DNA of 64,000 nt. Source: Arcobacter cloacae (GTDB lineage: Bacteria > Campylobacterota > Campylobacteria > Campylobacterales > Arcobacteraceae). This document shows, in pieces, positions 1-64,000 of this stretch. Below the pieces are notes generated by a model, which saw only the letters and a list, made by a program, of their open reading frames with translations, was not told where the DNA came from and searched no databases. A program made the translations under genes and the position numbers. The stretch spans positions 1,612,001 through 1,676,000 of the forward strand of contig NZ_CP053833.1 of the NCBI RefSeq assembly GCF_013201935.1. Reading direction: 5' to 3'. Every line of letters begins with the position of its first letter. The first letter of the stretch is position 1.

Positions 1-645
1 ACCTTCGTGATGTCCAAAACTATCATTATAATCTTTGAAAAAATCTATATCTATAATCGCAAATGAAAACTTTTGTTTATGTCTTGATAAAGCATTTAAT
101 TTTTTTTCTAAAATATTTTGGAAATGCCTTCTATTATATAATCCTGTTAAAGAATCAGTTATACTTAACTCACTTAGTAATCTATTTTTTTCATCCAACT
201 CTTCTAAAGCCTTTTTATAATCACTAACATCAAGCATAATTCCAACTAAACCTACTATTTCATCTTCCATAACAAAAGATGATTTATAAAAATGAAAATA
301 TCTATCTTTTGAATCAGCACATCTCACTTTTCCTTCATAAAATTGCTCTTTTGAAGTCAAAAAAAGTTCTCTATCCTTTTCATAATATACATCTGCATTC
401 TCTTTTGGAATAACATGAGGTAAATCATAAAGAGTTTTTCCAATAATCTGCTCTTTTGGTATTCCTAAAATTATTTTTGAAAAAGCATCATTACAATGTT
501 GATAAACTCCATTTTTATCTTTGTAAAACATAGGATTAGGAATTACATCAAATAATTTTTTTAAAAATACATCATTAAATTTTGCTTCTTTTTGTAAAAA
601 CGCAATTTTAAGGCTCAATTCCTCATAACTTGCTATTTTATTCAT
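1..645 (-). CDS. PAS-GGDEF diguanylate cyclase, C-terminal half outside the window
   Basis: Reading the minus strand from an ATG at 645 gives an open frame of 215 codons that runs off the left edge. A ribosome binding site AAAGGAAAGAG lies just upstream of the ATG. Residues about 25-145 look like a PAS domain (for example IPNPMFYKDKNGVYQHCN). From about residue 160 a GGDEF domain begins, with DSLTGLYNRR and then DIDFFKDYNDSFGHHEG, the usual nucleotide-binding start of the fold. The GGDEF signature itself falls beyond position 1, so catalytic competence cannot be judged. The expected role is cytoplasmic synthesis of c-di-GMP in response to a PAS ligand. No transmembrane segment is visible in the part present. 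Confidence 0.9.
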   Translation of the reverse strand, partial: MNKIASYEELSLKIAFLQKEAKFNDVFLKKLFDVIPNPMFYKDKNGVYQHCNDAFSKIILGIPKEQIIGKTLYDLPHVIPKENADVYYEKDRELFLTSKEQFYEGKVRCADSKDRYFHFYKSSFVMEDEIVGLVGIMLDVSDYKKALEELDEKNRLLSELSITDSLTGLYNRRHFQNILEKKLNALSRHKQKFSFAIIDIDFFKDYNDSFGHHEG

Positions 646-711
646 CTCTTTCCTTTATTTATCAAGAAAAATATATTATTTACTTTTCATTCAACCATAC
701 TACAATTATGA

Positions 712-1017
712 TTAATAACTATTTAATAACATTTTATTTTCTATCTTTCTATCAATAAATGTATAAACTATAAATAAAATAACCAACCATATAAAATAAA
801 TTATCTCTTTTGAAGATTGATTTTGAAAATAACTTAATATAAATAAAGAACTTATTATCACAAAAATTAGTGATAAAAATATCCATAAAAAATATATCTT
901 TGTATGTTTTATTTTTAGTTTTGAAAAGCAATTAGGACAGGTATGTTTACCAAATAAAGAACTAAAATACCTTTTTGTTGTTAGTTCTATTTTTTGGTTG
1001 CAATTGGGACATTTCAT
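712..1017 (-). CDS. small zinc-ribbon membrane protein, function unknown
   Basis: This 101-residue protein starts MKCPNCNQK and has a second CPNC pair at about residues 27-30, together a four-cysteine zinc ribbon. Two hydrophobic segments follow, at about 42-63 and 74-90, and the C terminus is basic. I do not recognise a named family; short zinc-ribbon/two-TM proteins of this shape are common in Campylobacterota. It lies 33 nt downstream of the coiled-coil membrane gene and may be co-transcribed with the restriction-modification gene, or may simply be a neighbour. Confidence 0.75.
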   Translation of the reverse strand: MKCPNCNQKIELTTKRYFSSLFGKHTCPNCFSKLKIKHTKIYFLWIFLSLIFVIISSLFILSYFQNQSSKEIIYFIWLVILFIVYTFIDRKIENKMLLNSY

Positions 1018-1050
1018 AAAAATTTACCTTGTTTTTTTGATTCAATCATA

Positions 1051-2154
1051 TTATCTTTTAAATGAACTTACTATATCAGCAACAGTTACACTTGTTTCAT
1101 CTTTTATTATTCCATGATTTGTTTGCCTAAAAATATTATCTAAAATCACTTTTCTGTCAGTTTCTTGGAAACCTTTTCCATCTTCTAATAAAACAAGATA
1201 TGTATTAATCATAATAACTCTTTCATTCGCATCTACTGCTAAATGATAATTACTAAGCATTATTTTTACTAAAATTTTCATCATCCAAACCATAATTGTA
1301 GTAAACATAATAAATATAATGTAATTAAAAAATGATGCACTATGAGCAATCTTAGTTATTGCATCTGGCAATTCTTTCCCTATTAAATCAGTTGTATTAG
1401 TTATAAATAATCCAGTATGATTAATCAAATAGAATGTAGTTGCTATTAGGCAAATAGCAATAAATATATTTATTCCAAAATAAATTAAATATTTTTTATT
1501 ATATTTTTCTGTTTGTTTTTCCCAATAAGTTGTTGCTTGTTTAAGTTCTATATTTTTAAGAACAGCTTCTTTTGCATTTTCAAATTCACTTTCCAAAGTT
1601 TTTGATTTTTCTAATACTTCACTAACTTGAGCAAATTCTGTTTCTCTTTTTTCAAAAAGATTTTTTAACTCACTAAATTGTCCTAAAACTTCAAAATTCT
1701 TTTTTTCTAAATCTTCTATTTTTGATTTTAATATACTATTTTCTGATTCATTAGTAGAATCTTCTTCTTTATAATATCTCTCTGAAAAATCTTTCTCATC
1801 TGGCTTTAGATTTTTTTCTTCAATACTAAATAATATATTTTGATAATCAATTATTACATTTATGGCATCTAGTAATTGTACTTTATAACGGATTATTTCA
1901 TTTTCATTTTCAGTCTTTAAAATAAATGTTCTTAAAGAGTTGTTAAATTGATTCAAATATAAAGAATCACTTAAAAGTGTTAATCCTTCTTTATTTTTAA
2001 TATAATAATTAACTGCTGAAATTAAATTTTCATATTTAAAACTTTCATACTTAATATTATCAACTATAGTTTTTTTAACTATATCATTTTTTAATTTATT
2101 CTGAATAGTTATTAAATTTTTAATTATCTCTTCTGTAAGTTGATTTCTATCCAT
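1051..2154 (-). CDS. coiled-coil inner-membrane protein resembling DUF6161 proteins
   Basis: The 367-residue protein has a charged, helical N-terminal half with a long predicted coiled coil at about residues 130-215. Two hydrophobic segments follow, at about 224-246 and 272-297. The C-terminal tail contains LAVDANERVIMINTYL and a downstream IFRQTNHGIIKDE block. From memory that C-terminal pattern (DA-ER-...-TYL, then LFR-dGIIKDE) matches DUF6161, whose function is unknown. The gene begins 10 nt after the stop of the restriction-modification gene, so the two are almost certainly one transcript. That placement suggests an accessory or partner role, but nothing in the sequence proves it. Confidence 0.75.
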   Translation of the reverse strand: MDRNQLTEEIIKNLITIQNKLKNDIVKKTIVDNIKYESFKYENLISAVNYYIKNKEGLTLLSDSLYLNQFNNSLRTFILKTENENEIIRYKVQLLDAINVIIDYQNILFSIEEKNLKPDEKDFSERYYKEEDSTNESENSILKSKIEDLEKKNFEVLGQFSELKNLFEKRETEFAQVSEVLEKSKTLESEFENAKEAVLKNIELKQATTYWEKQTEKYNKKYLIYFGINIFIAICLIATTFYLINHTGLFITNTTDLIGKELPDAITKIAHSASFFNYIIFIMFTTIMVWMMKILVKIMLSNYHLAVDANERVIMINTYLVLLEDGKGFQETDRKVILDNIFRQTNHGIIKDETSVTVADIVSSFKR

Positions 2155-2164
2155 TTTTTAACCT

Positions 2165-5100
2165 TTACAAATATTTCTTTAAAATCTCTTCTTTTTTATT
2201 TTTTGCAGTATCAATGATTTTTTTTGCATCATTAATGCTTTTTTCTAATTTCTCAACTTCCAAAGCAAATTTATTTTGTTCTTCAAAACTTGGAGCTTTA
2301 ATAACCATTCCTTTTATTCTTTCTGTTGAAGCTCTATTTGCTCTTGAGAAACGAAATTCAATTCCAGCTTTATTTAAAGCCCAAGCTAAATATCTACCAT
2401 GTAAAACATCTTGTTTAATTCTTACTACTCCACAGTGGTCAGTTGGATAAAATGGTTTTTCTTTTGGCATAAAATTTACCATCCAGTCGCCATCTATTCC
2501 CCAAAGTACAGAATCTTTTGAAAAATCTTTTAGTAAATCTTTTTTGATATATCCAAATGGTTCAAAAACATTTGCACTATAAACTGTAATTGATTCATTA
2601 CTTGGGTTTTCTTCAATTTCTTTTGCTAAAACTCTTTTTCCAATAGAAACATCAAAAATATCATCATTACTTAATTTATAAGTTTGTGTTGCATTTGAAA
2701 ACAGTTCTAAGAAACCATTTTCAATATTTTGTTTTGATTGTTCTATAATTTCAGTTGCTTTTGATACTTCATCATCTACTTTTTGACAATCTTTTACAAT
2801 TTCTTCTTGAATTTCAAGTGGTGGAAGAGGGATTTTTAATGAACTATAAATTTGTCCATTAATATTTGGTTGAGAAGAACCTGTAATATTATTTATTATC
2901 CATTTCCAATAAAAGCTTGTATCAGTATAGTTTTTAAGATAATAAGGAAGAATCTTTTTATCATTTAATCTAAATCTAATTAAATATCCTGCGAATAAAC
3001 ATTTACCATATTTTTCAGTATAAAGAAAAGTTTTTCCAACTGTATTTCCAGACCTTGCAAATAAAAAGTCATTATCTTTTAATATATATTGTTCTTGAAT
3101 ATTTTCAGCTGTTTTAAATTCATTATTTAAAGTACCATTATCGTTAATATCAGTAATTCTAATATATCTAATATCTTGATTTTCTATGCCATCTATTGCT
3201 TTTTCGTTAGCACCATACAGAGGTGCTTCTGACAAGTCTCCAAGTTTAAACAATGGATATTTACTTTCTATTTCAACTTTTTTATTTACACTTAAATTTA
3301 TAGATTTATTAAATTCAACTCTATTAAAATCCAACATATCCACTAGATTTATATAACTACAATGTTCTTTATATTCATCTTTTATTGTTTTAGTATTTCC
3401 ACTAAAATGTTCTTTTATTAGATAACTTATTTTTTCTTCATTATCTCTATTTTTTGGGTCAAAAAGTGGAGTTTCTATATCATTTATATTTTCTCCACCA
3501 AAATATTTTATTCCCTCACTTCCTTTTGCTCCACTCCATTCATAACCTAAAAAGTTTTTTTGAATTTTATTGTCGCTTGGAGATTTTACAACAAGCACTT
3601 TTGTAGGATTATTGAAAGATAACATATAAAAATATAGTTTTTCTTTTTCTATTTTTTGGATATATTTTAATAGTTTCTCTTCTAGCTCTTCTTTTTGTTG
3701 TTTTGATGATTTATCTTTAAATTGTTTTTTGTCTTTTAGATTTTTTATTTCTGTACTATTTTCAAATGATTTTTTGTACTCTGCAAATATTTCAATATCA
3801 AAAAGCTTAACATCTAGTATATTTTGAAGTATTTTTTCATATAAATTTATATCAATATCTAAATGATTACAATAAGAACTTATGATATTTATATCTTGAT
3901 ATGCTCCACCATTTGAACTTTTTTCACTTTCCCAATCTTCAAAAAAATCATCAATTCTATTTTTAAAATGTGTTGCAACTTCTGGTTTTAAGCCTTTTCT
4001 TTTAATAAATAAAATAACTGTATTTGTTCCAGTTTTTCCAAAAGTTTGACTTCCAAGTTCTACAATAGATACAAAATCAAAATATTTAAGCAATATTTCT
4101 CTTGTTTTGATATGTGTATTGTCCGAGTTATTTAGTATTGAAGATGGTACTATTATTCCAGCCACACCATTTGGGGCTAATAGTTGTTTTGCTCTTTCTA
4201 AAAAGAAACATTGAATATTTTTATTTCCTAAGTCATTAATAGTTTCTATTAACTCATATTGTTCTCTTATTTCTTCATCAAGAGTAAGTAAAAAATCTTC
4301 AACAGCAAAAGGTGGATTAGCAACTAAACAATCAAAACTTTGTTCTTTAATTTCTTTATGATTATCAAGAGCATCAGCATCTATGATATTTATTTCATCT
4401 TGTCCATACATAAATGCACTTACTTTTGCAACTTTTGCAAGTCTATCTTCTTTTTCTATTCCATAAATATTTTTGTAATACTCATTTACAGCACTTTCAT
4501 TTTTATGTTTTTTAACAATTGGTGTTATATTTAAAGCATATTCATTTAAAAAGTGTCCAGCCCCACAAGCATAATCTATTGCTTTTATAGGTTCACTTGA
4601 ATTTGAAATTTTATCTTCAAGAGGCAGTGATGAAACAATGAATTTACAAATAGGTACAGGAGTAAAAAACTGACCCTCACTTTGCTTGATACCATTGTCT
4701 AAAAAGAACTCAAACATATCCCCTAAAAATTGATTTTGTTCAGTTGTTAAAAGTCTTAATCCTTGCCACATTTGAATAATCTCAAGTAAGATTTTGGCAT
4801 TTTTATCAAAGCCTTTTGAATCATGCACTTTTATAAATTCAAAATCTAAACCTTTGAAAAATTTTAGTTGTCTAAAAATATCTTTGATTGTATCTTTTGT
4901 AGCATTTCTTTTTTGTTTTATTGTCCAAAATGCTTTATCTATTTCTTCGTTACTTACATAAACAACTTCTTGCTTCAAAAAATCTTTCATTCCTTTATGA
5001 TAAAGCTCTTGAAGTCTATCAACTAGGTCAAAATAACTATCATAAGCTATTCCTTTCCAATAAAATTTTAAATCATCTTTATTATTTGTTTCATCAACAA

Positions 5101-5935
5101 TTTTGCATAAAAATAGATTTACTAAAACTTCAAAAGCATTTTCTCTACGGCTTACATTATATTTTCTTAAAATAGTTCTAAATTGATGATATTTACCTTT
5201 TTTATCAGTTGCATCAATAGGTTTAGTATCTATATCTAAAGTATATTTATCTTTTCCTATTTGGTAAGCCTGAATATTTTCTTCAAATATTCCTTTTTCT
5301 GTGAACTCTTGCTTATAAGTATCTTTCCAAACTTTATATCTCTCTTTTACATTTTTAGCATCTTTAAAGCTTTTAAGTTCTTTATTTTCAAGTAAAATTG
5401 TTTCATTATCTTTATGAGAGATGATTTTTTGAGAAGTAACAATTTCATTATTTATAAAATCACTTGCATATAAAGCTATAAATTCTACTGCTTTTTCTTG
5501 TTCTAAATAACTAAAAAGTTGCCCACCATCTTCTAAAGTATATTTCCAAGCTTTTTCAAATTCTTTTCCAGCTGTTTTACACTCAATAATAAGTAAAGGT
5601 TCATTTTGAAGATTTTTGATAAAAATATCTGCACGACCGCTTTTATTTGAATGTCCTAATTTCCAACTAGGCTCAAGCTCAATAGATTCAGGTTTATAAC
5701 CTTGATTTAAAAGTCTATGAACACATTCAAAAACTACAAAATTTTCATTACTTGAAAAATTACTAGTTGTTTCACTATTTACAATAAAACCTTTTTCTAT
5801 TGGATAAATGAGTTTTTCATTTTTTAAATCAACTTTTAAATCACAATCAAATTGTGAAAAATGTTTTGTATAAACATCTTTTTTTAACTCAAATCCTAAA
5901 TACACTAATAACTTTTTAAAATCTTCTAGTTTCAT
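2165..5935 (-). CDS. single-chain restriction-modification-specificity enzyme (type IIG-like / type I fusion)
   Basis: This 1256-residue protein carries all three restriction-modification activities in one chain. Residues about 60-165 form a PD-(D/E)XK nuclease of the HsdR N-terminal type: D103, then E118-C-K120, and Q139. Residues about 390-650 are an N6-adenine methylase of the HsdM type, with FFTP at 423-426, the SAM motif DYACGAGHF at 454-462 and the catalytic NPPF at 540-543. Residues about 890-1256 hold two HsdS-like target-recognition halves; the first ends in the typical TGSSQPNING...LKIPLPPLEIQ. There is no helicase motor. Two recognition halves suggest a bipartite target with adenine methylation. 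It is the first gene of its transcript, and a TATAAT box sits 36-41 nt upstream. Restriction specificity cannot be read from sequence. Confidence 0.92.
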   Translation of the reverse strand: MKLEDFKKLLVYLGFELKKDVYTKHFSQFDCDLKVDLKNEKLIYPIEKGFIVNSETTSNFSSNENFVVFECVHRLLNQGYKPESIELEPSWKLGHSNKSGRADIFIKNLQNEPLLIIECKTAGKEFEKAWKYTLEDGGQLFSYLEQEKAVEFIALYASDFINNEIVTSQKIISHKDNETILLENKELKSFKDAKNVKERYKVWKDTYKQEFTEKGIFEENIQAYQIGKDKYTLDIDTKPIDATDKKGKYHQFRTILRKYNVSRRENAFEVLVNLFLCKIVDETNNKDDLKFYWKGIAYDSYFDLVDRLQELYHKGMKDFLKQEVVYVSNEEIDKAFWTIKQKRNATKDTIKDIFRQLKFFKGLDFEFIKVHDSKGFDKNAKILLEIIQMWQGLRLLTTEQNQFLGDMFEFFLDNGIKQSEGQFFTPVPICKFIVSSLPLEDKISNSSEPIKAIDYACGAGHFLNEYALNITPIVKKHKNESAVNEYYKNIYGIEKEDRLAKVAKVSAFMYGQDEINIIDADALDNHKEIKEQSFDCLVANPPFAVEDFLLTLDEEIREQYELIETINDLGNKNIQCFFLERAKQLLAPNGVAGIIVPSSILNNSDNTHIKTREILLKYFDFVSIVELGSQTFGKTGTNTVILFIKRKGLKPEVATHFKNRIDDFFEDWESEKSSNGGAYQDINIISSYCNHLDIDINLYEKILQNILDVKLFDIEIFAEYKKSFENSTEIKNLKDKKQFKDKSSKQQKEELEEKLLKYIQKIEKEKLYFYMLSFNNPTKVLVVKSPSDNKIQKNFLGYEWSGAKGSEGIKYFGGENINDIETPLFDPKNRDNEEKISYLIKEHFSGNTKTIKDEYKEHCSYINLVDMLDFNRVEFNKSINLSVNKKVEIESKYPLFKLGDLSEAPLYGANEKAIDGIENQDIRYIRITDINDNGTLNNEFKTAENIQEQYILKDNDFLFARSGNTVGKTFLYTEKYGKCLFAGYLIRFRLNDKKILPYYLKNYTDTSFYWKWIINNITGSSQPNINGQIYSSLKIPLPPLEIQEEIVKDCQKVDDEVSKATEIIEQSKQNIENGFLELFSNATQTYKLSNDDIFDVSIGKRVLAKEIEENPSNESITVYSANVFEPFGYIKKDLLKDFSKDSVLWGIDGDWMVNFMPKEKPFYPTDHCGVVRIKQDVLHGRYLAWALNKAGIEFRFSRANRASTERIKGMVIKAPSFEEQNKFALEVEKLEKSINDAKKIIDTAKNKKEEILKKYL

Positions 5936-5970
5936 AAATAAATCATTTCCCTAATTTCATAATATATTCG

Positions 5971-5976
5971 ATTATA
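5971..5976 (-). promoter_or_regulatory. -10 box for the restriction-modification operon
   Basis: The minus strand reads TATAAT here, followed about 30 nt later by AGGGAAAT and the ATG at 5935. No convincing -35 box is seen, as usual for this phylum. The 186-nt gap up to the acyl-CoA synthetase start is a divergent promoter region. Confidence 0.5.
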
Positions 5977-6121
5977 GCTAATTACATCTTGTAAGTTGAA
6001 ATATAGTTATTCAACATCTGCATAAAAACAACTCAATCAAATTATATATCTTTTAACAAAATTATTTTTTAAGCTTTTATTATTTTAAAGATTATAAAAT
6101 GATTTAAATAAAGGATAAACT

Positions 6122-7864
6122 ATGCAAACTTACAATTTCAAAACCTATAGTGAACTTTTTATACATATTTGTAGTTTAGAAAATAAGTATTTTTTAAACT
6201 ATTTATCAAATGAGAAATATACAAATATCTCAACAAGTGATTTTAAAAATAAAGTTATTTGTCTAAGTCTTGCCCTAAAAGACATGGGAATCAAAAAAGG
6301 TGATACGGTTGGGATTTTTGCAAAATCATCTCCATTTTGGCTTATTTTTGACTTTGCTATACATGAGGTTGGAGCTATTAGTGTGCCTATTTTTGCAAAT
6401 ATTTCAAGTGAAAATCTTAACTTTGAGATAAAAGACTCTGCTATGAAATATATGTTTATAGACTCACAAGAAAGACTCAAAGATATTGAAGAAAAAAACT
6501 CTCATCTTACTTTTATAACTCATAATTTTTGTATAAAAGAGCCAAATTTTTATAACTTTGATGAGATTTTGGTTATTGGTAAACAGATTTGTGATTCTAC
6601 TGGATTTACTCCTTTTGAGGCAAATCCAAATGATATTTTTTCTATCATTTATACAAGTGGAAACACAGGAACTCCAAAAGGTGTGATGTTAAGCCATAAA
6701 AACATAGTTTCACAACTTCACGATATAAATAAACTAATAGATTTACCACAAAGTGAAGTTGCACTTTCTCTTCTTCCTTTGGCTCATATATTTGAGCGAA
6801 CTGTTATGAGTTATTATCTAAGTCGTGGAATTAGTATCTATTTTGTAGATGATATTTTAAATGTAGCAAATCTTATGAAAGTTGTAAAACCAACGATTAT
6901 GACAGTTGTTCCAAGACTTTTAGAAAAGATATTTAACAAAATAAAAGCTCAAATTTTAGAAAAACCATTTTTTAGTAAAGTTATAGCTTCTTTGGCTTTT
7001 TCTTATGCTCTAAAAGAAAACTTGGATAAAAGTTCTATTTTATTTAAGATTTATGACAAATTGGTTTATTCAAAATTTAGAGAAATATTTGGCTCAAGGG
7101 TTGAAAAACTTGTAAGTGGAGGAGCACCTTTATCAAAAGAGATAGCAATATTTTTTGTAAATATTGGCGTTCCTGTTTATCAAGGATATGGCTTAACAGA
7201 GTTTTCACCAGTTATTTCAACAAATTACCCAAATGCGAACAAAGTTGGTTCTTGTGGAAAAGTAATTCCAAGTGCGCAAATAAAAATTACTCAAGATAGT
7301 GAACTTCTTGTTCGTGGTGATTCTTTGATGATTGGTTATTTAAATCAAGAAGAATTAACAGCAAAAACTATTGATAAAGATGGTTGGCTTCATACAGGAG
7401 ATGTGGCATATTTGGATGAAGATAGATATTTATACATCAAAAGTAGAGTAAAAGAGATATTTAAAACTTCAACGGGAGAGTATGTAAATGCCGTTTTTAT
7501 AGAACAACAACTCTCTAAAAACAAATACATAGAGTTTGCTGTTGTAATCGCTCAAAATAAAAAATATACAACTGCCCTACTTTTTGTGGATAAAGAGAAA
7601 TATAATCTTGCTAAAAAAGTAAATAATAACTTAACAATAGAAGAGTATTATAAAAGAAGTGATATTATTGAAGCTATTTCTAAACATATAAAAAACATAA
7701 ATAAAAACTTGAATCAATGGGAAAAGATAGTTGATTTTAGAGTAATAACAAATGATATTTCTATTGAAACTGGAGAATTAACACCCTCTATGAAAATAGC
7801 TAGAAATAAGATTGAAGAAAAATATGAAAATATTATAAATAGTATGTATGAGGAGAAAAAATGA
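6122..7864 (+). CDS. fadD: long-chain acyl-CoA synthetase (AMP-forming)
   Basis: The 580-residue protein is an adenylate-forming enzyme that activates fatty acids to acyl-CoA with ATP. The P-loop-like A3 motif YTSGNTGTPKG is at about residues 177-187. YGLTEFSP is at about 358, and GWLHTGDVAYLDEDRYL at about 422-438 with the following R-KEIFKTS motif. These match long-chain acyl-CoA synthetases rather than acetyl-CoA synthetase. It opens a five-gene operon whose later genes supply every step of beta-oxidation, which supports the substrate class. A ribosome binding site AAAGGAT precedes the ATG. The stop overlaps the next start by 4 nt (ATGA). Confidence 0.93.
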   Translation: MQTYNFKTYSELFIHICSLENKYFLNYLSNEKYTNISTSDFKNKVICLSLALKDMGIKKGDTVGIFAKSSPFWLIFDFAIHEVGAISVPIFANISSENLNFEIKDSAMKYMFIDSQERLKDIEEKNSHLTFITHNFCIKEPNFYNFDEILVIGKQICDSTGFTPFEANPNDIFSIIYTSGNTGTPKGVMLSHKNIVSQLHDINKLIDLPQSEVALSLLPLAHIFERTVMSYYLSRGISIYFVDDILNVANLMKVVKPTIMTVVPRLLEKIFNKIKAQILEKPFFSKVIASLAFSYALKENLDKSSILFKIYDKLVYSKFREIFGSRVEKLVSGGAPLSKEIAIFFVNIGVPVYQGYGLTEFSPVISTNYPNANKVGSCGKVIPSAQIKITQDSELLVRGDSLMIGYLNQEELTAKTIDKDGWLHTGDVAYLDEDRYLYIKSRVKEIFKTSTGEYVNAVFIEQQLSKNKYIEFAVVIAQNKKYTTALLFVDKEKYNLAKKVNNNLTIEEYYKRSDIIEAISKHIKNINKNLNQWEKIVDFRVITNDISIETGELTPSMKIARNKIEEKYENIINSMYEEKK

Positions 7865-9105
7865 GAGAAAGAATAGCCATAATTGATGGATTAAGAAGTC
7901 CAATAGCAAAAGCAAATGGTAAATTAGCTGATGTAAATGCTGATATTTTAGGAAGTATTATCGCAAAAGAGTTAGTTATTAGAAACAATCTAAATTATGA
8001 AGATTTTGATGAAGTTATTATTGGAAATGTTGCAAATCCTGCAAATTCAACCAATATAGCAAGAGTTATGGCAATTCGTGCTGGATTTCCTAATACTACT
8101 CCTGCTTATACAGTTCATAGAAATTGTGCTTCAGGAATGCAGTCAATTTCAAGTGCAATCGAAAAAATCCATTCAAATCAAGGAAGTTTATATCTTGTTG
8201 GTGGAGTTGAATCTATGAGTAATCTTCCTTTACTTTATAGTGATGAATTAAGAAAATTAATAACAAAATTCTCATACTCAAAATCAACTATTGAAAAATT
8301 AAAAATATTAAGTACCTTTAGACCAAGTTTTCTAAAACCAACAGTTGGTTTATTAGCTGGTTTAAACGACCCTATTTCTGGAAAAATCATGGGATTAACA
8401 GCTGAAAATTTAGCAAATGAGTTTAAAATAAGTAGAGATGCTCAAGATGAATATGCTTTAAAATCTCATCAAAAAGCCCAAAAAGCCATAGAAGCTGGGA
8501 TTTTCAAAGATGAAATTCATCCTATTATGACTAAAAATGCTTCTATTTTAGATGATGATGGAGTAAGATTTAATCAAACCTTACAAAGTTTAAATAAACT
8601 AAATCCAATCTTTGATAGATTAAGTGGAACAGTAACTGCTGGAAATTCATCACAAGTATCAGATGGAGCTTGTTGTTTGATAGTTTGTAGTGAATCAAAG
8701 GCTCGTGAATTAAATCTTGAACCTCTAGGATTTATAAAAGATTATGCTTATGCTGGACTTGATGCAAATAGAATGGGATTAGGTCCTATTTATGCCACAG
8801 AAAAACTATTTGAAAAAACTGGTTATTCTTTAAAAGATATAGATTTAATAGAGATGAACGAAGCTTTTGCTGCACAAATAATAGCAAATTTAGAAGCCTT
8901 TAAAAAATCTAATTTAGGTGAAATAAATGAAGAGATTTTAAATGTAAATGGAGGAGCAATAGCCCTTGGACATCCAGTTGGAATGAGTGGAGCTAGAATT
9001 GTTTTAACAGCATTAAAAGAGTTAAAAAGAAGAAATGACAAATTAGCACTTGCAACACTATGTATTGGTGGTGGACAAGGTGCATCTTTTTTATTGGAGA
9101 TATAA
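7861..9105 (+). CDS. fadI: acetyl-CoA acyltransferase (3-ketoacyl-CoA thiolase)
   Basis: The 414-residue protein has a thiolase fold. The acylated cysteine is C89 in [10 protein letters not shown], the histidine motif [16 protein letters not shown] lies near residue 370, and the second catalytic cysteine is C401 in [10 protein letters not shown]. It should cleave 3-ketoacyl-CoA into acetyl-CoA and a shortened acyl-CoA. Its length and pairing with a hydratase/dehydrogenase suggest a FadI/FadA-type degradative enzyme; a biosynthetic acetoacetyl-CoA thiolase is less likely here. It overlaps the upstream synthetase by 4 nt, and the following gene starts 3 nt after its stop. Confidence 0.9.
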
Positions 9106-9108
9106 AAA

Positions 9109-11214
9109 ATGAGTAATATAAATTTAGAAATCAAACAAAATATAGCAACATTAACTTTTGATTTAAAAGATGAAAAAATAAATAAATTATCATTTGAAAT
9201 TTTGAAAGAGTTCGATGAAAAATTAAATCAAATAAAAGAAGACTCTTCAATAAAAGCCTTGTTAATAGATAGTGCAAAAAAAGATATTTTTATAGCAGGG
9301 GCTGATATTAAAGAGATTGAAAAACTAAAAGATGAAAAAGAAGTTTATGACTCTTTGATGGAAGTACATGAGATATTTAATAAACTTGAAAACTTAGAAA
9401 TTCCAACAATAGCATATATAAATGGTGCTTGTATGGGAGGAGGACTTGAACTTGCCCTTGCTTGTAAATATAGAGTTTGTTCAACTAATCAAAAAACAAA
9501 AATAGCTTTTCCAGAGATTAAACTAGGAATTTTCCCTGGATTTGCAGGAACTATTAGAGCTCCAAAAGTAGTAGGTTTAGTAAATGCTTTAGACTTAATC
9601 CTAAGTGGAAAAACAATTGATGCAAAAAAAGCCTATAAAATAAAACTTGCTGATATGATTTTTGATGATGCACAAAAAGAGTTTATGCTTGATGATTTTA
9701 TAAAAAAAGCTATTTATGGAACAGTAAAAAATAGAATCACTTTTAATCCTTTAAATTATGCCCCATTAAATGAAATTGTTTTCAAAAAAGCACTTAGAAA
9801 TTTAGAATCAAAAGTACATAAAGATTTCAAAGCCCCTTATGTTGCCCTTGATGTTATAAAAGCAACTTTACATAAAGAGTTAGAAGATGCAATAAAAATT
9901 GAAGCAAAAGAGTTTTCAAAATTGGCCGTTACAAAAGAGTCAAAAAATATGATAAAACTCTTTTTCTTATTTGAAAAATTAAACAAAAATTATGAAAAGA
10001 GTTCAAATCCTATCTCAAATGCTATTGTTTTAGGAAATGGAGTTATGGGAAAAGGAATTATTTATCTATTCTCTAAATATTTAAAAGATGTAAGAATCAA
10101 ACTAAGAGATTTAAGCCAAGCCCATGAAATTTTAAAAGATGTAGCAAAAATTTATGATTACTCGATAAAATCAAGAAGTATGATAAAAAATCAAGTTGAT
10201 TTTAAACTAAATAAAATCTCTTATACAGATAAATTTATAGGTTTTAAAAATTTTGATTTTATTATTGAAGCGATAATCGAAGATGAAAAAACAAAAAAAG
10301 AGACTTATAAAGAACTTGAAAATGTTATAGGTGAAAATACAATAATTGTCACAAATACTTCATCAATTTCTATAGAAAAATTATCAGATGAAATAAAAAA
10401 TAAAGAAAACTTCTTAGGAGTTCACTTTTTTAATCCTGTAAATTTAATGCCACTTGTTGAAGTAATACCAACAAAACATACTTCAAAACAAACTATAAAT
10501 AAAGTTTGTGAAATGCTTATAAATTCTGGGAAAACTCCTATTATAGTAGGTGATTGTGCAGGTTTTATAGTAAATAGAATCTTACTTCCATATTTAAATG
10601 AAGCAGCTTTCATACTAGAACAAGGCTCAAAAATTGAAAGAATTGATTCAATTATAAAAGATTTTGGAATGCCAATGGGTCCATTTACACTTGCTGATAC
10701 TGTTGGAATTGATATAGGATATAAAGTTGCTAATATTTTAAATGAAGCCTATAAAGATAGAATGCCAATAGCTTCAATCATAGAAAAAATGTATGAAAAA
10801 AATCTTTTAGGAGTAAAAACTAAAGAAGGTTTTTATGAATACACAGGACGTGATAAATATCCAAATTCTCATGTTACTTCAATGCTAGAAAACAATGGTA
10901 GAATTTTTGAAGATGAAGAGATAGTTCAAAGATGTCTTTATATTATGATAAATGAAGCTAGTAGATGCTTAGAAGAAAACATCGTGACAGAAGCTTCAGT
11001 TATTGATTTTGCAATGATTACAGGAACTGGTTTTCCTGCATATAAAGGCGGATTATTAAGTTATGCAAATGAAATTGGACTAAAAAATATCTTAGAATCT
11101 TTAAGAAAATTTGAAAAAGATTATGGAGAGAGATTTAAGCCTTCAAATCTTTTGGTTAGATTAGTTGAAGAGTATGAAGATTTTGAAACAGGAGAGAGTT
11201 TATGGAAGCATTAG
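9109..11214 (+). CDS. fadJ: bifunctional enoyl-CoA hydratase / 3-hydroxyacyl-CoA dehydrogenase
   Basis: The 701-residue protein fuses a crotonase domain (about 1-200) to an NAD-dependent 3-hydroxyacyl-CoA dehydrogenase (about 300-700). In the first, [24 protein letters not shown] and [14 protein letters not shown] carry the oxyanion-hole glycines and both catalytic glutamates. In the second, GNGVMGKGI is the Rossmann NAD motif and [17 protein letters not shown] holds the His-Glu pair. The protein is the multifunctional alpha subunit of beta-oxidation (FadB/FadJ family) and would work with the thiolase encoded just upstream. The ribosome binding site GGAGATATAAAAA lies inside the end of the thiolase gene. 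Whether it is FadB or FadJ cannot be settled by eye. Confidence 0.92.
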
Positions 11215-13562
11215 TTTTATTATTGATTGTTTTAGGTTTTGGATTTTTTTCCTTTCCACTTTACAGTTATTTTATAGCTGTAGGAGTTTATAGTATTATA
11301 TTTTTTGATGTAGGAGCATTATTTTGGACTATTTTTGCTCTTTTAGCTATTGTTCTTTTATTGCCATCATTTAGAATAAAACTAATAAGTTCTAAACTTG
11401 TGAATTTTATAAATAAAAATGGTTTATTGCCAAAAATATCACAAACAGAACAAGCAGCACTTCAAGCTGGAACAAACTGGGTTGAAGCTGATTTTTTTAA
11501 AGCAGAAGTAAATTTTAAAGCTATAAATGCACAAAAAGTTACAACTTTAACACAAGAAGAACAAAGTTTTTTAGATAATGAAGTAAATGAACTTTGTAAT
11601 ATGACAAGCGATTGGGAAATTTTTCAAAATAGAGATTTAAGCCCAGAAGTTTGGCAATTTATAAAAGAGAAAAAATTCTTTGGAATGATTATTCCAAAAG
11701 AGTATGAAGGACTTGGATTTTCTGCAACTGCTCACTCTAAAGTAATAGAAAAATTAGTTTCAAGATCACAAGTTTTAGCTATTACTATTATGGTGCCAAA
11801 TTCACTTGGACCTGCTGAGTTAATTCTAAAACACGGAACATTAAATCAAAAAGAGAAATATCTAAAAGATTTAGCAAATGGAAAACTTGTGCCTTGTTTT
11901 GGTTTAACAGAACCAAATGCTGGAAGTGATGCGACTTCTATTACTTCAAATGGTGTGATTTTTAAAGATGCAAATGATGAATTAAAAATCAGATTAAACT
12001 TTGAAAAAAGATATATAACTTTAGGAAATGTAGCAACTTTAATTGGTCTTGCTTTTGTTTTAAAAGACCCTGAACATTTACTTGGAGATAAAGAAGATTT
12101 AGGTATTACTTTTGCTGTTTTTGATTCAAAACTAGAAGGTATTGATAACTCAAAAAGACATGACCCACTTGGAATTCCTTTTGTAAACTCTCCACTTTAT
12201 GGAAAAGATGTGATTATTGATATGGAAAATATCATAGGTGAAACTTCTGGTATTGGAAAAGGTTGGCAAATGCTTGTTGAATCTTTATCTATAGGACGTG
12301 GAATTTCGTTGCCAAGTGTTAGTCTTGGTGGAAGTAAATTAGCTTTAAATGTTGTAGCTTCATACTCTCAACTTAGAGAACAATTTGGACTTAGTATCAA
12401 TCATTTTGAAGGGGTAGAAGAAAAAATTGCAAAAATTGCAGCCTTTACGTATATGTTAAATGCTTCAAGAAACTATACTTTAGATGCTATTGATGATGGG
12501 GTAAAACCAGGTGTTATAAACTCTATTATGAAATATCATGCAACTGAAAAATTCAGAACTGTTATAAATGACTCAATGGATGTTTTAGGAGGAAGTGCGA
12601 TTATAAGAGGGGAAAACAACCTTTTAGCTCACGCTTATTTTGCCTTACCTATTTCAATAACAGTTGAAGGTGCAAATATTTTAACAAGAAATCTAATGCA
12701 ATTTGGTCAAGGATTAATCAAATCTCATCCATATATTTATAAACAAATAGAGGCTTTAAATAGCAATAATGTAGAAGCCTTTGATAAAGTATTTTTTTCT
12801 CATGTAGGTTTGGTATATAGTGCATTTTGTAAGTCATTGGCATATTATCTTACAAGAGGACAAATCTCTTGTCAAAAAGGAAATTTCCAAAGATATAAAC
12901 AAAAACTCTCTTGGGTTAGTGCTGAATTTACACTTTTGACAAATATTGCTTTAGGAATTTTAGGACCATCTTTGAAAAAAAGAGAAAATATAAGTGCTAG
13001 ATTTGGAGATATTTTATCAAATTGTTATTTGATAACTGCAACTTTAAGGGAATTTGAGATTAATCCAAATGAAAAAGATGAACTATTAGTAGATTATATT
13101 TGTAACTACTGCTTCAATGAAATTCAAATTGCAAGGGAAGAAATCATCACAAATATTGGATATTTAGGATATTTACTTCCAATAGTTAAAGTAAATCCTT
13201 TTTCAATTAAAGCAAATGATAAACTAAATGAAAAAATAGTAAAAAATCTATCAAATCAAGACTATTTACAAAGTTTAACTTCAACTTTGTTTATCTCAAA
13301 AGATGAAAATGATAGATTAGCAAAACTACAACTTGCTGTTAAACTAAACAAAGAGTGTGAAAATTCATTTAAAATTTTAAAAGATGCAATTAAAAATGGA
13401 ACTATCAAAAAAGATAGTCCAGAGAATATGACAAAAGAGCTTTTAGAAAAAAATCTTCTAACAAAAGAAGAGATAGAAAAAATGCTCGAAGCACATACTT
13501 TAAAACAAGAAGTAATAAGTGTAGATTCATTTGATGCAAAGGAATACAAGGCTTTAAGATGA
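11202..13562 (+). CDS. fadE: acyl-CoA dehydrogenase, FadE type
   Basis: This 786-residue flavoprotein is close to the size of E. coli FadE. Two hydrophobic N-terminal segments (about 3-25 and 32-55) should anchor it to the inner membrane. The acyl-CoA dehydrogenase core follows, with GLTEPNAGSDATS near residues 232-245. A long C-terminal extension resembles the FadE-specific domain. It makes the first double bond in beta-oxidation and passes electrons to an electron carrier not encoded here. The ATG lies 13 nt inside the end of the preceding gene, with GGAGAGAG upstream, which points to translational coupling. Confidence 0.92.
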   Translation: MEALVLLLIVLGFGFFSFPLYSYFIAVGVYSIIFFDVGALFWTIFALLAIVLLLPSFRIKLISSKLVNFINKNGLLPKISQTEQAALQAGTNWVEADFFKAEVNFKAINAQKVTTLTQEEQSFLDNEVNELCNMTSDWEIFQNRDLSPEVWQFIKEKKFFGMIIPKEYEGLGFSATAHSKVIEKLVSRSQVLAITIMVPNSLGPAELILKHGTLNQKEKYLKDLANGKLVPCFGLTEPNAGSDATSITSNGVIFKDANDELKIRLNFEKRYITLGNVATLIGLAFVLKDPEHLLGDKEDLGITFAVFDSKLEGIDNSKRHDPLGIPFVNSPLYGKDVIIDMENIIGETSGIGKGWQMLVESLSIGRGISLPSVSLGGSKLALNVVASYSQLREQFGLSINHFEGVEEKIAKIAAFTYMLNASRNYTLDAIDDGVKPGVINSIMKYHATEKFRTVINDSMDVLGGSAIIRGENNLLAHAYFALPISITVEGANILTRNLMQFGQGLIKSHPYIYKQIEALNSNNVEAFDKVFFSHVGLVYSAFCKSLAYYLTRGQISCQKGNFQRYKQKLSWVSAEFTLLTNIALGILGPSLKKRENISARFGDILSNCYLITATLREFEINPNEKDELLVDYICNYCFNEIQIAREEIITNIGYLGYLLPIVKVNPFSIKANDKLNEKIVKNLSNQDYLQSLTSTLFISKDENDRLAKLQLAVKLNKECENSFKILKDAIKNGTIKKDSPENMTKELLEKNLLTKEEIEKMLEAHTLKQEVISVDSFDAKEYKALR

Positions 13563-15685
13563 TAGATAAAAATGATTTGCTTATAAACACAAATGGTTAT
13601 GTTTTAAGTCTACTTCAAAAAATTTTAGATGCAAATATTGAAGTAATTGGAGTTGAAAATATTCCAAAACATAATCCCAAAATGTTTGTTGCAAATCATT
13701 TTACAAGAACAGAAGCAATGCTTGTACCTTATACTTTATACAATCTTACAAATAAAAAAGTGGGAGTTATTGCCGATGATTCTTTATTTAAAACTTTTTT
13801 TGGAAATTTCTTAGAAAATCTAGGAGCTTTAAAAAAAAGTGCAGAAAATAGAAATGAACATATTATTGGGGATTTAATAACTTCTTGTAAAGATTGGATG
13901 ATTTTTCCAGAAGGAATAATGGTAAAAGCAAAAGATATTTCAAAAATTGATAAAAACTTTTGTGTAAAAATAGATGGAACTTGCCAAAGAGTCTATACAG
14001 GAGCTGCTGTTTTTGCCCTGACTTCTCAAATTTTTAGACAAAAATATTTTGATAATACTTTAGAAGATTATGAAGATTTTAGTAAAAAATATTTCATAAA
14101 CAAATGTAGCGATATAAACGGTCATGAAACGATGCTTGTACCTATAAATATCTCATATTCACGCCTTAGAAATGGAAAAAACTTTTTAGTTGATATGGCT
14201 AGTAAACTCTTTGATGAAATGGGAAAAAATTTTAAAGAGGAGTTAGAAATAGAGAGTAATATTATTTTGAACTCTAAAATAACTATTAGAATTTTAGAAC
14301 CTATTTCTACAAAAAAACTTTTAGAAAATTTCTATGAAAAAAATCTATCAAATGAAAAAATCATAAACAACCTTCGATATGAAGTTACTCATAACTTTAT
14401 GAATAAAATCTATGAATCATTGAGTATAAACTTTGATCATATTTTTGTTTTAATTCTATTTTTATATCCAAAAAAAGAGATAGAAATAGAGTATTTTAAA
14501 AGATTGATTTATATTACTATTTTTAAAATAAAAGAGAAAAATATCTTTTGTGATGAAGATATAAACAAAAATCTAATCTATTTAATTTCCTATGAAAAAT
14601 ATAAAATCTTTGATGAAATACTTCAAATTGCTATAAATGATAATATTTTAACAACAGATGAAATAAACTGCCATAAGTACAAAATAAATAAAGAAAATCT
14701 TTTAAATAGTTTTACTCATCACACAATCAGATTAAAAAACATATTAAGAGTGATTTTAAATGAAGTTTTAATACAAGAAGAAGTTGTAAATATAGTAAAA
14801 AATCTAATTTCAAATAATGAAGAGTTAAATAATAAAATTTTACTAGAAATTTTAAAATATGAAGAGGATATAGAGTTTGAAAATAGTTATAAAAAATTTG
14901 AAAAACATAAAGAAATAAAAGAAAAAGAGATAGGAAAACATAAATATTTTGAAAATAAAAACTCTAATAGTTGTGTTATTGCTATTCATGGTTTCTCCTC
15001 TGCGCCAAAAGAGATGGAGAAACTAGCTGTATTTTTAAGTAAAAACGGTTTCAATGTTCAAACTCCAAGATTAGATGGACATGGAACTGTATGCGAAGAT
15101 TTAAAAGATAAAGTTTGGCAAGATTGGTATAAATCAGTTTCAAGATCAATAATAATCGCTTCATTACAATATAAAAAAGTTTTTATTATTGGCTTTTCAA
15201 CAGGAGGATTATTAGCACTTTTAAGTACAAAAAAACAGTATAAAGAGTTTGTAAGTTTGATTTGCATAAACGCAGCACTTCATCTAAATGATATGAGAAT
15301 AAAAACCTTACTTCCTGCTATTACCTTTTGGAATGATGTGGTTAAATATTTTTCTGAAGAGAAATATACAAAAGAGTATGTTGATAATTTTCCAGAAAAT
15401 CCTCAAATAAACTATCATAAGCATTATATCGATTCTATTGAACAACTAAGTTTATTGATGAGTAAAACAAAAAAAATTCTTCCAAAAATAAAAAAACCAA
15501 TACTAATAATACAATCAAAAGATGACCCTGTTGTAAATCCAAGTTCTGCCCATGAGATTTTTGAAAAAATTAGTTCAAGACATAAAACACTAAAAATTAT
15601 AGAATCAAAAAAACATGTAATAGTAACAGAAGATAATGAAGAGTTGTTTTATTCAATTTTAGATTTTATAAAATCAGAACAATAA
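13559..15685 (+). CDS. PlsC-like acyltransferase fused to an alpha/beta hydrolase
   Basis: The 708-residue protein joins two lipid enzymes. The N-terminal part (about 1-280) resembles lysophospholipid acyltransferases: NHFTRTE at 46-52 aligns with the NHX4D active site, but glutamate stands where aspartate is usual, and FPEG is at 116-119. A middle helical stretch (about 280-465) is unassigned. The C-terminal part (about 468-708) is a carboxylesterase/lysophospholipase-like hydrolase with IHGFSSAP near 476, the nucleophile elbow GFSTGG near 544, an SKDDPVV aspartate near 653 and a KKHVIV histidine near 683. It overlaps fadE by 4 nt, so it is part of the fatty-acid operon. Substrates are unknown; moving acyl chains between lipids and CoA pools would fit the context. 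Confidence 0.8.
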   Translation: MIDKNDLLINTNGYVLSLLQKILDANIEVIGVENIPKHNPKMFVANHFTRTEAMLVPYTLYNLTNKKVGVIADDSLFKTFFGNFLENLGALKKSAENRNEHIIGDLITSCKDWMIFPEGIMVKAKDISKIDKNFCVKIDGTCQRVYTGAAVFALTSQIFRQKYFDNTLEDYEDFSKKYFINKCSDINGHETMLVPINISYSRLRNGKNFLVDMASKLFDEMGKNFKEELEIESNIILNSKITIRILEPISTKKLLENFYEKNLSNEKIINNLRYEVTHNFMNKIYESLSINFDHIFVLILFLYPKKEIEIEYFKRLIYITIFKIKEKNIFCDEDINKNLIYLISYEKYKIFDEILQIAINDNILTTDEINCHKYKINKENLLNSFTHHTIRLKNILRVILNEVLIQEEVVNIVKNLISNNEELNNKILLEILKYEEDIEFENSYKKFEKHKEIKEKEIGKHKYFENKNSNSCVIAIHGFSSAPKEMEKLAVFLSKNGFNVQTPRLDGHGTVCEDLKDKVWQDWYKSVSRSIIIASLQYKKVFIIGFSTGGLLALLSTKKQYKEFVSLICINAALHLNDMRIKTLLPAITFWNDVVKYFSEEKYTKEYVDNFPENPQINYHKHYIDSIEQLSLLMSKTKKILPKIKKPILIIQSKDDPVVNPSSAHEIFEKISSRHKTLKIIESKKHVIVTEDNEELFYSILDFIKSEQ

Positions 15686-15692
15686 ACTTTGT

Positions 15693-15698
15693 TATAAT
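15693..15698 (+). promoter_or_regulatory. -10 box upstream of the M48 protease gene
   Basis: TATAAT sits 48 nt before the ATG at 15746, just past the stop of the fusion gene. It suggests the protease has its own promoter instead of depending on the fatty-acid operon. Confidence 0.45.
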
Positions 15699-15745
15699 GA
15701 AAGATATTATAAAATCACTCTATATAACATTAAAAAGGATTTAAA

Positions 15746-16504
15746 ATGAAACTTTTAAGAACTCTGTTTTTTGTTAGTTTAACATTGATTATTATTGCTG
15801 GTTGTACACATAAAACACCTTATACAAATAGATCTCAAATGATTTTTCTATCGCAAAAAGAAGAATTAGCACTAGGTGAAAAATCATATAAACAAACTTT
15901 ATCTGAATCAAAAGTTGTTGTTGGAACAAAAGATGCCAATAGAGTTAGAAATATTGGTTCAAAAATAGCAAAAGTTGCTAATAGAAGTGATTTTAACTGG
16001 GAATTCAATCTTGTTCAAAATGATGAAATGAATGCTTTTTGTTTACCTGGAGGGAAAGTTGTAGTTTATACAGGAATTTTAAAAGCAGCACATAATGATG
16101 ACCAATTAGCTACTGTAATTTCTCACGAAATTGCCCATGCTCTTGCACGTCATGGAGCTGAAAGAATGAGTGCATCAATGGTACAGCAAGGTTTACAAGT
16201 TGTAGGGAATATAGCTATAGGAGCAACAGCCCCTCAATATCAAAATCTTTTTAATCAAACATATGGAATTGGTTCACAAGTAGGAGTTATGCTTCCATAT
16301 GGAAGAATGCAAGAGACAGAAGCTGATGAAATAGGTATTTATTTGATGTACAAAGCTGGATACAATGTAAATGAAGCATTAAAATTTTGGGAAAATATGA
16401 GTGAAGGTAAAAAAGAAGGAAGTGATTTTTTCTCAACTCATCCAAGCTCAACTAATAGAATAAATGATATCCAAAAAGTTATTGTAAAACTACCAAAATC
16501 TTAA
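15746..16504 (+). CDS. M48-family metalloprotease lipoprotein (LoiP/BepA-like)
   Basis: The 252-residue protein starts with a signal peptide ending in the lipobox IAGC (C20), so it should be a lipoprotein facing the periplasm. The zinc site HEIAH is at 127-131, and the third ligand lies in ETEADEIG near 193-200. Length and single-domain form match small M48 lipoproteins such as E. coli LoiP (YggG); it lacks the TPR region of BepA. The likely role is quality control of envelope proteins. A ribosome binding site AAAAAGGAT precedes the ATG. The gene ends exactly where a palindrome and a decayed cyclase fragment begin. Confidence 0.9.
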   Translation: MKLLRTLFFVSLTLIIIAGCTHKTPYTNRSQMIFLSQKEELALGEKSYKQTLSESKVVVGTKDANRVRNIGSKIAKVANRSDFNWEFNLVQNDEMNAFCLPGGKVVVYTGILKAAHNDDQLATVISHEIAHALARHGAERMSASMVQQGLQVVGNIAIGATAPQYQNLFNQTYGIGSQVGVMLPYGRMQETEADEIGIYLMYKAGYNVNEALKFWENMSEGKKEGSDFFSTHPSSTNRINDIQKVIVKLPKS

Positions 16505-16528
16505 GAATATAGTTTAAAACTATATTCT
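16504..16528. repeat. 25-bp palindrome after the M48 gene
   Basis: The sequence has two perfect 12-nt arms (AGAATATAGTTT and its reverse complement) around one central A, beginning on the last base of the protease stop codon. No T-run follows on either strand, so it is not a classical terminator. Its right arm is shared with the sequence just past the intact cyclase gene at 22902-22917. Confidence 0.6.
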
Positions 16529-16620
16529 AACTGCTAAACTAAAAGATAATGAAATTGTTAGATTTTCATTGTAAAACAGAGTTTTTTCAAATTTCTTCTA
16601 TTCTTTCAACTAATTTTAAA
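16512..16620 (-). pseudogene. decayed 3' fragment of a GGDEF gene
   Basis: Read on the minus strand this stretch gives YNENLTISLSFSLAV then RI and a stop, matching YNENLTIPLSFSLGV and the final RI of the intact cyclase at 22909-24147. Upstream, VERIEEI corresponds to KRIEKI of that cyclase, but in another frame and with a stop. About 80 nt found in the intact gene (roughly 22918-22997) are missing here. This is therefore a frameshifted, internally deleted duplicate of the last part of that gene. Its end overlaps the 3' end of the neighbouring 169-residue gene. Confidence 0.75.
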
Positions 16621-17115
16621 TTTTTTGTCAAAACTTAAACAATATAAACTAACATAATATGGCTTATCTGATATAACTTTGAAACTCTTTGGTAAATTTA
16701 CAATATAGCTTTCTACAAAACTAATAGCTTCTTCTGAGCTTTTATATTTAAGTATTCTATTTACTCTTTGTTCTTCTTTAGTTATATCACAATTAGATTT
16801 ATCAAATTTTATATATGGTGTAAAATCTAATATTCGAAAGTTCTCTTGTGAAATCAATTCAAACTTATTAGAAAGATAATAGCTCTTTTCACTTATTGAA
16901 ACTACAAAAATTGTATTTTGAGTGATGACATTATTTTCATCTTCAATAGTTTTAATTATCTCAATTACTTTTTCTATATCTTCTAACTCTTTAATTTCAT
17001 TTTGAACTTTTACTACAAATTCATTTCTCAAAGCTTCTTTTCCAAGAGCATTAAAAAAGCCATTATTTACAGTATCAACTTTACTTCCTAAATATCTTAT
17101 CTCAATAATTGTCAT
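16606..17115 (-). CDS. hypothetical protein, 169 residues
   Basis: I do not recognise this protein. It is soluble-looking, of mixed alpha/beta composition, with no signal peptide, membrane segment or obvious catalytic motif. It has an acidic helical stretch at about residues 39-62. It starts 2 nt after the stop of the 142-residue gene, so both are in one transcript inside the accessory block. Its last codons overlap the cyclase remnant, which may mean its original C terminus was altered when the block was inserted. Confidence 0.6.
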   Translation of the reverse strand: MTIIEIRYLGSKVDTVNNGFFNALGKEALRNEFVVKVQNEIKELEDIEKVIEIIKTIEDENNVITQNTIFVVSISEKSYYLSNKFELISQENFRILDFTPYIKFDKSNCDITKEEQRVNRILKYKSSEEAISFVESYIVNLPKSFKVISDKPYYVSLYCLSFDKKFKIS

Positions 17116-17117
17116 AT

Positions 17118-17546
17118 TTATTCCCTATTATTTAATTTATAATGGATTAATCCATTTAAATCAATATGTTTAATTTGACTAAAATCCAACCATCCATTTT
17201 CAATATATTTTAATTTTGTTTTTATAGATTTTAACTCATTTTTACCTACTACTTTTATTGCTTCATTCATAATAAAAAGTTCATTAAATAGCTCATATTT
17301 AAAATCGAAAGATTCAAGAGATTTTTTATAATCTTTTGAACAATCATTATAAATTGATATTATAGTTTGATAGATGGTAAAGTTTTTTAAGATTTTTTTG
17401 ATGTTTTTTTGTGGTTTAGATTTTGATATAAAACTATTTATAATATGTGCTTCATTTATAAAAATATCATTATTCTTATCTATTTGAAAAACAGCAATTT
17501 TAGTCTTTTTTTCTTTGATACTAATTGCTAAAAAGATTTTTTCCAT
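17118..17546 (-). CDS. hypothetical protein, 142 residues
   Basis: I cannot assign this protein. Its N terminus (MEKIFLAISIKEKKTKIAVF) loosely recalls the first strands of an RNase H/actin-like fold, but no acidic catalytic residues are apparent, so I make no functional claim. It is the first gene of a two-gene transcript with the 169-residue protein. The ribosome binding site TAGGAGT lies inside a small palindrome at 17557-17572. Confidence 0.6.
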   Translation of the reverse strand: MEKIFLAISIKEKKTKIAVFQIDKNNDIFINEAHIINSFISKSKPQKNIKKILKNFTIYQTIISIYNDCSKDYKKSLESFDFKYELFNELFIMNEAIKVVGKNELKSIKTKLKYIENGWLDFSQIKHIDLNGLIHYKLNNRE

Positions 17547-17556
17547 AAAGTTACTC

Positions 17557-17572
17557 CTAAATGTATATTTAG
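17557..17572. promoter_or_regulatory. palindrome overlapping the upstream region of the 142-residue gene
   Basis: CTAAAT and ATTTAG arms are separated by GTAT. The left arm overlaps the TAGGAGT ribosome binding site of the downstream minus-strand gene. It could be an operator or a small RNA hairpin; the sequence is AT-rich enough that chance is possible. Confidence 0.3.
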
Positions 17573-17606
17573 AAGTATAACTTTAGTAGATTACATAAGT
17601 TTGTAG

Positions 17607-18914
17607 TTAAGGTATAATTTCAGCTTTATTATCTTCAATAAGTTGTATAGCTTTTTTAATTTCTTTTGTATATTCTGTTAAATAGAAACTAAATTTTTCA
17701 TCATCAAAAAGTTCAAAAGTTGGTTCGGTTACATCTTTTGCATAAAAATAAAGTTCTGGATATTCTATATGCTTATATTTAGTATAATGCCCTAAATATC
17801 CATATTTCTCTAATAAGCTTGTTAATATTTTATTATCTTTTGTTTTATTTGCTTGTCTTGAACCAATTAAACTTATTTCAAGATACATATAATCATTATC
17901 TCTTTGATAAAGTTCTATTTTAAAAATATGTTTTTTATATTTGATATTAACAAATAATCCAAAACTCGAATAATGATTATGATGTCTTTTTTCAACAATT
18001 TTAGCAATTTTATCTTCATATGCAATATCATATTTATAATCAAATTCTTTATCTGAAAATAAATCAATTTCTAAACTATTGTTATCTTTATTTACTTTTT
18101 TATTAATTGTCATTTTACTTACACGGTTATATAACTCATTCCAAAAGTCAACTTCTTTTTTAGCCCAAAGTCTTGTATAATTTTGAGTCATAACATGTAA
18201 TGTTTCAATATCATTTTTATCTTTAATTAACTCATCCATTTTATTATTAATCTCCTTTGGTAATTGTCCTGTAATCCTATGAATAATTTCTTGATATTGT
18301 TTAATACTCTCTTGGAGTTTCGTTATATTAGTTTTTTTAATGCACTCTGAGAGCCACCATTCAATATCAAGGCTAAAAGATAATAAACAAATATCATCTT
18401 TATTTAATGAACCTAAACTTTGTTCACTTGGCATATCTCCAAATTTCGTTAAATAAAATAGTTTTATTTCTTTTTTTTGCTTATATTTTGTATTTCTTCT
18501 GTTAAGTTCTTTCATGTAGTCACTTAACTGTTTATCTTGGTCTCCAGCATCAATTTTCATTTCAATACCAATTAAATATTTAGATGTTTCAATTGTAAAA
18601 TCAATTCGTCTATTAACATCTGTTAAGTCTTCTCTATTTACAATATTTTTATTATTATCAATATCATCTAAATCTAATTCTAAGGCTTCAGTAATAAATA
18701 ACTTAAAAAATTTATTTCCTTGTGCATGACTACCACAAGGATTAATCAATTCATAGATAAGCTTTGAATGTAAGTTAACTTCATCATTTGTTTTTCTAAG
18801 TAAGGAACATATATTAAAGGTTCCACCTTCCTTAGCCTGTTCCTTTTTATGTAAACTGAAAATTTTATTGAACTTATTTAGCATTATTCTTTGTTTACGA
18901 ATGCTTATAGACAT
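17607..18914 (-). CDS. PD-(D/E)XK nuclease-superfamily protein
   Basis: The 435-residue protein resembles the PDDEXK_4 family. Residues about 33-70 include the family-type start (VNLHSKLIYELINPCG, then NKFFKLFI). The nuclease core has D105 in RRIDFTIE, E118-M-K120 in IGIEMKIDAGDQ, and D125-Q126 followed by KQLSDY. The C-terminal 250 residues are unassigned. Such proteins are often found in defence islands and are presumed DNases, but substrate and partners are unknown. It lies in the accessory block, separated from the two unknown genes by 60 nt and from the IS-split gene by 49 nt. Confidence 0.75.
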   Translation of the reverse strand: MSISIRKQRIMLNKFNKIFSLHKKEQAKEGGTFNICSLLRKTNDEVNLHSKLIYELINPCGSHAQGNKFFKLFITEALELDLDDIDNNKNIVNREDLTDVNRRIDFTIETSKYLIGIEMKIDAGDQDKQLSDYMKELNRRNTKYKQKKEIKLFYLTKFGDMPSEQSLGSLNKDDICLLSFSLDIEWWLSECIKKTNITKLQESIKQYQEIIHRITGQLPKEINNKMDELIKDKNDIETLHVMTQNYTRLWAKKEVDFWNELYNRVSKMTINKKVNKDNNSLEIDLFSDKEFDYKYDIAYEDKIAKIVEKRHHNHYSSFGLFVNIKYKKHIFKIELYQRDNDYMYLEISLIGSRQANKTKDNKILTSLLEKYGYLGHYTKYKHIEYPELYFYAKDVTEPTFELFDDEKFSFYLTEYTKEIKKAIQLIEDNKAEIIP

Positions 18915-18963
18915 AAAATAAAACCTTTTTGCTTTATTCTATCAAAATAATAAAAAATCAATC

Positions 18964-19193
18964 TTATTTATTAGCATATATTCCTTTAAATATCTGTAAT
19001 GGAGTCATTCTTCTTTCTAATATTTTTCCGTTTTTATTTTCTGTAACCTTTGCATAAATTACTTCTGCTGTATCATCAAGATTGATAAGCCATTGAACCG
19101 TGCAGTCCATTCCATTTACTACTTTACAATTAAATTCTACTATTCTCTTTTTATTATTGGTTTGAAATTCAGTCCATTTTTTATCTTTACAGT
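18964..19193 (-). pseudogene. C-terminal part of an IS-split secreted protein gene
   Basis: This minus-strand frame runs from the IS21 junction to a stop at 18964 and encodes the last 74 residues of a small protein, ending LQIFKGIYANK. Joining it to 21730-21891 through one copy of the 5-bp target duplication restores a single open frame, reading DNWENC then KDKKWTEFQ across the junction. The C-terminal half looks like a compact beta-rich domain with cysteines (FNC, MDC). I do not recognise the family. The frame entering from the IS is not the native N terminus. Confidence 0.85.
19189..19193. repeat. left target-site duplication of the IS21 element
   Basis: ACAGT stands immediately outside the left TG end of the element and again just outside the right CA end at 21730-21734. 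A 5-bp duplication is in the range known for IS21-family insertion. Confidence 0.8.
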
Positions 19194-19247
19194 TGAATTT
19201 TTTGACTGAAAATTGACCCACTATTTTGAAAACTTTTGACCCACCTG
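19194..19247. repeat. left terminal inverted repeat of the IS21 element
   Basis: It holds two GACCCAC motifs, at about 19215-19221 and 19238-19244, and is matched by the complement of 21676-21729. Confidence 0.85.
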
Positions 19248-19318
19248 TAAACTAAAAAAACATACTCTTTTCTCATAAAAATAATAATTATGAAGAAAGG
19301 TAAAAGGAGATGATTAGT

Positions 19319-20821
19319 ATGGAGGATTGGGTAACTATTCGTAATCTAAAAAAGAAAGATCCAAACTTAGGAACTAGAACAATTGCTTTAATGTTAGGTA
19401 TTAGTAGAAATACTGTAAAAAAAGCATTATTAAATGATGAATTACCTTTATATAACAGAGGTGAGAAAAAAATAAATGAAGCAGTTGAACCATTTATTGA
19501 TTTTATCAAAGAGTCATTTTTAAAGAAAAATTTAAAAGCTAGTAGAATTTTAAAAGATATAAAATCAAAAGGATATAGAGGAAGTCAATATGCTTTATAT
19601 GCTTACATAAGAGAAATTTTAAAACCAATAGCAAACGATGTAAGTAAAAATTCACCTCATGCTTACATGAGATATGAAACAAAACCAGCTGAACAGATGC
19701 AATATGATTGGAGTCCATATACAGTTACTATTGGTGAAAATCTTGTAAAAATAAATATACATCAAACAATCTTAGGATTTAGTAGATATAAATTTTATGA
19801 TGTAAGTTTAAATGTATCAGGAAGTGATGTATATACAGCATTAGAAGAGAGTTTTATCTTCTTTGGAGGAGTTTGTGAAAGAATACAAGTTGATAATGCA
19901 ACAGTATTTATAACAAATGCTTCTAAAGATAATCTTATTTGGAATCCAAGATTTTTATCATTGTGTGGATTGTATGGAATAAAACCAACAAGAAGTATGC
20001 CATCACATCCATGGAGTAAAGGTAAAGTTGAATCACCTTTTAGTTATCTTGAAACACATTTTATTAGTGGTAATGAATTTAAAAGCTTTGAAGATTTAAG
20101 AGAACGATTAAAACAATTTCAAGATGAGCATAATTTAGAGATTCATGGCACAACTAAACAAATTTCAAAAATACTCTTTGAAAAAGAGGAACAAAGTTTT
20201 TTAAAACCACTACCAATAAATCCAATAACTGGGGAATTAAAACGATATGTTGGATTTAAAGAAGAGTTTAGAAAGGCAAATTCTGAATGTTTAGTCTCTT
20301 ACAAAGGTAATAAATATTCAGTTCCACATTACTTTGCAAGTAAAGAGGTTTGGTTAAGAGTATTATATGGAACAACTTTGCAAATATACTCAAGTAAAAA
20401 TAAACTAATAGCAACTCATACAATTAGCCTTAAAAAAGGTGAAGTCCTTGTTAATAAAGAGCATTTCAATGGATATAGAAAAGAAAATCAGTTTGATTCA
20501 ATTGCAATTTCAATATCAAGACTTATAAAAAGATTTGCTAACTACATAAATATTCATAAATTCATTGAAAATATTAAAGTTCAAAAAAGAATTAGCCCAG
20601 CTTATCACCTTTATAAAATAGCAAACTTGTTTGAATACTACGATGAGGCTGATTGTATTATGGCAATGGAAGAAGCAATTAGTTTAAATATTTATAGCTT
20701 CTCTTTTATCAAAGGAACAATTACACATCAAACCAAGCCAAAAAATGAACAGTTAAATCTGTTTAATATCAAATTACCCCAAGCAAATATAAAAAGAGAT
20801 TTAGGAGATTATAAAATATGA
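19319..20821 (+). CDS. istA: IS21-family transposase IstA
   Basis: The 500-residue protein has an N-terminal helix-turn-helix (TIALMLGISRNTVKKAL, about 20-36). A DDE integrase core follows, with the first aspartate in MQYDWSPYTV, the second in IQVDNATVF and the glutamate in KGKVESPFSYLE. A C-terminal beta-barrel-like region follows. It cuts and joins the IS ends with help from IstB. I chose the ATG at 19319 because AAAGGAG is well spaced from it; the in-frame ATG at 19310 abuts that site. The stop overlaps istB by 4 nt (ATGA). Confidence 0.95.
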   Translation: MEDWVTIRNLKKKDPNLGTRTIALMLGISRNTVKKALLNDELPLYNRGEKKINEAVEPFIDFIKESFLKKNLKASRILKDIKSKGYRGSQYALYAYIREILKPIANDVSKNSPHAYMRYETKPAEQMQYDWSPYTVTIGENLVKINIHQTILGFSRYKFYDVSLNVSGSDVYTALEESFIFFGGVCERIQVDNATVFITNASKDNLIWNPRFLSLCGLYGIKPTRSMPSHPWSKGKVESPFSYLETHFISGNEFKSFEDLRERLKQFQDEHNLEIHGTTKQISKILFEKEEQSFLKPLPINPITGELKRYVGFKEEFRKANSECLVSYKGNKYSVPHYFASKEVWLRVLYGTTLQIYSSKNKLIATHTISLKKGEVLVNKEHFNGYRKENQFDSIAISISRLIKRFANYINIHKFIENIKVQKRISPAYHLYKIANLFEYYDEADCIMAMEEAISLNIYSFSFIKGTITHQTKPKNEQLNLFNIKLPQANIKRDLGDYKI

Positions 20822-21657
20822 GAAATAAAAATACTACAAACTTAAGAAACAGTGGACCAGTTAATTTAGAGAATGGTTCACTAAAAGCAAATATAGAGAG
20901 TTATTGTAAACTTTTATCTCTTTCATCAGTGGCAGATAATTATGAAAGTGCAGCACTTGATGCTGCTAAAGCAAAACTATCATATCAAGATTATCTGTAT
21001 AAACTATTGCAACAACAAATAGTTGATAGAGTAGATAGAAGTGTAAATGCTAGAATTAAAAAAGCAGGATTCAAATATATGGCAACTTTGGATGAGTTTG
21101 ATTTTAGCTTTCAACCTCAAATAGATGAAAAACTAATACGAGAATTAGCAACTCTAAGCTTTTTAGATAGTGCTACAAATGTACTTTTAGTTGGTGCTCC
21201 AGGAGTTGGAAAAACTCATCTTTCAATAGCATTAGGACTTGAAGCCACCAAACAAAGAAGAAGAGTAAAATTTATAAGTGCTGAAGATTTAACCAATGAA
21301 CTAATAGCTGCAAATCACTCTAATACTATAACAGATTATCTTGAAAGTATGAGTAGAATAGAGTTACTAATAATTGATGAAATTGGATACTTAGACCTTT
21401 CAAGAGAAGTAGCATCACTTTTTTTTAGACTTATTTCAAAGAGATATGAAAAATCTTCAACAATAATTACATCAAATAAAGAATTTCAAGAATGGGGACA
21501 GATATTTAATGATGATGTGATAGCAACAGCAATACTAGATAGACTTTTACATCATTCACATCCATTTTTAATAAATGGTCCAAGTTATAGAATGAAAGAT
21601 TTATTGCCAAAAAGTAAAAAGAAACAAAATTTAGAGAATAAAAATAACGAAATTTAA
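20818..21657 (+). CDS. istB: IS21-family helper ATPase IstB
   Basis: The 279-residue AAA+ protein has Walker A GAPGVGKTHLS at about residues 126-136 and Walker B LLIIDEIGYL near 182-191, with a sensor region SSTIITSNKEFQEWG. IstB bends target DNA and activates IstA. The first 40 residues include the usual IstB N-terminal helical domain. It is translationally coupled to istA through the ATGA overlap. Confidence 0.95.
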   Translation: MRNKNTTNLRNSGPVNLENGSLKANIESYCKLLSLSSVADNYESAALDAAKAKLSYQDYLYKLLQQQIVDRVDRSVNARIKKAGFKYMATLDEFDFSFQPQIDEKLIRELATLSFLDSATNVLLVGAPGVGKTHLSIALGLEATKQRRRVKFISAEDLTNELIAANHSNTITDYLESMSRIELLIIDEIGYLDLSREVASLFFRLISKRYEKSSTIITSNKEFQEWGQIFNDDVIATAILDRLLHHSHPFLINGPSYRMKDLLPKSKKKQNLENKNNEI

Positions 21658-21675
21658 TGTTATAATTTCAATCTG

Positions 21676-21729
21676 CAGGTGGGTCATTTTTAATCAAAAA
21701 AGTGGGTCAAATTTCAATCAAAATTTTCA
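21676..21729. repeat. right terminal inverted repeat of the IS21 element
   Basis: Complement of the left end. It carries two GTGGGTC motifs, at 21679-21685 and 21702-21708, and ends in CA at 21729, followed by the ACAGT duplication at 21730-21734. Confidence 0.85.
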
Positions 21730-21891
21730 ACAGTTTTCCCAGTTATCAAATGCTTGTCCAACTGTTATCGATTTGTCAAACCTCATAATACTTTCTTTTA
21801 CTAAGTCAATATTATCAGCATAAGAGTAGCTTGTAAATAAAGCTAAAGATAATAAAACTTTACTTGTGATTGATTTTATATTTTTGCACAT
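21730..21891 (-). pseudogene. N-terminal part of the IS-split secreted protein gene
   Basis: Read on the minus strand, 54 codons run from an ATG at 21891 to the IS junction. The ATG has AAAGGAAA 5-6 nt upstream, so I prefer it over the in-frame ATG at 21939. The first residues are a classical signal peptide (basic start, hydrophobic LLSLALFT, cleavage after YSYA). The mature part reads DNIDLVKES and SITVGQAFDNWENC. Together with 18964-19193 the intact protein would be 128 residues, exported to the periplasm. The family is unknown to me. Confidence 0.85.
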
Positions 21892-21941
21892 TGTTTTTCC
21901 TTTATTCGTTTTGGAAATTTTACACTGCACAAACAACACAG

Positions 21942-22862
21942 TTATGTAGTCTTTGAAAAATACTCTTCTAAATTTGATTTTATAATTTTATTAAGTTCAT
22001 CAGGAGATATAATCATAATATGAGGTAAGTAACTTTGTATCAAAGGTATTATTTCCATAAAGTCAGTAATAAAAACTTCTATATCTATACTTTCATCTTC
22101 ATAAGTTTTTAAAACTCTTTGAGTCTGGTTGATAGGTTTTCGTAAAAAATATTTTGAAACTTTTTTATCTAAAAATAGTTCTATAGCAAAAGGTTTTACA
22201 TGTGGTTCAAAATAAGCATTTATAGCATTGTCAAAACCACTTATAATCTCTTCATCAAATTCAAACTCAATATCTTGTAGTTCTACTTCTTTGATACTGT
22301 TTAAATGGTATCTTCTAATCTCATTATATTCTAAATCATAATTTATAAGATACCAAAAGCTATCAAGATTAAGTATTTTCAGAGGATAGAGTTCTCTTTT
22401 TTTGTCATTGTATATACATTCTATTTTTGTTTTAGTTTTTATAGCATTTTTTACTTTTATTATGTCTGTTTGATTTTCTTCTATACTTTCAATAGATGGC
22501 AATTTATAAATACTATTTTTTAAACTATCTTCTAACTTTTCAAAAAGTTTTTCAGTATTAAAAGAAAGTTCTTCATCAGTAAATTTATCTTTACTTTTAT
22601 TTTTCAATATCGCTATTGTTGCCAATTCTTCACTATTTAATAAACTGCTTTGCAAAAATGGATATTTTGCACTAAAACACTTTTCACTATGATTATAATA
22701 AATTGTATCATTACCAAATAAAGGAATAATATACTCTTTAAAATCAAGTTGTATAATTCTATCCGTAGTATCAAATTGTTCAACCAATTTTTTTGTAGTA
22801 AGATTTTCTCCCTTTGAAAGTAATTCAAAAATATTTTTTATTCTATATGTTCTACTAATAAT
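21942..22862 (-). CDS. WYL-domain transcriptional regulator with no ordinary start codon
   Basis: The C-terminal part has the WYL signature (SFWYLINYDLEYNEIRRYHL, about residues 150-169) expected of ligand-sensing regulators. The N-terminal winged helix, reading RTYRIKNIFELLSKG and then LVEQFDTTDRIIQLD, continues upstream of the first conventional start (a TTG at 22787) for at least 23 codons. The only plausible starts there are ATT codons at 22862 and 22859, preceded by TAAGGGGA. An in-frame stop lies upstream near 22883. Either an ATT start is used or the original ATG has mutated. Full length would be about 306 residues. WYL regulators often control defence or DNA-repair genes; the target here is unknown. 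Confidence 0.75.
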   Translation of the reverse strand: MISRTYRIKNIFELLSKGENLTTKKLVEQFDTTDRIIQLDFKEYIIPLFGNDTIYYNHSEKCFSAKYPFLQSSLLNSEELATIAILKNKSKDKFTDEELSFNTEKLFEKLEDSLKNSIYKLPSIESIEENQTDIIKVKNAIKTKTKIECIYNDKKRELYPLKILNLDSFWYLINYDLEYNEIRRYHLNSIKEVELQDIEFEFDEEIISGFDNAINAYFEPHVKPFAIELFLDKKVSKYFLRKPINQTQRVLKTYEDESIDIEVFITDFMEIIPLIQSYLPHIMIISPDELNKIIKSNLEEYFSKTT

Positions 22863-22892
22863 GGTATATCCCCTTACTTTTAATAATTAAAA

Positions 22893-23090
22893 TAAGTATA
22901 ATTTAAAACTATATTCTTATTCCCTTATTTTTGTACATTTTTTCATCTGCAATATTTAATAATGTTTCCATATCTTCTGCATCTTTTGGATAAATACTAA
23001 CCCCTAAACTAAAAGAAAGTGGAATTGTTAGATTTTCATTATAAAGTAAAGGTGTTTTTTTTGAAATCTTTTCTATTCTTTTTAAAGTTT
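22893..23090. repeat. intact-side copy of the direct repeat that bounds the accessory block
   Basis: From TAAG at about 22893, through TTTAAAACTATATTCT at 22902-22917 (16 of 16 identical to 16513-16528), into the last codons of the cyclase gene, this stretch parallels 16502-16620. The other copy lacks about 80 nt and has scattered substitutions. The two copies are in the same orientation and enclose about 6.3 kb of accessory genes. Confidence 0.6.
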
Positions 23091-24147
23091 TATCTAAATA
23101 CTCTTCTGATTCATACTCTTCAAAAAGAATAACAAACTCATCTCCACCTATTCTTGCAATGATATCCTCTTCTCTAATAACGTTTGATAACACTTCTCCA
23201 ATATGTTTTAAAAGCATATCTCCCACATGATGTCCATATTCATCATTTACATTTTTGAATTTATTTAAATCAACAAAACATAAAGCAAAAGGTTTTTTCA
23301 GCTCTTTATTTTTTAAAATAAGTTCTTCTATTTTTTTTGTTAACATCAATCTATTCGGAAGCCCTGTTAAACTATCATGATTAACTGCATACTCTAATTC
23401 TGATTCTATCTTTTTTAAGTGTGTTATATCTTGACAAATAATAATATTTTCTGATTTATTTTTATCCAACTTAACAGGAATAACATCCGCATGAAAAAAG
23501 ATATCAATACCTTCTAAACTAACAGCTCTTAAAATATTACTAACTTCTGTAGATGAAATTTTGAGTTCTCGCGAAAAGAAAAATTTTGAGAAATGCTCAC
23601 CTATCATATTATTTTCATTCAATCCAAAAAATGAAATACAAGCTTTATTTACATCAGTAATAATTCCTTTTATATCAATATGAAAACAAATTAATTTTTG
23701 ATTTATTAAGTTAAAATAAATCTGATTATTTTGAATATTCTCTTTTTCATATTCATATTTTAAATTCTCTTGATTTATATTTTGTATCATTTTTGAATAA
23801 CTAAGAGAGTGTGAAGATTGTCTTGTAAACATTGCAATAAAAAGTTTTTCATTATCTTTAGTAATAAAAGTTTCAATATTAATATCATAAAAAATATCTT
23901 TTTTAAAAAGCATTGGAATATGTAAATAGTTTTTTTTATTTTTATACAATTCTTCAAGTTTTTCTTCTAAACCAACAAATTCCCAAAAAGAGTCTCTAAC
24001 ATCTTTATTTATTGCTAATTCATCTGAAGCACTCAAAAAATCTTTTAAATTATCTGTAAACTCAACTATTTTAAAATCTTTTTTAAATAAAACACAAGAG
24101 ATATTATATTTGTTACAAATAATTGGTAAAATAAAACTTTTTAGCAT
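22909..24147 (-). CDS. double-PAS GGDEF diguanylate cyclase of the GTPase operon
   Basis: The 412-residue cytoplasmic protein has a PAS-like N-terminal region (about 10-110), a second PAS domain (about 140-245) and a GGDEF domain (250-412). The active site is intact: GGDEF at 334-338, DLNKFKNVNDEYGHHVGD at 293-310, and a product-inhibition site RxxD at R325-D328, five residues before GGDEF. It should make c-di-GMP and be feedback-controlled. It starts 1 nt after the stop of the small GTPase gene, so it is the last gene of that operon and may be its output. Confidence 0.9.
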   Translation of the reverse strand: MLKSFILPIICNKYNISCVLFKKDFKIVEFTDNLKDFLSASDELAINKDVRDSFWEFVGLEEKLEELYKNKKNYLHIPMLFKKDIFYDINIETFITKDNEKLFIAMFTRQSSHSLSYSKMIQNINQENLKYEYEKENIQNNQIYFNLINQKLICFHIDIKGIITDVNKACISFFGLNENNMIGEHFSKFFFSRELKISSTEVSNILRAVSLEGIDIFFHADVIPVKLDKNKSENIIICQDITHLKKIESELEYAVNHDSLTGLPNRLMLTKKIEELILKNKELKKPFALCFVDLNKFKNVNDEYGHHVGDMLLKHIGEVLSNVIREEDIIARIGGDEFVILFEEYESEEYLDKTLKRIEKISKKTPLLYNENLTIPLSFSLGVSIYPKDAEDMETLLNIADEKMYKNKGIRI

Positions 24148-24148
24148 T

Positions 24149-24661
24149 TTATACCAATCTTTTTATTATTTCATTATTTAATATCTCAAATAATTCACTA
24201 ACACCATTATCATCTTTTGCTGAAGTTTTAAAAAGTGCAATAACATTTGAAGAAAGATTTCTAAAACTTTCTAACTCTATCTCATCATCAACTAAATCAC
24301 TTTTATTAAAAGCTATGCAAATAGGTAAATTACTTGCTGTTTTTTCACACAATTCTATATGCTCTTTTATAGAATTAATAGTATTTTCTCTTGTTAAATC
24401 AGCAACTATTATAAAACCTTTTGCTCCACTTAAGTAGTGAGATAATATTGGTTTAAAATCAGTTTTTCCTTCAATATCCCAAATCATCATTGTAGAATCA
24501 TAAGTTTTATCATTAACTAAAGTACTTAATAATTTTTTAGAAATGGCAACACCTATGCTACTTTTATATTCATCGCTAAAACTATTATCAACGTATCTTT
24601 TAATCAAGCTTGTTTTACCTACTCCAAAATCACCAACTAAAACAATTTTATAATTAAACAT
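24149..24661 (-). CDS. Rab/MglA-like small GTPase
   Basis: The 170-residue protein is a stand-alone Ras-superfamily GTPase. The P-loop GDFGVGKTS is at 10-18, the switch I region reads YKSSIGVAI, switch II reads WDIEGKTDF, NKSD is near 118-121 and TSAKD near 149. Two positions differ from active Rab proteins: the switch I threonine aligns with a serine, and the catalytic glutamine after DxxG aligns with lysine. Slow intrinsic hydrolysis or an external activating protein would fit. No C-terminal lipidation cysteine is present. It lies 9 nt downstream of the membrane/OmpA-like gene and 1 nt upstream of the cyclase gene. Confidence 0.9.
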   Translation of the reverse strand: MFNYKIVLVGDFGVGKTSLIKRYVDNSFSDEYKSSIGVAISKKLLSTLVNDKTYDSTMMIWDIEGKTDFKPILSHYLSGAKGFIIVADLTRENTINSIKEHIELCEKTASNLPICIAFNKSDLVDDEIELESFRNLSSNVIALFKTSAKDDNGVSELFEILNNEIIKRLV

Positions 24662-24670
24662 TATAAACCT

Positions 24671-26434
24671 TTATTTTTTCCATGAAAAAACTACCCTTCT
24701 TCCTTGTTCTGGATAATTTTTTTCATCTATATTTGCTGGAATTTCATTAATTCCTATATTAATTAACTTTTGAGATACATTACCTTTTAGTTTTAAATAT
24801 TTCATAATATTTTCTGCTCTTTCTTTTACTAAAATTGCATTTCTTTCAATAGTACCTGTGTAATCCCTAAAACCTTGTATTTCTAAAACTAAATCTTCAT
24901 CTAGCTTATGTAATAAATTTATTATATTTATAAGTTTATACTCTTGACTAGGTAAAATTAAAGAAGAATTCTGTTCAAAATAAATTATATCCTCTATATT
25001 TGGAGGAACTACTTGCACACTAAACTCTATGTTTTTTAAACCTTTAATCAAACTAAATTGTTCTTGTACATATTTTTTCTCTTTTTTACTAAAAACTTTT
25101 CCAAAAATTTTAGCATCAGGATAGTTATAGCTATACTCTATTCCATTACCCTCTTTTAGATTTAAAGCTAAAGTTAAATAAGTTATTTTATCATAAATAT
25201 CTTTTGGATTATCAAAAGAATCAACAACTTGAATATTATTTTCTAAACTTTTAATCTCTTTAATCTCTTTTAGATTTTTATATGCTAAATCCTTATAAAA
25301 AGAAAAAGGAACAACTCCATTTATTTTCATATGTTTATCTTTAACTTCTACATCTAATCTATATATAGTTAAAGCCGAATCTTTGTATAAAATCTCATTA
25401 GCTTTTTTTTCAAGATTATTATCAATAATATTATTATAAATAATATAAGTGATATAAGAAACAAACAAAATAGGAATTAAATATAATAAAGGATGTATTT
25501 TTTTACTATTTTCTTCATTATTTTTACTTATTAATTGAGATATAACTTCATAAAATTTCTCTTTTGGAATATTTTGCATATCTCCATTAAAATTCTTGAT
25601 TTCATCTGAATAAGTTGATACTAAAATAGATAATACTTTTCGAATACTATTAATAGTATTATTTGTAACAGCTCCATCTATTATAACTGCCAAATAACTA
25701 TATCCGCTTGATTCTAAAACTATCTTACTTCCACCATATTCAATAGTATTTATCTCTTGATGTTTTTCATTTTTATCTACCCAATCATTTACAAAACTAC
25801 GAATTGCTGTTAGCATAGATGCTATCATCTCTGGTTCATTTATAGGATTATCTTCATGCTCAATATGTGATAAAACAACACCTGTTTCTTTATGTATAAA
25901 AAAAACTGCTCTAATATTTGTTAATGCATTCTCTTTTAATAAAAGCTCTGTTTCACTAATACCATGATATTTTGCTTTAATTTTTCTTTTCAAAGTTTTA
26001 AAAGTTAAACCATTTCTAATTTGAAAATTTATAGAATTTATCATATCTTCAAAAGTTTTAGTCACATATCTTGTTATCATATTTCCAATTACTGGATATA
26101 AAGCATCAACTACTTCGTCTTTATGAGATTTAATCTGTTCTTTAATAGCAGTTGAAATAAGAGGAGCTAGTTGTTTAGTTACTTTTTCTTTCGATTCATC
26201 ATAGTTTCTATCAATTAGTTCTAATACAATAGGCGATAAAACATCAACCAATAATTTTTTATCTTTAGTATAACTTTTTTCTAAAATAGAGAAAATTAAA
26301 GGTGAAATTTTCTCTACTATTATTTTAGGATTTTTTAAATCATCTTTTAAATTATTTAGTTCTTCTTCAAGTTTAGATAAACTCTCTTGTTCTTCCTTTA
26401 ATAGAAGATTACGTAGTTTTTCTAAATCATTCAT
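24671..26434 (-). CDS. membrane protein with roadblock-like middle domain and OmpA-like C terminus
   Basis: In the 587-residue protein, residues 1-30 are coiled coil. Residues 37-130 contain repeated LSPIV/LAPLI/LYPVI-type helices. Residues about 172-275 form an alpha/beta domain (RAVFFIHKETGVVLSH, SSGYSYLAVIIDG) that resembles roadblock/longin-type GTPase partners. One transmembrane segment lies at about 314-333. The rest should be periplasmic, with BON-like stretches (350-480) and an OmpA/MotB peptidoglycan-binding domain (about 490-587; LVLEIQGFRDYTGTIERN, then QGRRVVFSW). The roadblock assignment is my reading of the fold pattern. The layout would place a GTPase-binding domain in the cytoplasm and a cell-wall anchor outside. 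Confidence 0.78.
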   Translation of the reverse strand: MNDLEKLRNLLLKEEQESLSKLEEELNNLKDDLKNPKIIVEKISPLIFSILEKSYTKDKKLLVDVLSPIVLELIDRNYDESKEKVTKQLAPLISTAIKEQIKSHKDEVVDALYPVIGNMITRYVTKTFEDMINSINFQIRNGLTFKTLKRKIKAKYHGISETELLLKENALTNIRAVFFIHKETGVVLSHIEHEDNPINEPEMIASMLTAIRSFVNDWVDKNEKHQEINTIEYGGSKIVLESSGYSYLAVIIDGAVTNNTINSIRKVLSILVSTYSDEIKNFNGDMQNIPKEKFYEVISQLISKNNEENSKKIHPLLYLIPILFVSYITYIIYNNIIDNNLEKKANEILYKDSALTIYRLDVEVKDKHMKINGVVPFSFYKDLAYKNLKEIKEIKSLENNIQVVDSFDNPKDIYDKITYLTLALNLKEGNGIEYSYNYPDAKIFGKVFSKKEKKYVQEQFSLIKGLKNIEFSVQVVPPNIEDIIYFEQNSSLILPSQEYKLINIINLLHKLDEDLVLEIQGFRDYTGTIERNAILVKERAENIMKYLKLKGNVSQKLINIGINEIPANIDEKNYPEQGRRVVFSWKK

Positions 26435-26451
26435 CTAAATTGATTACACAA

Positions 26452-27021
26452 CTAGTTATTTTGTACAGAGATAATCTGTTTTTCTAATTGATTACCTTTT
26501 AATCTCATTGCTGTTTCCATCATAATTTCAGCAGCATCATCTCTTGATAATTTTAAATCATTCAACTCTTGAAGTTTAAGTTCCATCATAATAAATAACT
26601 CTTCTTTTAAATTATTCATCTCTTCTTGTAAAGTGTTTTTATTTTCAAGTTGTTCTTTGTACAATTGCTCATGTTTTGCACTTAATTCATCATTTAAAAG
26701 TTCAATTGAATTTTGAATTCTTTTTTCTTGTTTTAACTCATTATCCCTAATATCTGTCATCTCTTCTTGATGTTGAATTGTTAAATTTTTAATTTTTTTA
26801 GATAATAGTTCAACTTCATTATCCAATCTTAGAGTAAAATCCTTTTGATTTTGCTCTAATCTATTTTTGATATCTTCTAAAGAACGTTTTATATCATTTT
26901 CAATTTTCTCAAATCGTTTATTTAACTCTCTTGTTTGAGAACCAAACAAAATTTCTCTTATTTGATCAACATTCCCCAACTGACCTATATCATTCTGTGT
27001 TTTTTGACTATTATCTTTCAT
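26452..27021 (-). CDS. coiled-coil protein, first gene of the GTPase operon
   Basis: The 189-residue protein is almost entirely charged alpha-helix, with no membrane segment. A short N-terminal block (VDQIREILFGSQTREL, about 18-33) precedes about 130 residues of heptad-rich coiled coil. The C-terminal tail (DDAAEIMMETAMRLKGNQ) may be a separate helix. Its stop is 17 nt before the start of the OmpA-like gene. A scaffold or adaptor role is plausible but not shown. The ribosome binding site AAAAAGGAAAAAA precedes the ATG. Confidence 0.75.
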   Translation of the reverse strand: MKDNSQKTQNDIGQLGNVDQIREILFGSQTRELNKRFEKIENDIKRSLEDIKNRLEQNQKDFTLRLDNEVELLSKKIKNLTIQHQEEMTDIRDNELKQEKRIQNSIELLNDELSAKHEQLYKEQLENKNTLQEEMNNLKEELFIMMELKLQELNDLKLSRDDAAEIMMETAMRLKGNQLEKQIISVQNN

Positions 27022-27081
27022 TTTTTTCCTTTTTAGAGATGATAAAAATTTAAATTATTAAAATTCTATCATAGAAAAGAT

Positions 27082-27792
27082 TTAAGCAATGTTTGTATAA
27101 ACAGCTTGAACATCATCATCATCTTCAAGTTTTTCTATTAACTTACCAATATCCTCTTGTTGAGCTTCTGTAAATACTTGTGGATTATTAGGAATTCTTT
27201 TTAATTCAGCTTTTGTTAAAGCTATTCCTAACTCTTCAAATTTTTGATTCATATTTCCAAAATCAGTATAATTTGCATAAGCTAGAACTATTCCCTCTTC
27301 TTCTTCGATTTCTTCAAGACCTGCATCAATTAACTCTAATTCTAACTCTTCAAGGTCAATATTTGCTGGTTTTGGAAATTCAAAAATCGCTTTTCTATCA
27401 AAGAAAAACTCTAAAGAACCTGTAGGAACTACTTGTCCACCTGTTTTGTTAAAATACATTTTCACATTTGCAACTGTTCTTGTATTATTATCTGTAGCTG
27501 TTTCTACAAAAACTAAAACTCCATGAGGACCTTTACCTTCAAAATTTACTTCTGAAAAATTAGCAGCATCTTTACCAGTTGCTCTTTTGATTGCTGCATC
27601 AATATTTGCTTTTGGCATATTTTCAGCTTTTGCATTTAAAATAGCTGTTCTAAGAGCCGAATTCATTTCAGGATCTGCAACACCATTTTTAGCTGCCATT
27701 TCAATTGCTTTTGCTAATTTTGGGAAAACTCTAGACATATTTCCCCATCTTTTCATTTTAGCTGCTTTTCTATATTCAAAGGCTCTACCCAT
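27082..27792 (-). CDS. yebC: YebC/PmpR family protein
   Basis: The 236-residue protein starts [16 protein letters not shown], the conserved YebC opening. The ATG at 27792 is preceded by GGAG; longer in-frame starts upstream would add an unrelated leader. Family-typical segments include [32 protein letters not shown] and [15 protein letters not shown]. The family has been described as transcriptional regulators and more recently as ribosome-associated translation factors, so the exact role here is open. It is a single-gene unit. Confidence 0.95.
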
Positions 27793-27828
27793 TAATAACT
27801 CCCAGTTAATTTTCAAATTTTTAGTAGG

Positions 27829-27834
27829 ATTATA
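27829..27834 (-). promoter_or_regulatory. -10 box for yebC
   Basis: The minus strand reads GCTATAATCC 37-42 nt upstream of the yebC start. The 113-nt gap to the M23 gene is a divergent promoter region. Confidence 0.5.
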
Positions 27835-27905
27835 GCAATTTTGTAATAACATTTTTATAAATTTTATAATTTTACATAATAATAGACAAATCAAAGGATA
27901 AAAAT

Positions 27906-28760
27906 ATGATTAGAAAAATTTTAATTTTACTAATAATGAGTATTTCATTAAAAGCTTTTTCTATTTCCCATAAAGAGATAAAAAATGCAAATACTGTACT
28001 AATTGAGATTACTCAAAAAGATATAAAAGATGTAAAACTTACTTTTGATAAACAAAATATTGATTTTTTTGAAAATCCATTTAAAAAAGATAGCTTTTAT
28101 GCTTTATTACCTATTTCTTACTATCAAAATTTAGATGAATATAGAATAATTTTGTCATACGTAAAAGGAAGTGAAAAAATATTTAAAGGTTTAAATCTCA
28201 AAATTATAGATGGAAATTATAAAAGTGAAACATTAAATGTACAACCCTCAAAAGTAAAACCAAATAAAGAAAATCAAGAAAGAGTTAAAAGAGAAAATGA
28301 AGAAGCAACTAAGATTTATAATACTTTTACTGCTGAAATTTTCTGGAATGAAGATTTTATTTATCCTTTAAATTCAAAAATAACAAGTGAGTTTGGAACT
28401 AAAAGAGTTTATAACGGTGAATTAAAATCTTATCATGGTGGAACTGATTTTCAAGCAAAAGACAATACACCAATAATTGCTTCTAATTCAGGAATTGTAA
28501 GAATTGCACAAGATAGATTTTATGCTGGAAAATCTATCGTAATAGACCATGGACATGGCGTTTATAGTTGCTATTTCCATCTAAATAGTATGCATTTTAA
28601 AGTTGGTGATTTTGTAAAAAAAGGAGAAGTTATTGGACTTAGTGGAAGTACAGGAAGAATAACTGGACCTCATTTACATTTTGGTATAAGAATTCAAGGA
28701 CTTCAGGTTGATCCATTACAAGCTATTGAAATTCTTAATAACTTAAAGAATAATATTTAA
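27906..28760 (+). CDS. M23-family zinc peptidase (cell-wall endopeptidase)
   Basis: The 284-residue protein begins with a signal peptide (about 1-18). The C-terminal LytM domain (about 150-280) has the zinc ligands in SYHGGTDFQ and GPHLHFG, plus the [12 protein letters not shown] motif. All catalytic residues appear present. It should cut peptide cross-links of peptidoglycan in the periplasm, like the Csd/Pgp M23 enzymes that shape helical Campylobacterota. Which subgroup it belongs to cannot be told by eye. AAAGGAT is the ribosome binding site. Confidence 0.92.
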
Positions 28761-28783
28761 AGCGATTTTGCATAAACTTTTTA

Positions 28784-28789
28784 TATAAT
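28784..28789 (+). promoter_or_regulatory. -10 box for the mla-RND operon
   Basis: TATAAT lies 28-33 nt before the TTG start at 28817. A transcript from it would begin around 28796, right before the alternative ATG at 28799, which supports the TTG start. Confidence 0.45.
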
Positions 28790-28816
28790 ATTACTTTTAT
28801 GATAAAGGATTTTAAT

Positions 28817-29557
28817 TTGAAGAAGATAATTTTTGTTTTATTTTTAACAATATTTAGTTTTACAACTCTTTATGCAGAAGATTCTATGGATGATTTTGAT
28901 TTAGAATTTAAAGATAAAACTAATGAGGTTTTCGACCCTTTAAGTGGTTATAATAGATTAATGACTACATTTAATGATAAGCTTTTTGTAAATGTAGTAG
29001 TTCCTGTTGCTAATGGTTATGCTTATGTTGTTCCCCAAACAGCAAGAACAGGAATAGAGAATTTCTTTGAAAATATTAGATTTCCAATTAGATTTGTAAA
29101 TAATTTATTACAGCTCAAATTTGAAAATGCTTCAGAAGAGTTAGGTAGATTTTTGATAAATACTCTTTGGGGTCTTGGAGGATTTATGGATCTAGCAACA
29201 AGCGAATTAAATATGAAAGCTCATAAGGAAGATTTTGGACAAACTTTAGGTTTCTATGGAGTTGGTGAAGGTTTTCACATAGTTTTACCTTTCTTTGGTC
29301 CATCAAATCTAAGAGATACTATAGGATTAACAGCTGATGGTATAGTTTCACCTGTAAACTCAATGGGTGATAACGCATTACATTATAAAATACCTAATAA
29401 TATCCTAGAAACAGCTGGGTTAAAAACTTTTGATGTAATAAACAACACCTCTTTTAATCCATATCAATATGAGACAATTAAAAAAGATGCTTTAGATTTA
29501 TATCCATTTTTAAGAGATATTTATACACAAGCAAGAAAAAGACAAATTCAGGAGTAA
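28817..29557 (+). CDS. mlaA: MlaA/VacJ family phospholipid transport protein
   Basis: The 246-residue protein has the MlaA family pattern: DPLSGYNRLMTTFND, GRFLINTLWGLGGFMD and EDFGQTLGFYGVGEG. In other bacteria MlaA sits in the outer membrane and removes misplaced phospholipids from the outer leaflet. I place the start at the TTG at 28817, where AAAGGA is correctly spaced and a clean signal peptide follows (MKKIIFVLFLTIFSF...LYA); the ATG at 28799 would have almost no leader. No lipobox cysteine is present, unlike the E. coli lipoprotein. It is followed 3 nt later by mlaC. Confidence 0.92.
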   Translation: MKKIIFVLFLTIFSFTTLYAEDSMDDFDLEFKDKTNEVFDPLSGYNRLMTTFNDKLFVNVVVPVANGYAYVVPQTARTGIENFFENIRFPIRFVNNLLQLKFENASEELGRFLINTLWGLGGFMDLATSELNMKAHKEDFGQTLGFYGVGEGFHIVLPFFGPSNLRDTIGLTADGIVSPVNSMGDNALHYKIPNNILETAGLKTFDVINNTSFNPYQYETIKKDALDLYPFLRDIYTQARKRQIQE

Positions 29558-29560
29558 CAA

Positions 29561-30151
29561 ATGATTAAAAAAAATATATTTAAAATCTTAGCTATTTTAG
29601 CTATTTTTTTTACAAATGCAAATGCATTGAAGCAAAATGAAATAAAAGAAGAGATGACAAAAAAAATCAATGATGTTTTATTGGTTTTAGAGAAAAAAGA
29701 TTTAACTACAACTCAAAAAGGTGATGAAATAATCAAAATAATAGATGAAGTATTTGATTATGAATTAATGGCAAGAATTGCTCTTGGAAAAGAGACTTGG
29801 GATAATTTAAGCCTAGAAAAACAAAAAGATTTCACAAAAGTTTTTGAAAATAGATTAAAAAAATCTTATGTTGAAAAACTTGAACTTTATAATGACCAAA
29901 AGGTAAAAATCATAGGTTTAAAACCTCATAATAATACCAGATTACAATTAGAAACTGAGCTTTTAGGAAAAGATGAAATTTATAAAATTAATTATAATTT
30001 TTATAATAAATCTAAAGATGGTGAACAATGGTTAATATATGACGTTGATTTAGTAGGAGTTAGTATTATTCAAACCTACAGACAACAATTTGCAGGTTTA
30101 TTAAAAGAAAAAACATTTGATGAAATGTTAGTTTTATTAGAAAAACAATAA
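29561..30151 (+). CDS. mlaC: MlaC/Ttg2D periplasmic phospholipid-binding protein
   Basis: The 196-residue protein has a signal peptide (cleavage after about residue 22, NANA). The mature domain is of MlaC/Tgt2 type (FDYELMARIALGKETWDNL, QKDFTKVFENRLKKSY, VSIIQTYRQQFAGLL). It carries lipids across the periplasm. Here it lies between mlaA and an RND permease, the same order I recall for Cj1371-Cj1373 in Campylobacter jejuni. No mlaFEDB ABC transporter genes are in the window. Confidence 0.92.
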   Translation: MIKKNIFKILAILAIFFTNANALKQNEIKEEMTKKINDVLLVLEKKDLTTTQKGDEIIKIIDEVFDYELMARIALGKETWDNLSLEKQKDFTKVFENRLKKSYVEKLELYNDQKVKIIGLKPHNNTRLQLETELLGKDEIYKINYNFYNKSKDGEQWLIYDVDLVGVSIIQTYRQQFAGLLKEKTFDEMLVLLEKQ

Positions 30152-30155
30152 TAAA

Positions 30156-32639
30156 ATGATAAAAAAAATATACGATACTTTAATCTTAAAGTATCCTTTA
30201 GCAGTATTATTTGCTGTTTTAGTATTTGTTTCAAGTTTGGGATATTACTCTTCAAAACTTGAAATAGATGCTTCTGCTGAGACTTTACTTTTAGAAGATG
30301 ATAAAGATTTAGCATTTTTTAGAGAGGTAAATAAAACTTATGATAACTCAAATTTTTTGGTTGTTACTTTTTCTCCTAAAGAGGAGTTACTATCAAAAAA
30401 GAGTTTAGAGACTTTAAAAAATATCTCAGATGATTTTTTAAAAGTAAAAAATGTTGAAAGTATAACTTCTATTTTGAATGTTCCTTTACTTCAATCTCCT
30501 ATTCGACCTATTTCTGATTTAGTAGCAGGTGTTGATTCTTTACAAACAAAAGAGTTTGACAAAAATCTTGTAAAAAATGAGTTATTAAACTCTCCTTTGT
30601 ATTCAAACTCTTTAGTAAGTAGTGATTTTAAAACAACAGCTATTATTTTAAATCTTAAAACTGATACAAAATATTTTGAACTTTTAGAAAAGAGAAATGC
30701 CCTACTTTCAAAAGAAAAAAATGACACTATTTCAAAAGAAGAAAAAGATGAACTAAAAAAAACCATAATTGAATTCAAAAATTATAGGGATTATTTAAGA
30801 ATTGAAGAAGCTAAAGAGATAAAACAAATAAGAGAAATAATAAAGAGTTATGAAAATGAAGCCAAAATATTTTTAGGTGGAGTAAATATGATAGCTAGTG
30901 ATATTATTGGCTATGTTAAAAATGATTTAATTATTTATGGAACTTCACTTTTATTGATTTTGATTTTTATTCTTTGGTATATTTTTAGACATATAAGATG
31001 GATAATTTTACCTTTATTTATTTGTTTAATTTCTGTTATTTCAACAGCTGGTGTTTTAGGTTTATTTGCTTGGGAAGTTACAGTTATATCTTCAAATTTT
31101 ATAGCTTTACAGTTAATTATAACCATTTCAATAGTTTTACACTTAATAGTAAGATATAGAGAATTAAATGTAAAATATAAAAACGCAAGTCAATATAAAC
31201 TTATAATCAACACTATTTTATCAAAAATAAATCCTTCATTTTTTGCAATTATCACTACAATTAGTGGTTTTGGTTCATTAGTATTATCAAATATAGAACC
31301 TGTTATAAATCTTGGACTTATGATGAGTACGGGAATTGCAATATCTTTATTTTTAGCTTTTATTACTTTTCCTGCTATTTTGATTTTAATGGATAAAAAA
31401 GATGAACATGAACAAAAAAATATCAGATTCTCTTTTATACAAAAGTGTTCAGATGTAGTAGAACATAAAACAAAAACAATAGTTATTGTAACTACTCTTG
31501 TAATATTATTTTCCCTGTCAGGAGCTTTAAAACTTGTTGTTGAAAATAGTTTTATTAGCTATTTTAAAGAGTCAACAGATATTTATAAAGGAATGAAAGT
31601 AATTGATGAAAATCTAGGAGGAACAACTCCTCTTGATATTATTATTAAATTTAAAAATGAACCAAAAGCTCAAATAGTTCAAACTTCAAATGATGAATTT
31701 GATGATTTTGAAAATGAATTTGCTCAAAGTGCAAATGATGAACAATATTGGTTTAGTCAAGATAAAATGGATACTATTACAGCAATTCATGAGTATTTAG
31801 AAACTATTCCTGAAATTGGAAAAGTTCAATCTTTAGCAACTCTGTTAAAAATTGGAGAATCATTAAATAATGGAAGAAAGCTTGATGGTATAACTCTTGC
31901 TTTACTTTACAATCAAATGCCTTCAAACTATAAATCTTTAATTTTATCTCCATTTATAAATATTGAAAAAAATGAAGCTAGAATAACAATGAGAATTTTA
32001 GATTCAAATCCAGATTTAAGAAGAAATGATTTAATCAGTAAAATAAACAGTGATTTAAAAGAGATTATAAAGAATAAAGAGACTACTTATCAACTATCTA
32101 ATTTAATGATTTTGTACAATAATATGCTTCAATCACTTTTTGATTCACAAATTGCAACATTAGGATTTGTTGTTGTTATTTTATTTATAATGTTTTTAAT
32201 TCTATTTAGGTCAATAAAAGTATCTTTAATAGCTCTGCTTGCAAATATAATCCCAATTTCAGTTATATTTGGTATTATGGGTTGGCTAAATATTCCTTTA
32301 GATATTATGACTATAACTATAGCAGCCATTGCCATAGGAATTGGTGTTGATGATACAATTCACTTTATTCATAGATTTAAAGAGGAGTTTAAAATTGACC
32401 ATAACTATGTAAATGCAATGAGAAGATCTCATCAAACTATTGGTTATGCGATGTATTACACCTCTTTAGTAATAATCATGGGATTTTCTATTTTAGTTCT
32501 ATCTAATCTAATACCAACAATCTATTTTGGATTATTAACAGTTGTTACTATGTTTACTGTACTAATAGCTGATTTATTATTACTTCCAAAATTATTGTTA
32601 ATATTTAAGCCTTATGAAAAATTGAAGGAGAATAAGTAA
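30156..32639 (+). CDS. RND/MMPL-family transporter linked to MlaA-MlaC
   Basis: The 827-residue inner-membrane protein has the RND duplication: one N-terminal membrane segment, a periplasmic loop (about 35-240), a bundle of five or six helices (about 245-405), then a second segment, loop (about 455-640) and bundle (650-820). The AIAIGIGVDDTIHFIHRF motif near 720-737 is typical of MMPL/sterol-sensing-like transporters. Its gene begins 4 nt after mlaC and ends in a one-base overlap (TAATG) with the LOG gene. It probably drives lipid movement between membranes in place of MlaFEDB; that is inference from operon structure. Confidence 0.9.
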   Translation: MIKKIYDTLILKYPLAVLFAVLVFVSSLGYYSSKLEIDASAETLLLEDDKDLAFFREVNKTYDNSNFLVVTFSPKEELLSKKSLETLKNISDDFLKVKNVESITSILNVPLLQSPIRPISDLVAGVDSLQTKEFDKNLVKNELLNSPLYSNSLVSSDFKTTAIILNLKTDTKYFELLEKRNALLSKEKNDTISKEEKDELKKTIIEFKNYRDYLRIEEAKEIKQIREIIKSYENEAKIFLGGVNMIASDIIGYVKNDLIIYGTSLLLILIFILWYIFRHIRWIILPLFICLISVISTAGVLGLFAWEVTVISSNFIALQLIITISIVLHLIVRYRELNVKYKNASQYKLIINTILSKINPSFFAIITTISGFGSLVLSNIEPVINLGLMMSTGIAISLFLAFITFPAILILMDKKDEHEQKNIRFSFIQKCSDVVEHKTKTIVIVTTLVILFSLSGALKLVVENSFISYFKESTDIYKGMKVIDENLGGTTPLDIIIKFKNEPKAQIVQTSNDEFDDFENEFAQSANDEQYWFSQDKMDTITAIHEYLETIPEIGKVQSLATLLKIGESLNNGRKLDGITLALLYNQMPSNYKSLILSPFINIEKNEARITMRILDSNPDLRRNDLISKINSDLKEIIKNKETTYQLSNLMILYNNMLQSLFDSQIATLGFVVVILFIMFLILFRSIKVSLIALLANIIPISVIFGIMGWLNIPLDIMTITIAAIAIGIGVDDTIHFIHRFKEEFKIDHNYVNAMRRSHQTIGYAMYYTSLVIIMGFSILVLSNLIPTIYFGLLTVVTMFTVLIADLLLLPKLLLIFKPYEKLKENK

Positions 32640-33202
32640 TGAATATTGCAATTTATTGTGGTTCTTCATTTGGAAACAATAAAATATATGAAGAATCTAC
32701 AAGATTAGCTGCTCAAAAATTAGCTGCTCAAAAACTAAATATAGTTTATGGTGGTTCTTTACAAGGTTTAATGGGAGTATTCTCAAACGAATCTTTAAAA
32801 TATGGAAACTATGTAACAGGTGTTATTACTTATGATTTAGTTTCAAAAGAGATTGAAAATACTAATATTTCAAAGATTTATAAAGTAGATACTATGAATC
32901 AAAGAAAAGAGAAAATGGAAGAGTTAAGTGATGCATTTATAGCCCTTCCAGGAGGTTATGGAACTTTTGAAGAGGTTTTTGATGTTATCTCTTCTGCTCA
33001 AATTGGTTATCATAAAAAACCAGTAGCTTTTTTCAATGTAAATGGATATTACGATAAATTAATGGAGTTTTTAAAAAACTGTGTAAATGAAGGCTTTATG
33101 AAAAAAGATTATGTTGATATGCTTATTATTTCAGATGATATAGATGAAATAATAAAAAAGATACTAACATACAAAGCACCTAAAGATAAATGGATAAAAT
33201 AA
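32639..33202 (+). CDS. LOG-family nucleoside-monophosphate phosphoribohydrolase
   Basis: The 187-residue Rossmann-like protein begins with IAIYCGSSFG and carries the family motif LPGGYGTFEEVFD at about 101-113, with QRKEKM just before it. LOG (TIGR00730) enzymes release adenine or cytokinin-like bases from nucleoside monophosphates; the physiological role in bacteria is often unclear. Coupling to the RND gene through TAATG is striking but may reflect only operon packing. Its function in lipid transport is not indicated. Confidence 0.9.
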   Translation: MNIAIYCGSSFGNNKIYEESTRLAAQKLAAQKLNIVYGGSLQGLMGVFSNESLKYGNYVTGVITYDLVSKEIENTNISKIYKVDTMNQRKEKMEELSDAFIALPGGYGTFEEVFDVISSAQIGYHKKPVAFFNVNGYYDKLMEFLKNCVNEGFMKKDYVDMLIISDDIDEIIKKILTYKAPKDKWIK

Positions 33203-33266
33203 GAGTTTTTTTATCGTATTTACTTTTTGTTAACTTTGTATTTAATTTAGGTTAATTGATACTTAT

Positions 33267-33272
33267 TATAAT
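33267..33272 (+). promoter_or_regulatory. -10 box of the candidate small RNA
   Basis: TTATAATAC contains a perfect TATAAT in the gap after the LOG gene. Transcription would start near 33279, well upstream of the next coding region (33419) and ahead of a strong terminator at 33355-33384. Confidence 0.5.
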
Positions 33273-33278
33273 ACTTTT

Positions 33279-33384
33279 ATAAGTTCATAAATATACCTTA
33301 ATTTGCGATGTTAAGAGATTTTTTGACTTTATCTCCTCCTTCTATATACAAGTCAAAGGAAGCTTTTTTAAGCTTCCTTTTTTT
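33279..33384 (+). ncRNA. candidate small regulatory RNA, about 105 nt
   Basis: This intergenic stretch has a -10 box in front, a perfect 7-bp stem TTGACTT/AAGTCAA (33323-33329 and 33350-33356) enclosing a 20-nt loop with CTCCTCC, and a rho-independent terminator directly after. No open reading frame with a ribosome binding site is present. A C/U-rich single-stranded loop complementary to Shine-Dalgarno sequences is a known feature of trans-acting RNAs in Helicobacter and Campylobacter (RepG, CJnc190 types). I do not recognise it as a known family. It could instead be an untranslated leader or an attenuated 3' product. Confidence 0.55.
33355..33384 (+). terminator. rho-independent terminator
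   Basis: An 11-bp perfect stem (AAAGGAAGCTT / AAGCTTCCTTT) with a TTTT loop is followed by more T residues. It ends the candidate small RNA and isolates the HAD gene downstream. Confidence 0.85.
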
Positions 33385-33418
33385 ATGCAAATAATATTTC
33401 TAAATAGGAAAAAATTTA

Positions 33419-34054
33419 ATGAAAAAATACATACTTTTTGATAATGATGGTGTTTTAGTCCACACTGAACCTTTATATTTTAAAGCAAACATTATGGCTT
33501 TAAAGGAGCATTTTGACCTCTCTTTAGAGTTTGATGAGTATATGAAAATCATGAGTGAAGGTACAACTGTTTGGCAAAAAGCTATTGATAAAGGTTTTTT
33601 ACAAAAAGATATTATTTATGCAAGAGAAAAAAGAAATGAGTATTATCAAGAGTTTTTAAGAAGTGAAAATATTTTAATACATGGTGTAAAAGATATTTTA
33701 AAAGAGTTATCAAAAAATTATAAAATGGGAATAGTTACCACTTCAAGAAGAGTTGATTTTGAAATTATTCATAAAAATTTAGGAATAGTAGATTTTATGG
33801 ATTTTGTTCTTTGTGAAGAGGATTATGAGTTTGCAAAACCACACCCACAACCATACTTAAAAGGTTTAGAAATATTTGGTGCGAATAAGAATGAAGCCAT
33901 TGTAGTTGAAGATTCAAAGAGGGGTTTAACTTCTGCTTATAAAGCAGGTATTGAGTGTGTAATTGTAAAAAATGAATTTACAATTACACAAGACTTTTCA
34001 CAAGCTACTTATTTTATAGACTCTTTAAAAGAACTAGAAGCCATATTAAATTAG
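33419..34054 (+). CDS. HAD-family phosphatase (beta-phosphoglucomutase-like)
   Basis: The 211-residue protein has HAD motif I as DNDGVLVHTEP (residues 8-18), motif II as VTTSRR near 112, and motif III/IV as the KPHPQPYLKGL and VVEDSKRGLTSA blocks. The cap helices after motif I place it with the beta-phosphoglucomutase/phosphoglycolate phosphatase subgroup. Motif I carries N instead of the more usual F or L after the first aspartate. The substrate is unknown. Its last codons overlap convergently by 4 nt with the TlpA-like gene. Confidence 0.85.
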   Translation: MKKYILFDNDGVLVHTEPLYFKANIMALKEHFDLSLEFDEYMKIMSEGTTVWQKAIDKGFLQKDIIYAREKRNEYYQEFLRSENILIHGVKDILKELSKNYKMGIVTTSRRVDFEIIHKNLGIVDFMDFVLCEEDYEFAKPHPQPYLKGLEIFGANKNEAIVVEDSKRGLTSAYKAGIECVIVKNEFTITQDFSQATYFIDSLKELEAILN

Positions 34055-34623
34055 TTTTCTATAGCTAATTTAATATATTTTTCTAACTCCTCTTTTGAAA
34101 CTTTTCCTATAAATCTATTTATAAATCTTCCATCTTTTGAAAATAAAAACATCTCAGGAACTTTTGTAACATCACCTAACTCTTTTGCTAATCTAAAGTT
34201 TTCTTCTCCCATAGTAATTGGATAATTTATTCCATGTTTTGAAATAAACTCTAAAATTTCCTCTTTTGATTTATCTTTTTCAAATAAAACAGAAACTATT
34301 TCGAAATCATCTTTATATTTATCTTTTAGTTCTATTAAAGTTGGTAATCCTTCAATACAAGGAGGACACCAAGTTGCAAAAATATCAACTAAAACAGCTT
34401 TTTTTCCTTTATATTCATCAAAATCTAAACCTTGAGTTGTACTTCTAAAACTAATAAATTTTTCATCAGTTGTAATTAACATAAAAGATTGAGAAATAAA
34501 CTCCACATTGCTTGCATCATCTTTTGATTTTGCTATAACATTTCCATCTATTGTTGTTTTTGTATCACAACCATTAAATAAAATACCCATAAAAACTAAA
34601 ATAACTAATATATTTTTTCTCAT
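34051..34623 (-). CDS. TlpA/ResA-like thioredoxin-fold lipoprotein
   Basis: The 190-residue protein has a lipobox ILFNGC (C19), so it is probably a membrane-anchored periplasmic protein. The thioredoxin-like domain carries the redox pair ATWCPPC (C86, C89) and a cis-proline region DVTKVPEMFLF. Such proteins reduce disulfides in periplasmic partners, for example in cytochrome maturation. It is the last gene of an operon that starts with DsbB-like and DsbA-like genes, so reducing and oxidising activities are co-expressed. Its start overlaps the stop of the upstream 98-residue gene (ATGA). Confidence 0.9.
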   Translation of the reverse strand: MRKNILVILVFMGILFNGCDTKTTIDGNVIAKSKDDASNVEFISQSFMLITTDEKFISFRSTTQGLDFDEYKGKKAVLVDIFATWCPPCIEGLPTLIELKDKYKDDFEIVSVLFEKDKSKEEILEFISKHGINYPITMGEENFRLAKELGDVTKVPEMFLFSKDGRFINRFIGKVSKEELEKYIKLAIEN

Positions 34624-34916
34624 TTTTCCAACCTTGATAACTCTTGTAATAAATCTTTTGCTTCTTTTTCATCAAAAAAGATATTCATTGATAATTCATA
34701 ATTTACTCTTTTCAGAAATTTAATTTTTTCTACTCTTTGTAAATTAGTATCATTTTTATACTCTTCTAATATAGCTAAAAGCTCAGCTTTATAAGATTCA
34801 ACCAATTCCTCTTTCTTTAAGGCTTTTGGCTTAGAAACACTACTGTTTTTTCTCTTAAAAAATATAAAAACTAAGGTAAATAAAGCACTTAATGTTAAAG
34901 CTAATAGATATTCCAT
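34620..34916 (-). CDS. small membrane-anchored protein of the thiol-redox operon, unknown
   Basis: The 98-residue protein has one N-terminal membrane segment (about 3-20), then a basic KRKNSSVSKPK linker and a charged helical domain ending KDLLQELSRLEK. The segment organisation (anchor, then two or three helices) is vaguely like CcmH/CcmI-type helpers, but no CxxC motif is present, so I do not assign it. It overlaps both neighbours by 1-4 nt, which means tight translational coupling in the redox operon. Confidence 0.7.
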   Translation of the reverse strand: MEYLLALTLSALFTLVFIFFKRKNSSVSKPKALKKEELVESYKAELLAILEEYKNDTNLQRVEKIKFLKRVNYELSMNIFFDEKEAKDLLQELSRLEK

Positions 34917-36097
34917 TATTTACTTCTTGCTATTGCTTTTGCCTCTTTTGCAATTTTTTCAGCATTTCTTGATACTTCTAAAATTTTTGCAACAGTTGCA
35001 TTAAAATCTACTTCATTTTCTAATTTTTCAATTCTTTCTAAAACATTTCTATAATCAATATGTCCTATTATTCTTAAAACTCCTGAAGAGTTTATGATGT
35101 ATTTGATAAGTTTTAAATCTTTCCAATTATAAGTGATTTGTGAATTTATATACTCTTTATAATCATTTACTATTTCTGTTTCATTTTTTACAAAAGCTAA
35201 ATCTAAATCGATATCTTTACTCTTAGCAAAAAAATTAAAATATAAAGTTTGTAAATGATTTTTATCTTTCAAATTTGAAATATAATCATAAACTTTTTGT
35301 TTCTCATCTGTTTTTAAAACATAAGCCAAAATAGCAACTGAAATTTTTTCTCTTTCACTACAAAACACCTCTTCTATTTTCTTATTTAAAGCATAAGATA
35401 AAACTTTTGAAGAGTTTTTATCTAGTTTTTTAATAAATTTAAATAACTCTAAATTAAAAGTAAAACTAAATTTATTTATCTCATTCTCTAAAGGTTTTAA
35501 AATAACTAAAGGATTTGATAAACTATTTGCATAAGAGACTAAAAAGTCTATATTTTCAGCTTCTGTTTGAGTAAATCTAACATTTTTATAATAGTTTTCT
35601 ATCTGCTTTAATAAATTATCTTCCAATAAAGAGATTGATTTTTCTTCATAAAATTTGCTTAATTCTTCAATATTATATTTCTTTGTATTTTTACTTATCA
35701 AAGAAAAATCTGAAGATATTTTTTTATATGCTTCAATTTTTTGTTTTATATCAAAATCTTTAGTTAAAACTAATCCTTTAGTTAAAATATCCTCTTTTGA
35801 AAGATTTAGTTTATTAGCAATTTCAAGACCTCTTTTTGAGATTTCATCTGCTATTTTTGATAATTTTTGCTCAAATTCAGAAAAATTAGAAACCTTTGTA
35901 ATATTTGAAATAAGTTTTGAAAGTTCAGCTTTTTTAAAACTATCCCTAATAAAATATCCTACTATTAATATCACAATCAACAAAAGTAATAATACTGAAT
36001 AAAAACTACTTGAATCTTGTGAATAAACCAAAGCCAAATTATAATTTGATTCCTTTAATAGAGAAAAAAAGTTGCTAATATTTTCTAAAAATGACAT
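34916..36097 (-). CDS. membrane-anchored helical protein of the thiol-redox operon, unknown
   Basis: The 393-residue protein has a hydrophobic segment at about 32-50 and then some 340 residues of mostly alpha-helical, lysine- and glutamate-rich sequence. The C-terminal part (about 355-393) is an alanine/lysine helix likely to be coiled coil. There is a single cysteine in FCSEREK. I do not recognise a family. It lies 8 nt after the DsbA-like gene and overlaps the next gene by one base, so its expression is tied to disulfide enzymes. Confidence 0.7.
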   Translation of the reverse strand: MSFLENISNFFSLLKESNYNLALVYSQDSSSFYSVLLLLLIVILIVGYFIRDSFKKAELSKLISNITKVSNFSEFEQKLSKIADEISKRGLEIANKLNLSKEDILTKGLVLTKDFDIKQKIEAYKKISSDFSLISKNTKKYNIEELSKFYEEKSISLLEDNLLKQIENYYKNVRFTQTEAENIDFLVSYANSLSNPLVILKPLENEINKFSFTFNLELFKFIKKLDKNSSKVLSYALNKKIEEVFCSEREKISVAILAYVLKTDEKQKVYDYISNLKDKNHLQTLYFNFFAKSKDIDLDLAFVKNETEIVNDYKEYINSQITYNWKDLKLIKYIINSSGVLRIIGHIDYRNVLERIEKLENEVDFNATVAKILEVSRNAEKIAKEAKAIARSK

Positions 36098-36105
36098 TTT
36101 TTACC

Positions 36106-36753
36106 TTATTTATAAATTTCTGCTTCTACTAAATCAAATAAATCTTTTTGTGATAAAGTAGTTAATCTCTTACCATTTACAAATATAGTAGGAGTACCTC
36201 TAACACCCAATTCTTGAGCATCATTTCTATCTGTATTTATAATTTCATCAATTTTTGGATTTTTAAAATCCTCTTTTAATTTATTCATATCCAATCCATC
36301 AATTTGTGCTAAAAAATCCCATAATAATTCTGGTTTTTCATTATCATGTTGAGCCCACAAAGGTTGTTTTTCAAAAATTACACTTAATACTTCTTCGTAT
36401 TTATTCTGTTCTCTTGAAGCCTCAAGAAGTTTTATAGCAAATTTTGAATTTTTATGATTTGGAATATATTTTATAACAAGTTGAATATCTTCATGATGCT
36501 CTTTATATAACTTTCTTAATATTGGATGGAATAAAGCACAAGATTCACATTCAGGATCTACAAATTCAACAACAGAGATATTTTTTTTATTTTCACCAAA
36601 TTTAATAGAATAATCTCTTGTTAATAAATCACTTTTACTTAAAACCTCTTTTTCATCTTTTACAGCTTCATTTCCTTTATAAAAAAAAGCTAAACCTACG
36701 AATACCATAATTAGTACAACTAATGAACCTAAAACTAAACTTTTGTTTTGCAT
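36106..36753 (-). CDS. DsbA-like thiol-disulfide oxidoreductase, membrane-anchored
   Basis: The 215-residue protein has an uncleaved-looking N-terminal anchor (about 6-25) and a DsbA/DsbG-like thioredoxin fold. The active site is C69-E-S-C72 in VDPECESCALFHP, and the cis-proline loop reads GVRGTPTIFVNG. The CESC dipeptide differs from E. coli DsbA (CPHC). It probably oxidises or isomerises exported proteins, with the DsbB-like protein encoded one base upstream as its electron acceptor. Confidence 0.9.
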   Translation of the reverse strand: MQNKSLVLGSLVVLIMVFVGLAFFYKGNEAVKDEKEVLSKSDLLTRDYSIKFGENKKNISVVEFVDPECESCALFHPILRKLYKEHHEDIQLVIKYIPNHKNSKFAIKLLEASREQNKYEEVLSVIFEKQPLWAQHDNEKPELLWDFLAQIDGLDMNKLKEDFKNPKIDEIINTDRNDAQELGVRGTPTIFVNGKRLTTLSQKDLFDLVEAEIYK

Positions 36754-37191
36754 CTACCTTTTCCTTTTTGACATAATTAATAAAATAAGAATGATAGTAT
36801 AAGCAAAAAAAGATAACAAAGGGATAGTAATAAACCCTAACCAATTTAAATAATCAACAGAACAAGGTATTCCTTGTACACAAGGTGACAAATTTTCAGG
36901 AATTACTTTTAGTATTAATAAATTATGATAAATAGAAAATGCTAATCCAATAATAACCAAAGGAAAAGAGTATTTATATATCTTATCATCAGGATATAAA
37001 AGATTTACTAAAAATATAAAAACCAAAGGGTACATAAATATTCTTTGATACCAACACAAAGAACAAGGAACAAAATTCATAATTTCTGAAAAAAACAGGC
37101 TTCCTAAAGTAGCAATTAAAGATACTAAAAAAGCCAAAAAAATAAAGGTCAAACTCAAAGAGTCTGACCTAGAAGAAGAATTTAAAGACAT
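36754..37191 (-). CDS. dsbB: DsbB-family disulfide bond formation protein
   Basis: The 145-residue inner-membrane protein has four hydrophobic segments. The first pair of redox cysteines is C43 and C46 in PCSLCWYQR; the second is C104 and C110 in PCVQGIPCS. This is the full DsbB/BdbC pattern, passing electrons from DsbA to quinone. The motif CSLCWYQRI is highly characteristic. It directly precedes the DsbA-like gene. Confidence 0.92.
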   Translation of the reverse strand: MSLNSSSRSDSLSLTFIFLAFLVSLIATLGSLFFSEIMNFVPCSLCWYQRIFMYPLVFIFLVNLLYPDDKIYKYSFPLVIIGLAFSIYHNLLILKVIPENLSPCVQGIPCSVDYLNWLGFITIPLLSFFAYTIILILLIMSKRKR

Positions 37192-37196
37192 AAAAA

Positions 37197-37481
37197 TTAA
37201 GCTCCTCCACCAACTTCAGCATTTAATTCCCCATGAAGTGTATTTCTTGGGATTGAATCACATAAAGCAATAGATTCATTTAAAGCTTTTAAAAACTCTT
37301 CAATATTTTCATAAGGAATCTCTACTTCAGAAGCTTTTGTTTTTCCTCCTGAATAAATAGCAATACTTACAACTGGACTACTATACTCGCCATAAGGCTT
37401 TTCTACATGTTCAATTCTAACCGTATCAGATGTTGAATGAGCTAATTTAAATGTTTTAACTTCAATATGTTTAGCTGGCAT
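37197..37481 (-). CDS. conserved hypothetical protein, 94 residues
   Basis: The small soluble protein is beta-rich in its first half (HIEVKTFKLAHSTSD, SPVVSIAIYSGG) and helical after PYENIEEFLKAL, ending in a glycine-rich tail. No signal peptide or catalytic motif is seen and I cannot name the family. A good ribosome binding site (AAAAAAGGAG) precedes the ATG. Its stop is 5 nt from the dsbB start, so it heads the redox operon. Confidence 0.7.
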   Translation of the reverse strand: MPAKHIEVKTFKLAHSTSDTVRIEHVEKPYGEYSSPVVSIAIYSGGKTKASEVEIPYENIEEFLKALNESIALCDSIPRNTLHGELNAEVGGGA

Positions 37482-37548
37482 AATAAACTCCTTTTTTTAG
37501 ATAATTTTATTGTAACAAAAAAAAGTAGCATAAACAAAACATTTTTAC

Positions 37549-38478
37549 CTATTTTATTGAAGTTGCAGTCAAAAATAGATAATTTTTTCCAGTTAAAGTT
37601 ACTCTATACTTTTTTTGTTGTAGATATTTCTTACAAAAATAGACATCTTTATATAAAATAGATTGCTCACTATATGAATAATTTGGTGCTTTTGCTCCAT
37701 AAATAACCTCACCATTTATCCATCTGCAATTTGGAAAACCTAAAATTATAGAGCCTTTATCTTCTAAGTGATTTTGAATTAATTCCATAAATAAAAGTTT
37801 AAAATTTAACCCTGAACTTTGTAAAGTACCAATAGAAATAATTAAATCTGCTTTTTTTAGTTTTAATTCTTTTAAATTATTTATATCATGAACAAAAAAT
37901 TGAAAGTTCTTTTGAGGGAATCTATTTTTTGCATATTCTATTGCACTTGCTGAGTAATCAATTCCCGTAAAATTAATAGTATTGAAACACTCCTCATTTA
38001 CTAAATTCTTTATAACTTCAAATTCATCTGCTTTATTTATTCCTAAATTTAAAACCTCTTTTTTCTCTTCAATTTTTACATTTTTCAAAGCATTTATATA
38101 ACTATTTAAAAATGAAGCATCTTCATTTTTATTTATTCTAAAAAATGTTGAATTCTCTCCGTATTTTTCATTTTTATCATTATTTATATCATTATGAAAA
38201 GAGTCTAATTTATCCAATTTATCAAACTTTATAATCATAGTTTTTTTATTTATACTTTCTACATTTAATCTACAAAAAAATAACTCAGCCAAATCTGTCC
38301 AAGTTTTGAAATTTCTATAGATATATTCTTGATTTTCTAAGATATATTTTTCTCCTAAATATATATTTTCTTCAATGTCTGGATTTAACACCTCAAGTAA
38401 AATCTGATTTTTTATTTGTAATTCTTCTTTTAAATAAAAAATAATTTCAAACATTGATTCATAACTAAATTTTTTCAT
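37549..38478 (-). CDS. class I SAM-dependent methyltransferase
   Basis: In the 309-residue protein, residues about 140-240 form a Rossmann methyltransferase core. The SAM-binding strand reads VLNLGINKADEF, where the usual GxGxG is weak. The acidic ribose-binding motif is GIDYSASAIEYAK, and the post-II strand is DLIISIGTLQSSG. The N-terminal 130 residues are unassigned. The substrate is unknown. It is a single gene, divergent from the glucan synthase. Confidence 0.8.
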   Translation of the reverse strand: MKKFSYESMFEIIFYLKEELQIKNQILLEVLNPDIEENIYLGEKYILENQEYIYRNFKTWTDLAELFFCRLNVESINKKTMIIKFDKLDKLDSFHNDINNDKNEKYGENSTFFRINKNEDASFLNSYINALKNVKIEEKKEVLNLGINKADEFEVIKNLVNEECFNTINFTGIDYSASAIEYAKNRFPQKNFQFFVHDINNLKELKLKKADLIISIGTLQSSGLNFKLLFMELIQNHLEDKGSIILGFPNCRWINGEVIYGAKAPNYSYSEQSILYKDVYFCKKYLQQKKYRVTLTGKNYLFLTATSIK

Positions 38479-38583
38479 TTATTCTCTTTCTTTTTTTATT
38501 ATTTTATAATTTTAAATTTAATTGATTAAAATCAACTAAAAGATGGTAAAATATCGCCTTATTTATCACAAAAGGAAACTGCA

Positions 38584-41112
38584 TTGAGATATATTATCTT
38601 GGGACTTATAATGGCTGGATTATTCCAAGTATTTTTTTGGATTACAAAAGATAATCGAGTATCATTAGTTGAAACTCTATCAGAAAAAATAGAATCTTTG
38701 TCTTATTCACCATATAAAGGTTACAATAAACAAGTTCTATCACCAAGAGAGATAGAGGATGATGTAAATATGTTATCACATATTACTAATAAAGTAAGAA
38801 CTTACTCAACAATGGATGCAAAAGTAATTTTAGAAGAGGCTTCTAAAATCAATCTGCCTGTTGATTTAGGTCTATGGATAAGTGGAGATCATAAAGAGAA
38901 TCATTTAGAAATAGAAAGAGCTATTAAATTACTTGAAAAATATCCTAATAATATTGCAAATGTAATAGTAGGAAATGAGGTTCTTTTAAGAGCAGATATA
39001 AATGAAGTTGAATTATTTGCTTACATTGACTTTATGAGAGAGTTCACAGACAAACCAATAACAAGTGCTGAAACATGGGATGTTTGGGAAAGAGTTCCTC
39101 AACTTGCTAATCATGTGGATTTTTTAACTATTCATATTCTACCTTATTGGGAGAAAGTTCCAATTGAACAATTTAACTCTTTTGTTATTGAAAAATATAA
39201 TACAGTAAAAAAGATTCATCCAGATAAGAAGATAACTATTGGGGAAACTGGTTGGCCAAGTCATGGATACAATAATAATAGTGCTGTTCCTAGCTTGAAA
39301 AATCAAGCTACTGCTATTAGAAGTTTCATCAACTTAGCTCAAGAAAATGATTGGTCTTACAATATAATCGAAGCTTTTGATCAACAATGGAAAGGTTATG
39401 ATGAAGGAAATGTAGGTCAATATTGGGGAATTTTCACATCAGATAGAACTTTAAAATTTTATTTAAGTGGTGATATTGAAATCAATGAAAATTGGCTTTA
39501 TCAAATGATTGCTGCTATTATAATTGGAGCTTTGATTACTTTATATGGTCTTAAAAATCAAAGATTAAATATAAGTCACGCTTTTGCTTATGCTATTGCT
39601 GCTCAAGGTATGGCATTTGGTATAGTTATGGCTGTAATTTATCCATTTACAAACTATATGAATTTTGGTATGTGGGTTATGTGGGGAATGGGAACATTTT
39701 TAATGATTCCTTTAATTATTATTACCCTTGCAAAAGCAAATGAGTTATTTAGAAATTCTATTGGAATTGCTCCTCAAAGATTAGTTCCTCTTGATTTAAA
39801 ATCAGATAATATCCCTTTTGTTTCTATTCATGTTCCAGCTTACAAAGAACAACCTCATGTATTAGAAGAGACGTTAAGAGCATTAAGTAGACTTAAATAT
39901 CCAAATTATGAAGTTTTAGTAATTATTAATAACACTCCTGAAGAGTTTTACTGGAAACCAATTGAAAAGTTATGTGAAGAGTTAGGCGATAAATTTGTAT
40001 TTATGAATATTACCTGTACTGGATTTAAAGCAGGTGCTTTAAACGCAGCGTTAGAGCAAACAAATAAAGAAGCAGAAATAATTGCTGTAATTGATGCTGA
40101 TTATGTTGTTGAATCATCTTGGCTAGTAGATTTAGTTCCTTTATTTGATGATCCTAAAGTTGCAATCGTTCAAGCACCACAAGATCATAGAGATGGAAAT
40201 GAATCTATTATAAAAGCAGCTATGAATGCTGAATATGCTGGATTCTTTGATATTGGTATGATTGATAGAAATGAAGAGAATGCTATCGTTGTTCACGGAA
40301 CTATGGTTATGGTAAGACTTAGTTCTATGATGGAAGTTGGTGGTTGGGGAACTGATACTATTGTTGAAGATAGTGAATTAGGTTTAAGACTATTTGAAGC
40401 AGGATACATCGCTCACTATACAAATAGAAGATATGGTTATGGATTACTTCCTGATACTGTTGAAGCCTTTAAAACTCAAAGACATAGATGGGCTTATGGA
40501 GCTATTCAGATTCTTAAAAAACACTGGAAAGAGTTTAAACCTTCAGCAAACAAACTTACACCTAGACAAAAAAATAAGTTTGTTGCAGGATGGTTTTTCT
40601 GGTTAAGTGATGCAATGGGTCCTGTTATGGCGGTTATGAATATTATTTGGGTTCCTGTTATTATTTTTGTTGGAGTTACAATTCCTACAATTCCATTAAC
40701 AATTCCTATTATTACAGCATTTTTAGTAAATATTTTACACACATTTATTTTATATAGAATGAAAGTAAAAGCTACTTTAAAAGACACTCTTTTAAGTTCA
40801 ATCGCTTCTATGAGTTTACAACTTATTATTTTTAAAGCTGTATTTGATGGATTTGTAAAAGATGGTTTACCATTTAAAAGAACTCAAAAAGGTGGGAAAG
40901 CTAAAAAAACAAATGATAACCCAATCAAACATGAAACTATACTTGCTGTGTTATTGTTGACATCTTTCTTTGCTTTAATTTTTACAAATCATTCAGGAAT
41001 TGTAGAGATTTACGTTTTTGCAGCAACTATATTTATTCAAAGTATTCCTTATATCTCAGCTATTATTATGAGAAGATTGGAACTTTATTCTATTAAAAAT
41101 CAGAAGTCTTAA
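38584..41112 (+). CDS. GH17-GT2 fusion, beta-1,3-glucan synthase/remodelling enzyme (NdvB-like)
   Basis: The 842-residue protein has an N-terminal membrane anchor. A GH17 domain (about 45-300) follows, with both catalytic glutamates: acid/base in VGNEVLLR near 139 and nucleophile in IGETGWPSHG near 221. Three membrane segments (about 307-390) come next, then a GT2 processive glycosyltransferase (about 410-640) with VIDADYV, VEDSELG and QRHRWAYG (the QxxRW motif). C-terminal membrane segments close it. The architecture matches NdvB proteins that make cyclic beta-1,3-glucans. The start is TTG at 38584, with AAAGGAAA upstream. It is monocistronic. Confidence 0.9.
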   Translation: MRYIILGLIMAGLFQVFFWITKDNRVSLVETLSEKIESLSYSPYKGYNKQVLSPREIEDDVNMLSHITNKVRTYSTMDAKVILEEASKINLPVDLGLWISGDHKENHLEIERAIKLLEKYPNNIANVIVGNEVLLRADINEVELFAYIDFMREFTDKPITSAETWDVWERVPQLANHVDFLTIHILPYWEKVPIEQFNSFVIEKYNTVKKIHPDKKITIGETGWPSHGYNNNSAVPSLKNQATAIRSFINLAQENDWSYNIIEAFDQQWKGYDEGNVGQYWGIFTSDRTLKFYLSGDIEINENWLYQMIAAIIIGALITLYGLKNQRLNISHAFAYAIAAQGMAFGIVMAVIYPFTNYMNFGMWVMWGMGTFLMIPLIIITLAKANELFRNSIGIAPQRLVPLDLKSDNIPFVSIHVPAYKEQPHVLEETLRALSRLKYPNYEVLVIINNTPEEFYWKPIEKLCEELGDKFVFMNITCTGFKAGALNAALEQTNKEAEIIAVIDADYVVESSWLVDLVPLFDDPKVAIVQAPQDHRDGNESIIKAAMNAEYAGFFDIGMIDRNEENAIVVHGTMVMVRLSSMMEVGGWGTDTIVEDSELGLRLFEAGYIAHYTNRRYGYGLLPDTVEAFKTQRHRWAYGAIQILKKHWKEFKPSANKLTPRQKNKFVAGWFFWLSDAMGPVMAVMNIIWVPVIIFVGVTIPTIPLTIPIITAFLVNILHTFILYRMKVKATLKDTLLSSIASMSLQLIIFKAVFDGFVKDGLPFKRTQKGGKAKKTNDNPIKHETILAVLLLTSFFALIFTNHSGIVEIYVFAATIFIQSIPYISAIIMRRLELYSIKNQKS

Positions 41113-41126
41113 AACTTCTGATTTTT
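41095..41126. terminator. bidirectional terminator between the glucan synthase and BCCT genes
   Basis: A 13-bp perfect stem (AAAAATCAGAAGT / ACTTCTGATTTTT) with loop CTTAAA is bounded by A and T runs that serve both converging genes. It overlaps the last codons of the plus-strand gene. Confidence 0.85.
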
Positions 41127-41129
41127 AAA

Positions 41130-43130
41130 CTAATCTATTGGTACTACTGGATTTAGACTAGAAGTATTATTTAAAAAATGTCTATGCTTTTCAAACTGAT
41201 CAATTATATCAGTTGTTATCACATCTTCATCATATCCATAAATATCATAAGCCTTATTTCCATCTTGTAAAAAAACTTCGGCTCTTGCATATTTTTTTTG
41301 CATTTTAGTAGGATTTACTGATTCAGGATAAGCATAACTTGGTGTATCATAATTTTTTGCTCTAACTTCATAAATAAAATCAAAATCATCAGAATGCTCA
41401 ACTCTTATAATAGAGATTGCATTTAACTTATCATTTGAAACTTCTACATTCCATGAATATTTAGAAAGTTCATCTTTTACTAAATTCATTGCATTTATAA
41501 CATCTTCATTTATAAATCTTTTTGTCTCATCAACTTTTGGAAATTCAATAATTCTGCTTAATCTTGCTTGCCATGTTCCACTTATTTTTCCATGACGACC
41601 TGCATTCATATGATGTTGCAAACTCTCATTTCTAATACTTTCTAAACTTAAAGCCTTATACATTCCCCAACAAGCAATTAACATAACGAAAACAAAAGGT
41701 AAAGCCATGATTATTGAAGCTGATTGTAAGGCTTGAAGTCCTCCTGCTAGTAATAGTGCAATGGCAACTATTCCTTGACTTACAGCCCAAAATATTCTTT
41801 GCCAAACTGGATTATTTACTCTTCCTCCTGAAGCTATTGTATCTACAACTAAAGAACCTGAATCAGATGATGTTACAAAAAATGTAACAACTAAAACAAT
41901 TGCAATAACTGATACAAAACTTGAAAAAGGGAAATGTTGTAAAAATTTAAAAAGTGCTGTTGAAACATCAGCTGAAACAGCAGTTGATAAAAGAGTAAAA
42001 CCTTCATTCATAATAGAATATAAAGCACTATTTCCAAATACAGTCATCCAAATAAAAGTAAATCCAACTGGTACAAATAAAACTCCAATAACAAACTCTC
42101 TAATTGTTCGTCCCCTTGAAACTCTTGCTATAAACATTCCAACAAAAGGAGCCCAAGCTATCCACCAAGCCCAATAAAATAGAGTCCAAGAACTCATCCA
42201 AGAAGAAGTTGTATCATAAGAGTATTGATTAAAAGTCATAAATACAATATTTGATAAATATGAACCAATATTTTGTATTAAAGTATTTAGTAAAAAAAAT
42301 GTAGGTCCAGCTAAAAATATAAATAAAAGTAAAAAACCTGCTAAATAAAGATTTAATTCAGATAATCTTTTAATACCTCCATCTAAACCTAAAACAACTG
42401 AAATTGTTGCAATTGCCGTAATTAATGCAATTAAAATAATTTGAGTTGAAATTCCAACAGGTATTTCAAAAAGATAGTTTAATCCTGAGTTTATTTGTAA
42501 TACTCCAAATCCCAAAGAAGTAGCAACTCCAAAAACCGTTCCTAAAACAGCAATTGTGTCAACACTATGCCCTATTTTTCCATAAATTTTATATCCAATT
42601 AAAGGATATAAAGCTGACCTTATAGATAAAGGTAATCCATGTCTAAAAGAGAAATATGCTAAAACTAAGCCCACTATTGCATAAATAGCCCATGCATGTA
42701 ATCCCCAGTGAAAAAATAAAATATTCATTGCCATTTTTGCAGAATCAATACTTTGAGCTGTTTCAACAGGAGGAGAAACATAGTGCATAACAGGTTCTGC
42801 TACACTCCAAAACATAAGCCCTATTCCCATTCCAGCTGAAAAAAGCATAGCAAACCATGAAAGATTACTATAAGTAGGTTTTGACTGGTCTGGTCCTAAT
42901 CTAAATTTTCCAAAGGGAGAAACAGCTAAAAAAAGTGCAAATAAAGTAAAAATACCTACACCTAACATATAAAGCCAACCAAATTTATCTGCCACAAAAT
43001 TTCTAACATTTGTAAAAACTTCATTTGCAAGTTGAGGGGACAAAATAGCAAAACTCACTAATGTTATTATAAAAATAACAGAAGGAATAAATACTGGTTT
43101 TAAGATTGTTGTTTTAAAATTATTTTTCAT
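41130..43130 (-). CDS. BCCT-family betaine/choline/carnitine transporter
   Basis: The 666-residue protein has about twelve membrane segments. The BCCT signatures are plain: GMGIGLMFWSVAEPV and the substrate-site stretch FYWAWWIAWAPFVGMF, followed by SRGRTIREF. A long cytoplasmic C-terminal domain (about 520-666) is longer than in BetP and resembles BetT-type tails, which regulate response to osmotic stress. The ATG at 43130 has AAAAGGAAAAA upstream; a start five codons earlier overlaps the MFS gene more. Likely sodium- or proton-driven uptake of compatible solutes. Confidence 0.93.
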   Translation of the reverse strand: MKNNFKTTILKPVFIPSVIFIITLVSFAILSPQLANEVFTNVRNFVADKFGWLYMLGVGIFTLFALFLAVSPFGKFRLGPDQSKPTYSNLSWFAMLFSAGMGIGLMFWSVAEPVMHYVSPPVETAQSIDSAKMAMNILFFHWGLHAWAIYAIVGLVLAYFSFRHGLPLSIRSALYPLIGYKIYGKIGHSVDTIAVLGTVFGVATSLGFGVLQINSGLNYLFEIPVGISTQIILIALITAIATISVVLGLDGGIKRLSELNLYLAGFLLLFIFLAGPTFFLLNTLIQNIGSYLSNIVFMTFNQYSYDTTSSWMSSWTLFYWAWWIAWAPFVGMFIARVSRGRTIREFVIGVLFVPVGFTFIWMTVFGNSALYSIMNEGFTLLSTAVSADVSTALFKFLQHFPFSSFVSVIAIVLVVTFFVTSSDSGSLVVDTIASGGRVNNPVWQRIFWAVSQGIVAIALLLAGGLQALQSASIIMALPFVFVMLIACWGMYKALSLESIRNESLQHHMNAGRHGKISGTWQARLSRIIEFPKVDETKRFINEDVINAMNLVKDELSKYSWNVEVSNDKLNAISIIRVEHSDDFDFIYEVRAKNYDTPSYAYPESVNPTKMQKKYARAEVFLQDGNKAYDIYGYDEDVITTDIIDQFEKHRHFLNNTSSLNPVVPID

Positions 43131-44394
43131 TTTTTTCCTTTTCATTTTCTAAATCTTGTCTTGGGTCTAACTCCACAACTACACTTCCTGAAGCTACTGG
43201 AATATTTACAAATATACTCATATCATCATCTGCCACTCGTTTTTTTGATAAAGAGTAAAAACCTAAAAATAGTCCTAAAATAGCAAATACTAAAAAAATA
43301 AATTCCAAATAATAAAAAAGTCCGATACCTAAAATAATAGGAGCAATAAATGAACCTAATCCATAAGCAAAAAGTAATGCTCTACTTATTTCAACAATAT
43401 CTTTATTTTCATCAACCACATCATTTGCCCTTGCAAGAGATAAAGGATAAATACTAAAAATAGAAAAACCAAGAAAAATTCCTAAAAAATAGATATAGTT
43501 ATCCAATAAATGTGAAAATAAAAAAAGTAAAGATATAAAAAAGATATAAAAACCACTATAAGCTATAATTTTTCTTCTTCCATATTTATCAGACAATATT
43601 CCAATTGGCCATTGTGAAATTAATCCTCCAATTATTGAACAAGCCATAAAAAGAGATACTGTTTCAATCGATGAATATTTTTGCATTAAATAAATAGGTA
43701 CCATTGTAAAAAACCCACCAACAAAAAATCCGCCAATAAAACTTCCAGTAAGTGCTAATGGAACTACGTTATAAAGTTTTGGAAAACTATATTTTTCAAA
43801 AGGTTTTAAAATTGGTTCTTTTATTTTTGTCATAGAGATAAAAAGCACTGAAAATAGAATTAAAACTGAACCTAATATAAAAATTATATAAGTTGTATCA
43901 CCTTTGATATTTAAAAAAACCTGTCCAAGTGCTGTAGCTAGATAAAAAATAATTGTATAAATCGCAAGTATTTTTCCTCTATGTTTTTGACTACTTTTTT
44001 CATTTAACCAACTTTCGATGATTATTAAAAGTGCATAAAAAGCAAAACCAGAGACAAAACGTAAAAATGCCCATAGGTATTCATTAAAAAAGAGAGCTTG
44101 AGTTAAAAAAGAGATAACCATCAAAGAAGCAAAAGTTGCAAAACTTCTGATATGTCCGACGGAGGATATTATTTTTTGACTAAATATTGAGGAGCCAATG
44201 GCGCCTAAAAAAAATGAAGCATTTATCAAACCAATAATTGCGTCATTTAAACCTAATTCTTTTAGATAAACTCCTACAAAAGTAAGTATCATCCCATATC
44301 CAATAGCCAAAAAAGCTATCGCAAAAAACAAAGATGAAACTGGACTTAATGAAAATTTATCTATATACGAGTTTGTGTTTATATTTTCATTCAT
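43120..44394 (-). CDS. MFS transporter (YcaD-like)
   Basis: The 424-residue protein has twelve predicted membrane segments and an MFS motif in the central loop (GGLISQWPIGILSDKYGRRK). The stretch GGFFVGGFFTMVPIYLMQ resembles YcaD-type permeases. The substrate is unknown. The 3' end overlaps the start of the BCCT gene by 11 nt, so the two transporters are probably co-expressed. The C-terminal 30 residues are hydrophilic and glutamate/lysine-rich. Confidence 0.87.
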   Translation of the reverse strand: MNENINTNSYIDKFSLSPVSSLFFAIAFLAIGYGMILTFVGVYLKELGLNDAIIGLINASFFLGAIGSSIFSQKIISSVGHIRSFATFASLMVISFLTQALFFNEYLWAFLRFVSGFAFYALLIIIESWLNEKSSQKHRGKILAIYTIIFYLATALGQVFLNIKGDTTYIIFILGSVLILFSVLFISMTKIKEPILKPFEKYSFPKLYNVVPLALTGSFIGGFFVGGFFTMVPIYLMQKYSSIETVSLFMACSIIGGLISQWPIGILSDKYGRRKIIAYSGFYIFFISLLFLFSHLLDNYIYFLGIFLGFSIFSIYPLSLARANDVVDENKDIVEISRALLFAYGLGSFIAPIILGIGLFYYLEFIFLVFAILGLFLGFYSLSKKRVADDDMSIFVNIPVASGSVVVELDPRQDLENEKEKNEK

Positions 44395-44453
44395 CTTTTC
44401 AAAGTAACATATCTATTCTTAATTTTATCTTTAAATTAAAAAAGGTAACCACT

Positions 44454-45086
44454 TTAAAATGATTTTAAATTTGGAAAACTTTTTCTTAAATTTTCCATAA
44501 ATTCTTCACTTGGATCTTGTTTTACGGTTCTGTAACTACTATCTTTTTCCAAGAATAAATGATGAGTTTCAAAATTTTTATATTCATAATGACCAATTAA
44601 ATATTCTATAGTCTTGTATTTGTTTTTTAAATACTCTACAAGTTTTATATTCGCTTGTAATTGTTCATTTGTTAAAGATTTTTTATTTCCACCAATATTT
44701 TCTATTCCAATGCTCGAAAGATTTAGACCTATTACGTGTCTTGCCATAAAGGTTTCAGGCATTATAGAGTAAATAGTTCCATCAAAATCCACTAAAAAGT
44801 GTGCTGAAACATTTAGATTTCCTGCTTTTAATATATAACTTCTATCTATTGATAAGGTTTCTGGATTTAACTTATCAAAAGAGTCTTTTAAATCATCTAT
44901 TCCTGTGTGATGAATCACTATTATTTTAGGAATAATCTCAATATTTTCAACTTCTAAATCGTAAGATTTTTTTATATATTGTTTTGTCAATTCAACTCTA
45001 TTTTCACTGAACATTATAGGCATTTGCTTGATTTGTATAGCATTTAAAGTTATCAAAAAACTTGTTATTAATAGTATTATTTTCAT
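44454..45086 (-). CDS. N-acetylmuramoyl-L-alanine amidase (amidase_2 fold), exported
   Basis: The 210-residue protein has a signal peptide (about 1-16). The zinc-amidase core includes VIHHTGIDD (first histidine), SAHFLVDFDGTIYSI and GIENIGG. It ends with the GHYEY...THHLF segment and KQDPSEEF, which supplies the last histidine/lysine-aspartate residues of AmpD-like enzymes. It should cleave the amide between muramic acid and L-alanine in the periplasm. A monocistronic unit divergent from a small acidic gene. Confidence 0.85.
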   Translation of the reverse strand: MKIILLITSFLITLNAIQIKQMPIMFSENRVELTKQYIKKSYDLEVENIEIIPKIIVIHHTGIDDLKDSFDKLNPETLSIDRSYILKAGNLNVSAHFLVDFDGTIYSIMPETFMARHVIGLNLSSIGIENIGGNKKSLTNEQLQANIKLVEYLKNKYKTIEYLIGHYEYKNFETHHLFLEKDSSYRTVKQDPSEEFMENLRKSFPNLKSF

Positions 45087-45136
45087 AAAGCGGATTGTAT
45101 CAAAAAAATCATTTGTAAATTAAATAAAGAAGATAA

Positions 45137-45142
45137 TATAAT
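45137..45142 (+). promoter_or_regulatory. -10 box for the 96-residue acidic gene
   Basis: TATAAT 24-29 nt before the ATG at 45166, with AAAAGGAAAAAA as ribosome binding site between them. Confidence 0.45.
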
Positions 45143-45165
45143 CTAAAACCAATAAAAGGAAAAAA

Positions 45166-45456
45166 ATGGAAAATATTAAAGATAAATTAAAAGATTTAAT
45201 TGAAAATGTTATGATGCCAGAAGTTGAAGATTACTTGGAAGATTTATATAAACTTTTAGAAACAGATTCTCAAACTTTAGATGATAAAGAAGCTATGGAA
45301 GAGATGGAATCTTTTTTAGTTGAACTTCAAAATGTTTTAGCTGTTATTGAAGAAGACAAAACTCCTGATGAAGAGTATCAAAGAATTTATGATTATATTA
45401 TGCAAAACATCCAAGAACACGAAAATGAACATGAAAATATTGTTCATAATGATTAA
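45166..45456 (+). CDS. small acidic protein, unknown
   Basis: The 96-residue protein is strongly acidic and helical (for example DLIENVMMPEVEDYLEDL), with no signal peptide or membrane segment. I do not recognise the family. It has its own promoter and a good ribosome binding site, so it is likely real. It lies 33 nt ahead of the DUF6172-like gene, which has a separate -10 box. Confidence 0.7.
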   Translation: MENIKDKLKDLIENVMMPEVEDYLEDLYKLLETDSQTLDDKEAMEEMESFLVELQNVLAVIEEDKTPDEEYQRIYDYIMQNIQEHENEHENIVHND

Positions 45457-45465
45457 TTAATCTGA

Positions 45466-45471
45466 TATAAT
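45466..45471 (+). promoter_or_regulatory. -10 box for the DUF6172-like gene
   Basis: GATATAATTGC sits 19-24 nt before the ATG, leaving a leader of only about 12 nt that contains AAAGGAT. Confidence 0.4.
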
Positions 45472-45489
45472 TGCACCAAAGGATTTAAT

Positions 45490-45825
45490 ATGAAAAAAAC
45501 GTTCCAACTAAATGTATCAAATAAAAACAGAGAAAGACAAGTTGACTCTATAAAAAATGAAGTAAGAAAATATATCAAAAGAGAAAAAAGTAAAAGACCT
45601 CCTGAAGGTTTTAATTTTTGGGCATTTGATTGTAAATTTGGAAAAACAGCCGATGAAGCTAGTGAAATAAAATTTGTTGATGTGACAAAATTTATTGATT
45701 TTGCAGCAAGTGAAAATTATGATAGTTTTTATTTAGAACTTATTGCAAGAGCTGATATTAAAAAAGTAAAAGAAAAAAATAACTCTAATGAAGAGCAAAA
45801 TGACGAAGAGATAGAAGAAAACTAA
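45490..45825 (+). CDS. DUF6172-like conserved protein
   Basis: The 111-residue protein starts MKKTFQLNV and continues IKNEVRKYIKREKSKRPPEG, then FWAFDCKFG. This pattern (basic helix, PEG, FWDFDCKFG) matches my memory of DUF6172, a small bacterial family without known function. The C-terminal 20 residues are acidic. No neighbours suggest a role. Confidence 0.75.
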   Translation: MKKTFQLNVSNKNRERQVDSIKNEVRKYIKREKSKRPPEGFNFWAFDCKFGKTADEASEIKFVDVTKFIDFAASENYDSFYLELIARADIKKVKEKNNSNEEQNDEEIEEN

Positions 45826-45960
45826 TTTTCTATCTTTTAAACTAAAACAAATACTATCTAAAATAAAATCAAAAACTTAAATATTATAAAATAGCAATTT
45901 TTGGATTGTTAAAATTTATTAATTAAGTTATTGTTTTAAAAATAAAAATTGGAGAAAAAA

Positions 45961-47223
45961 ATGAGTTTTATAACAAATGCGAATTTAAAAGAAGCGGATA
46001 ATGAAGTTTTTTCAATTATTGAAAATGAATTAAAAAGACAAACTAATCATCTTGAAATGATTGCTAGTGAAAACTTCACTAGTCCTGCTGTTATGCAAGC
46101 TATGGGTTCTGTTTTTACCAACAAATATGCTGAGGGTTATCCTTACAAAAGATATTATGGTGGTTGTGAGCAAGCTGATGCTGTTGAGCAATTAGCAATT
46201 GACAGAGCTTGTAAAATCTTTGGTTGTACTTATGCTAATGTTCAACCTCATTCAGGAAGCCAAGCTAATGGTGCTGTTTATGCTGCATTATTAAATGCTG
46301 GTGATAAAATCTTAGGTATGGATTTATCTCATGGTGGACATTTAACTCATGGTTCTAAACCATCATTTTCTGGTAAAAACTATTCTGCATTTTATTATGG
46401 TGTTGAATTAGATGGAAGAATCAATTATGACAAAGTTATGGAAATTGCAAAAATAGCTCAACCAAAAATCATTGTTTGTGGAGCAAGTGCTTATGCTAGA
46501 GAGATTGATTTTTCTAAATTTAGAGAAATAGCTGATGCTGTTGGTGCTATTTTATTTGCTGATATTGCTCACATTGCTGGTCTTGTTGCTGCTGGTGAAC
46601 ATATGTCACCATTCCCTTATGCTGATGTTGTTACAACTACTACTCATAAGACTTTAAGAGGTCCAAGAGGTGGTATGATTATGACAAATGATGAAGAGAT
46701 TGCTAAAAAAATCAATAGTGCAATTTTCCCAGGACTTCAAGGTGGACCACTTGTTCATGTAATTGCTGCAAAAGCAGTAGCATTTAAAGAGATATTAGCT
46801 CCAGAATGGAAAGATTATGCAAAACAAGTAAAAGCAAATGCAAAAGTATTGGCTGTTGTACTAATGAAAAGAGGATATGACATCGTTTCAAATGGAACAG
46901 ATAATCACTTAGTATTAGTAAGCTTTTTAAATAAACCATTTTCAGGAAAAGATGCAGATGCAGCTTTAGGAAATGCTGGAATTACAGTAAATAAAAATAC
47001 AGTACCAGGAGAGACAAGAAGTCCATTTGTTACTTCAGGAATTAGAATAGGAAGCCCAGCATTAACTGCAAGGGGAATGAAAGAAAAAGAGTTTGAAATA
47101 ATAGCAAACAAAATTTGTGATGTATTAGATAATATTGAAGATACAACTTTACATGCTAAAATCAACAAAGAGTTAGAAGAACTTGCTTCAAACTTTGTGA
47201 TTTACAATCAATCGACTTTTTAA
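45961..47223 (+). CDS. glyA: serine hydroxymethyltransferase
   Basis: The 420-residue PLP enzyme interconverts serine and glycine and loads one-carbon units on tetrahydrofolate. The PLP lysine is in [14 protein letters not shown] near residue 226. Family motifs [29 protein letters not shown] and QPHSGSQAN are all present. I start at the ATG at 45961, with GGAGAAAAAA upstream; an in-frame TTG 12 nt earlier would overlap that site. The 135-nt leader shows no glycine riboswitch. Confidence 0.97.
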
Positions 47224-47248
47224 AAGGTAATTTTAATTTGGAGTATTA

Positions 47249-48082
47249 ATGCCTACTTTAGATACTACTTATAAACAAATTGAAAAGGCAATAAAATATA
47301 TTGATGAAAATTTCAAAGAACACCCTAGTGTTGATGAAGTTGCCAAAAATATAGGAATGAGTAAATATCATTTTATAAGAGTATTTAAAGAGTATGTAGG
47401 TGTTACTCCAAAACAATTTTTACATTGTGTAACCCTAAATTATGCAAAAGAACATATAAAAGAATCCAAATCCATACTAGATAGTAGTTTGGATATTGGA
47501 CTATCAAGTACTAGCCGACTTCACGAACTTTTTGTAAACTTAATAGGAGTTACTCCAAAAGAGTGGAAAGAAAAAGGGAAAGATGTTCATATCACTTATG
47601 GTTTTGGGCAAACTCCTTTTGGGGAAGCACTAATAGGATTTACTGATAAGGGTATTTGTTATTTAGGATTTATCGATAATAATAAAAAAGAGATTTTCCA
47701 AAGATTTAATGAACTTTGGGAAAATGCAAATCTGATTTTTGATGAAAAACTTGCATGTGAATATTTGGAAAATATCTTTGTAAAAAACCAAAAATACCCT
47801 CTTTTAGTAAAAGGAACAAATCTTCAAATAAATGTTTGGAAAGCCCTTTTAAATCTTCCAAATGGCATTGTTGCCACTTATTCTGATATTGCAAATTACT
47901 TAGATAAACCAAAAGCTGTAAGAGCAATTGCTAGTGCTATTGGAAGAAATCATATTGGATACTTAATCCCTTGTCATCGAGTCATAGCAAAAAGTGGAGC
48001 TATGAGTGGTTATAGATGGGGAATTGAGAGAAAAAAAATACTTATTGCTTATGAGTCTGTGAATAATGGATTGGATAAATAA
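47249..48082 (+). CDS. ada: AraC-type regulator fused to O6-methylguanine-DNA methyltransferase (Ada-like)
   Basis: The 277-residue protein has an AraC helix-turn-helix domain (about 10-105; VDEVAKNIGMSKYHFIRVF and TPKEWKEKG). A methyltransferase domain follows (about 190-272), with the acceptor cysteine in LIPCHRVIAKSG and the GYRWG loop. The N-terminal zinc domain of E. coli Ada (methyl-phosphotriester acceptor, Cys38) is absent. It repairs O6-alkylguanine; how the regulator half is switched on without the zinc domain is unclear. It follows glyA after 25 nt and may be read from the same transcript. Confidence 0.9.
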   Translation: MPTLDTTYKQIEKAIKYIDENFKEHPSVDEVAKNIGMSKYHFIRVFKEYVGVTPKQFLHCVTLNYAKEHIKESKSILDSSLDIGLSSTSRLHELFVNLIGVTPKEWKEKGKDVHITYGFGQTPFGEALIGFTDKGICYLGFIDNNKKEIFQRFNELWENANLIFDEKLACEYLENIFVKNQKYPLLVKGTNLQINVWKALLNLPNGIVATYSDIANYLDKPKAVRAIASAIGRNHIGYLIPCHRVIAKSGAMSGYRWGIERKKILIAYESVNNGLDK

Positions 48083-48106
48083 GTTTTTATTTTTTAAAAC
48101 TTATTT
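48077..48106. terminator. bidirectional terminator after ada
   Basis: An 11-bp stem (AAATAAGTTTT / AAAACTTATTT) with an 8-nt T-rich loop lies between the converging ada and AlgX-like genes. Confidence 0.7.
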
Positions 48107-48107
48107 A

Positions 48108-49226
48108 CTATTTTAAATCTACCCCAAGTTGTGATAAGTCATATTCTTTTATCTGTTTTCTTAGATTTTTTAAATGCTCATTTATATTATCTTTTGTAAC
48201 TAAAACTCCAAAATCTTCTGGAACTTCTACTGATTTATCATTGAAAATTTTTGCCATTACTATTTCAGTTGTTTCTACTCTTAAATGTGAACTATCCCAA
48301 TAATTATTTTTATTTGTACTAATTGTATTATGTCCTGTAAAATCTATAAAATCAGTTATTTTTACTAACTCTTTTTTAAATAATTCGAATTCATCAAAAT
48401 ATCCAGCAGCATTTATAGCGTCAAAATGCTCACTAAACATTGGAGGGATATAAACAAAAACTTTTATATTGTTTTTATTACAAAATTCTATTGTATCTTT
48501 AAAATACTCTAAGTATTCATAGGAAAATTTATAGTTTTTATATTGTCCCTCTAAACTAAAATATGATTTGATTGAATTATTTTTTTCTTTTTCAAAGTTA
48601 AATATATTTTTTATTTCTTGTTCTATATAGTTTTGATAATCTCTCATTCCATTTTTTAAATATAAAACTTCTTGATTTTGGATTCCTAGAATATTTTTTA
48701 TTACTATTTTTATACTTTTTAAAAAAGTATCTATACTAAAATATAAATCAATATTTGAAATTTTTTCATTATTTTCTATTTTTTCAATAAAATCATTAAA
48801 TTCAAAAAAATGCTTATTTATTTTTCTATTCTCATTAAAAGACATAAAATCAATTCCATAAACTAAATATTTAATATCATTAAAGTTATTTGCATATTTA
48901 AAAAATTTATTTTGAACAGGAGTTATCGAACTTGGATATTCTAAATTAAAAGTATTTGTATTTAAATAATTATCCACTATTATAGGATTCATTACTCCAA
49001 TTCTTGAAGTTCCTAGCATTATAGTTTCTATCTCTTTATTATTTAAAATATTTAATTTAAATCTAGCTGTTATAGATGTATTAGAGTATTTTTTTGAATT
49101 TATTCTATCAATAATCACTTTATTATTAATTCCATAGGGATCAACAACATAATTAACTCCACCAACAAATAAAACTCCAAATAAAGATAATCCAAAAAAT
49201 ATTTTAATCCATTTTGTACTTTTCAT
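48108..49226 (-). CDS. AlgX/DltD-like partner of an MBOAT O-acetyltransferase
   Basis: The 372-residue protein has an N-terminal membrane anchor (about 8-26). An SGNH-like extracytoplasmic domain follows: TIMLGTSRIGVMNP near 65-78 would hold the nucleophile serine, and WDSSHLR near 310 the Asp-His pair. Proteins of this kind take acyl groups from an AlgI-like partner and place them on a polymer. The gene lies 9 nt downstream of the MBOAT gene. The target polysaccharide is not encoded nearby. Confidence 0.82.
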   Translation of the reverse strand: MKSTKWIKIFFGLSLFGVLFVGGVNYVVDPYGINNKVIIDRINSKKYSNTSITARFKLNILNNKEIETIMLGTSRIGVMNPIIVDNYLNTNTFNLEYPSSITPVQNKFFKYANNFNDIKYLVYGIDFMSFNENRKINKHFFEFNDFIEKIENNEKISNIDLYFSIDTFLKSIKIVIKNILGIQNQEVLYLKNGMRDYQNYIEQEIKNIFNFEKEKNNSIKSYFSLEGQYKNYKFSYEYLEYFKDTIEFCNKNNIKVFVYIPPMFSEHFDAINAAGYFDEFELFKKELVKITDFIDFTGHNTISTNKNNYWDSSHLRVETTEIVMAKIFNDKSVEVPEDFGVLVTKDNINEHLKNLRKQIKEYDLSQLGVDLK

Positions 49227-49235
49227 AAAATATCC

Positions 49236-50720
49236 TTAAAAATTAAAATATAAAAATTCAGATACTTTATTTAAAGATAAAATACCCATACTAAAACAGA
49301 AAAAAGCTAAAAAAAGAGTTTTATAATTTAGTTTAAACTCTTTCCATTTTTCCATACTATTTTTAAAAGCTAAAACTAAAATAAATGCTAAAAGTAACAT
49401 TGGAATCAAAGTTTTTCCACCATCACTATCAATGTTTGCAATAAATCCACCAAATTCAATCCCAAAATCTTTTAAAAATGCTAATTTTGTAGCTAATGGA
49501 TTTGGCAACACAACATTATCCAAACTAAACATTGAGCTTAAAACCTTAATTGCATCTTCCCATTCCTTAGCCCTAAAAAACACCCATGCTATATTTACAA
49601 AGTTAAATGTTATAAACCATGCTAGGATTGTATTCATTCTAAATCCTAGATTTGACCATACTCTATGAATTACTAGTGCCATCCCATGTAAAAATCCCCA
49701 GAACACAAATGTCCATCCTGCTCCATGCCACAATCCACCTATTACAAAAGTTGCTAATAAATTTGAGTATGTTCTAAAGCTTGAGATTTTATTTCCTCCT
49801 AGGGGAATATATACATAATCTCTTAAAAATCTTGAAAGTGTTATATGCCATCTTCTCCAGAAGTCTTGGATATTTGTCGCTTTATATGGAGAGTTAAAGT
49901 TAATAGGAAGTTTTATATTAAACAATAATGCTATTCCTATTGCCATATCTGTATAACCTGAAAAATCAAAGTATAATTGAAAAGTATAAGACAAAGATGT
50001 TGCCCAAGCTTCTATTAGGTTTAAAGTTTGAGCATTATCAAATCCTGCTGTTGCCCAAGTTGCAAATGTATCAGCAATTACTACTTTTTTAAACAATCCT
50101 ATTGAGAATATAAACAAACCAAGAGCTATATTTTTATAATTCTTTACCATATTCCAAGTTGATGCAAATTGAGGCATCATCTCTTTATGATGAACGATTG
50201 GACCTGCTATTAATTGTGGGAAAAAGGTAACAAACAAAGCATAATTTAAAAAGTCATACTCTTTTGTTTCACCTCTATAAGAATCAACCAAATAAGCTAT
50301 TTGTTGGAAGGTAAAGAACGATATAGCCAAAGGCAAAACTAGATTTAAAAGGTTTACATTTGAAGAGGCTACTAAATTAAAATTCTCTATAAAAAAATCT
50401 GCGTATTTAAAGTATCCAAGTAAAGATAGATTTGCAATAATTCCAAAAATCAATATTGATTTTTTTGAAAAAGATTTATTCAATCCTTTTTTATTTTCAT
50501 CACTACTTTTGGCTAAGCTATTTCCAACTACATAATTAAATAGCATTGATATTAATATCAAAGGCAAATATGCAATATTCCACCAAGAGTAAAAAAACAA
50601 ACTCGCAAATACCAAAAACCCTTTTGAGGCAACTGTTAATCTTTTACTATTTAGGTAAAAGTATATAAAAAAGGTTATTGGTAAAAATGCGAAGATAAAT
50701 TCGTAGGAGTTGAAGAGCAA
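49236..50720 (-). CDS. AlgI-like MBOAT O-acyltransferase
   Basis: The 494-residue multi-spanning protein is of the MBOAT family. The conserved elements are NFNSPYKATNIQDFWRRWHI near 278-297 and the catalytic histidine region GGLWHGAGWTFVFWG near 332-346, just like AlgI/PatA. It should carry acetyl groups across the inner membrane for O-acetylation of an exopolysaccharide, peptidoglycan or a lipid. No alginate genes are present. Confidence 0.92.
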   Translation of the reverse strand: MLFNSYEFIFAFLPITFFIYFYLNSKRLTVASKGFLVFASLFFYSWWNIAYLPLILISMLFNYVVGNSLAKSSDENKKGLNKSFSKKSILIFGIIANLSLLGYFKYADFFIENFNLVASSNVNLLNLVLPLAISFFTFQQIAYLVDSYRGETKEYDFLNYALFVTFFPQLIAGPIVHHKEMMPQFASTWNMVKNYKNIALGLFIFSIGLFKKVVIADTFATWATAGFDNAQTLNLIEAWATSLSYTFQLYFDFSGYTDMAIGIALLFNIKLPINFNSPYKATNIQDFWRRWHITLSRFLRDYVYIPLGGNKISSFRTYSNLLATFVIGGLWHGAGWTFVFWGFLHGMALVIHRVWSNLGFRMNTILAWFITFNFVNIAWVFFRAKEWEDAIKVLSSMFSLDNVVLPNPLATKLAFLKDFGIEFGGFIANIDSDGGKTLIPMLLLAFILVLAFKNSMEKWKEFKLNYKTLFLAFFCFSMGILSLNKVSEFLYFNF

Positions 50721-50878
50721 TTAGTTTTCCTTATTTATCAAAATATTTTATAAATTTTGAATTAATTATTTTATATCTATCAAATTATTTGACAAGATTG
50801 TGATTATAATAAAATTAAACTTATAAATATAAAACTAATTGTTATTTGATAAAAAAGAATCGATTTTTGTCTAATTAT

Positions 50879-50884
50879 TATACT
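50879..50884 (+). promoter_or_regulatory. -10 box for the small HTH gene
   Basis: TATACT followed by TTGTAAT lies 35-40 nt before the TTG start. A second, perfect TATAAT is at 50805-50810 in the same 198-nt divergent gap. Confidence 0.35.
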
Positions 50885-50918
50885 TGTAATATTCAAAAAA
50901 TTGAAAAAGGCAAATAAT

Positions 50919-51371
50919 TTGACATCAATAAAAGATATTATTAATAAATATGAAGTTTCAAGAGCAACTTTACATAATTGGAAAACAACTAAACCAAATC
51001 TTTATAATCTTTTATTAAATCCAGAAGCAACAAATGAAAAATTAAGAGATATAAATATAGTTTTAGAAAAATATTCAAGAACCATAAAATGTAGTTTTGA
51101 TGAAGATGATATTTTATTTATTTTGAATCTTACTTTAGAAAATTTTATTGATGATATTGAGAGACTCCATACAATTTATATTGAACAAACTTCCAAAGAA
51201 TTAAAAGAAAAAAGTGAATTTATTTTGAGTATTTATCAAAAGATACAAAATCTAAATCTCATAGAAAGATATATTTTTATTTCAAGAATAAAAAGTTTAA
51301 GAAAAGAAAAAATCAAACAAACAGATATCAAAACAGCTATAAAGCACTATTTTAAAGAGTTTCTAAAATAG
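50919..51371 (+). CDS. small helix-turn-helix protein
   Basis: The 150-residue protein has an N-terminal helix-turn-helix (SIKDIINKYEVSRATLHNWK) and a helical remainder with no ligand-binding motif I can name. I start at the TTG at 50919 because AAAAAGG lies 8 nt before it; the in-frame TTG at 50901 lacks a site. It is divergent from the MBOAT gene, which it could regulate, though this is only positional. Its stop is 4 nt from the converging mutarotase stop. Confidence 0.65.
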   Translation: MTSIKDIINKYEVSRATLHNWKTTKPNLYNLLLNPEATNEKLRDINIVLEKYSRTIKCSFDEDDILFILNLTLENFIDDIERLHTIYIEQTSKELKEKSEFILSIYQKIQNLNLIERYIFISRIKSLRKEKIKQTDIKTAIKHYFKEFLK

Positions 51372-51375
51372 TGCT

Positions 51376-52242
51376 TTAGACTTCTATGCTATAAAAACAA
51401 GAAAAAACCTCATCTTTTTGCAAAGTTATTATTCCTTTTTTATCTTCTAAATTTTGATTTGAATTTTTATCATCAGCAACTCCAAACCAAGGTTCTATAC
51501 ATAAAAAAGGTGCACTACTAGGTTTTGACCAAATACCTAAATATGGAAAGTTTTCAAAGTTTACTTTTATAAATTTATCACTTTTTAAACTTTTAAAAAT
51601 AACCTGTTTTATATTCAAATCATTAAAAACCAAAGCATCATCTTTAAAAAGTTCTTCATTTAAAAATAGTTTTTTCTCTTCAAATTCTAAATCCATACTA
51701 TCATAAACTAAACCTAACTCATTTAGAAAATATCTTTTTGAATTACTTACGTCAAACTCTAAAAAGTAATCCTCTTTTTTTAAATCCTCTTCTAAACTCC
51801 AGTTAAATGCAGGATGAGCGCCAATTGAAAAAAGCATTTTTCCATCACTTTTATTTTTTACTTTATATGCAACTATTAAACTATTTTTTTCAAGTTTATA
51901 AGACAAATATAACTCAAAATCAAAAGGATAAACTTCTAAACTCTTTTCATCAGCACAAAGTCTAAACTCTATAAAATCATCTTTTTTATTTACTACTTCA
52001 AACTCTTTATCTCTGGCAATTCCATGTTGAGACATTTTATATTTTTGATTTTTATAAAAATAACTATCATCACTTAATCTTCCAACAATTGGGAAAAGTA
52101 TAGGAGAGTGTCTTGCCCAATATTTAGCATCACCTTGCCAGATATACTCTAAATCTTTATCTATTTTTTGAAGGCTATTTAGTTCTGCTCCAAATGATTT
52201 GATTTTTGCTTTTATATATTCATTTTTTATTTCATAATTCAT
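51376..52242 (-). CDS. aldose 1-epimerase / LacX-like mutarotase
   Basis: The 288-residue protein belongs to the galactose mutarotase-like fold. Visible family features are the N-terminal GAELNSLQ, the substrate-site histidine in FSIGAHPAFNWSL near 137-149, and the catalytic glutamate region LGIWSKPSSAPFLCIEPWFG near 248-267. It is closest in form to LacX or hexose-6-phosphate mutarotase-like proteins. Its start overlaps the beta-lactamase stop by one base, so the two are co-transcribed. Confidence 0.88.
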   Translation of the reverse strand: MNYEIKNEYIKAKIKSFGAELNSLQKIDKDLEYIWQGDAKYWARHSPILFPIVGRLSDDSYFYKNQKYKMSQHGIARDKEFEVVNKKDDFIEFRLCADEKSLEVYPFDFELYLSYKLEKNSLIVAYKVKNKSDGKMLFSIGAHPAFNWSLEEDLKKEDYFLEFDVSNSKRYFLNELGLVYDSMDLEFEEKKLFLNEELFKDDALVFNDLNIKQVIFKSLKSDKFIKVNFENFPYLGIWSKPSSAPFLCIEPWFGVADDKNSNQNLEDKKGIITLQKDEVFSCFYSIEV

Positions 52243-53006
52243 TATATAATACCTTTGATTTTTAATGCTTCTAAAGTAATAGCTTTTCTTTTTGGCAAAT
52301 CATCTTTTGTTTTTGTATCTATATTCATTGCAAAAAACCAAACATCATCTTTTGTCTCTACATATCCTACATACCAGCCATATTTTCCTTCCCAACCTGT
52401 TTTTGCTCGAATTATATAATCTTCATTTTCTTCATCTATCATTATCTCTTTTAAAGTATTCATATCTTCAAGTTTAAAAGGTAACTCATTTTTATACAAT
52501 CTTTTCAAAAAGCTTAGTTGTTCAAAAACTGTTATTTTTAGACTCTCATCCAACCAAAATCTTGTTATTTCATCACCTATTTTTTTATTTCCATAATTCA
52601 GCTCTTTTAGATATTTTTTATATTTTTCAACCCCTATTTTTGAAGCAAACTCTTGATAACACCAAACGCAAGAGCTTTTAAAAGCAGTTAATAAAGTTTG
52701 GTCTTTGTTCCAAGACTCATATTCTCTTATTTTTTTATCCCAAACAATCACAGAATCTTTTGTTACAACACCTTCATTTAAAGCAATCAGTGTATTTGGA
52801 ATTTTAAAAGTTGAAGCAGGACTATATAGTTTTTCAGCTCTTTTATCGTTGTATATAGAGATTTTTTTTGTATTTAAAGATTCAATAACAATAGTTCCAT
52901 CAACTTGTTTGTTTTTAAAAATATTTTCAATTTCTATATCTTTAGCAAATAAAAAAGAGTTAAATAGTAAAAATAAGATGAAAATTAGTTTGATTTTTTT
53001 GTGCAT
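52242..53006 (-). CDS. class D (OXA-type) beta-lactamase
   Basis: The 254-residue protein has a signal peptide (about 1-21). All class D active-site motifs are intact: S65-T-F-K68, S112-C-V114, Y138-G-N140, FWL at 150-152 and K202-T-G204. It should be a periplasmic serine hydrolase active on penicillins; the spectrum cannot be read from sequence. OXA-61-like and OXA-464-like enzymes are chromosomal in Campylobacter and Arcobacter, and this looks like one of that group. There are no mobile-element signs around it. TAGGAG precedes the ATG. Confidence 0.95.
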   Translation of the reverse strand: MHKKIKLIFILFLLFNSFLFAKDIEIENIFKNKQVDGTIVIESLNTKKISIYNDKRAEKLYSPASTFKIPNTLIALNEGVVTKDSVIVWDKKIREYESWNKDQTLLTAFKSSCVWCYQEFASKIGVEKYKKYLKELNYGNKKIGDEITRFWLDESLKITVFEQLSFLKRLYKNELPFKLEDMNTLKEIMIDEENEDYIIRAKTGWEGKYGWYVGYVETKDDVWFFAMNIDTKTKDDLPKRKAITLEALKIKGII

Positions 53007-53021
53007 TTATAGCTCCTAAAT

Positions 53022-53060
53022 TTTAAGTAAGGTATTCTATAAAATCCTACCTTACTTAAA
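53022..53060. repeat. 13-bp inverted repeat between the helicase and beta-lactamase genes
   Basis: TTTAAGTAAGGTA and its exact complement are separated by 13 nt. In the minus-strand direction of both neighbouring genes it would be a hairpin in the leader of the beta-lactamase, ending about 16 nt before its ATG and just before TAGGAG. A T-run is present only for plus-strand transcripts. It may be a helicase-gene terminator or a control element. Confidence 0.55.
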
Positions 53061-53076
53061 TATTTTTTTGAACTAA

Positions 53077-54429
53077 TTAGTTATTTTTAAAGCTTGAGTT
53101 TGTTCTTCTGTTTTTTGTTACACTAGATGTTGAATCACTTTTCTTTGAAGCAAATCTATTGTTATTTCCTCTTGGTTTTGTACTTGAAGAAGAGTTCTCT
53201 TCAACTCTTTTTTTACCAAAACTTCTTTTAGAATTAGAGTTTGAATTATTAGCTCTATTATTTCTATTGCCAATAGGTTCTGCTTTTATATTTGGATTTA
53301 CTTTAAATCCATTTATTTCTATCTTTTTAATCTTTTGTTTAATTAATTTCTCTATTCCAAACAAATAGTCATGCTCATCAACACAAACTAAAGATATAGC
53401 CTCACCTGTATTTCCAGCTCTTCCAGTTCTACCAATCCTGTGAACATAATCTTCAGCGATATTTGGTAATTCAAAGTTTATAACATGAGGAAGATTATCT
53501 ATATCAATTCCCCTTGCAGCGATATCAGTTGCAACTAAAACTCTTACGTTTCCTAGCTTAAAATCATCTAAAGCTTTTGTTCTTGCACCTTGTGATTTAT
53601 TTCCATGAATTGCTGCTGAACTTATTCCATCTTTTACAAGTGCTTCACTTAGTTTATTTGCCCCATGTTTTGTTCTTGTAAAAACCAACACTTGTTGCCA
53701 GTTGTTTTTATTTACTAAATGTAATAAAAGCTCTTTTTTTCTATCTCTATCCACATGATGAACAGTTTGCTCAACTTTGTGTGAAGTGCTATTTGCCTTT
53801 GCTGCTTCTATTAAAATGGGAGAATTTAGTAATCCATCTGCTAATTTTTTAATATCATCTGAGAAAGTAGCTGAGAAAAGAAGATTTTGTCTTTGTTTTG
53901 GAACTAGTTTTAAAATCTTTTTAATATCATTTATAAATCCCATATCAAGCATTCTATCTGCTTCATCCAACACTAAAAACTCCACTTTTGATAAATCAAT
54001 ACTGTCTTGTGAAACTAAATCAAGCAATCTTCCAGGAGTTGCAATCACAATATCAACACCTTTTTTTAAAAGTGCCTTTTGTGGATTTATACCAACTCCT
54101 CCAAAAATAACTGCTGTTTTAAATGGAAGATATTTTCCATAAGTTTCAACACTTTGTGCAACTTGAGCTGCAAGTTCTCTTGTTGGAACTAAAATCAAAG
54201 CTCTTATATGAGATTTTTTATCTTTTGAATAACTCTCTTTTAATCTTTGTAAAAGTGGAAGTGTAAAACCAGCTGTTTTTCCAGTACCCGTTTGAGCCGC
54301 TGCTAAAACATCTTTTTTTGATAAAATCACAGGAATTGATTTTGACTGAATTGGCGTTGCAGTTGTATATCCCTCTTCTTTAATTGCATGAAGAAGTTCT
54401 GCACATAAACCTAATTTTGAAAATGACAT
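53077..54429 (-). CDS. rhlE: DEAD-box RNA helicase (RhlE-like)
   Basis: The 450-residue protein has all core helicase motifs: Q motif ([10 protein letters not shown]), [21 protein letters not shown] in [16 protein letters not shown] in LFSATFS, and [10 protein letters not shown]. The C-terminal 70 residues are basic and rich in N, R and S, typical of RNA-binding tails. It unwinds RNA in ribosome assembly or decay. It is likely a single transcript from the 273-nt divergent gap with ycaO. Confidence 0.95.
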
Positions 54430-54590
54430 AAATACCTTATTATTTTTATGAACCTACAGAAGTTATAAACTAAAGTTCCGATCTAGGTTTAATAATTTGA
54501 GTTTAGTTGAGTTGTAAATTGAATACAAAAACGAAGTCAGACATAGACCGATGTATGCTGAAATTGTGGGATTATAGCATAAATTTATTT

Positions 54591-54617
54591 ATATTGATTT
54601 CTTTTTGTAATCAATAT
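54591..54617. repeat. 9-bp inverted repeat in the rhlE-ycaO gap
   Basis: ATATTGATT and AATCAATAT are separated by a 9-nt T-rich spacer. The rest of this 273-nt gap (54430-54702) also has a smaller TATGCT/AGCATA pair at about 54554-54581, but no open frame I trust. Possible operator. Confidence 0.3.
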
Positions 54618-54702
54618 TTATATCCTATTCTTGAAATATATTTTTTTTGGCTATACTATAAAGTATCTAATCAAAAACTTACAAAGAAAGAACAAAAATC
54701 AA

Positions 54703-56328
54703 ATGAATTTATTATCAAAAAACTCTCCTGTAGAACAATCAATTTTAAAAATGCAAAATATATTAAAAGATGTTGGTTGTGAAGCTACTTTTTCCCAAGA
54801 AAAACATCCTTTAAAAAACTGCTTTTCAGTAAACTTAGCTTCAATTGAAGCTCCAAATCACATCTATTCAAATGGAAAAGGTGTTATTTCTGATGCTTCA
54901 ATTGCAAGTGCTTATGGTGAATACATCGAAAGATTACAAACAAACAACTTTTTTATAGATTTTTATTTACCAAATAGAAAATATTATCCAGACGAAGTTG
55001 CCTTTGATTTTGGTGGTGGTTACCTAAATCCTGAATTAAAAAATATATATAGTGCAAATGGGGAACTTGAAGATAAAGATTTAGTTGATTTCAACAGCGA
55101 TTATATGGATAAAATAGTTGCTCTTCCTTTTATCAAACAATCTTCAAAAGAGACAACATATATTCCAATAAATATTTTAAGTAACCTATTTGTAAGCAAC
55201 GGACTTGCAACTGGGAACACAGCAAATGAAGCAAAAGTTCAAGCTTTAAGTGAAATATTTGAAAGATACGTAAAAATCAAAATAATCAAAGAGGGATTAG
55301 CTCTTCCAAAGTTTCCAGATGATGCTATAAAATCTTTTCCAAAAGTATATGAAGATATTCAAGCATTAAGAGAATTAGGTTATAAAGTAGAAGTTTTTGA
55401 TGCTTCTTTAGGTGGAGTTTTCCCTGTTACTGCTATTTCATTTATCAATCCAAAAAATTCAACTTTATTTGTCTCTTTTGGAAGTCACCCTATTTTAGAA
55501 GTAAGTCTTGAGCGAACTATGACTGAACTTATGCAAGGAAGAGATTTAAACAATCTTGATAGCTTTGAAATTCCTACTTTTGATATGGAACTTGTAAGTG
55601 ATTATTTCAACATAGAAGCTCACTTTATTGATTCAAATGGAAAAATGGGTTTTTCGTTTTTAAGCTCTAAAAAAAGTTTTGAATACTCTGCTTGGAAATA
55701 TGCTGGAAATGGAAGTGAAGATGAATATGCCTTTTTACTTGATATTTTAAAATCTGAAAATAAAGAGATGTACTTAAGAGAATATACATATTTAGATTTT
55801 TACTCTTGTCAAATGATAGTTCCAAACTTTTCAGAAGTTTATCCCCTTGATGATATGGTTTATAACAATAAAAACAATGGAAAACTAATCCGAGATATGG
55901 TTTTAAACTTTGAAAAATATGATGAAAATGAGATTTTAGATACTATTGATAGTTTAGATAATTCTTTAAATATGCAACTTTATATTGGAGTTATTTTTGA
56001 AGAAAATTTTACTATGGGTGATTTTAAAGCTCAACTTTTATTACTTTTAGGTGAAATTGATGATGTTATAGAACTTTTAGAATTTGGAAATAATAAGTTA
56101 GGTCATTTAGTAGCTCAACTTCTTAGAATGCAAAATGATGAGCTTGACTGGGAAGAGTATGAAAGTGCTTTAAATGATATTTATGGAGAAGAAAAAATCA
56201 AAAAAGCTATAAATATCATAGAAGGAAATGAGTTTTTAATAAATAGAACTTTACATAAAGACTATTATAATATGTTAAGTATGTTTGATAAATTAGAGGT
56301 AAAAAAGAGAGCTTTTTATAAAAATTAA
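54703..56328 (+). CDS. ycaO: YcaO-domain protein (E. coli YcaO type)
   Basis: The 541-residue protein has the ATP-binding motifs of YcaO cyclodehydratases: SDASIASAYGEYIERL near 50-65, NTANEAKVQALSEIFERYVK near 168-187 and ERTMTELMQGR near 265. Length and the C-terminal extension match housekeeping YcaO, linked to ribosomal protein S12 methylthiolation. No precursor peptide, dehydrogenase or protease genes lie around it, so a peptide natural-product pathway is unlikely. I start at the ATG at 54703; a longer frame adds an implausible leader. Confidence 0.9.
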   Translation: MNLLSKNSPVEQSILKMQNILKDVGCEATFSQEKHPLKNCFSVNLASIEAPNHIYSNGKGVISDASIASAYGEYIERLQTNNFFIDFYLPNRKYYPDEVAFDFGGGYLNPELKNIYSANGELEDKDLVDFNSDYMDKIVALPFIKQSSKETTYIPINILSNLFVSNGLATGNTANEAKVQALSEIFERYVKIKIIKEGLALPKFPDDAIKSFPKVYEDIQALRELGYKVEVFDASLGGVFPVTAISFINPKNSTLFVSFGSHPILEVSLERTMTELMQGRDLNNLDSFEIPTFDMELVSDYFNIEAHFIDSNGKMGFSFLSSKKSFEYSAWKYAGNGSEDEYAFLLDILKSENKEMYLREYTYLDFYSCQMIVPNFSEVYPLDDMVYNNKNNGKLIRDMVLNFEKYDENEILDTIDSLDNSLNMQLYIGVIFEENFTMGDFKAQLLLLLGEIDDVIELLEFGNNKLGHLVAQLLRMQNDELDWEEYESALNDIYGEEKIKKAINIIEGNEFLINRTLHKDYYNMLSMFDKLEVKKRAFYKN

Positions 56329-56333
56329 TTAGA

Positions 56334-56339
56334 TATAAT
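56334..56339 (+). promoter_or_regulatory. -10 box for the DUF302 gene
   Basis: GATATAATC immediately after the ycaO stop, 27-32 nt before the ATG at 56366. Confidence 0.4.
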
Positions 56340-56365
56340 CAAATAAAATTTCCCAAAGGTAGTAA

Positions 56366-56743
56366 ATGCAATACGTAGAAGTAACAAATAAAAGTGTACA
56401 AGAAGTTGTTGAAAATTTAAAAGAAGTTTGTACTAAATATAAATTTGGTGTACAACATATCCATAATGTAAAAGAAAATCTAAAATCAAAAGGAATTGAT
56501 TTCAAAAATGAGTGTCAAATAGTTGATATTTGTAATCCATTTATTGCTCAACAGTTTTTGAGTGTTGATATGTCACTTTCTATTATCATGCCTTGTAAAA
56601 TCTCTGTTTATTCAGACAATGGACAAACAAATATCGCTATGAACTCTTTAGTTCAATTAGTTGATGATATAAACCCTGATATGATTGAAACTGCTCAAAA
56701 AGTTCAAGAGTTAATTTTACAAATTATTGATGAAGTAAAATAG
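56366..56743 (+). CDS. DUF302-family protein
   Basis: The 125-residue soluble protein has the DUF302 pattern: SVQEVVENLKEVCTKYKFGV near the start, ECQIVDICNPFIAQQFLSVD in the middle, and LSIIMPCKISVYSDNGQ. The fold resembles the TBP-like/SoxY-like alpha-beta sandwich. The function is unknown; some homologues bind heme or sulfur carriers. Three cysteines are visible. Confidence 0.85.
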   Translation: MQYVEVTNKSVQEVVENLKEVCTKYKFGVQHIHNVKENLKSKGIDFKNECQIVDICNPFIAQQFLSVDMSLSIIMPCKISVYSDNGQTNIAMNSLVQLVDDINPDMIETAQKVQELILQIIDEVK

Positions 56744-56748
56744 TTTTT

Positions 56749-56856
56749 ATGGAATATTTATACAAAATATTTGAAATAGGAATAGTTCTATTTTTTATTT
56801 ATATGCTTATAAAAATTTTTAGATGTAAATTTGGAAAATGTGATTTAAAAAAGTAA
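56749..56856 (+). CDS. 35-residue single-span membrane protein
   Basis: An ATG 5 nt after the DUF302 stop opens a 36-codon frame: MEYLYKIFEIGIVLFF, the rest of a membrane helix (IYMLIKIF), then RCKFGKCDLKK. A hydrophobic span followed by a two-cysteine basic tail is a believable small membrane protein. The ribosome binding site is weak, and coupling to the upstream gene would be needed. It ends within a terminator hairpin. Confidence 0.5.
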   Translation: MEYLYKIFEIGIVLFFIYMLIKIFRCKFGKCDLKK

Positions 56857-56879
56857 AAACAAAATGTTTTTACTTTTTT
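56851..56879. terminator. bidirectional terminator between the small membrane gene and ridA
   Basis: An 11-bp stem (AAGTAAAAACA / TGTTTTTACTT) with an AAA loop is followed by TTTT on the plus strand and by an A/T-rich tail on the other. Confidence 0.75.
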
Positions 56880-57220
56880 ACGTTTGTAAAAATTATCTCC
56901 ACCAAAGTTTGAGGTGTTGACATACTAGCTTGCACACAAGCTCTTGCTGGTGGGTTCTCTTTTGAAACCCAATTATCCCAAATTTCATTGAAATCTGCAA
57001 AATCCCTATCTATATCTTTTAGATAAATCTCTGCTCTTAAAATATTTTCTTTATCAGTATTTGCTTGTTCAAAAAGCTCTTTTGCAATATTTAACACATC
57101 TAATGTTTGACCTTTAACATCAAGTGTTTTATCATTTGGAACTATTCCTGCAAAATAAATTACACCATTATGCTCAACTATTTTACTCATTCTACTTCCA
57201 ACAATCTTTCTTGTTATCAT
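56870..57220 (-). CDS. RidA/YjgF-family protein
   Basis: The 116-residue protein begins MITRKIVGSRMSKIVEHNG after a perfect AAAGGAG site; earlier in-frame ATGs lack a site. It carries the family elements IYFAGIVPND, QTLDVLNIAKELFEQANTDK and PARACVQASM, with the arginine (R in PARAC) that binds enamine/imine substrates. These enzymes hydrolyse reactive enamines such as 2-aminoacrylate. The sequence diverges somewhat from canonical RidA, so another Rid subgroup is possible. Confidence 0.88.
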   Translation of the reverse strand: MITRKIVGSRMSKIVEHNGVIYFAGIVPNDKTLDVKGQTLDVLNIAKELFEQANTDKENILRAEIYLKDIDRDFADFNEIWDNWVSKENPPARACVQASMSTPQTLVEIIFTNVKK

Positions 57221-57332
57221 GATGACTCCTTTAATATTTGAGTGATTTTTAGTATAGCATTTTAAAATAAAAAACCATTTATTAATTTTATAAATACTAA
57301 AATCCTTTTTCAATTATCAAATAAGGCTTTTT

Positions 57333-57563
57333 ATGTATACCCCAATTTCATGTGAATTTTTTGACCAATTAAATGTAGCAATGCAAAGAAAAATTCCCTC
57401 AACAGTTGTTTATTTAGAAAATGATGAGAAAAAAACTATCAAAGGTTTAATACAAACTATGAGTGTAATAGATGGAATTGAATATGTGATTTTAAATAAA
57501 AATGAACAAATTAGACTTGATACTGTTTTAACTTTTAATGGAAGAAGATACAAAGAAGAGTAA
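57333..57563 (+). CDS. rof: Rho-binding antiterminator (Rof-like)
   Basis: The 76-residue protein opens YTPISCEFFDQLNVAMQRK and continues through beta strands KTIKGLIQTM and EYVILNKNEQIRLDTVLTF, the small Sm-like fold of Rof (YaeO), which binds Rho and blocks termination. Length and the opening motif agree well with E. coli Rof. It is a single gene with strong hairpins after it. Confidence 0.85.
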   Translation: MYTPISCEFFDQLNVAMQRKIPSTVVYLENDEKKTIKGLIQTMSVIDGIEYVILNKNEQIRLDTVLTFNGRRYKEE

Positions 57564-57606
57564 AAGAGAAAACTCTTTTACTCCTTAACTCTTAAAAAGA
57601 GTTTTT
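57558..57606. terminator. two tandem hairpins after rof, before the chemoreceptor gene
   Basis: The first is an 11-bp stem (GAGTAAAAGAG / CTCTTTTACTC, AAAA loop) that covers the rof stop. The second is AACTCTT / AAGAGTT followed by TTT at 57587-57606, covering the chemoreceptor stop. Together they would end transcription from both sides. Confidence 0.7.
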
Positions 57607-59823
57607 ACCATTGAACTCTTTTGCATCTGCTTGAGATATTATAGTATTTGAAATCTCTAGTGTTTCTTGAGCTATTTCATTTGCTTGTGAAGCATTTTGA
57701 GCATTTATTTGAGTGATTTTATCAAGATTATTTACCGCATCATTAATTTGAACTATTCCACTTGATTGCTCTTTACTTGCTGTTGTAACATTATCTATTA
57801 ACTCTAAAGTTATTGATATATTTTTATTCAATTCTGAATATCCTTCTATCATATTAGAAGCAATGTCTTTCCCTTCTTTGGTTTTCCTTTGAGCATTTTC
57901 AACTAAATCTTTTATCTGTTTAGCAGCTTCAGCACTTCTACTTGCTAATGTTCGCACCTCTTGTGCAACAACAGCAAACCCTTTCCCAGCTTCTCCTGCT
58001 GTTGCTGCTTCTACTGCTGCGTTTAAACTTAAAATATTTGTTTGAAATGCAATTTGGTCAATGATTGTAATTGCTTCTGTTATAGCTGTTGTTTGAGCAT
58101 TTATCTCTTCCATAGATAAAGCTGTTTTATTTGCTAATTCTTGCCCTAAAGTGATTGATTTTTTTACTTCATTCCCAAATCCTGCCATTTTTATAGCTGT
58201 TTGAGTGTTGTTTGTGATATTTGAAGTTATCTCTTCAAGGGATGCTGCTGTCTCTTCAAGTGATGTTGCTTGAGAGTTTGCTGCATGAGCAATGCCCTCC
58301 ATATTTTTTGTTAAAATTTGTGCATTAGAACTTAATGTTATTCCAATTTTTTTATTTTCCATCAAAGTTTGAGTAATAACATCACCTAAAATATTTACAT
58401 CTTTTTCAAGTTCTTTTATTAAACCTTCAAGGTCATTATCAGCCAATTTTGGTCTGAAATCTAATTTTGAATAAGAAGTTAATACTTTTAAAATATTTGA
58501 AATATTACTATTTAGTGTTCCTAACATCTCATTTATAATATCTTTTAATTCATTTAATGATGGATTATTAGAACCTAATTCTATTTTTGAATCTAAATAT
58601 CCTTTATTTATTTGGTTAGCAACTCTTATTGTATCAGCTATTAAAGCCCTATCTTTTTGAATATTTGCTTTTGTCTCTTCAATATTTTTATTAATAATCC
58701 TTGACATCATTCCTAACTCATCATTAGAATTAATCTTAATTAACTCAATATCATCTTTTTCAAAATTAATAAAAGCAAAAAAGTTTTCAACTCCTCTTTT
58801 AACAGAATCCACATCAATTAGTATTGTAAAAGCAATAGTTCTTGCTAAAATCATAGTCAATGCAATCCCTAAAGCACTTAAAAGACCAAAAATAATCATG
58901 TTTCTATTTGCTTCAGCCATTTCTTCATCAATAGTTTTAATTAAATTAGTTGAAATATAATCTTCAATTTTTTTTAGAATATTTATTTTATCGGTCATTT
59001 GTTTGAACCAATAGTTAGCATCTACTCCAAAATTTGATTCTATATTACTATATAAAAGAGTTTTTCTCATTTTTTGAATTTCATCTATTGCTTCACCTTG
59101 AAAGTTTGTTTTGTAAAACTCAACTATTTCAAAAGGAGCTACTTTTAAAAATGAATCCATATAAGCATTTTGTTCCGCAACTAAAGTATAAAGTCTAGCT
59201 TTCATTCCCTCACCAAAACTATTTTTTGCAAAAGTATTAGTTCCAACTGCTCTTTCTATTCCAGCTCTTTCTTTTGATAATAAAAAGTTCATATAAGATA
59301 CAAGTTCTTGAGATACTTTTGAACTATTTGATAGTTTTGTTATTGTTCCAATTGTATTTAAAAGAGAAGTATTTGTATCAGTGTAGTATCCAATAGCAAT
59401 ATTTGCATTGATAGATAAAGTATCTACACCATTTCTTGTAGTATTTAAGTCTTGAAGTTTTTTCAAACTATTATTTAAGTTCTCCAAAAATTCTAAACTA
59501 TAAGCATCTTTATTAAATGTATTTAAAAAACTATTTAATTCATTTAATTTATCATTAACTGCCAATCTTTGAGTTGGTAGTTCTGTTTTAAATTTATCTC
59601 CATTACTTCCTAAAAATCCAGCGGTCATACCTCTTTCTTTTTGTGTTTCATGAACTAAATCACCTATTTTAACTGATAATATAACAACATTATCCAAAGC
59701 TCTTAGATTTTTAGATGTACTAAAAGAATCTACTGCTAATTTTGCTGCTAATAAAATAACTACTGTTAAAGGAATTAACATTATCAAAATCAACTTTTGT
59801 TTGATTGATAATTTTGAAAGCAT
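57592..59823 (-). CDS. methyl-accepting chemotaxis protein with nitrate/nitrite-sensing domain
   Basis: The 743-residue protein has an N-terminal membrane segment (about 8-28). A periplasmic NIT domain follows (about 35-280), with HETQKERGMTAGFLGSNGD and later KERAGIERAVGTN, both typical of nitrate/nitrite sensors. A second membrane segment (about 308-330), HAMP-like helices and a signalling domain come next; the hairpin tip reads DQIAFQTNILSLNAAVEAA then GEAGKGFAVVAQEVR. I start at the ATG at 59823, which has GGAG 6 nt upstream. It would steer swimming through CheA/CheW. The ligand remains inferred. Confidence 0.93.
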   Translation of the reverse strand: MLSKLSIKQKLILIMLIPLTVVILLAAKLAVDSFSTSKNLRALDNVVILSVKIGDLVHETQKERGMTAGFLGSNGDKFKTELPTQRLAVNDKLNELNSFLNTFNKDAYSLEFLENLNNSLKKLQDLNTTRNGVDTLSINANIAIGYYTDTNTSLLNTIGTITKLSNSSKVSQELVSYMNFLLSKERAGIERAVGTNTFAKNSFGEGMKARLYTLVAEQNAYMDSFLKVAPFEIVEFYKTNFQGEAIDEIQKMRKTLLYSNIESNFGVDANYWFKQMTDKINILKKIEDYISTNLIKTIDEEMAEANRNMIIFGLLSALGIALTMILARTIAFTILIDVDSVKRGVENFFAFINFEKDDIELIKINSNDELGMMSRIINKNIEETKANIQKDRALIADTIRVANQINKGYLDSKIELGSNNPSLNELKDIINEMLGTLNSNISNILKVLTSYSKLDFRPKLADNDLEGLIKELEKDVNILGDVITQTLMENKKIGITLSSNAQILTKNMEGIAHAANSQATSLEETAASLEEITSNITNNTQTAIKMAGFGNEVKKSITLGQELANKTALSMEEINAQTTAITEAITIIDQIAFQTNILSLNAAVEAATAGEAGKGFAVVAQEVRTLASRSAEAAKQIKDLVENAQRKTKEGKDIASNMIEGYSELNKNISITLELIDNVTTASKEQSSGIVQINDAVNNLDKITQINAQNASQANEIAQETLEISNTIISQADAKEFNGKNSF

Positions 59824-59934
59824 AAACTTCTCCATATCTTTTATTTTTGATATTATAACCAATAAATTTTAGATTAGTAATGCATAAAATTAGGATAAAG
59901 TAGAGTATATTTAAAAAAAATAATAATTTGTATA

Positions 59935-60081
59935 TTAGTTTTTCTTATTACTTAATATTAATTTTGTTTGTTCAATATTTAATCCAGCTTTAGAACTTGC
60001 GTCCTCTAAACTTTCATTGTTTTCTAAAAGTCTTAATAAAACTTCGATTTTTTTGTTTGTTTTTATATGTGTAATTGACAT
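59935..60081 (-). CDS. 48-residue small protein, probable DNA-binding-like fold
   Basis: An ATG at 60081 with an AAAGGAAAAC site opens 48 codons ending at a stop at 59935. The protein is basic at its N terminus (MSITHIKTNKK). It then has two helices, IEVLLRLLENN and LEDASSKAGL...EQTKLIL, that look like a helix-turn-helix without a wing. It is too short for many gene finders. The role is unknown. A CTTCATTTAATGAAG palindrome lies 18 nt upstream. Confidence 0.6.
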   Translation of the reverse strand: MSITHIKTNKKIEVLLRLLENNESLEDASSKAGLNIEQTKLILSNKKN

Positions 60082-60274
60082 ATTGTTTTCCTTTTTTTCT
60101 TCATTTAATGAAGTAATTAAAAAGATAAATAGTGAGCTTGTTGTCTAAATGAGTAATATCAAAAGTGTGAGAATTAATAAAAGGCATAATAACAGATGAA
60201 ACTCGATTCATCTTAATTGGCAAACAGTATAACGCAATAAAATATTAAAAGCAAGGGCTTTATATATTTTTTGT

Positions 60275-60280
60275 ATAATC
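60275..60280 (+). promoter_or_regulatory. -10 box for rnhA
   Basis: TTGTATAATC about 35 nt before the ATG at 60314. Within the 232-nt gap 60082-60313 there is also a 7-bp inverted repeat AGATGAA/TTCATCT at about 60194-60213; otherwise I see nothing there. Confidence 0.4.
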
Positions 60281-60313
60281 TTTTCTTAAATTTAAAAAAT
60301 AAAGAAAAAATAT

Positions 60314-61120
60314 ATGAAAATAGATAAAGATTTTATAGAATTAATTTCCCACAAAAATAATTTAAATAAAGAACAGCTAAAAATCTTAGATTTAGATGAA
60401 ATTCCAAATTGGGAAGAATTAGCATTGAACAAAGAAGTTTCAAGAAATGATGCTAATTTACTTATGCTCTTAAAAGGTGATTTAACTCTAAAAGCACAAG
60501 AACAAATAATCAAAAATTATCATATGGTTTTAGAATTTAATAACATAAAAGCAAAAGTTTATACTCCTAAAAAAGAAGAGATAAAAATAGAAGAAATAAA
60601 TGATGATGAAGAACATATAAGAATCTATTGCGATGGTGCATGTTCTGGAAATCCTGGAAATGCAGGAAGTGGACTTGCTATTTATTCAAACAAGAAGAAT
60701 CCTGTTTTATTATATGGGGCTTATGAAGAGGAAGGAACAAATAATATAGCTGAATTAAATGCGTTACATCAAGCTTTAATCATAGCTTCTCAAACTTCTA
60801 GCGAAAATATTATCTCTATATTTTCTGATTCAAAATATGCGATTGATTGTATTTCAACTTGGGCATACTCTTGGAAAAAAAATGGTTGGAGTAAAAAAGG
60901 TGGAGAGATAAAAAATCTAGAAATAATTCAAGAAGCCCATGAATTATATTTGAAATTAAAAGATAAAATAGAGATTATTCATGTAAAAGGTCATTCAGGT
61001 GTTGAAGGAAATGAACTAGCTGATAGAATGGCTGTTTATACAATAAAGGCTAAAAATAAGGATTTTGCTTTTTATTCTTATAATAAAGTAGAAGAAGTTT
61101 TAAGTATGAAATCTTATTAA
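60314..61120 (+). CDS. rnhA: ribonuclease HI with an N-terminal extension
   Basis: In the 268-residue protein, residues about 100-268 are RNase HI with its DEDD residues: YCDGACSGNPGNAG, NIAELNALHQA, FSDSKYAID and GHSGVEGNELADRMA. It removes RNA from RNA-DNA hybrids. The extra 95 residues at the N terminus are helical and end in an acidic linker; they do not look like the usual hybrid-binding domain, and I cannot assign them. Confidence 0.92.
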   Translation: MKIDKDFIELISHKNNLNKEQLKILDLDEIPNWEELALNKEVSRNDANLLMLLKGDLTLKAQEQIIKNYHMVLEFNNIKAKVYTPKKEEIKIEEINDDEEHIRIYCDGACSGNPGNAGSGLAIYSNKKNPVLLYGAYEEEGTNNIAELNALHQALIIASQTSSENIISIFSDSKYAIDCISTWAYSWKKNGWSKKGGEIKNLEIIQEAHELYLKLKDKIEIIHVKGHSGVEGNELADRMAVYTIKAKNKDFAFYSYNKVEEVLSMKSY

Positions 61121-61184
61121 AGATTGATTTGAGTGGCTTTTAGATATTATATTACTAATTATTTTTTAGAAAGAACAAGGAACA

Positions 61185-62156
61185 ATGATGATTGAAAAAA
61201 AGGGTTCAATACTAACAGTTAGAGAAGATATCAAAGTTTTTGATTGTACGATTAGAGATGGTGGATTAGTAAATAATTACCATTTTAGTGATGCTTTTGT
61301 AAAAGCACATTATGAAACTTGCGTAGCTGCTGGTGTTGATTATATGGAAATCGGGAAAAATGTATCACCTACAATTATGAGTGTTGATGAGTATGGTCCT
61401 TGGAATTTCTGTAAAGAAGAAGATATAAGAAGAATCGTTGGGAACAATGATACAGATATGAAAATTGCTGTTATGGCTGATATTGGAAGAAGTTTAAAAG
61501 AAGAATTAATTCCAAAATCTGAAAGTGTTGTAGATATGATAAGAATAGCAACATATATTCACCAAATTCCAGCAGCAATTGAGTTAATCGAAGATGCCCA
61601 CGCAAAAGGTTATGAAACAACTGTAAATATTATGGCTATTTCAAAATCATTTGATGATGAATTAGATGAAGTTTTAGCACAACTATCAAAAACAAATGTT
61701 GATGTTATTTATATTGCTGATAGCTTTGGTTCATTTTACCCTGAACAAATCAAAAAATTAACAGAAAAATATCTAAAAGTAGCACAAGAATCTGGTAAAA
61801 AAGTTGGAATTCACGCACATAATAACCTACAACTTGCTTATGCAAATACGCTAGAAGCAATGATTTATGGAACAAGCTTTTTAGATGTTACAATTTCAGG
61901 TTTAGGAAGAGGTGCAGGAAATTGTCCTCTTGAATTATTGATTGGATTTTTGAAAAATCCAAAATACAAATTAATGCCTGTATTAAAATTTATTGAAGAG
62001 TATATTGTTCCACTAGAAAAAGAACTTGACTGGGGATATAGTATTCCATATATGTTAACTGGTCAATTAAATGAACATCCAAGAGCTGCTATGAAAGCTA
62101 GAGATGAAAAAGATACAAAATATAGAGAGTTTTATAAATCTTTACTAGTTGATTAA
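61185..62156 (+). CDS. DRE-TIM metallolyase family aldolase
   Basis: The 323-residue protein has the HMGL-like TIM barrel. FDCTIRDGGLVNNYHF carries the D-R metal/acid motif, GVDYMEIGKN follows, and GIHAHNNLQLAYAN supplies the HxH metal ligands near 208-212. It resembles 4-hydroxy-2-oxovalerate aldolases and 2-isopropylmalate synthase relatives. The R-D-G-G in place of R-D-G-E/Q groups it with aldolases often found in sugar or surface-polysaccharide contexts. The substrate is unknown. A second ATG 3 nt downstream is an equally good start. Confidence 0.82.
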   Translation: MMIEKKGSILTVREDIKVFDCTIRDGGLVNNYHFSDAFVKAHYETCVAAGVDYMEIGKNVSPTIMSVDEYGPWNFCKEEDIRRIVGNNDTDMKIAVMADIGRSLKEELIPKSESVVDMIRIATYIHQIPAAIELIEDAHAKGYETTVNIMAISKSFDDELDEVLAQLSKTNVDVIYIADSFGSFYPEQIKKLTEKYLKVAQESGKKVGIHAHNNLQLAYANTLEAMIYGTSFLDVTISGLGRGAGNCPLELLIGFLKNPKYKLMPVLKFIEEYIVPLEKELDWGYSIPYMLTGQLNEHPRAAMKARDEKDTKYREFYKSLLVD

Positions 62157-62177
62157 AAAAGGGCTTTGCCCTTTTTT
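62155..62177. terminator. bidirectional terminator after the aldolase gene
   Basis: A 10-bp stem (AAAAAAGGGC / GCCCTTTTTT) with a TTT loop lies between the converging aldolase and YdhR genes. Confidence 0.85.
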
Positions 62178-62481
62178 ATAAAAAGTTTGCTTTTGTAATT
62201 TTACTTAATTCTTCACTTATTTTAAAAATTTTTCCTCTTATATTTTTATATCCAAAACTCTCAAGTCTAGCTGTATGTTTTTCTAAATATCTTTTTGCAT
62301 CAGCTTCATTTGAAAATAGATAAATTCCACCTGCTTCTTTTGTAGTTTCATTTTCAGTCCAAATTTTCCAAAGTAATCCCTCTTCGTTTGATATATCTTT
62401 TGCTAAATCAACAAAAGCTTTTGAAAACTCTTCACCAAAAATTCCATCATGAGGGAAATCTACTTGTAAAAGGTATTTCAT
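62176..62481 (-). CDS. YdhR-like monooxygenase-fold protein
   Basis: The 101-residue protein has the dimeric ferredoxin-like fold of YdhR: MKYLLQVDFPHDG, LLWKIWTENETTKEAGGIYLF, and EADAKRYLEKHTARLESFGY. These proteins are annotated as putative mono-oxygenases, often under a MarR regulator. It is divergent from a MarR gene with a palindrome over its ribosome binding site. Confidence 0.85.
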   Translation of the reverse strand: MKYLLQVDFPHDGIFGEEFSKAFVDLAKDISNEEGLLWKIWTENETTKEAGGIYLFSNEADAKRYLEKHTARLESFGYKNIRGKIFKISEELSKITKANFL

Positions 62482-62488
62482 GTTATAC

Positions 62489-62507
62489 TCCTAAATAATT
62501 TTTAGGA
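62489..62507. promoter_or_regulatory. palindromic operator candidate between ydhR and marR
   Basis: TCCTAAA and TTTAGGA are separated by 5 nt. The left arm covers the AGGAG ribosome binding site of the YdhR gene, and a possible -10 (TATATT) lies beside the right arm. The position and symmetry suit binding by a dimeric MarR protein. Confidence 0.5.
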
Positions 62508-62546
62508 ATATACACTAAAATTCACATTTTGTCAACTAGGTTTACA

Positions 62547-62966
62547 ATGTCTTTATGCTTTTTATCGTTAGAAACAAGTAAAATATTCAATAATTTAATT
62601 CTAGAAAATCTTGAAAACAATGGATTTGACGGACTAAGTGAATCTTTAATAGTTTTATTTCCTTATATAAATGAAAATAGTAATATTACTTCTTCTCAAC
62701 TTGCTCAAAAAGTTGGTTATACAAGACAGGCTATGCATAAAAATATAAAAAAACTTGAAGAGTTGGGATATATAAAACTACTTTCTCAAAATCAAAAAGA
62801 AAAAATTATTTGTTTTACTAATAGAGGTGAAAAACTTATTGTTGAAGCAAATAAATTTATATCTTCAATTGAAAAAAGTTTAGAAAATATTTTTGGGAAA
62901 GATGAATTTGAAAAACATATAAAAATTCAATTTAAAATTTTTAATTACTTAACAGAATTAAAATAA
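62547..62966 (+). CDS. MarR-family transcriptional regulator
   Basis: The 139-residue protein carries the MarR winged helix: NITSSQLAQKVGYTRQAMHK, then NIKKLEELGYIKLL and NRGEKLIVEA. The ATG at 62547 follows AGG; an upstream TTG at 62529 is less likely. It probably represses itself and the divergent YdhR gene in response to an aromatic or oxidised compound. Its stop abuts the polymerase gene end. Confidence 0.88.
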   Translation: MSLCFLSLETSKIFNNLILENLENNGFDGLSESLIVLFPYINENSNITSSQLAQKVGYTRQAMHKNIKKLEELGYIKLLSQNQKEKIICFTNRGEKLIVEANKFISSIEKSLENIFGKDEFEKHIKIQFKIFNYLTELK

Positions 62967-64000
62967 CTATCTAATCTCAAATCCACTTTTTACAATATCA
63001 ACTCCATATTTTACCCTTAGTTTTTGCATCTGATTTGTAAGATTTCTTTTTTTTAAATCAGATTCATACTCAAAAAGATTATAAGTATATTCATTTACTT
63101 TTGCAAAATTTAAAACTGTAATATTTAATTGTATAACTCCATGGGTTTTATGATTATCTGTTATATCAAAAAGTTTTATCATCTCACTTTTGAAATCCAT
63201 TTCATTAAAAATCCTATTTACATTTATATAGTTTTTTGATTTGATTTTATACTCATATCTTATTTTTATAGCATAAGTCAAAGGATTTACATTTTCTTTT
63301 TTTACTAAAAAACACAAATATCTACAAAGAATCATAACTCTTCTTCTTAACTCATTTCTATCAAAAATCACATCAAAAGTTCTTCCTATTCCTATTGATT
63401 TTTTTTCTCTTTCAACACTTAATTTATTATCTCTAATTCCACAAATACGATTATATAAATCAATTCCAGGTTTTTTCCAAGAGTAAAATAACTTTTGATT
63501 CTTTCTTATATCTCCTAAAGTTTTTATTCCATAACCTTTAAGCCTTTCTTGAAAAGCTTTTCCAATACCAGGAAACTCACCTATTGGAATATTTTTTATA
63601 AAATTTGGAATATCATCTAAACTTACATATTTAACTCCATTTGGTTTTGCATATTCAGTTATTAATTTTGAAAGATATTTTGTATTTGCAATTCCTATAG
63701 AAATGGGTAGATTTAACTCATCTTTTATTTTTTTCTTTAAAAAATATGCAAATTCTACTACTTCATTTTCATTGATAAAACCTGTAACATCTCCAAAAAA
63801 TTCATCTATTGAAAACTGTTCTACTAAAGGTATCTCTTTTATTAAAATATCTTTTAATTTTGATGATAAATCATGATATAAAGGATAATTTGGAGCTAAC
63901 ATTTTTAAATGTGGACACAAAGACAATGCCTCATTTACACTCATGGCTGTTTTAACTCCAAAAGCTCTTGCTTCATATGAAGCTGTGGTTATTATTCCTC
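62967..64000 (-). CDS. dinB: Y-family DNA polymerase (DinB/Pol IV type), N terminus outside the window
   Basis: The minus-strand frame continues past the right edge: the codons before the ATG at 63944 read TASYEARAFGVKTA, a conserved Y-family segment, so that ATG is internal. The catalytic SIDEFFGD is present, followed by a helix-hairpin-helix (GEFPGIGKAFQERLKGYG) and the little-finger domain. The first metal-binding aspartate motif lies outside. It performs error-prone lesion bypass. It could be DinB or a UmuC-like enzyme; the length favours DinB. Confidence 0.88.
   Translation of the reverse strand, partial: GIITTASYEARAFGVKTAMSVNEALSLCPHLKMLAPNYPLYHDLSSKLKDILIKEIPLVEQFSIDEFFGDVTGFINENEVVEFAYFLKKKIKDELNLPISIGIANTKYLSKLITEYAKPNGVKYVSLDDIPNFIKNIPIGEFPGIGKAFQERLKGYGIKTLGDIRKNQKLFYSWKKPGIDLYNRICGIRDNKLSVEREKKSIGIGRTFDVIFDRNELRRRVMILCRYLCFLVKKENVNPLTYAIKIRYEYKIKSKNYINVNRIFNEMDFKSEMIKLFDITDNHKTHGVIQLNITVLNFAKVNEYTYNLFEYESDLKKRNLTNQMQKLRVKYGVDIVKSGFEIR

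Follow-up and report, generated by a model that had tools for sequence, protein, structure and literature searches.

Group 1 Rup proteins are prokaryotic small GTPases that are very similar to the eukaryotic Rab, Ran, Ras and Rho proteins, and their genes lie in a conserved neighbourhood that has been known from sequence alone (Wuichet and Søgaard-Andersen, 2014; PMC4316618). According to the available portion of that paper, the neighbourhood combines a Ras-superfamily GTPase with a coiled-coil protein, a membrane protein built from a conserved domain of unassigned function, a transmembrane segment and OmpA, and an output protein, either a cyclase/phosphodiesterase or a histidine kinase, whose N-terminal part has a conserved Gln. 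The same portion reports that no MglB-type gene was found near Rup GTPase genes in the 2014 survey, restricts roadblock partnership to MglA-family GTPases, proposes an analogy to the actinobacterial conservons and states that no Group 1 Rup GTPase had been experimentally characterised. No later study of Group 1 Rup was found in the literature searched.

The window analysed here, a stretch of 64,000 nucleotides of the Arcobacter cloacae genome, contains four minus-strand open reading frames lying end to end and separated by 17, 9 and 1 nt (Table 1), which reproduces the coordinates and close spacing first reported for them. Matched feature by feature against the published description, the set corresponds at the sequence level to the Group 1 Rup neighbourhood: the GTPase stands alone and, at 170 aa, falls within the 150-240 aa of the group, its G3 motif (WDIEGK) keeps the Asp and lacks the catalytic Gln, and it is accompanied by genes for a coiled-coil protein, a domain-TM-OmpA protein and a c-di-GMP enzyme. 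The combination, which the original prediction had taken to be undescribed, had therefore already been published (PMC4316618). The Group 1 taxa named in the available text of that paper do not include Campylobacterota, epsilonproteobacteria being listed only for Rup overall. Because scans for promoter-like sites (37 versus 38.8 in shuffles, no excess), terminator-like sites (2 versus 0.7 expected, neither at the end of the four-gene set) and Rfam families (no match) gave no boundary signal in the window, the operon boundaries are based on spacing and conservation. A regulator gene at 21942-22787 was considered as a further member and rejected; flanking genes vary among relatives.

Table 1. Features of the four-gene set, in coordinates of the window.
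Feature	Position	Strand	Basis or remark
Coiled-coil cytoplasmic protein, 189 aa	26452..27021	-	First gene of the set
N-terminal LRxLLxG-type motif NVDQIREILFGSQ, coiled-coil protein residues 15-31	26929..26979	-	
Membrane protein, 587 aa	24671..26434	-	N-terminal helical region, predicted roadblock/longin, TM, two BON, OmpA
N-terminal LRxLLxG-type motif MNDLEKLRNLLLKEEQE, membrane protein residues 1-17	26384..26434	-	PSSM match
Predicted roadblock/longin domain, residues 172-280 (modelled as 144-300)	25595..25921	-	AlphaFold2 model and PDB fold matches
Predicted transmembrane helix, residues 315-336	25427..25492	-	Hydropathy and model
Predicted BON domain 1, residues 340-404	25223..25417	-	Pfam BON E 0.0013 (below the curated cut-off); DolP/OsmY matches
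Predicted BON domain 2, residues 410-475	25010..25207	-	Helix-strand-strand-helix-strand order in model
Predicted OmpA/Pal-type peptidoglycan-binding domain, residues 481-585, with D524, N532, R539	24680..24994	-	Pfam OmpA 3.7e-8
Stand-alone Rab-like GTPase, 170 aa (Group 1 Rup type)	24149..24661	-	Pfam Ras E 9.4e-30
G3 motif WDIEGK	24464..24481	-	Asp62 present; catalytic Gln position is Lys66
Output enzyme, 412 aa	22909..24147	-	N-terminal Rup-associated region, PAS, GGDEF
Gln122 codon	23782..23784	-	More conserved than any other polar residue in the N-terminal region that output enzymes share
GGDEF diguanylate cyclase domain	22924..23382	-	Active site and RxxD I-site intact

The four genes form a conserved unit, and their grouping goes far beyond chance. 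Full-length homologues of the 587-aa protein and the GTPase occur in the identical 17 of 397 Campylobacterota genomes (17/17 with 17/17); in the 16 other loci of this phylum the gene order is kept in 14, the remaining two being without an adjacent diguanylate cyclase gene, and a coiled-coil homologue lies directly upstream of the membrane protein gene in all 16. The same order is also found in Desulfobacterota, Beta- and Gammaproteobacteria, Bacteroidota and other phyla, and in a cross-phylum scan the gene immediately before the 587-aa homologue is the coiled-coil gene at 68 of the 74 loci that allowed the test, and the gene immediately after it is the GTPase gene at 65 of 71. Distance matrices of the GTPase and the membrane protein are correlated (r=0.91, with shared species history left in the comparison). 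Thus, the neighbourhood survey suggested together with the original prediction found the four genes together in other genomes, and the proposal of a single co-inherited system gains support from both genome co-occurrence and the order kept across phyla. An 18th GTPase match (G314), which at first resembled a decaying copy, was set aside as probable ciliate contamination because its contig is small, carries an ORF that is rich in Cys and eukaryote-like, has TAA/TAG in frame, and lacks the other three genes.

For the membrane domain formerly left unassigned in the available 2014 text, modelling now predicts a roadblock/longin fold. A first AlphaFold2 model, of the full-length 587-aa protein alone from 17 sequences, had low confidence in the N-terminal half, and for this reason the domain was re-modelled as residues 144-300 with 78 sequences (pLDDT 82.8, pTM 0.72). 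Every one of the top 50 PDB matches to this model has a roadblock, longin or longin-like adaptor fold; among the top matches are MglB (E 7.5e-5), the MglA-MglB complex, TRAPP, Mon1-Ccz1, Ragulator and CPLANE Fuzzy, many of which are small-GTPase regulators, and AP sigma and Sec22b are also listed, roadblock/longin domains existing outside GTPase regulation too. MglB ranks near the top by E-value, and several longin matches give lower rmsd. The predicted core (strand-strand-helix-three strands-helix) agrees with solved roadblock/longin members, and the model places a short helix before strand 1 and helices also after strand 5, which touches on the question of circular permutation between the two folds. 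The fold suspected earlier at residues 172-275 is thus supported by prediction at about residues 172-280. By sequence profile alone significance was not reached: among 78 family members, Fuz_longin_1 gave only below-threshold matches, in 13, and Robl_LC7 matched two, only at E about 0.06. M207, A210, F214 and G284 are identical in 95 of 95 homologues, and the helix residues M207, A210, I211, F214 and D217 are conserved in 93-95 of the 95.

Hydropathy peaks at 1.83 over residues 315-333, and the model of the 587-aa protein has a helix spanning 316-351. The periplasmic part is predicted to consist of a dual-BON region and a Pal-like peptidoglycan-binding domain, with a fold match to the dual-BON protein DolP (E 1.7e-7) and a TM-score of up to 0.82 between Pal and the OmpA domain, in which N532 and R539 are present in all 89 homologues covering the site and D524 in 66. 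The OmpA-like end that had been described earlier is accordingly supported as an OmpA-type peptidoglycan-binding domain, but it is not OmpA alone, since two BON domains precede it. Pfam searches and fold matching of the 587-aa protein found no ligand-binding periplasmic domain besides BON and OmpA.

The best PDB match of the GTPase is Rab1A (3.3e-23), and its G1, G4 and G5 motifs are conserved. Across the family, the G3 Asp is present in 85 of 85 GTPases and the catalytic Gln is missing in 84. MglA, whose defining loss of the G3 Asp is not seen in the window GTPase, was the GTPase cited as known background in the original prediction; given the retained Asp, the Rab matches and the lack of any match to a canonical MglB (Robl_LC7) protein in the window's genome, it is not the nearest relative. 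Pfam recognised GGDEF (E 4.4e-42) and one PAS domain (155-242) in the output enzyme, so that a proposed PAS-PAS-GGDEF architecture held for these two domains, but residues 1-130 went unrecognised by Pfam and are weakly PAS-like. The GGDEF motif and the RxxD inhibition site (REEDIIARIGGDEF at residue 325) are intact, as had been claimed. Position 122 is Gln in 57 of 75 output proteins and Asn in 10; it is not strictly invariant, being Asn, Arg, Lys or Ser in 18, and we assume that it is the invariant N-terminal Gln of the 2014 description. The catalytic domains behind the shared N-terminal region vary (GGDEF, GGDEF-EAL, histidine kinase, HD-GYP, class III cyclase), which fits an interchangeable effector. 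This region of the cyclase was also considered as roadblock/longin-like and rejected (profile comparison probability 0.7 per cent).

An LRxLLxG motif is common to the N-termini of the coiled-coil and membrane proteins. A PSSM built from the coiled-coil proteins only and then scored on membrane-protein N-termini gave p=0.004 for the window's protein and p<0.01 for 17 of 30 such N-termini versus 1 of 143 control sequences. Pfam also gave the coiled-coil protein weak matches to apolipoprotein and FapA, which we regard as artefacts of the coiled coil. Within the genus, the coiled-coil gene also sits after yebC.

With confidence a little above even, we read the Group 1 Rup system as a wall-fixed, GTPase-gated second-messenger device, in which a roadblock/longin platform holds the GTPase and nucleotide state gates the cyclase. 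The 587-aa protein would cross the inner membrane once, its Pal-like OmpA domain gripping peptidoglycan outside and its two BON domains resting against membrane or wall, while the cytoplasmic roadblock/longin domain would be the platform on which the Rab-like GTPase docks and is regulated. Because the coiled-coil and membrane proteins carry the same N-terminal motif, they probably compete for, or jointly occupy, a single partner site. The GTPase lacks the catalytic Gln, and one may be supplied in trans (Q122) by the N-terminal region that output enzymes share, in which case the output enzyme would both read and end the GTP state, and c-di-GMP would be produced where the complex is anchored. 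From these features we infer all protein contacts, the GEF and GAP roles, the sensed signal and the direction of signalling, and with them the place-sensing, GTPase switching and local c-di-GMP production envisaged in the original prediction.

That the four genes are merely co-located, as might be suggested by the additional position of the coiled-coil gene after yebC and by the two Campylobacterota loci without a cyclase, is very improbable and strongly contradicted by distant phyla, in which the four genes keep their order amid different neighbours, and by the conserved neighbourhood recorded in the available 2014 text (PMC4316618). The domain could instead be a structural longin/profilin-like dimerisation module without a GTPase role, the GTPase working with the coiled-coil protein and cyclase only; a match of fold is by itself no proof that the domain binds the GTPase, and the match list includes adaptor sigma subunits and Sec22b. 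However, the perfect co-occurrence of the GTPase gene and its adjacent position, together with the invariant helix, which points to a conserved contact surface, make this reading improbable.

Peptidoglycan-binding OmpA domains serve as static anchors in Pal and MotB-type proteins, and the membrane protein might likewise be mainly a positional anchor at the pole or septum, fixed by OmpA and BON, with the roadblock/longin domain only recruiting a GTPase that acts as a localisation switch, as MglA does in Myxococcus, and with the cyclase's PAS-type domains as the entry point of the signal. The window's output enzyme does have its own PAS domain, and the lack of a periplasmic ligand-binding domain is in keeping with an anchor, yet some outputs (L056, L061, L070) have no recognised PAS domain and the platform is still kept. 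We consider this account unlikely, while allowing it a real share of the probability.

Relative to the 2014 description, the new elements are the predicted roadblock/longin fold, the dual-BON and Pal-like end, the LRxLLxG motif and the interchangeable outputs with a kept N-terminal region; the available text of that paper makes no mention of dual BON, a shared LRxLLxG, or HD-GYP or class III cyclase outputs (PMC4316618). The fold assignment puts a concrete candidate regulator in place of a domain to which the literature had given no function, and it is relevant to the question of whether the pairing of Rabs with longins originated in the archaeal/eukaryotic line only; the gating device would be a possible route for bacteria to tie c-di-GMP synthesis to a location on the cell wall. 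As in the MglA/MglB systems of Myxococcus and Thermus, a small GTPase is paired with a protein of predicted roadblock fold, MglB being among the best fold matches; unlike in those systems, the GTPase is Rab/Ras-like with a G3 Asp, the domain is embedded in a putatively wall-anchored membrane protein without Robl_LC7-level similarity, and the set includes a gene for a second-messenger enzyme. The actinobacterial conservons (CvnA-D) are likewise four-gene units with a GTPase, a roadblock protein and a signalling enzyme, but their GTPase is MglA-type and their sensor a membrane histidine kinase, whereas the membrane component of the present set is the roadblock/longin-OmpA protein. More tentatively, and with confidence short of even, Group 1 Rup may represent a bacterial Rab-plus-longin/roadblock pairing that is used in many phyla and linked by way of the wall to outputs, second-messenger or kinase, that can be exchanged for one another. 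If it is true, the rule in the available 2014 text that limits roadblock partnership to MglA-family GTPases would be wrong, and the eukaryotic Rab-longin partnership would have a bacterial counterpart. Like TRAPP, Mon1-Ccz1, Fuzzy-Inturned and Ragulator, the locus places a Rab-type GTPase beside a predicted roadblock/longin-fold partner at a membrane; unlike these eukaryotic regulators, with which it shares no above-threshold sequence homology, that partner is bacterial, predicted to be single-pass and putatively wall-bound.

The original prediction described four adjacent genes in the window, encoding a coiled-coil protein, a membrane protein, a small GTPase and a GGDEF output enzyme, and this was borne out, including the narrow gaps between them and the intact GGDEF motif and RxxD inhibition site of the output enzyme (see the table). 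The closest solved structure to the GTPase is Rab1A (E 3.3e-23). The genome encodes a single GTPase of this type and 40 GGDEF matches, and no canonical roadblock (Robl_LC7) protein was found in it.

Coordinates of the four-gene set, its neighbors and two output genes of relatives
Feature	Location	Positions	Strand	Length	Remarks
Four-gene set	window	22909-27021	minus		gaps of 17, 9 and 1 nt between ORFs
Coiled-coil protein	window		minus	189 aa	gene of the set
Membrane protein	window		minus	587 aa	gene of the set
GTPase	window		minus	170 aa	Pfam Ras, E 9.4e-30
Output enzyme	window		minus	412 aa	PAS and GGDEF domains
yebC	window	27082-27894			directly upstream of the set
IS21-type element	window	19310-21657	plus		integrase-core transposase and IstB helper; near downstream end of the set
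WYL-domain regulator	window	21942-22883	minus		frame runs on upstream (IISRTYRIKNIFELLSKGENLTTKKL)
Class III nucleotide cyclase	locus L070 (cyanobacterium)	8264-9277			output gene behind Rup GTPase
HD-GYP protein	locus L078 (gammaproteobacterial symbiont)	8374-9894			output gene behind Rup GTPase

The yebC gene occupies the same position in all six genus members having the set (the window and relatives L032-L036), and no yebC match was labelled beside the set in other families; the set thus has one conserved site within the genus. The WYL-domain regulator lacks ATG, GTG or TTG at the expected start, pointing to either an unusual start codon or damage to the gene.

Full-length homologues of the membrane protein were present in 17 of 397 Campylobacterota genomes, the window's own counted, after exclusion of matches to the OmpA end alone or, once, to a short stretch. 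The GTPase occurred in the same 17 genomes and the order coiled-coil protein, membrane protein, GTPase was kept in all 16 others; a cyclase gene came next in 14 of these 16. An 18th GTPase match (locus L128) was set aside as a probable eukaryotic contaminant. Its 10-kb contig (G314:C6) belongs to a same-family assembly; it holds a Rab-like frame that contains TAA/TAG in frame, together with a Cys-rich, furin-like ORF, and is probably ciliate contamination. A scan of GTDB species genomes yielded 80 loci, the majority outside Campylobacterota (Desulfobacterota, Beta- and Gammaproteobacteria, Bacteroidota, Chlorobiota, a cyanobacterium, Acidobacteriota and Verrucomicrobia). Among testable loci, the coiled-coil gene lay directly upstream of the membrane-protein gene in 68/74, the GTPase gene directly downstream in 65/71, and an output-sized ORF next after the GTPase in 59/64, while in several Desulfobacterota loci the genes for the GTPase and the output protein are divergent instead. 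In some Rup loci (L068, L069, L087 and L086), the GTPase gene and one that fits the output-enzyme profile diverge from the coiled-coil/membrane pair. At L086 the GTPase gene is present twice, a hint that GTPases may work in pairs.

The predicted roadblock/longin fold of the membrane protein's cytoplasmic middle domain was supported by modelling. A full-length AlphaFold2 model (17 sequences) was poor in its N-terminal half and placed helix-strand-strand-helix-strand-strand-strand-helix at residues 161-280. Residues 144-300, re-modelled with 78 sequences from several phyla, reached pLDDT 82.8 and pTM 0.72, and every one of the best 50 Foldseek matches in the PDB had a roadblock, a longin or a longin-like adaptor fold (probability 1.00, E values starting at 7.5e-5); among them were MglB alone and MglA-bound, TRAPP, Mon1-Ccz1, Ragulator, CPLANE Fuzzy, AP sigma and Sec22b. 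Of the 78 members, 13 matched the sequence profile Fuz_longin_1 (lowest E 0.009) and two matched Robl_LC7, all below threshold; a roadblock chain matched by sequence at E 0.22, also below threshold. Roadblock and longin are circular permutations of one another (PMC3521125), and the modelled domain may lie nearer to either. A helix with near-invariant M207, A210, I211, F214 and D217 is a candidate contact face.

Beyond a single transmembrane helix (residues 315-336), the model contains two BON domains, whose best match is DolP, a lipid-binding protein that also has two (E 1.7e-7), followed by an OmpA domain resembling Pal (TM-score up to 0.82). Among 89 homologues covering the site, N532 and R539 occur in all and D524 in 66; from their spacing, D524 and R539 match the peptidoglycan-binding Asp and Arg of OmpA-like domains.

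Nucleotide-binding motifs are conserved among 85 GTPases, of which 84 lack the catalytic Gln. The catalytic ends of the output enzymes vary (GGDEF, GGDEF-EAL, histidine kinase, HD-GYP, class III cyclase) behind a common N-terminal region with weak PAS likeness, in which the top conserved polar residue is a Gln (57/75; Q122 in the window), probably the invariant Gln of the 2014 account of Rup GTPases, a Ras-superfamily class (PMC4316618). An LRxL(L/I)xG-type segment lies at the N-termini of both the coiled-coil and membrane proteins; a cyanobacterial member has it three times. A matrix built solely from coiled-coil proteins matched 17/30 membrane-protein N-termini at p<0.01 and 0/30, 0/24, 0/29 and 1/60 in four control sets, which confirms rather than discovers a motif first spotted by eye. 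The motif may mark a common binding partner.

This anatomy fits a wall-anchored platform: its domains, conservation and motifs are seen in sequence or model, and from them we infer contacts, enzymatic roles and signal. The OmpA domain would hold peptidoglycan, the roadblock/longin domain would dock and regulate the GTPase, and the coiled-coil protein would use the same docking motif as the membrane protein. The output enzyme would read the GTP state and might end it by supplying the Gln that the GTPase lacks.

The original prediction named no described system of this kind; by its gene content the combination is a member of the Group 1 Rup system, described from sequence in 2014 (PMC4316618). 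In that study none of the 71 small Rup GTPases was encoded close to MglB, and no experimental characterization was reported; no later or experimental study was found in the literature searched, which covered few subscription papers. To the described system this analysis adds a roadblock/longin assignment, BON domains, a motif common to two of the proteins, a wider range of outputs and members in Campylobacterota.
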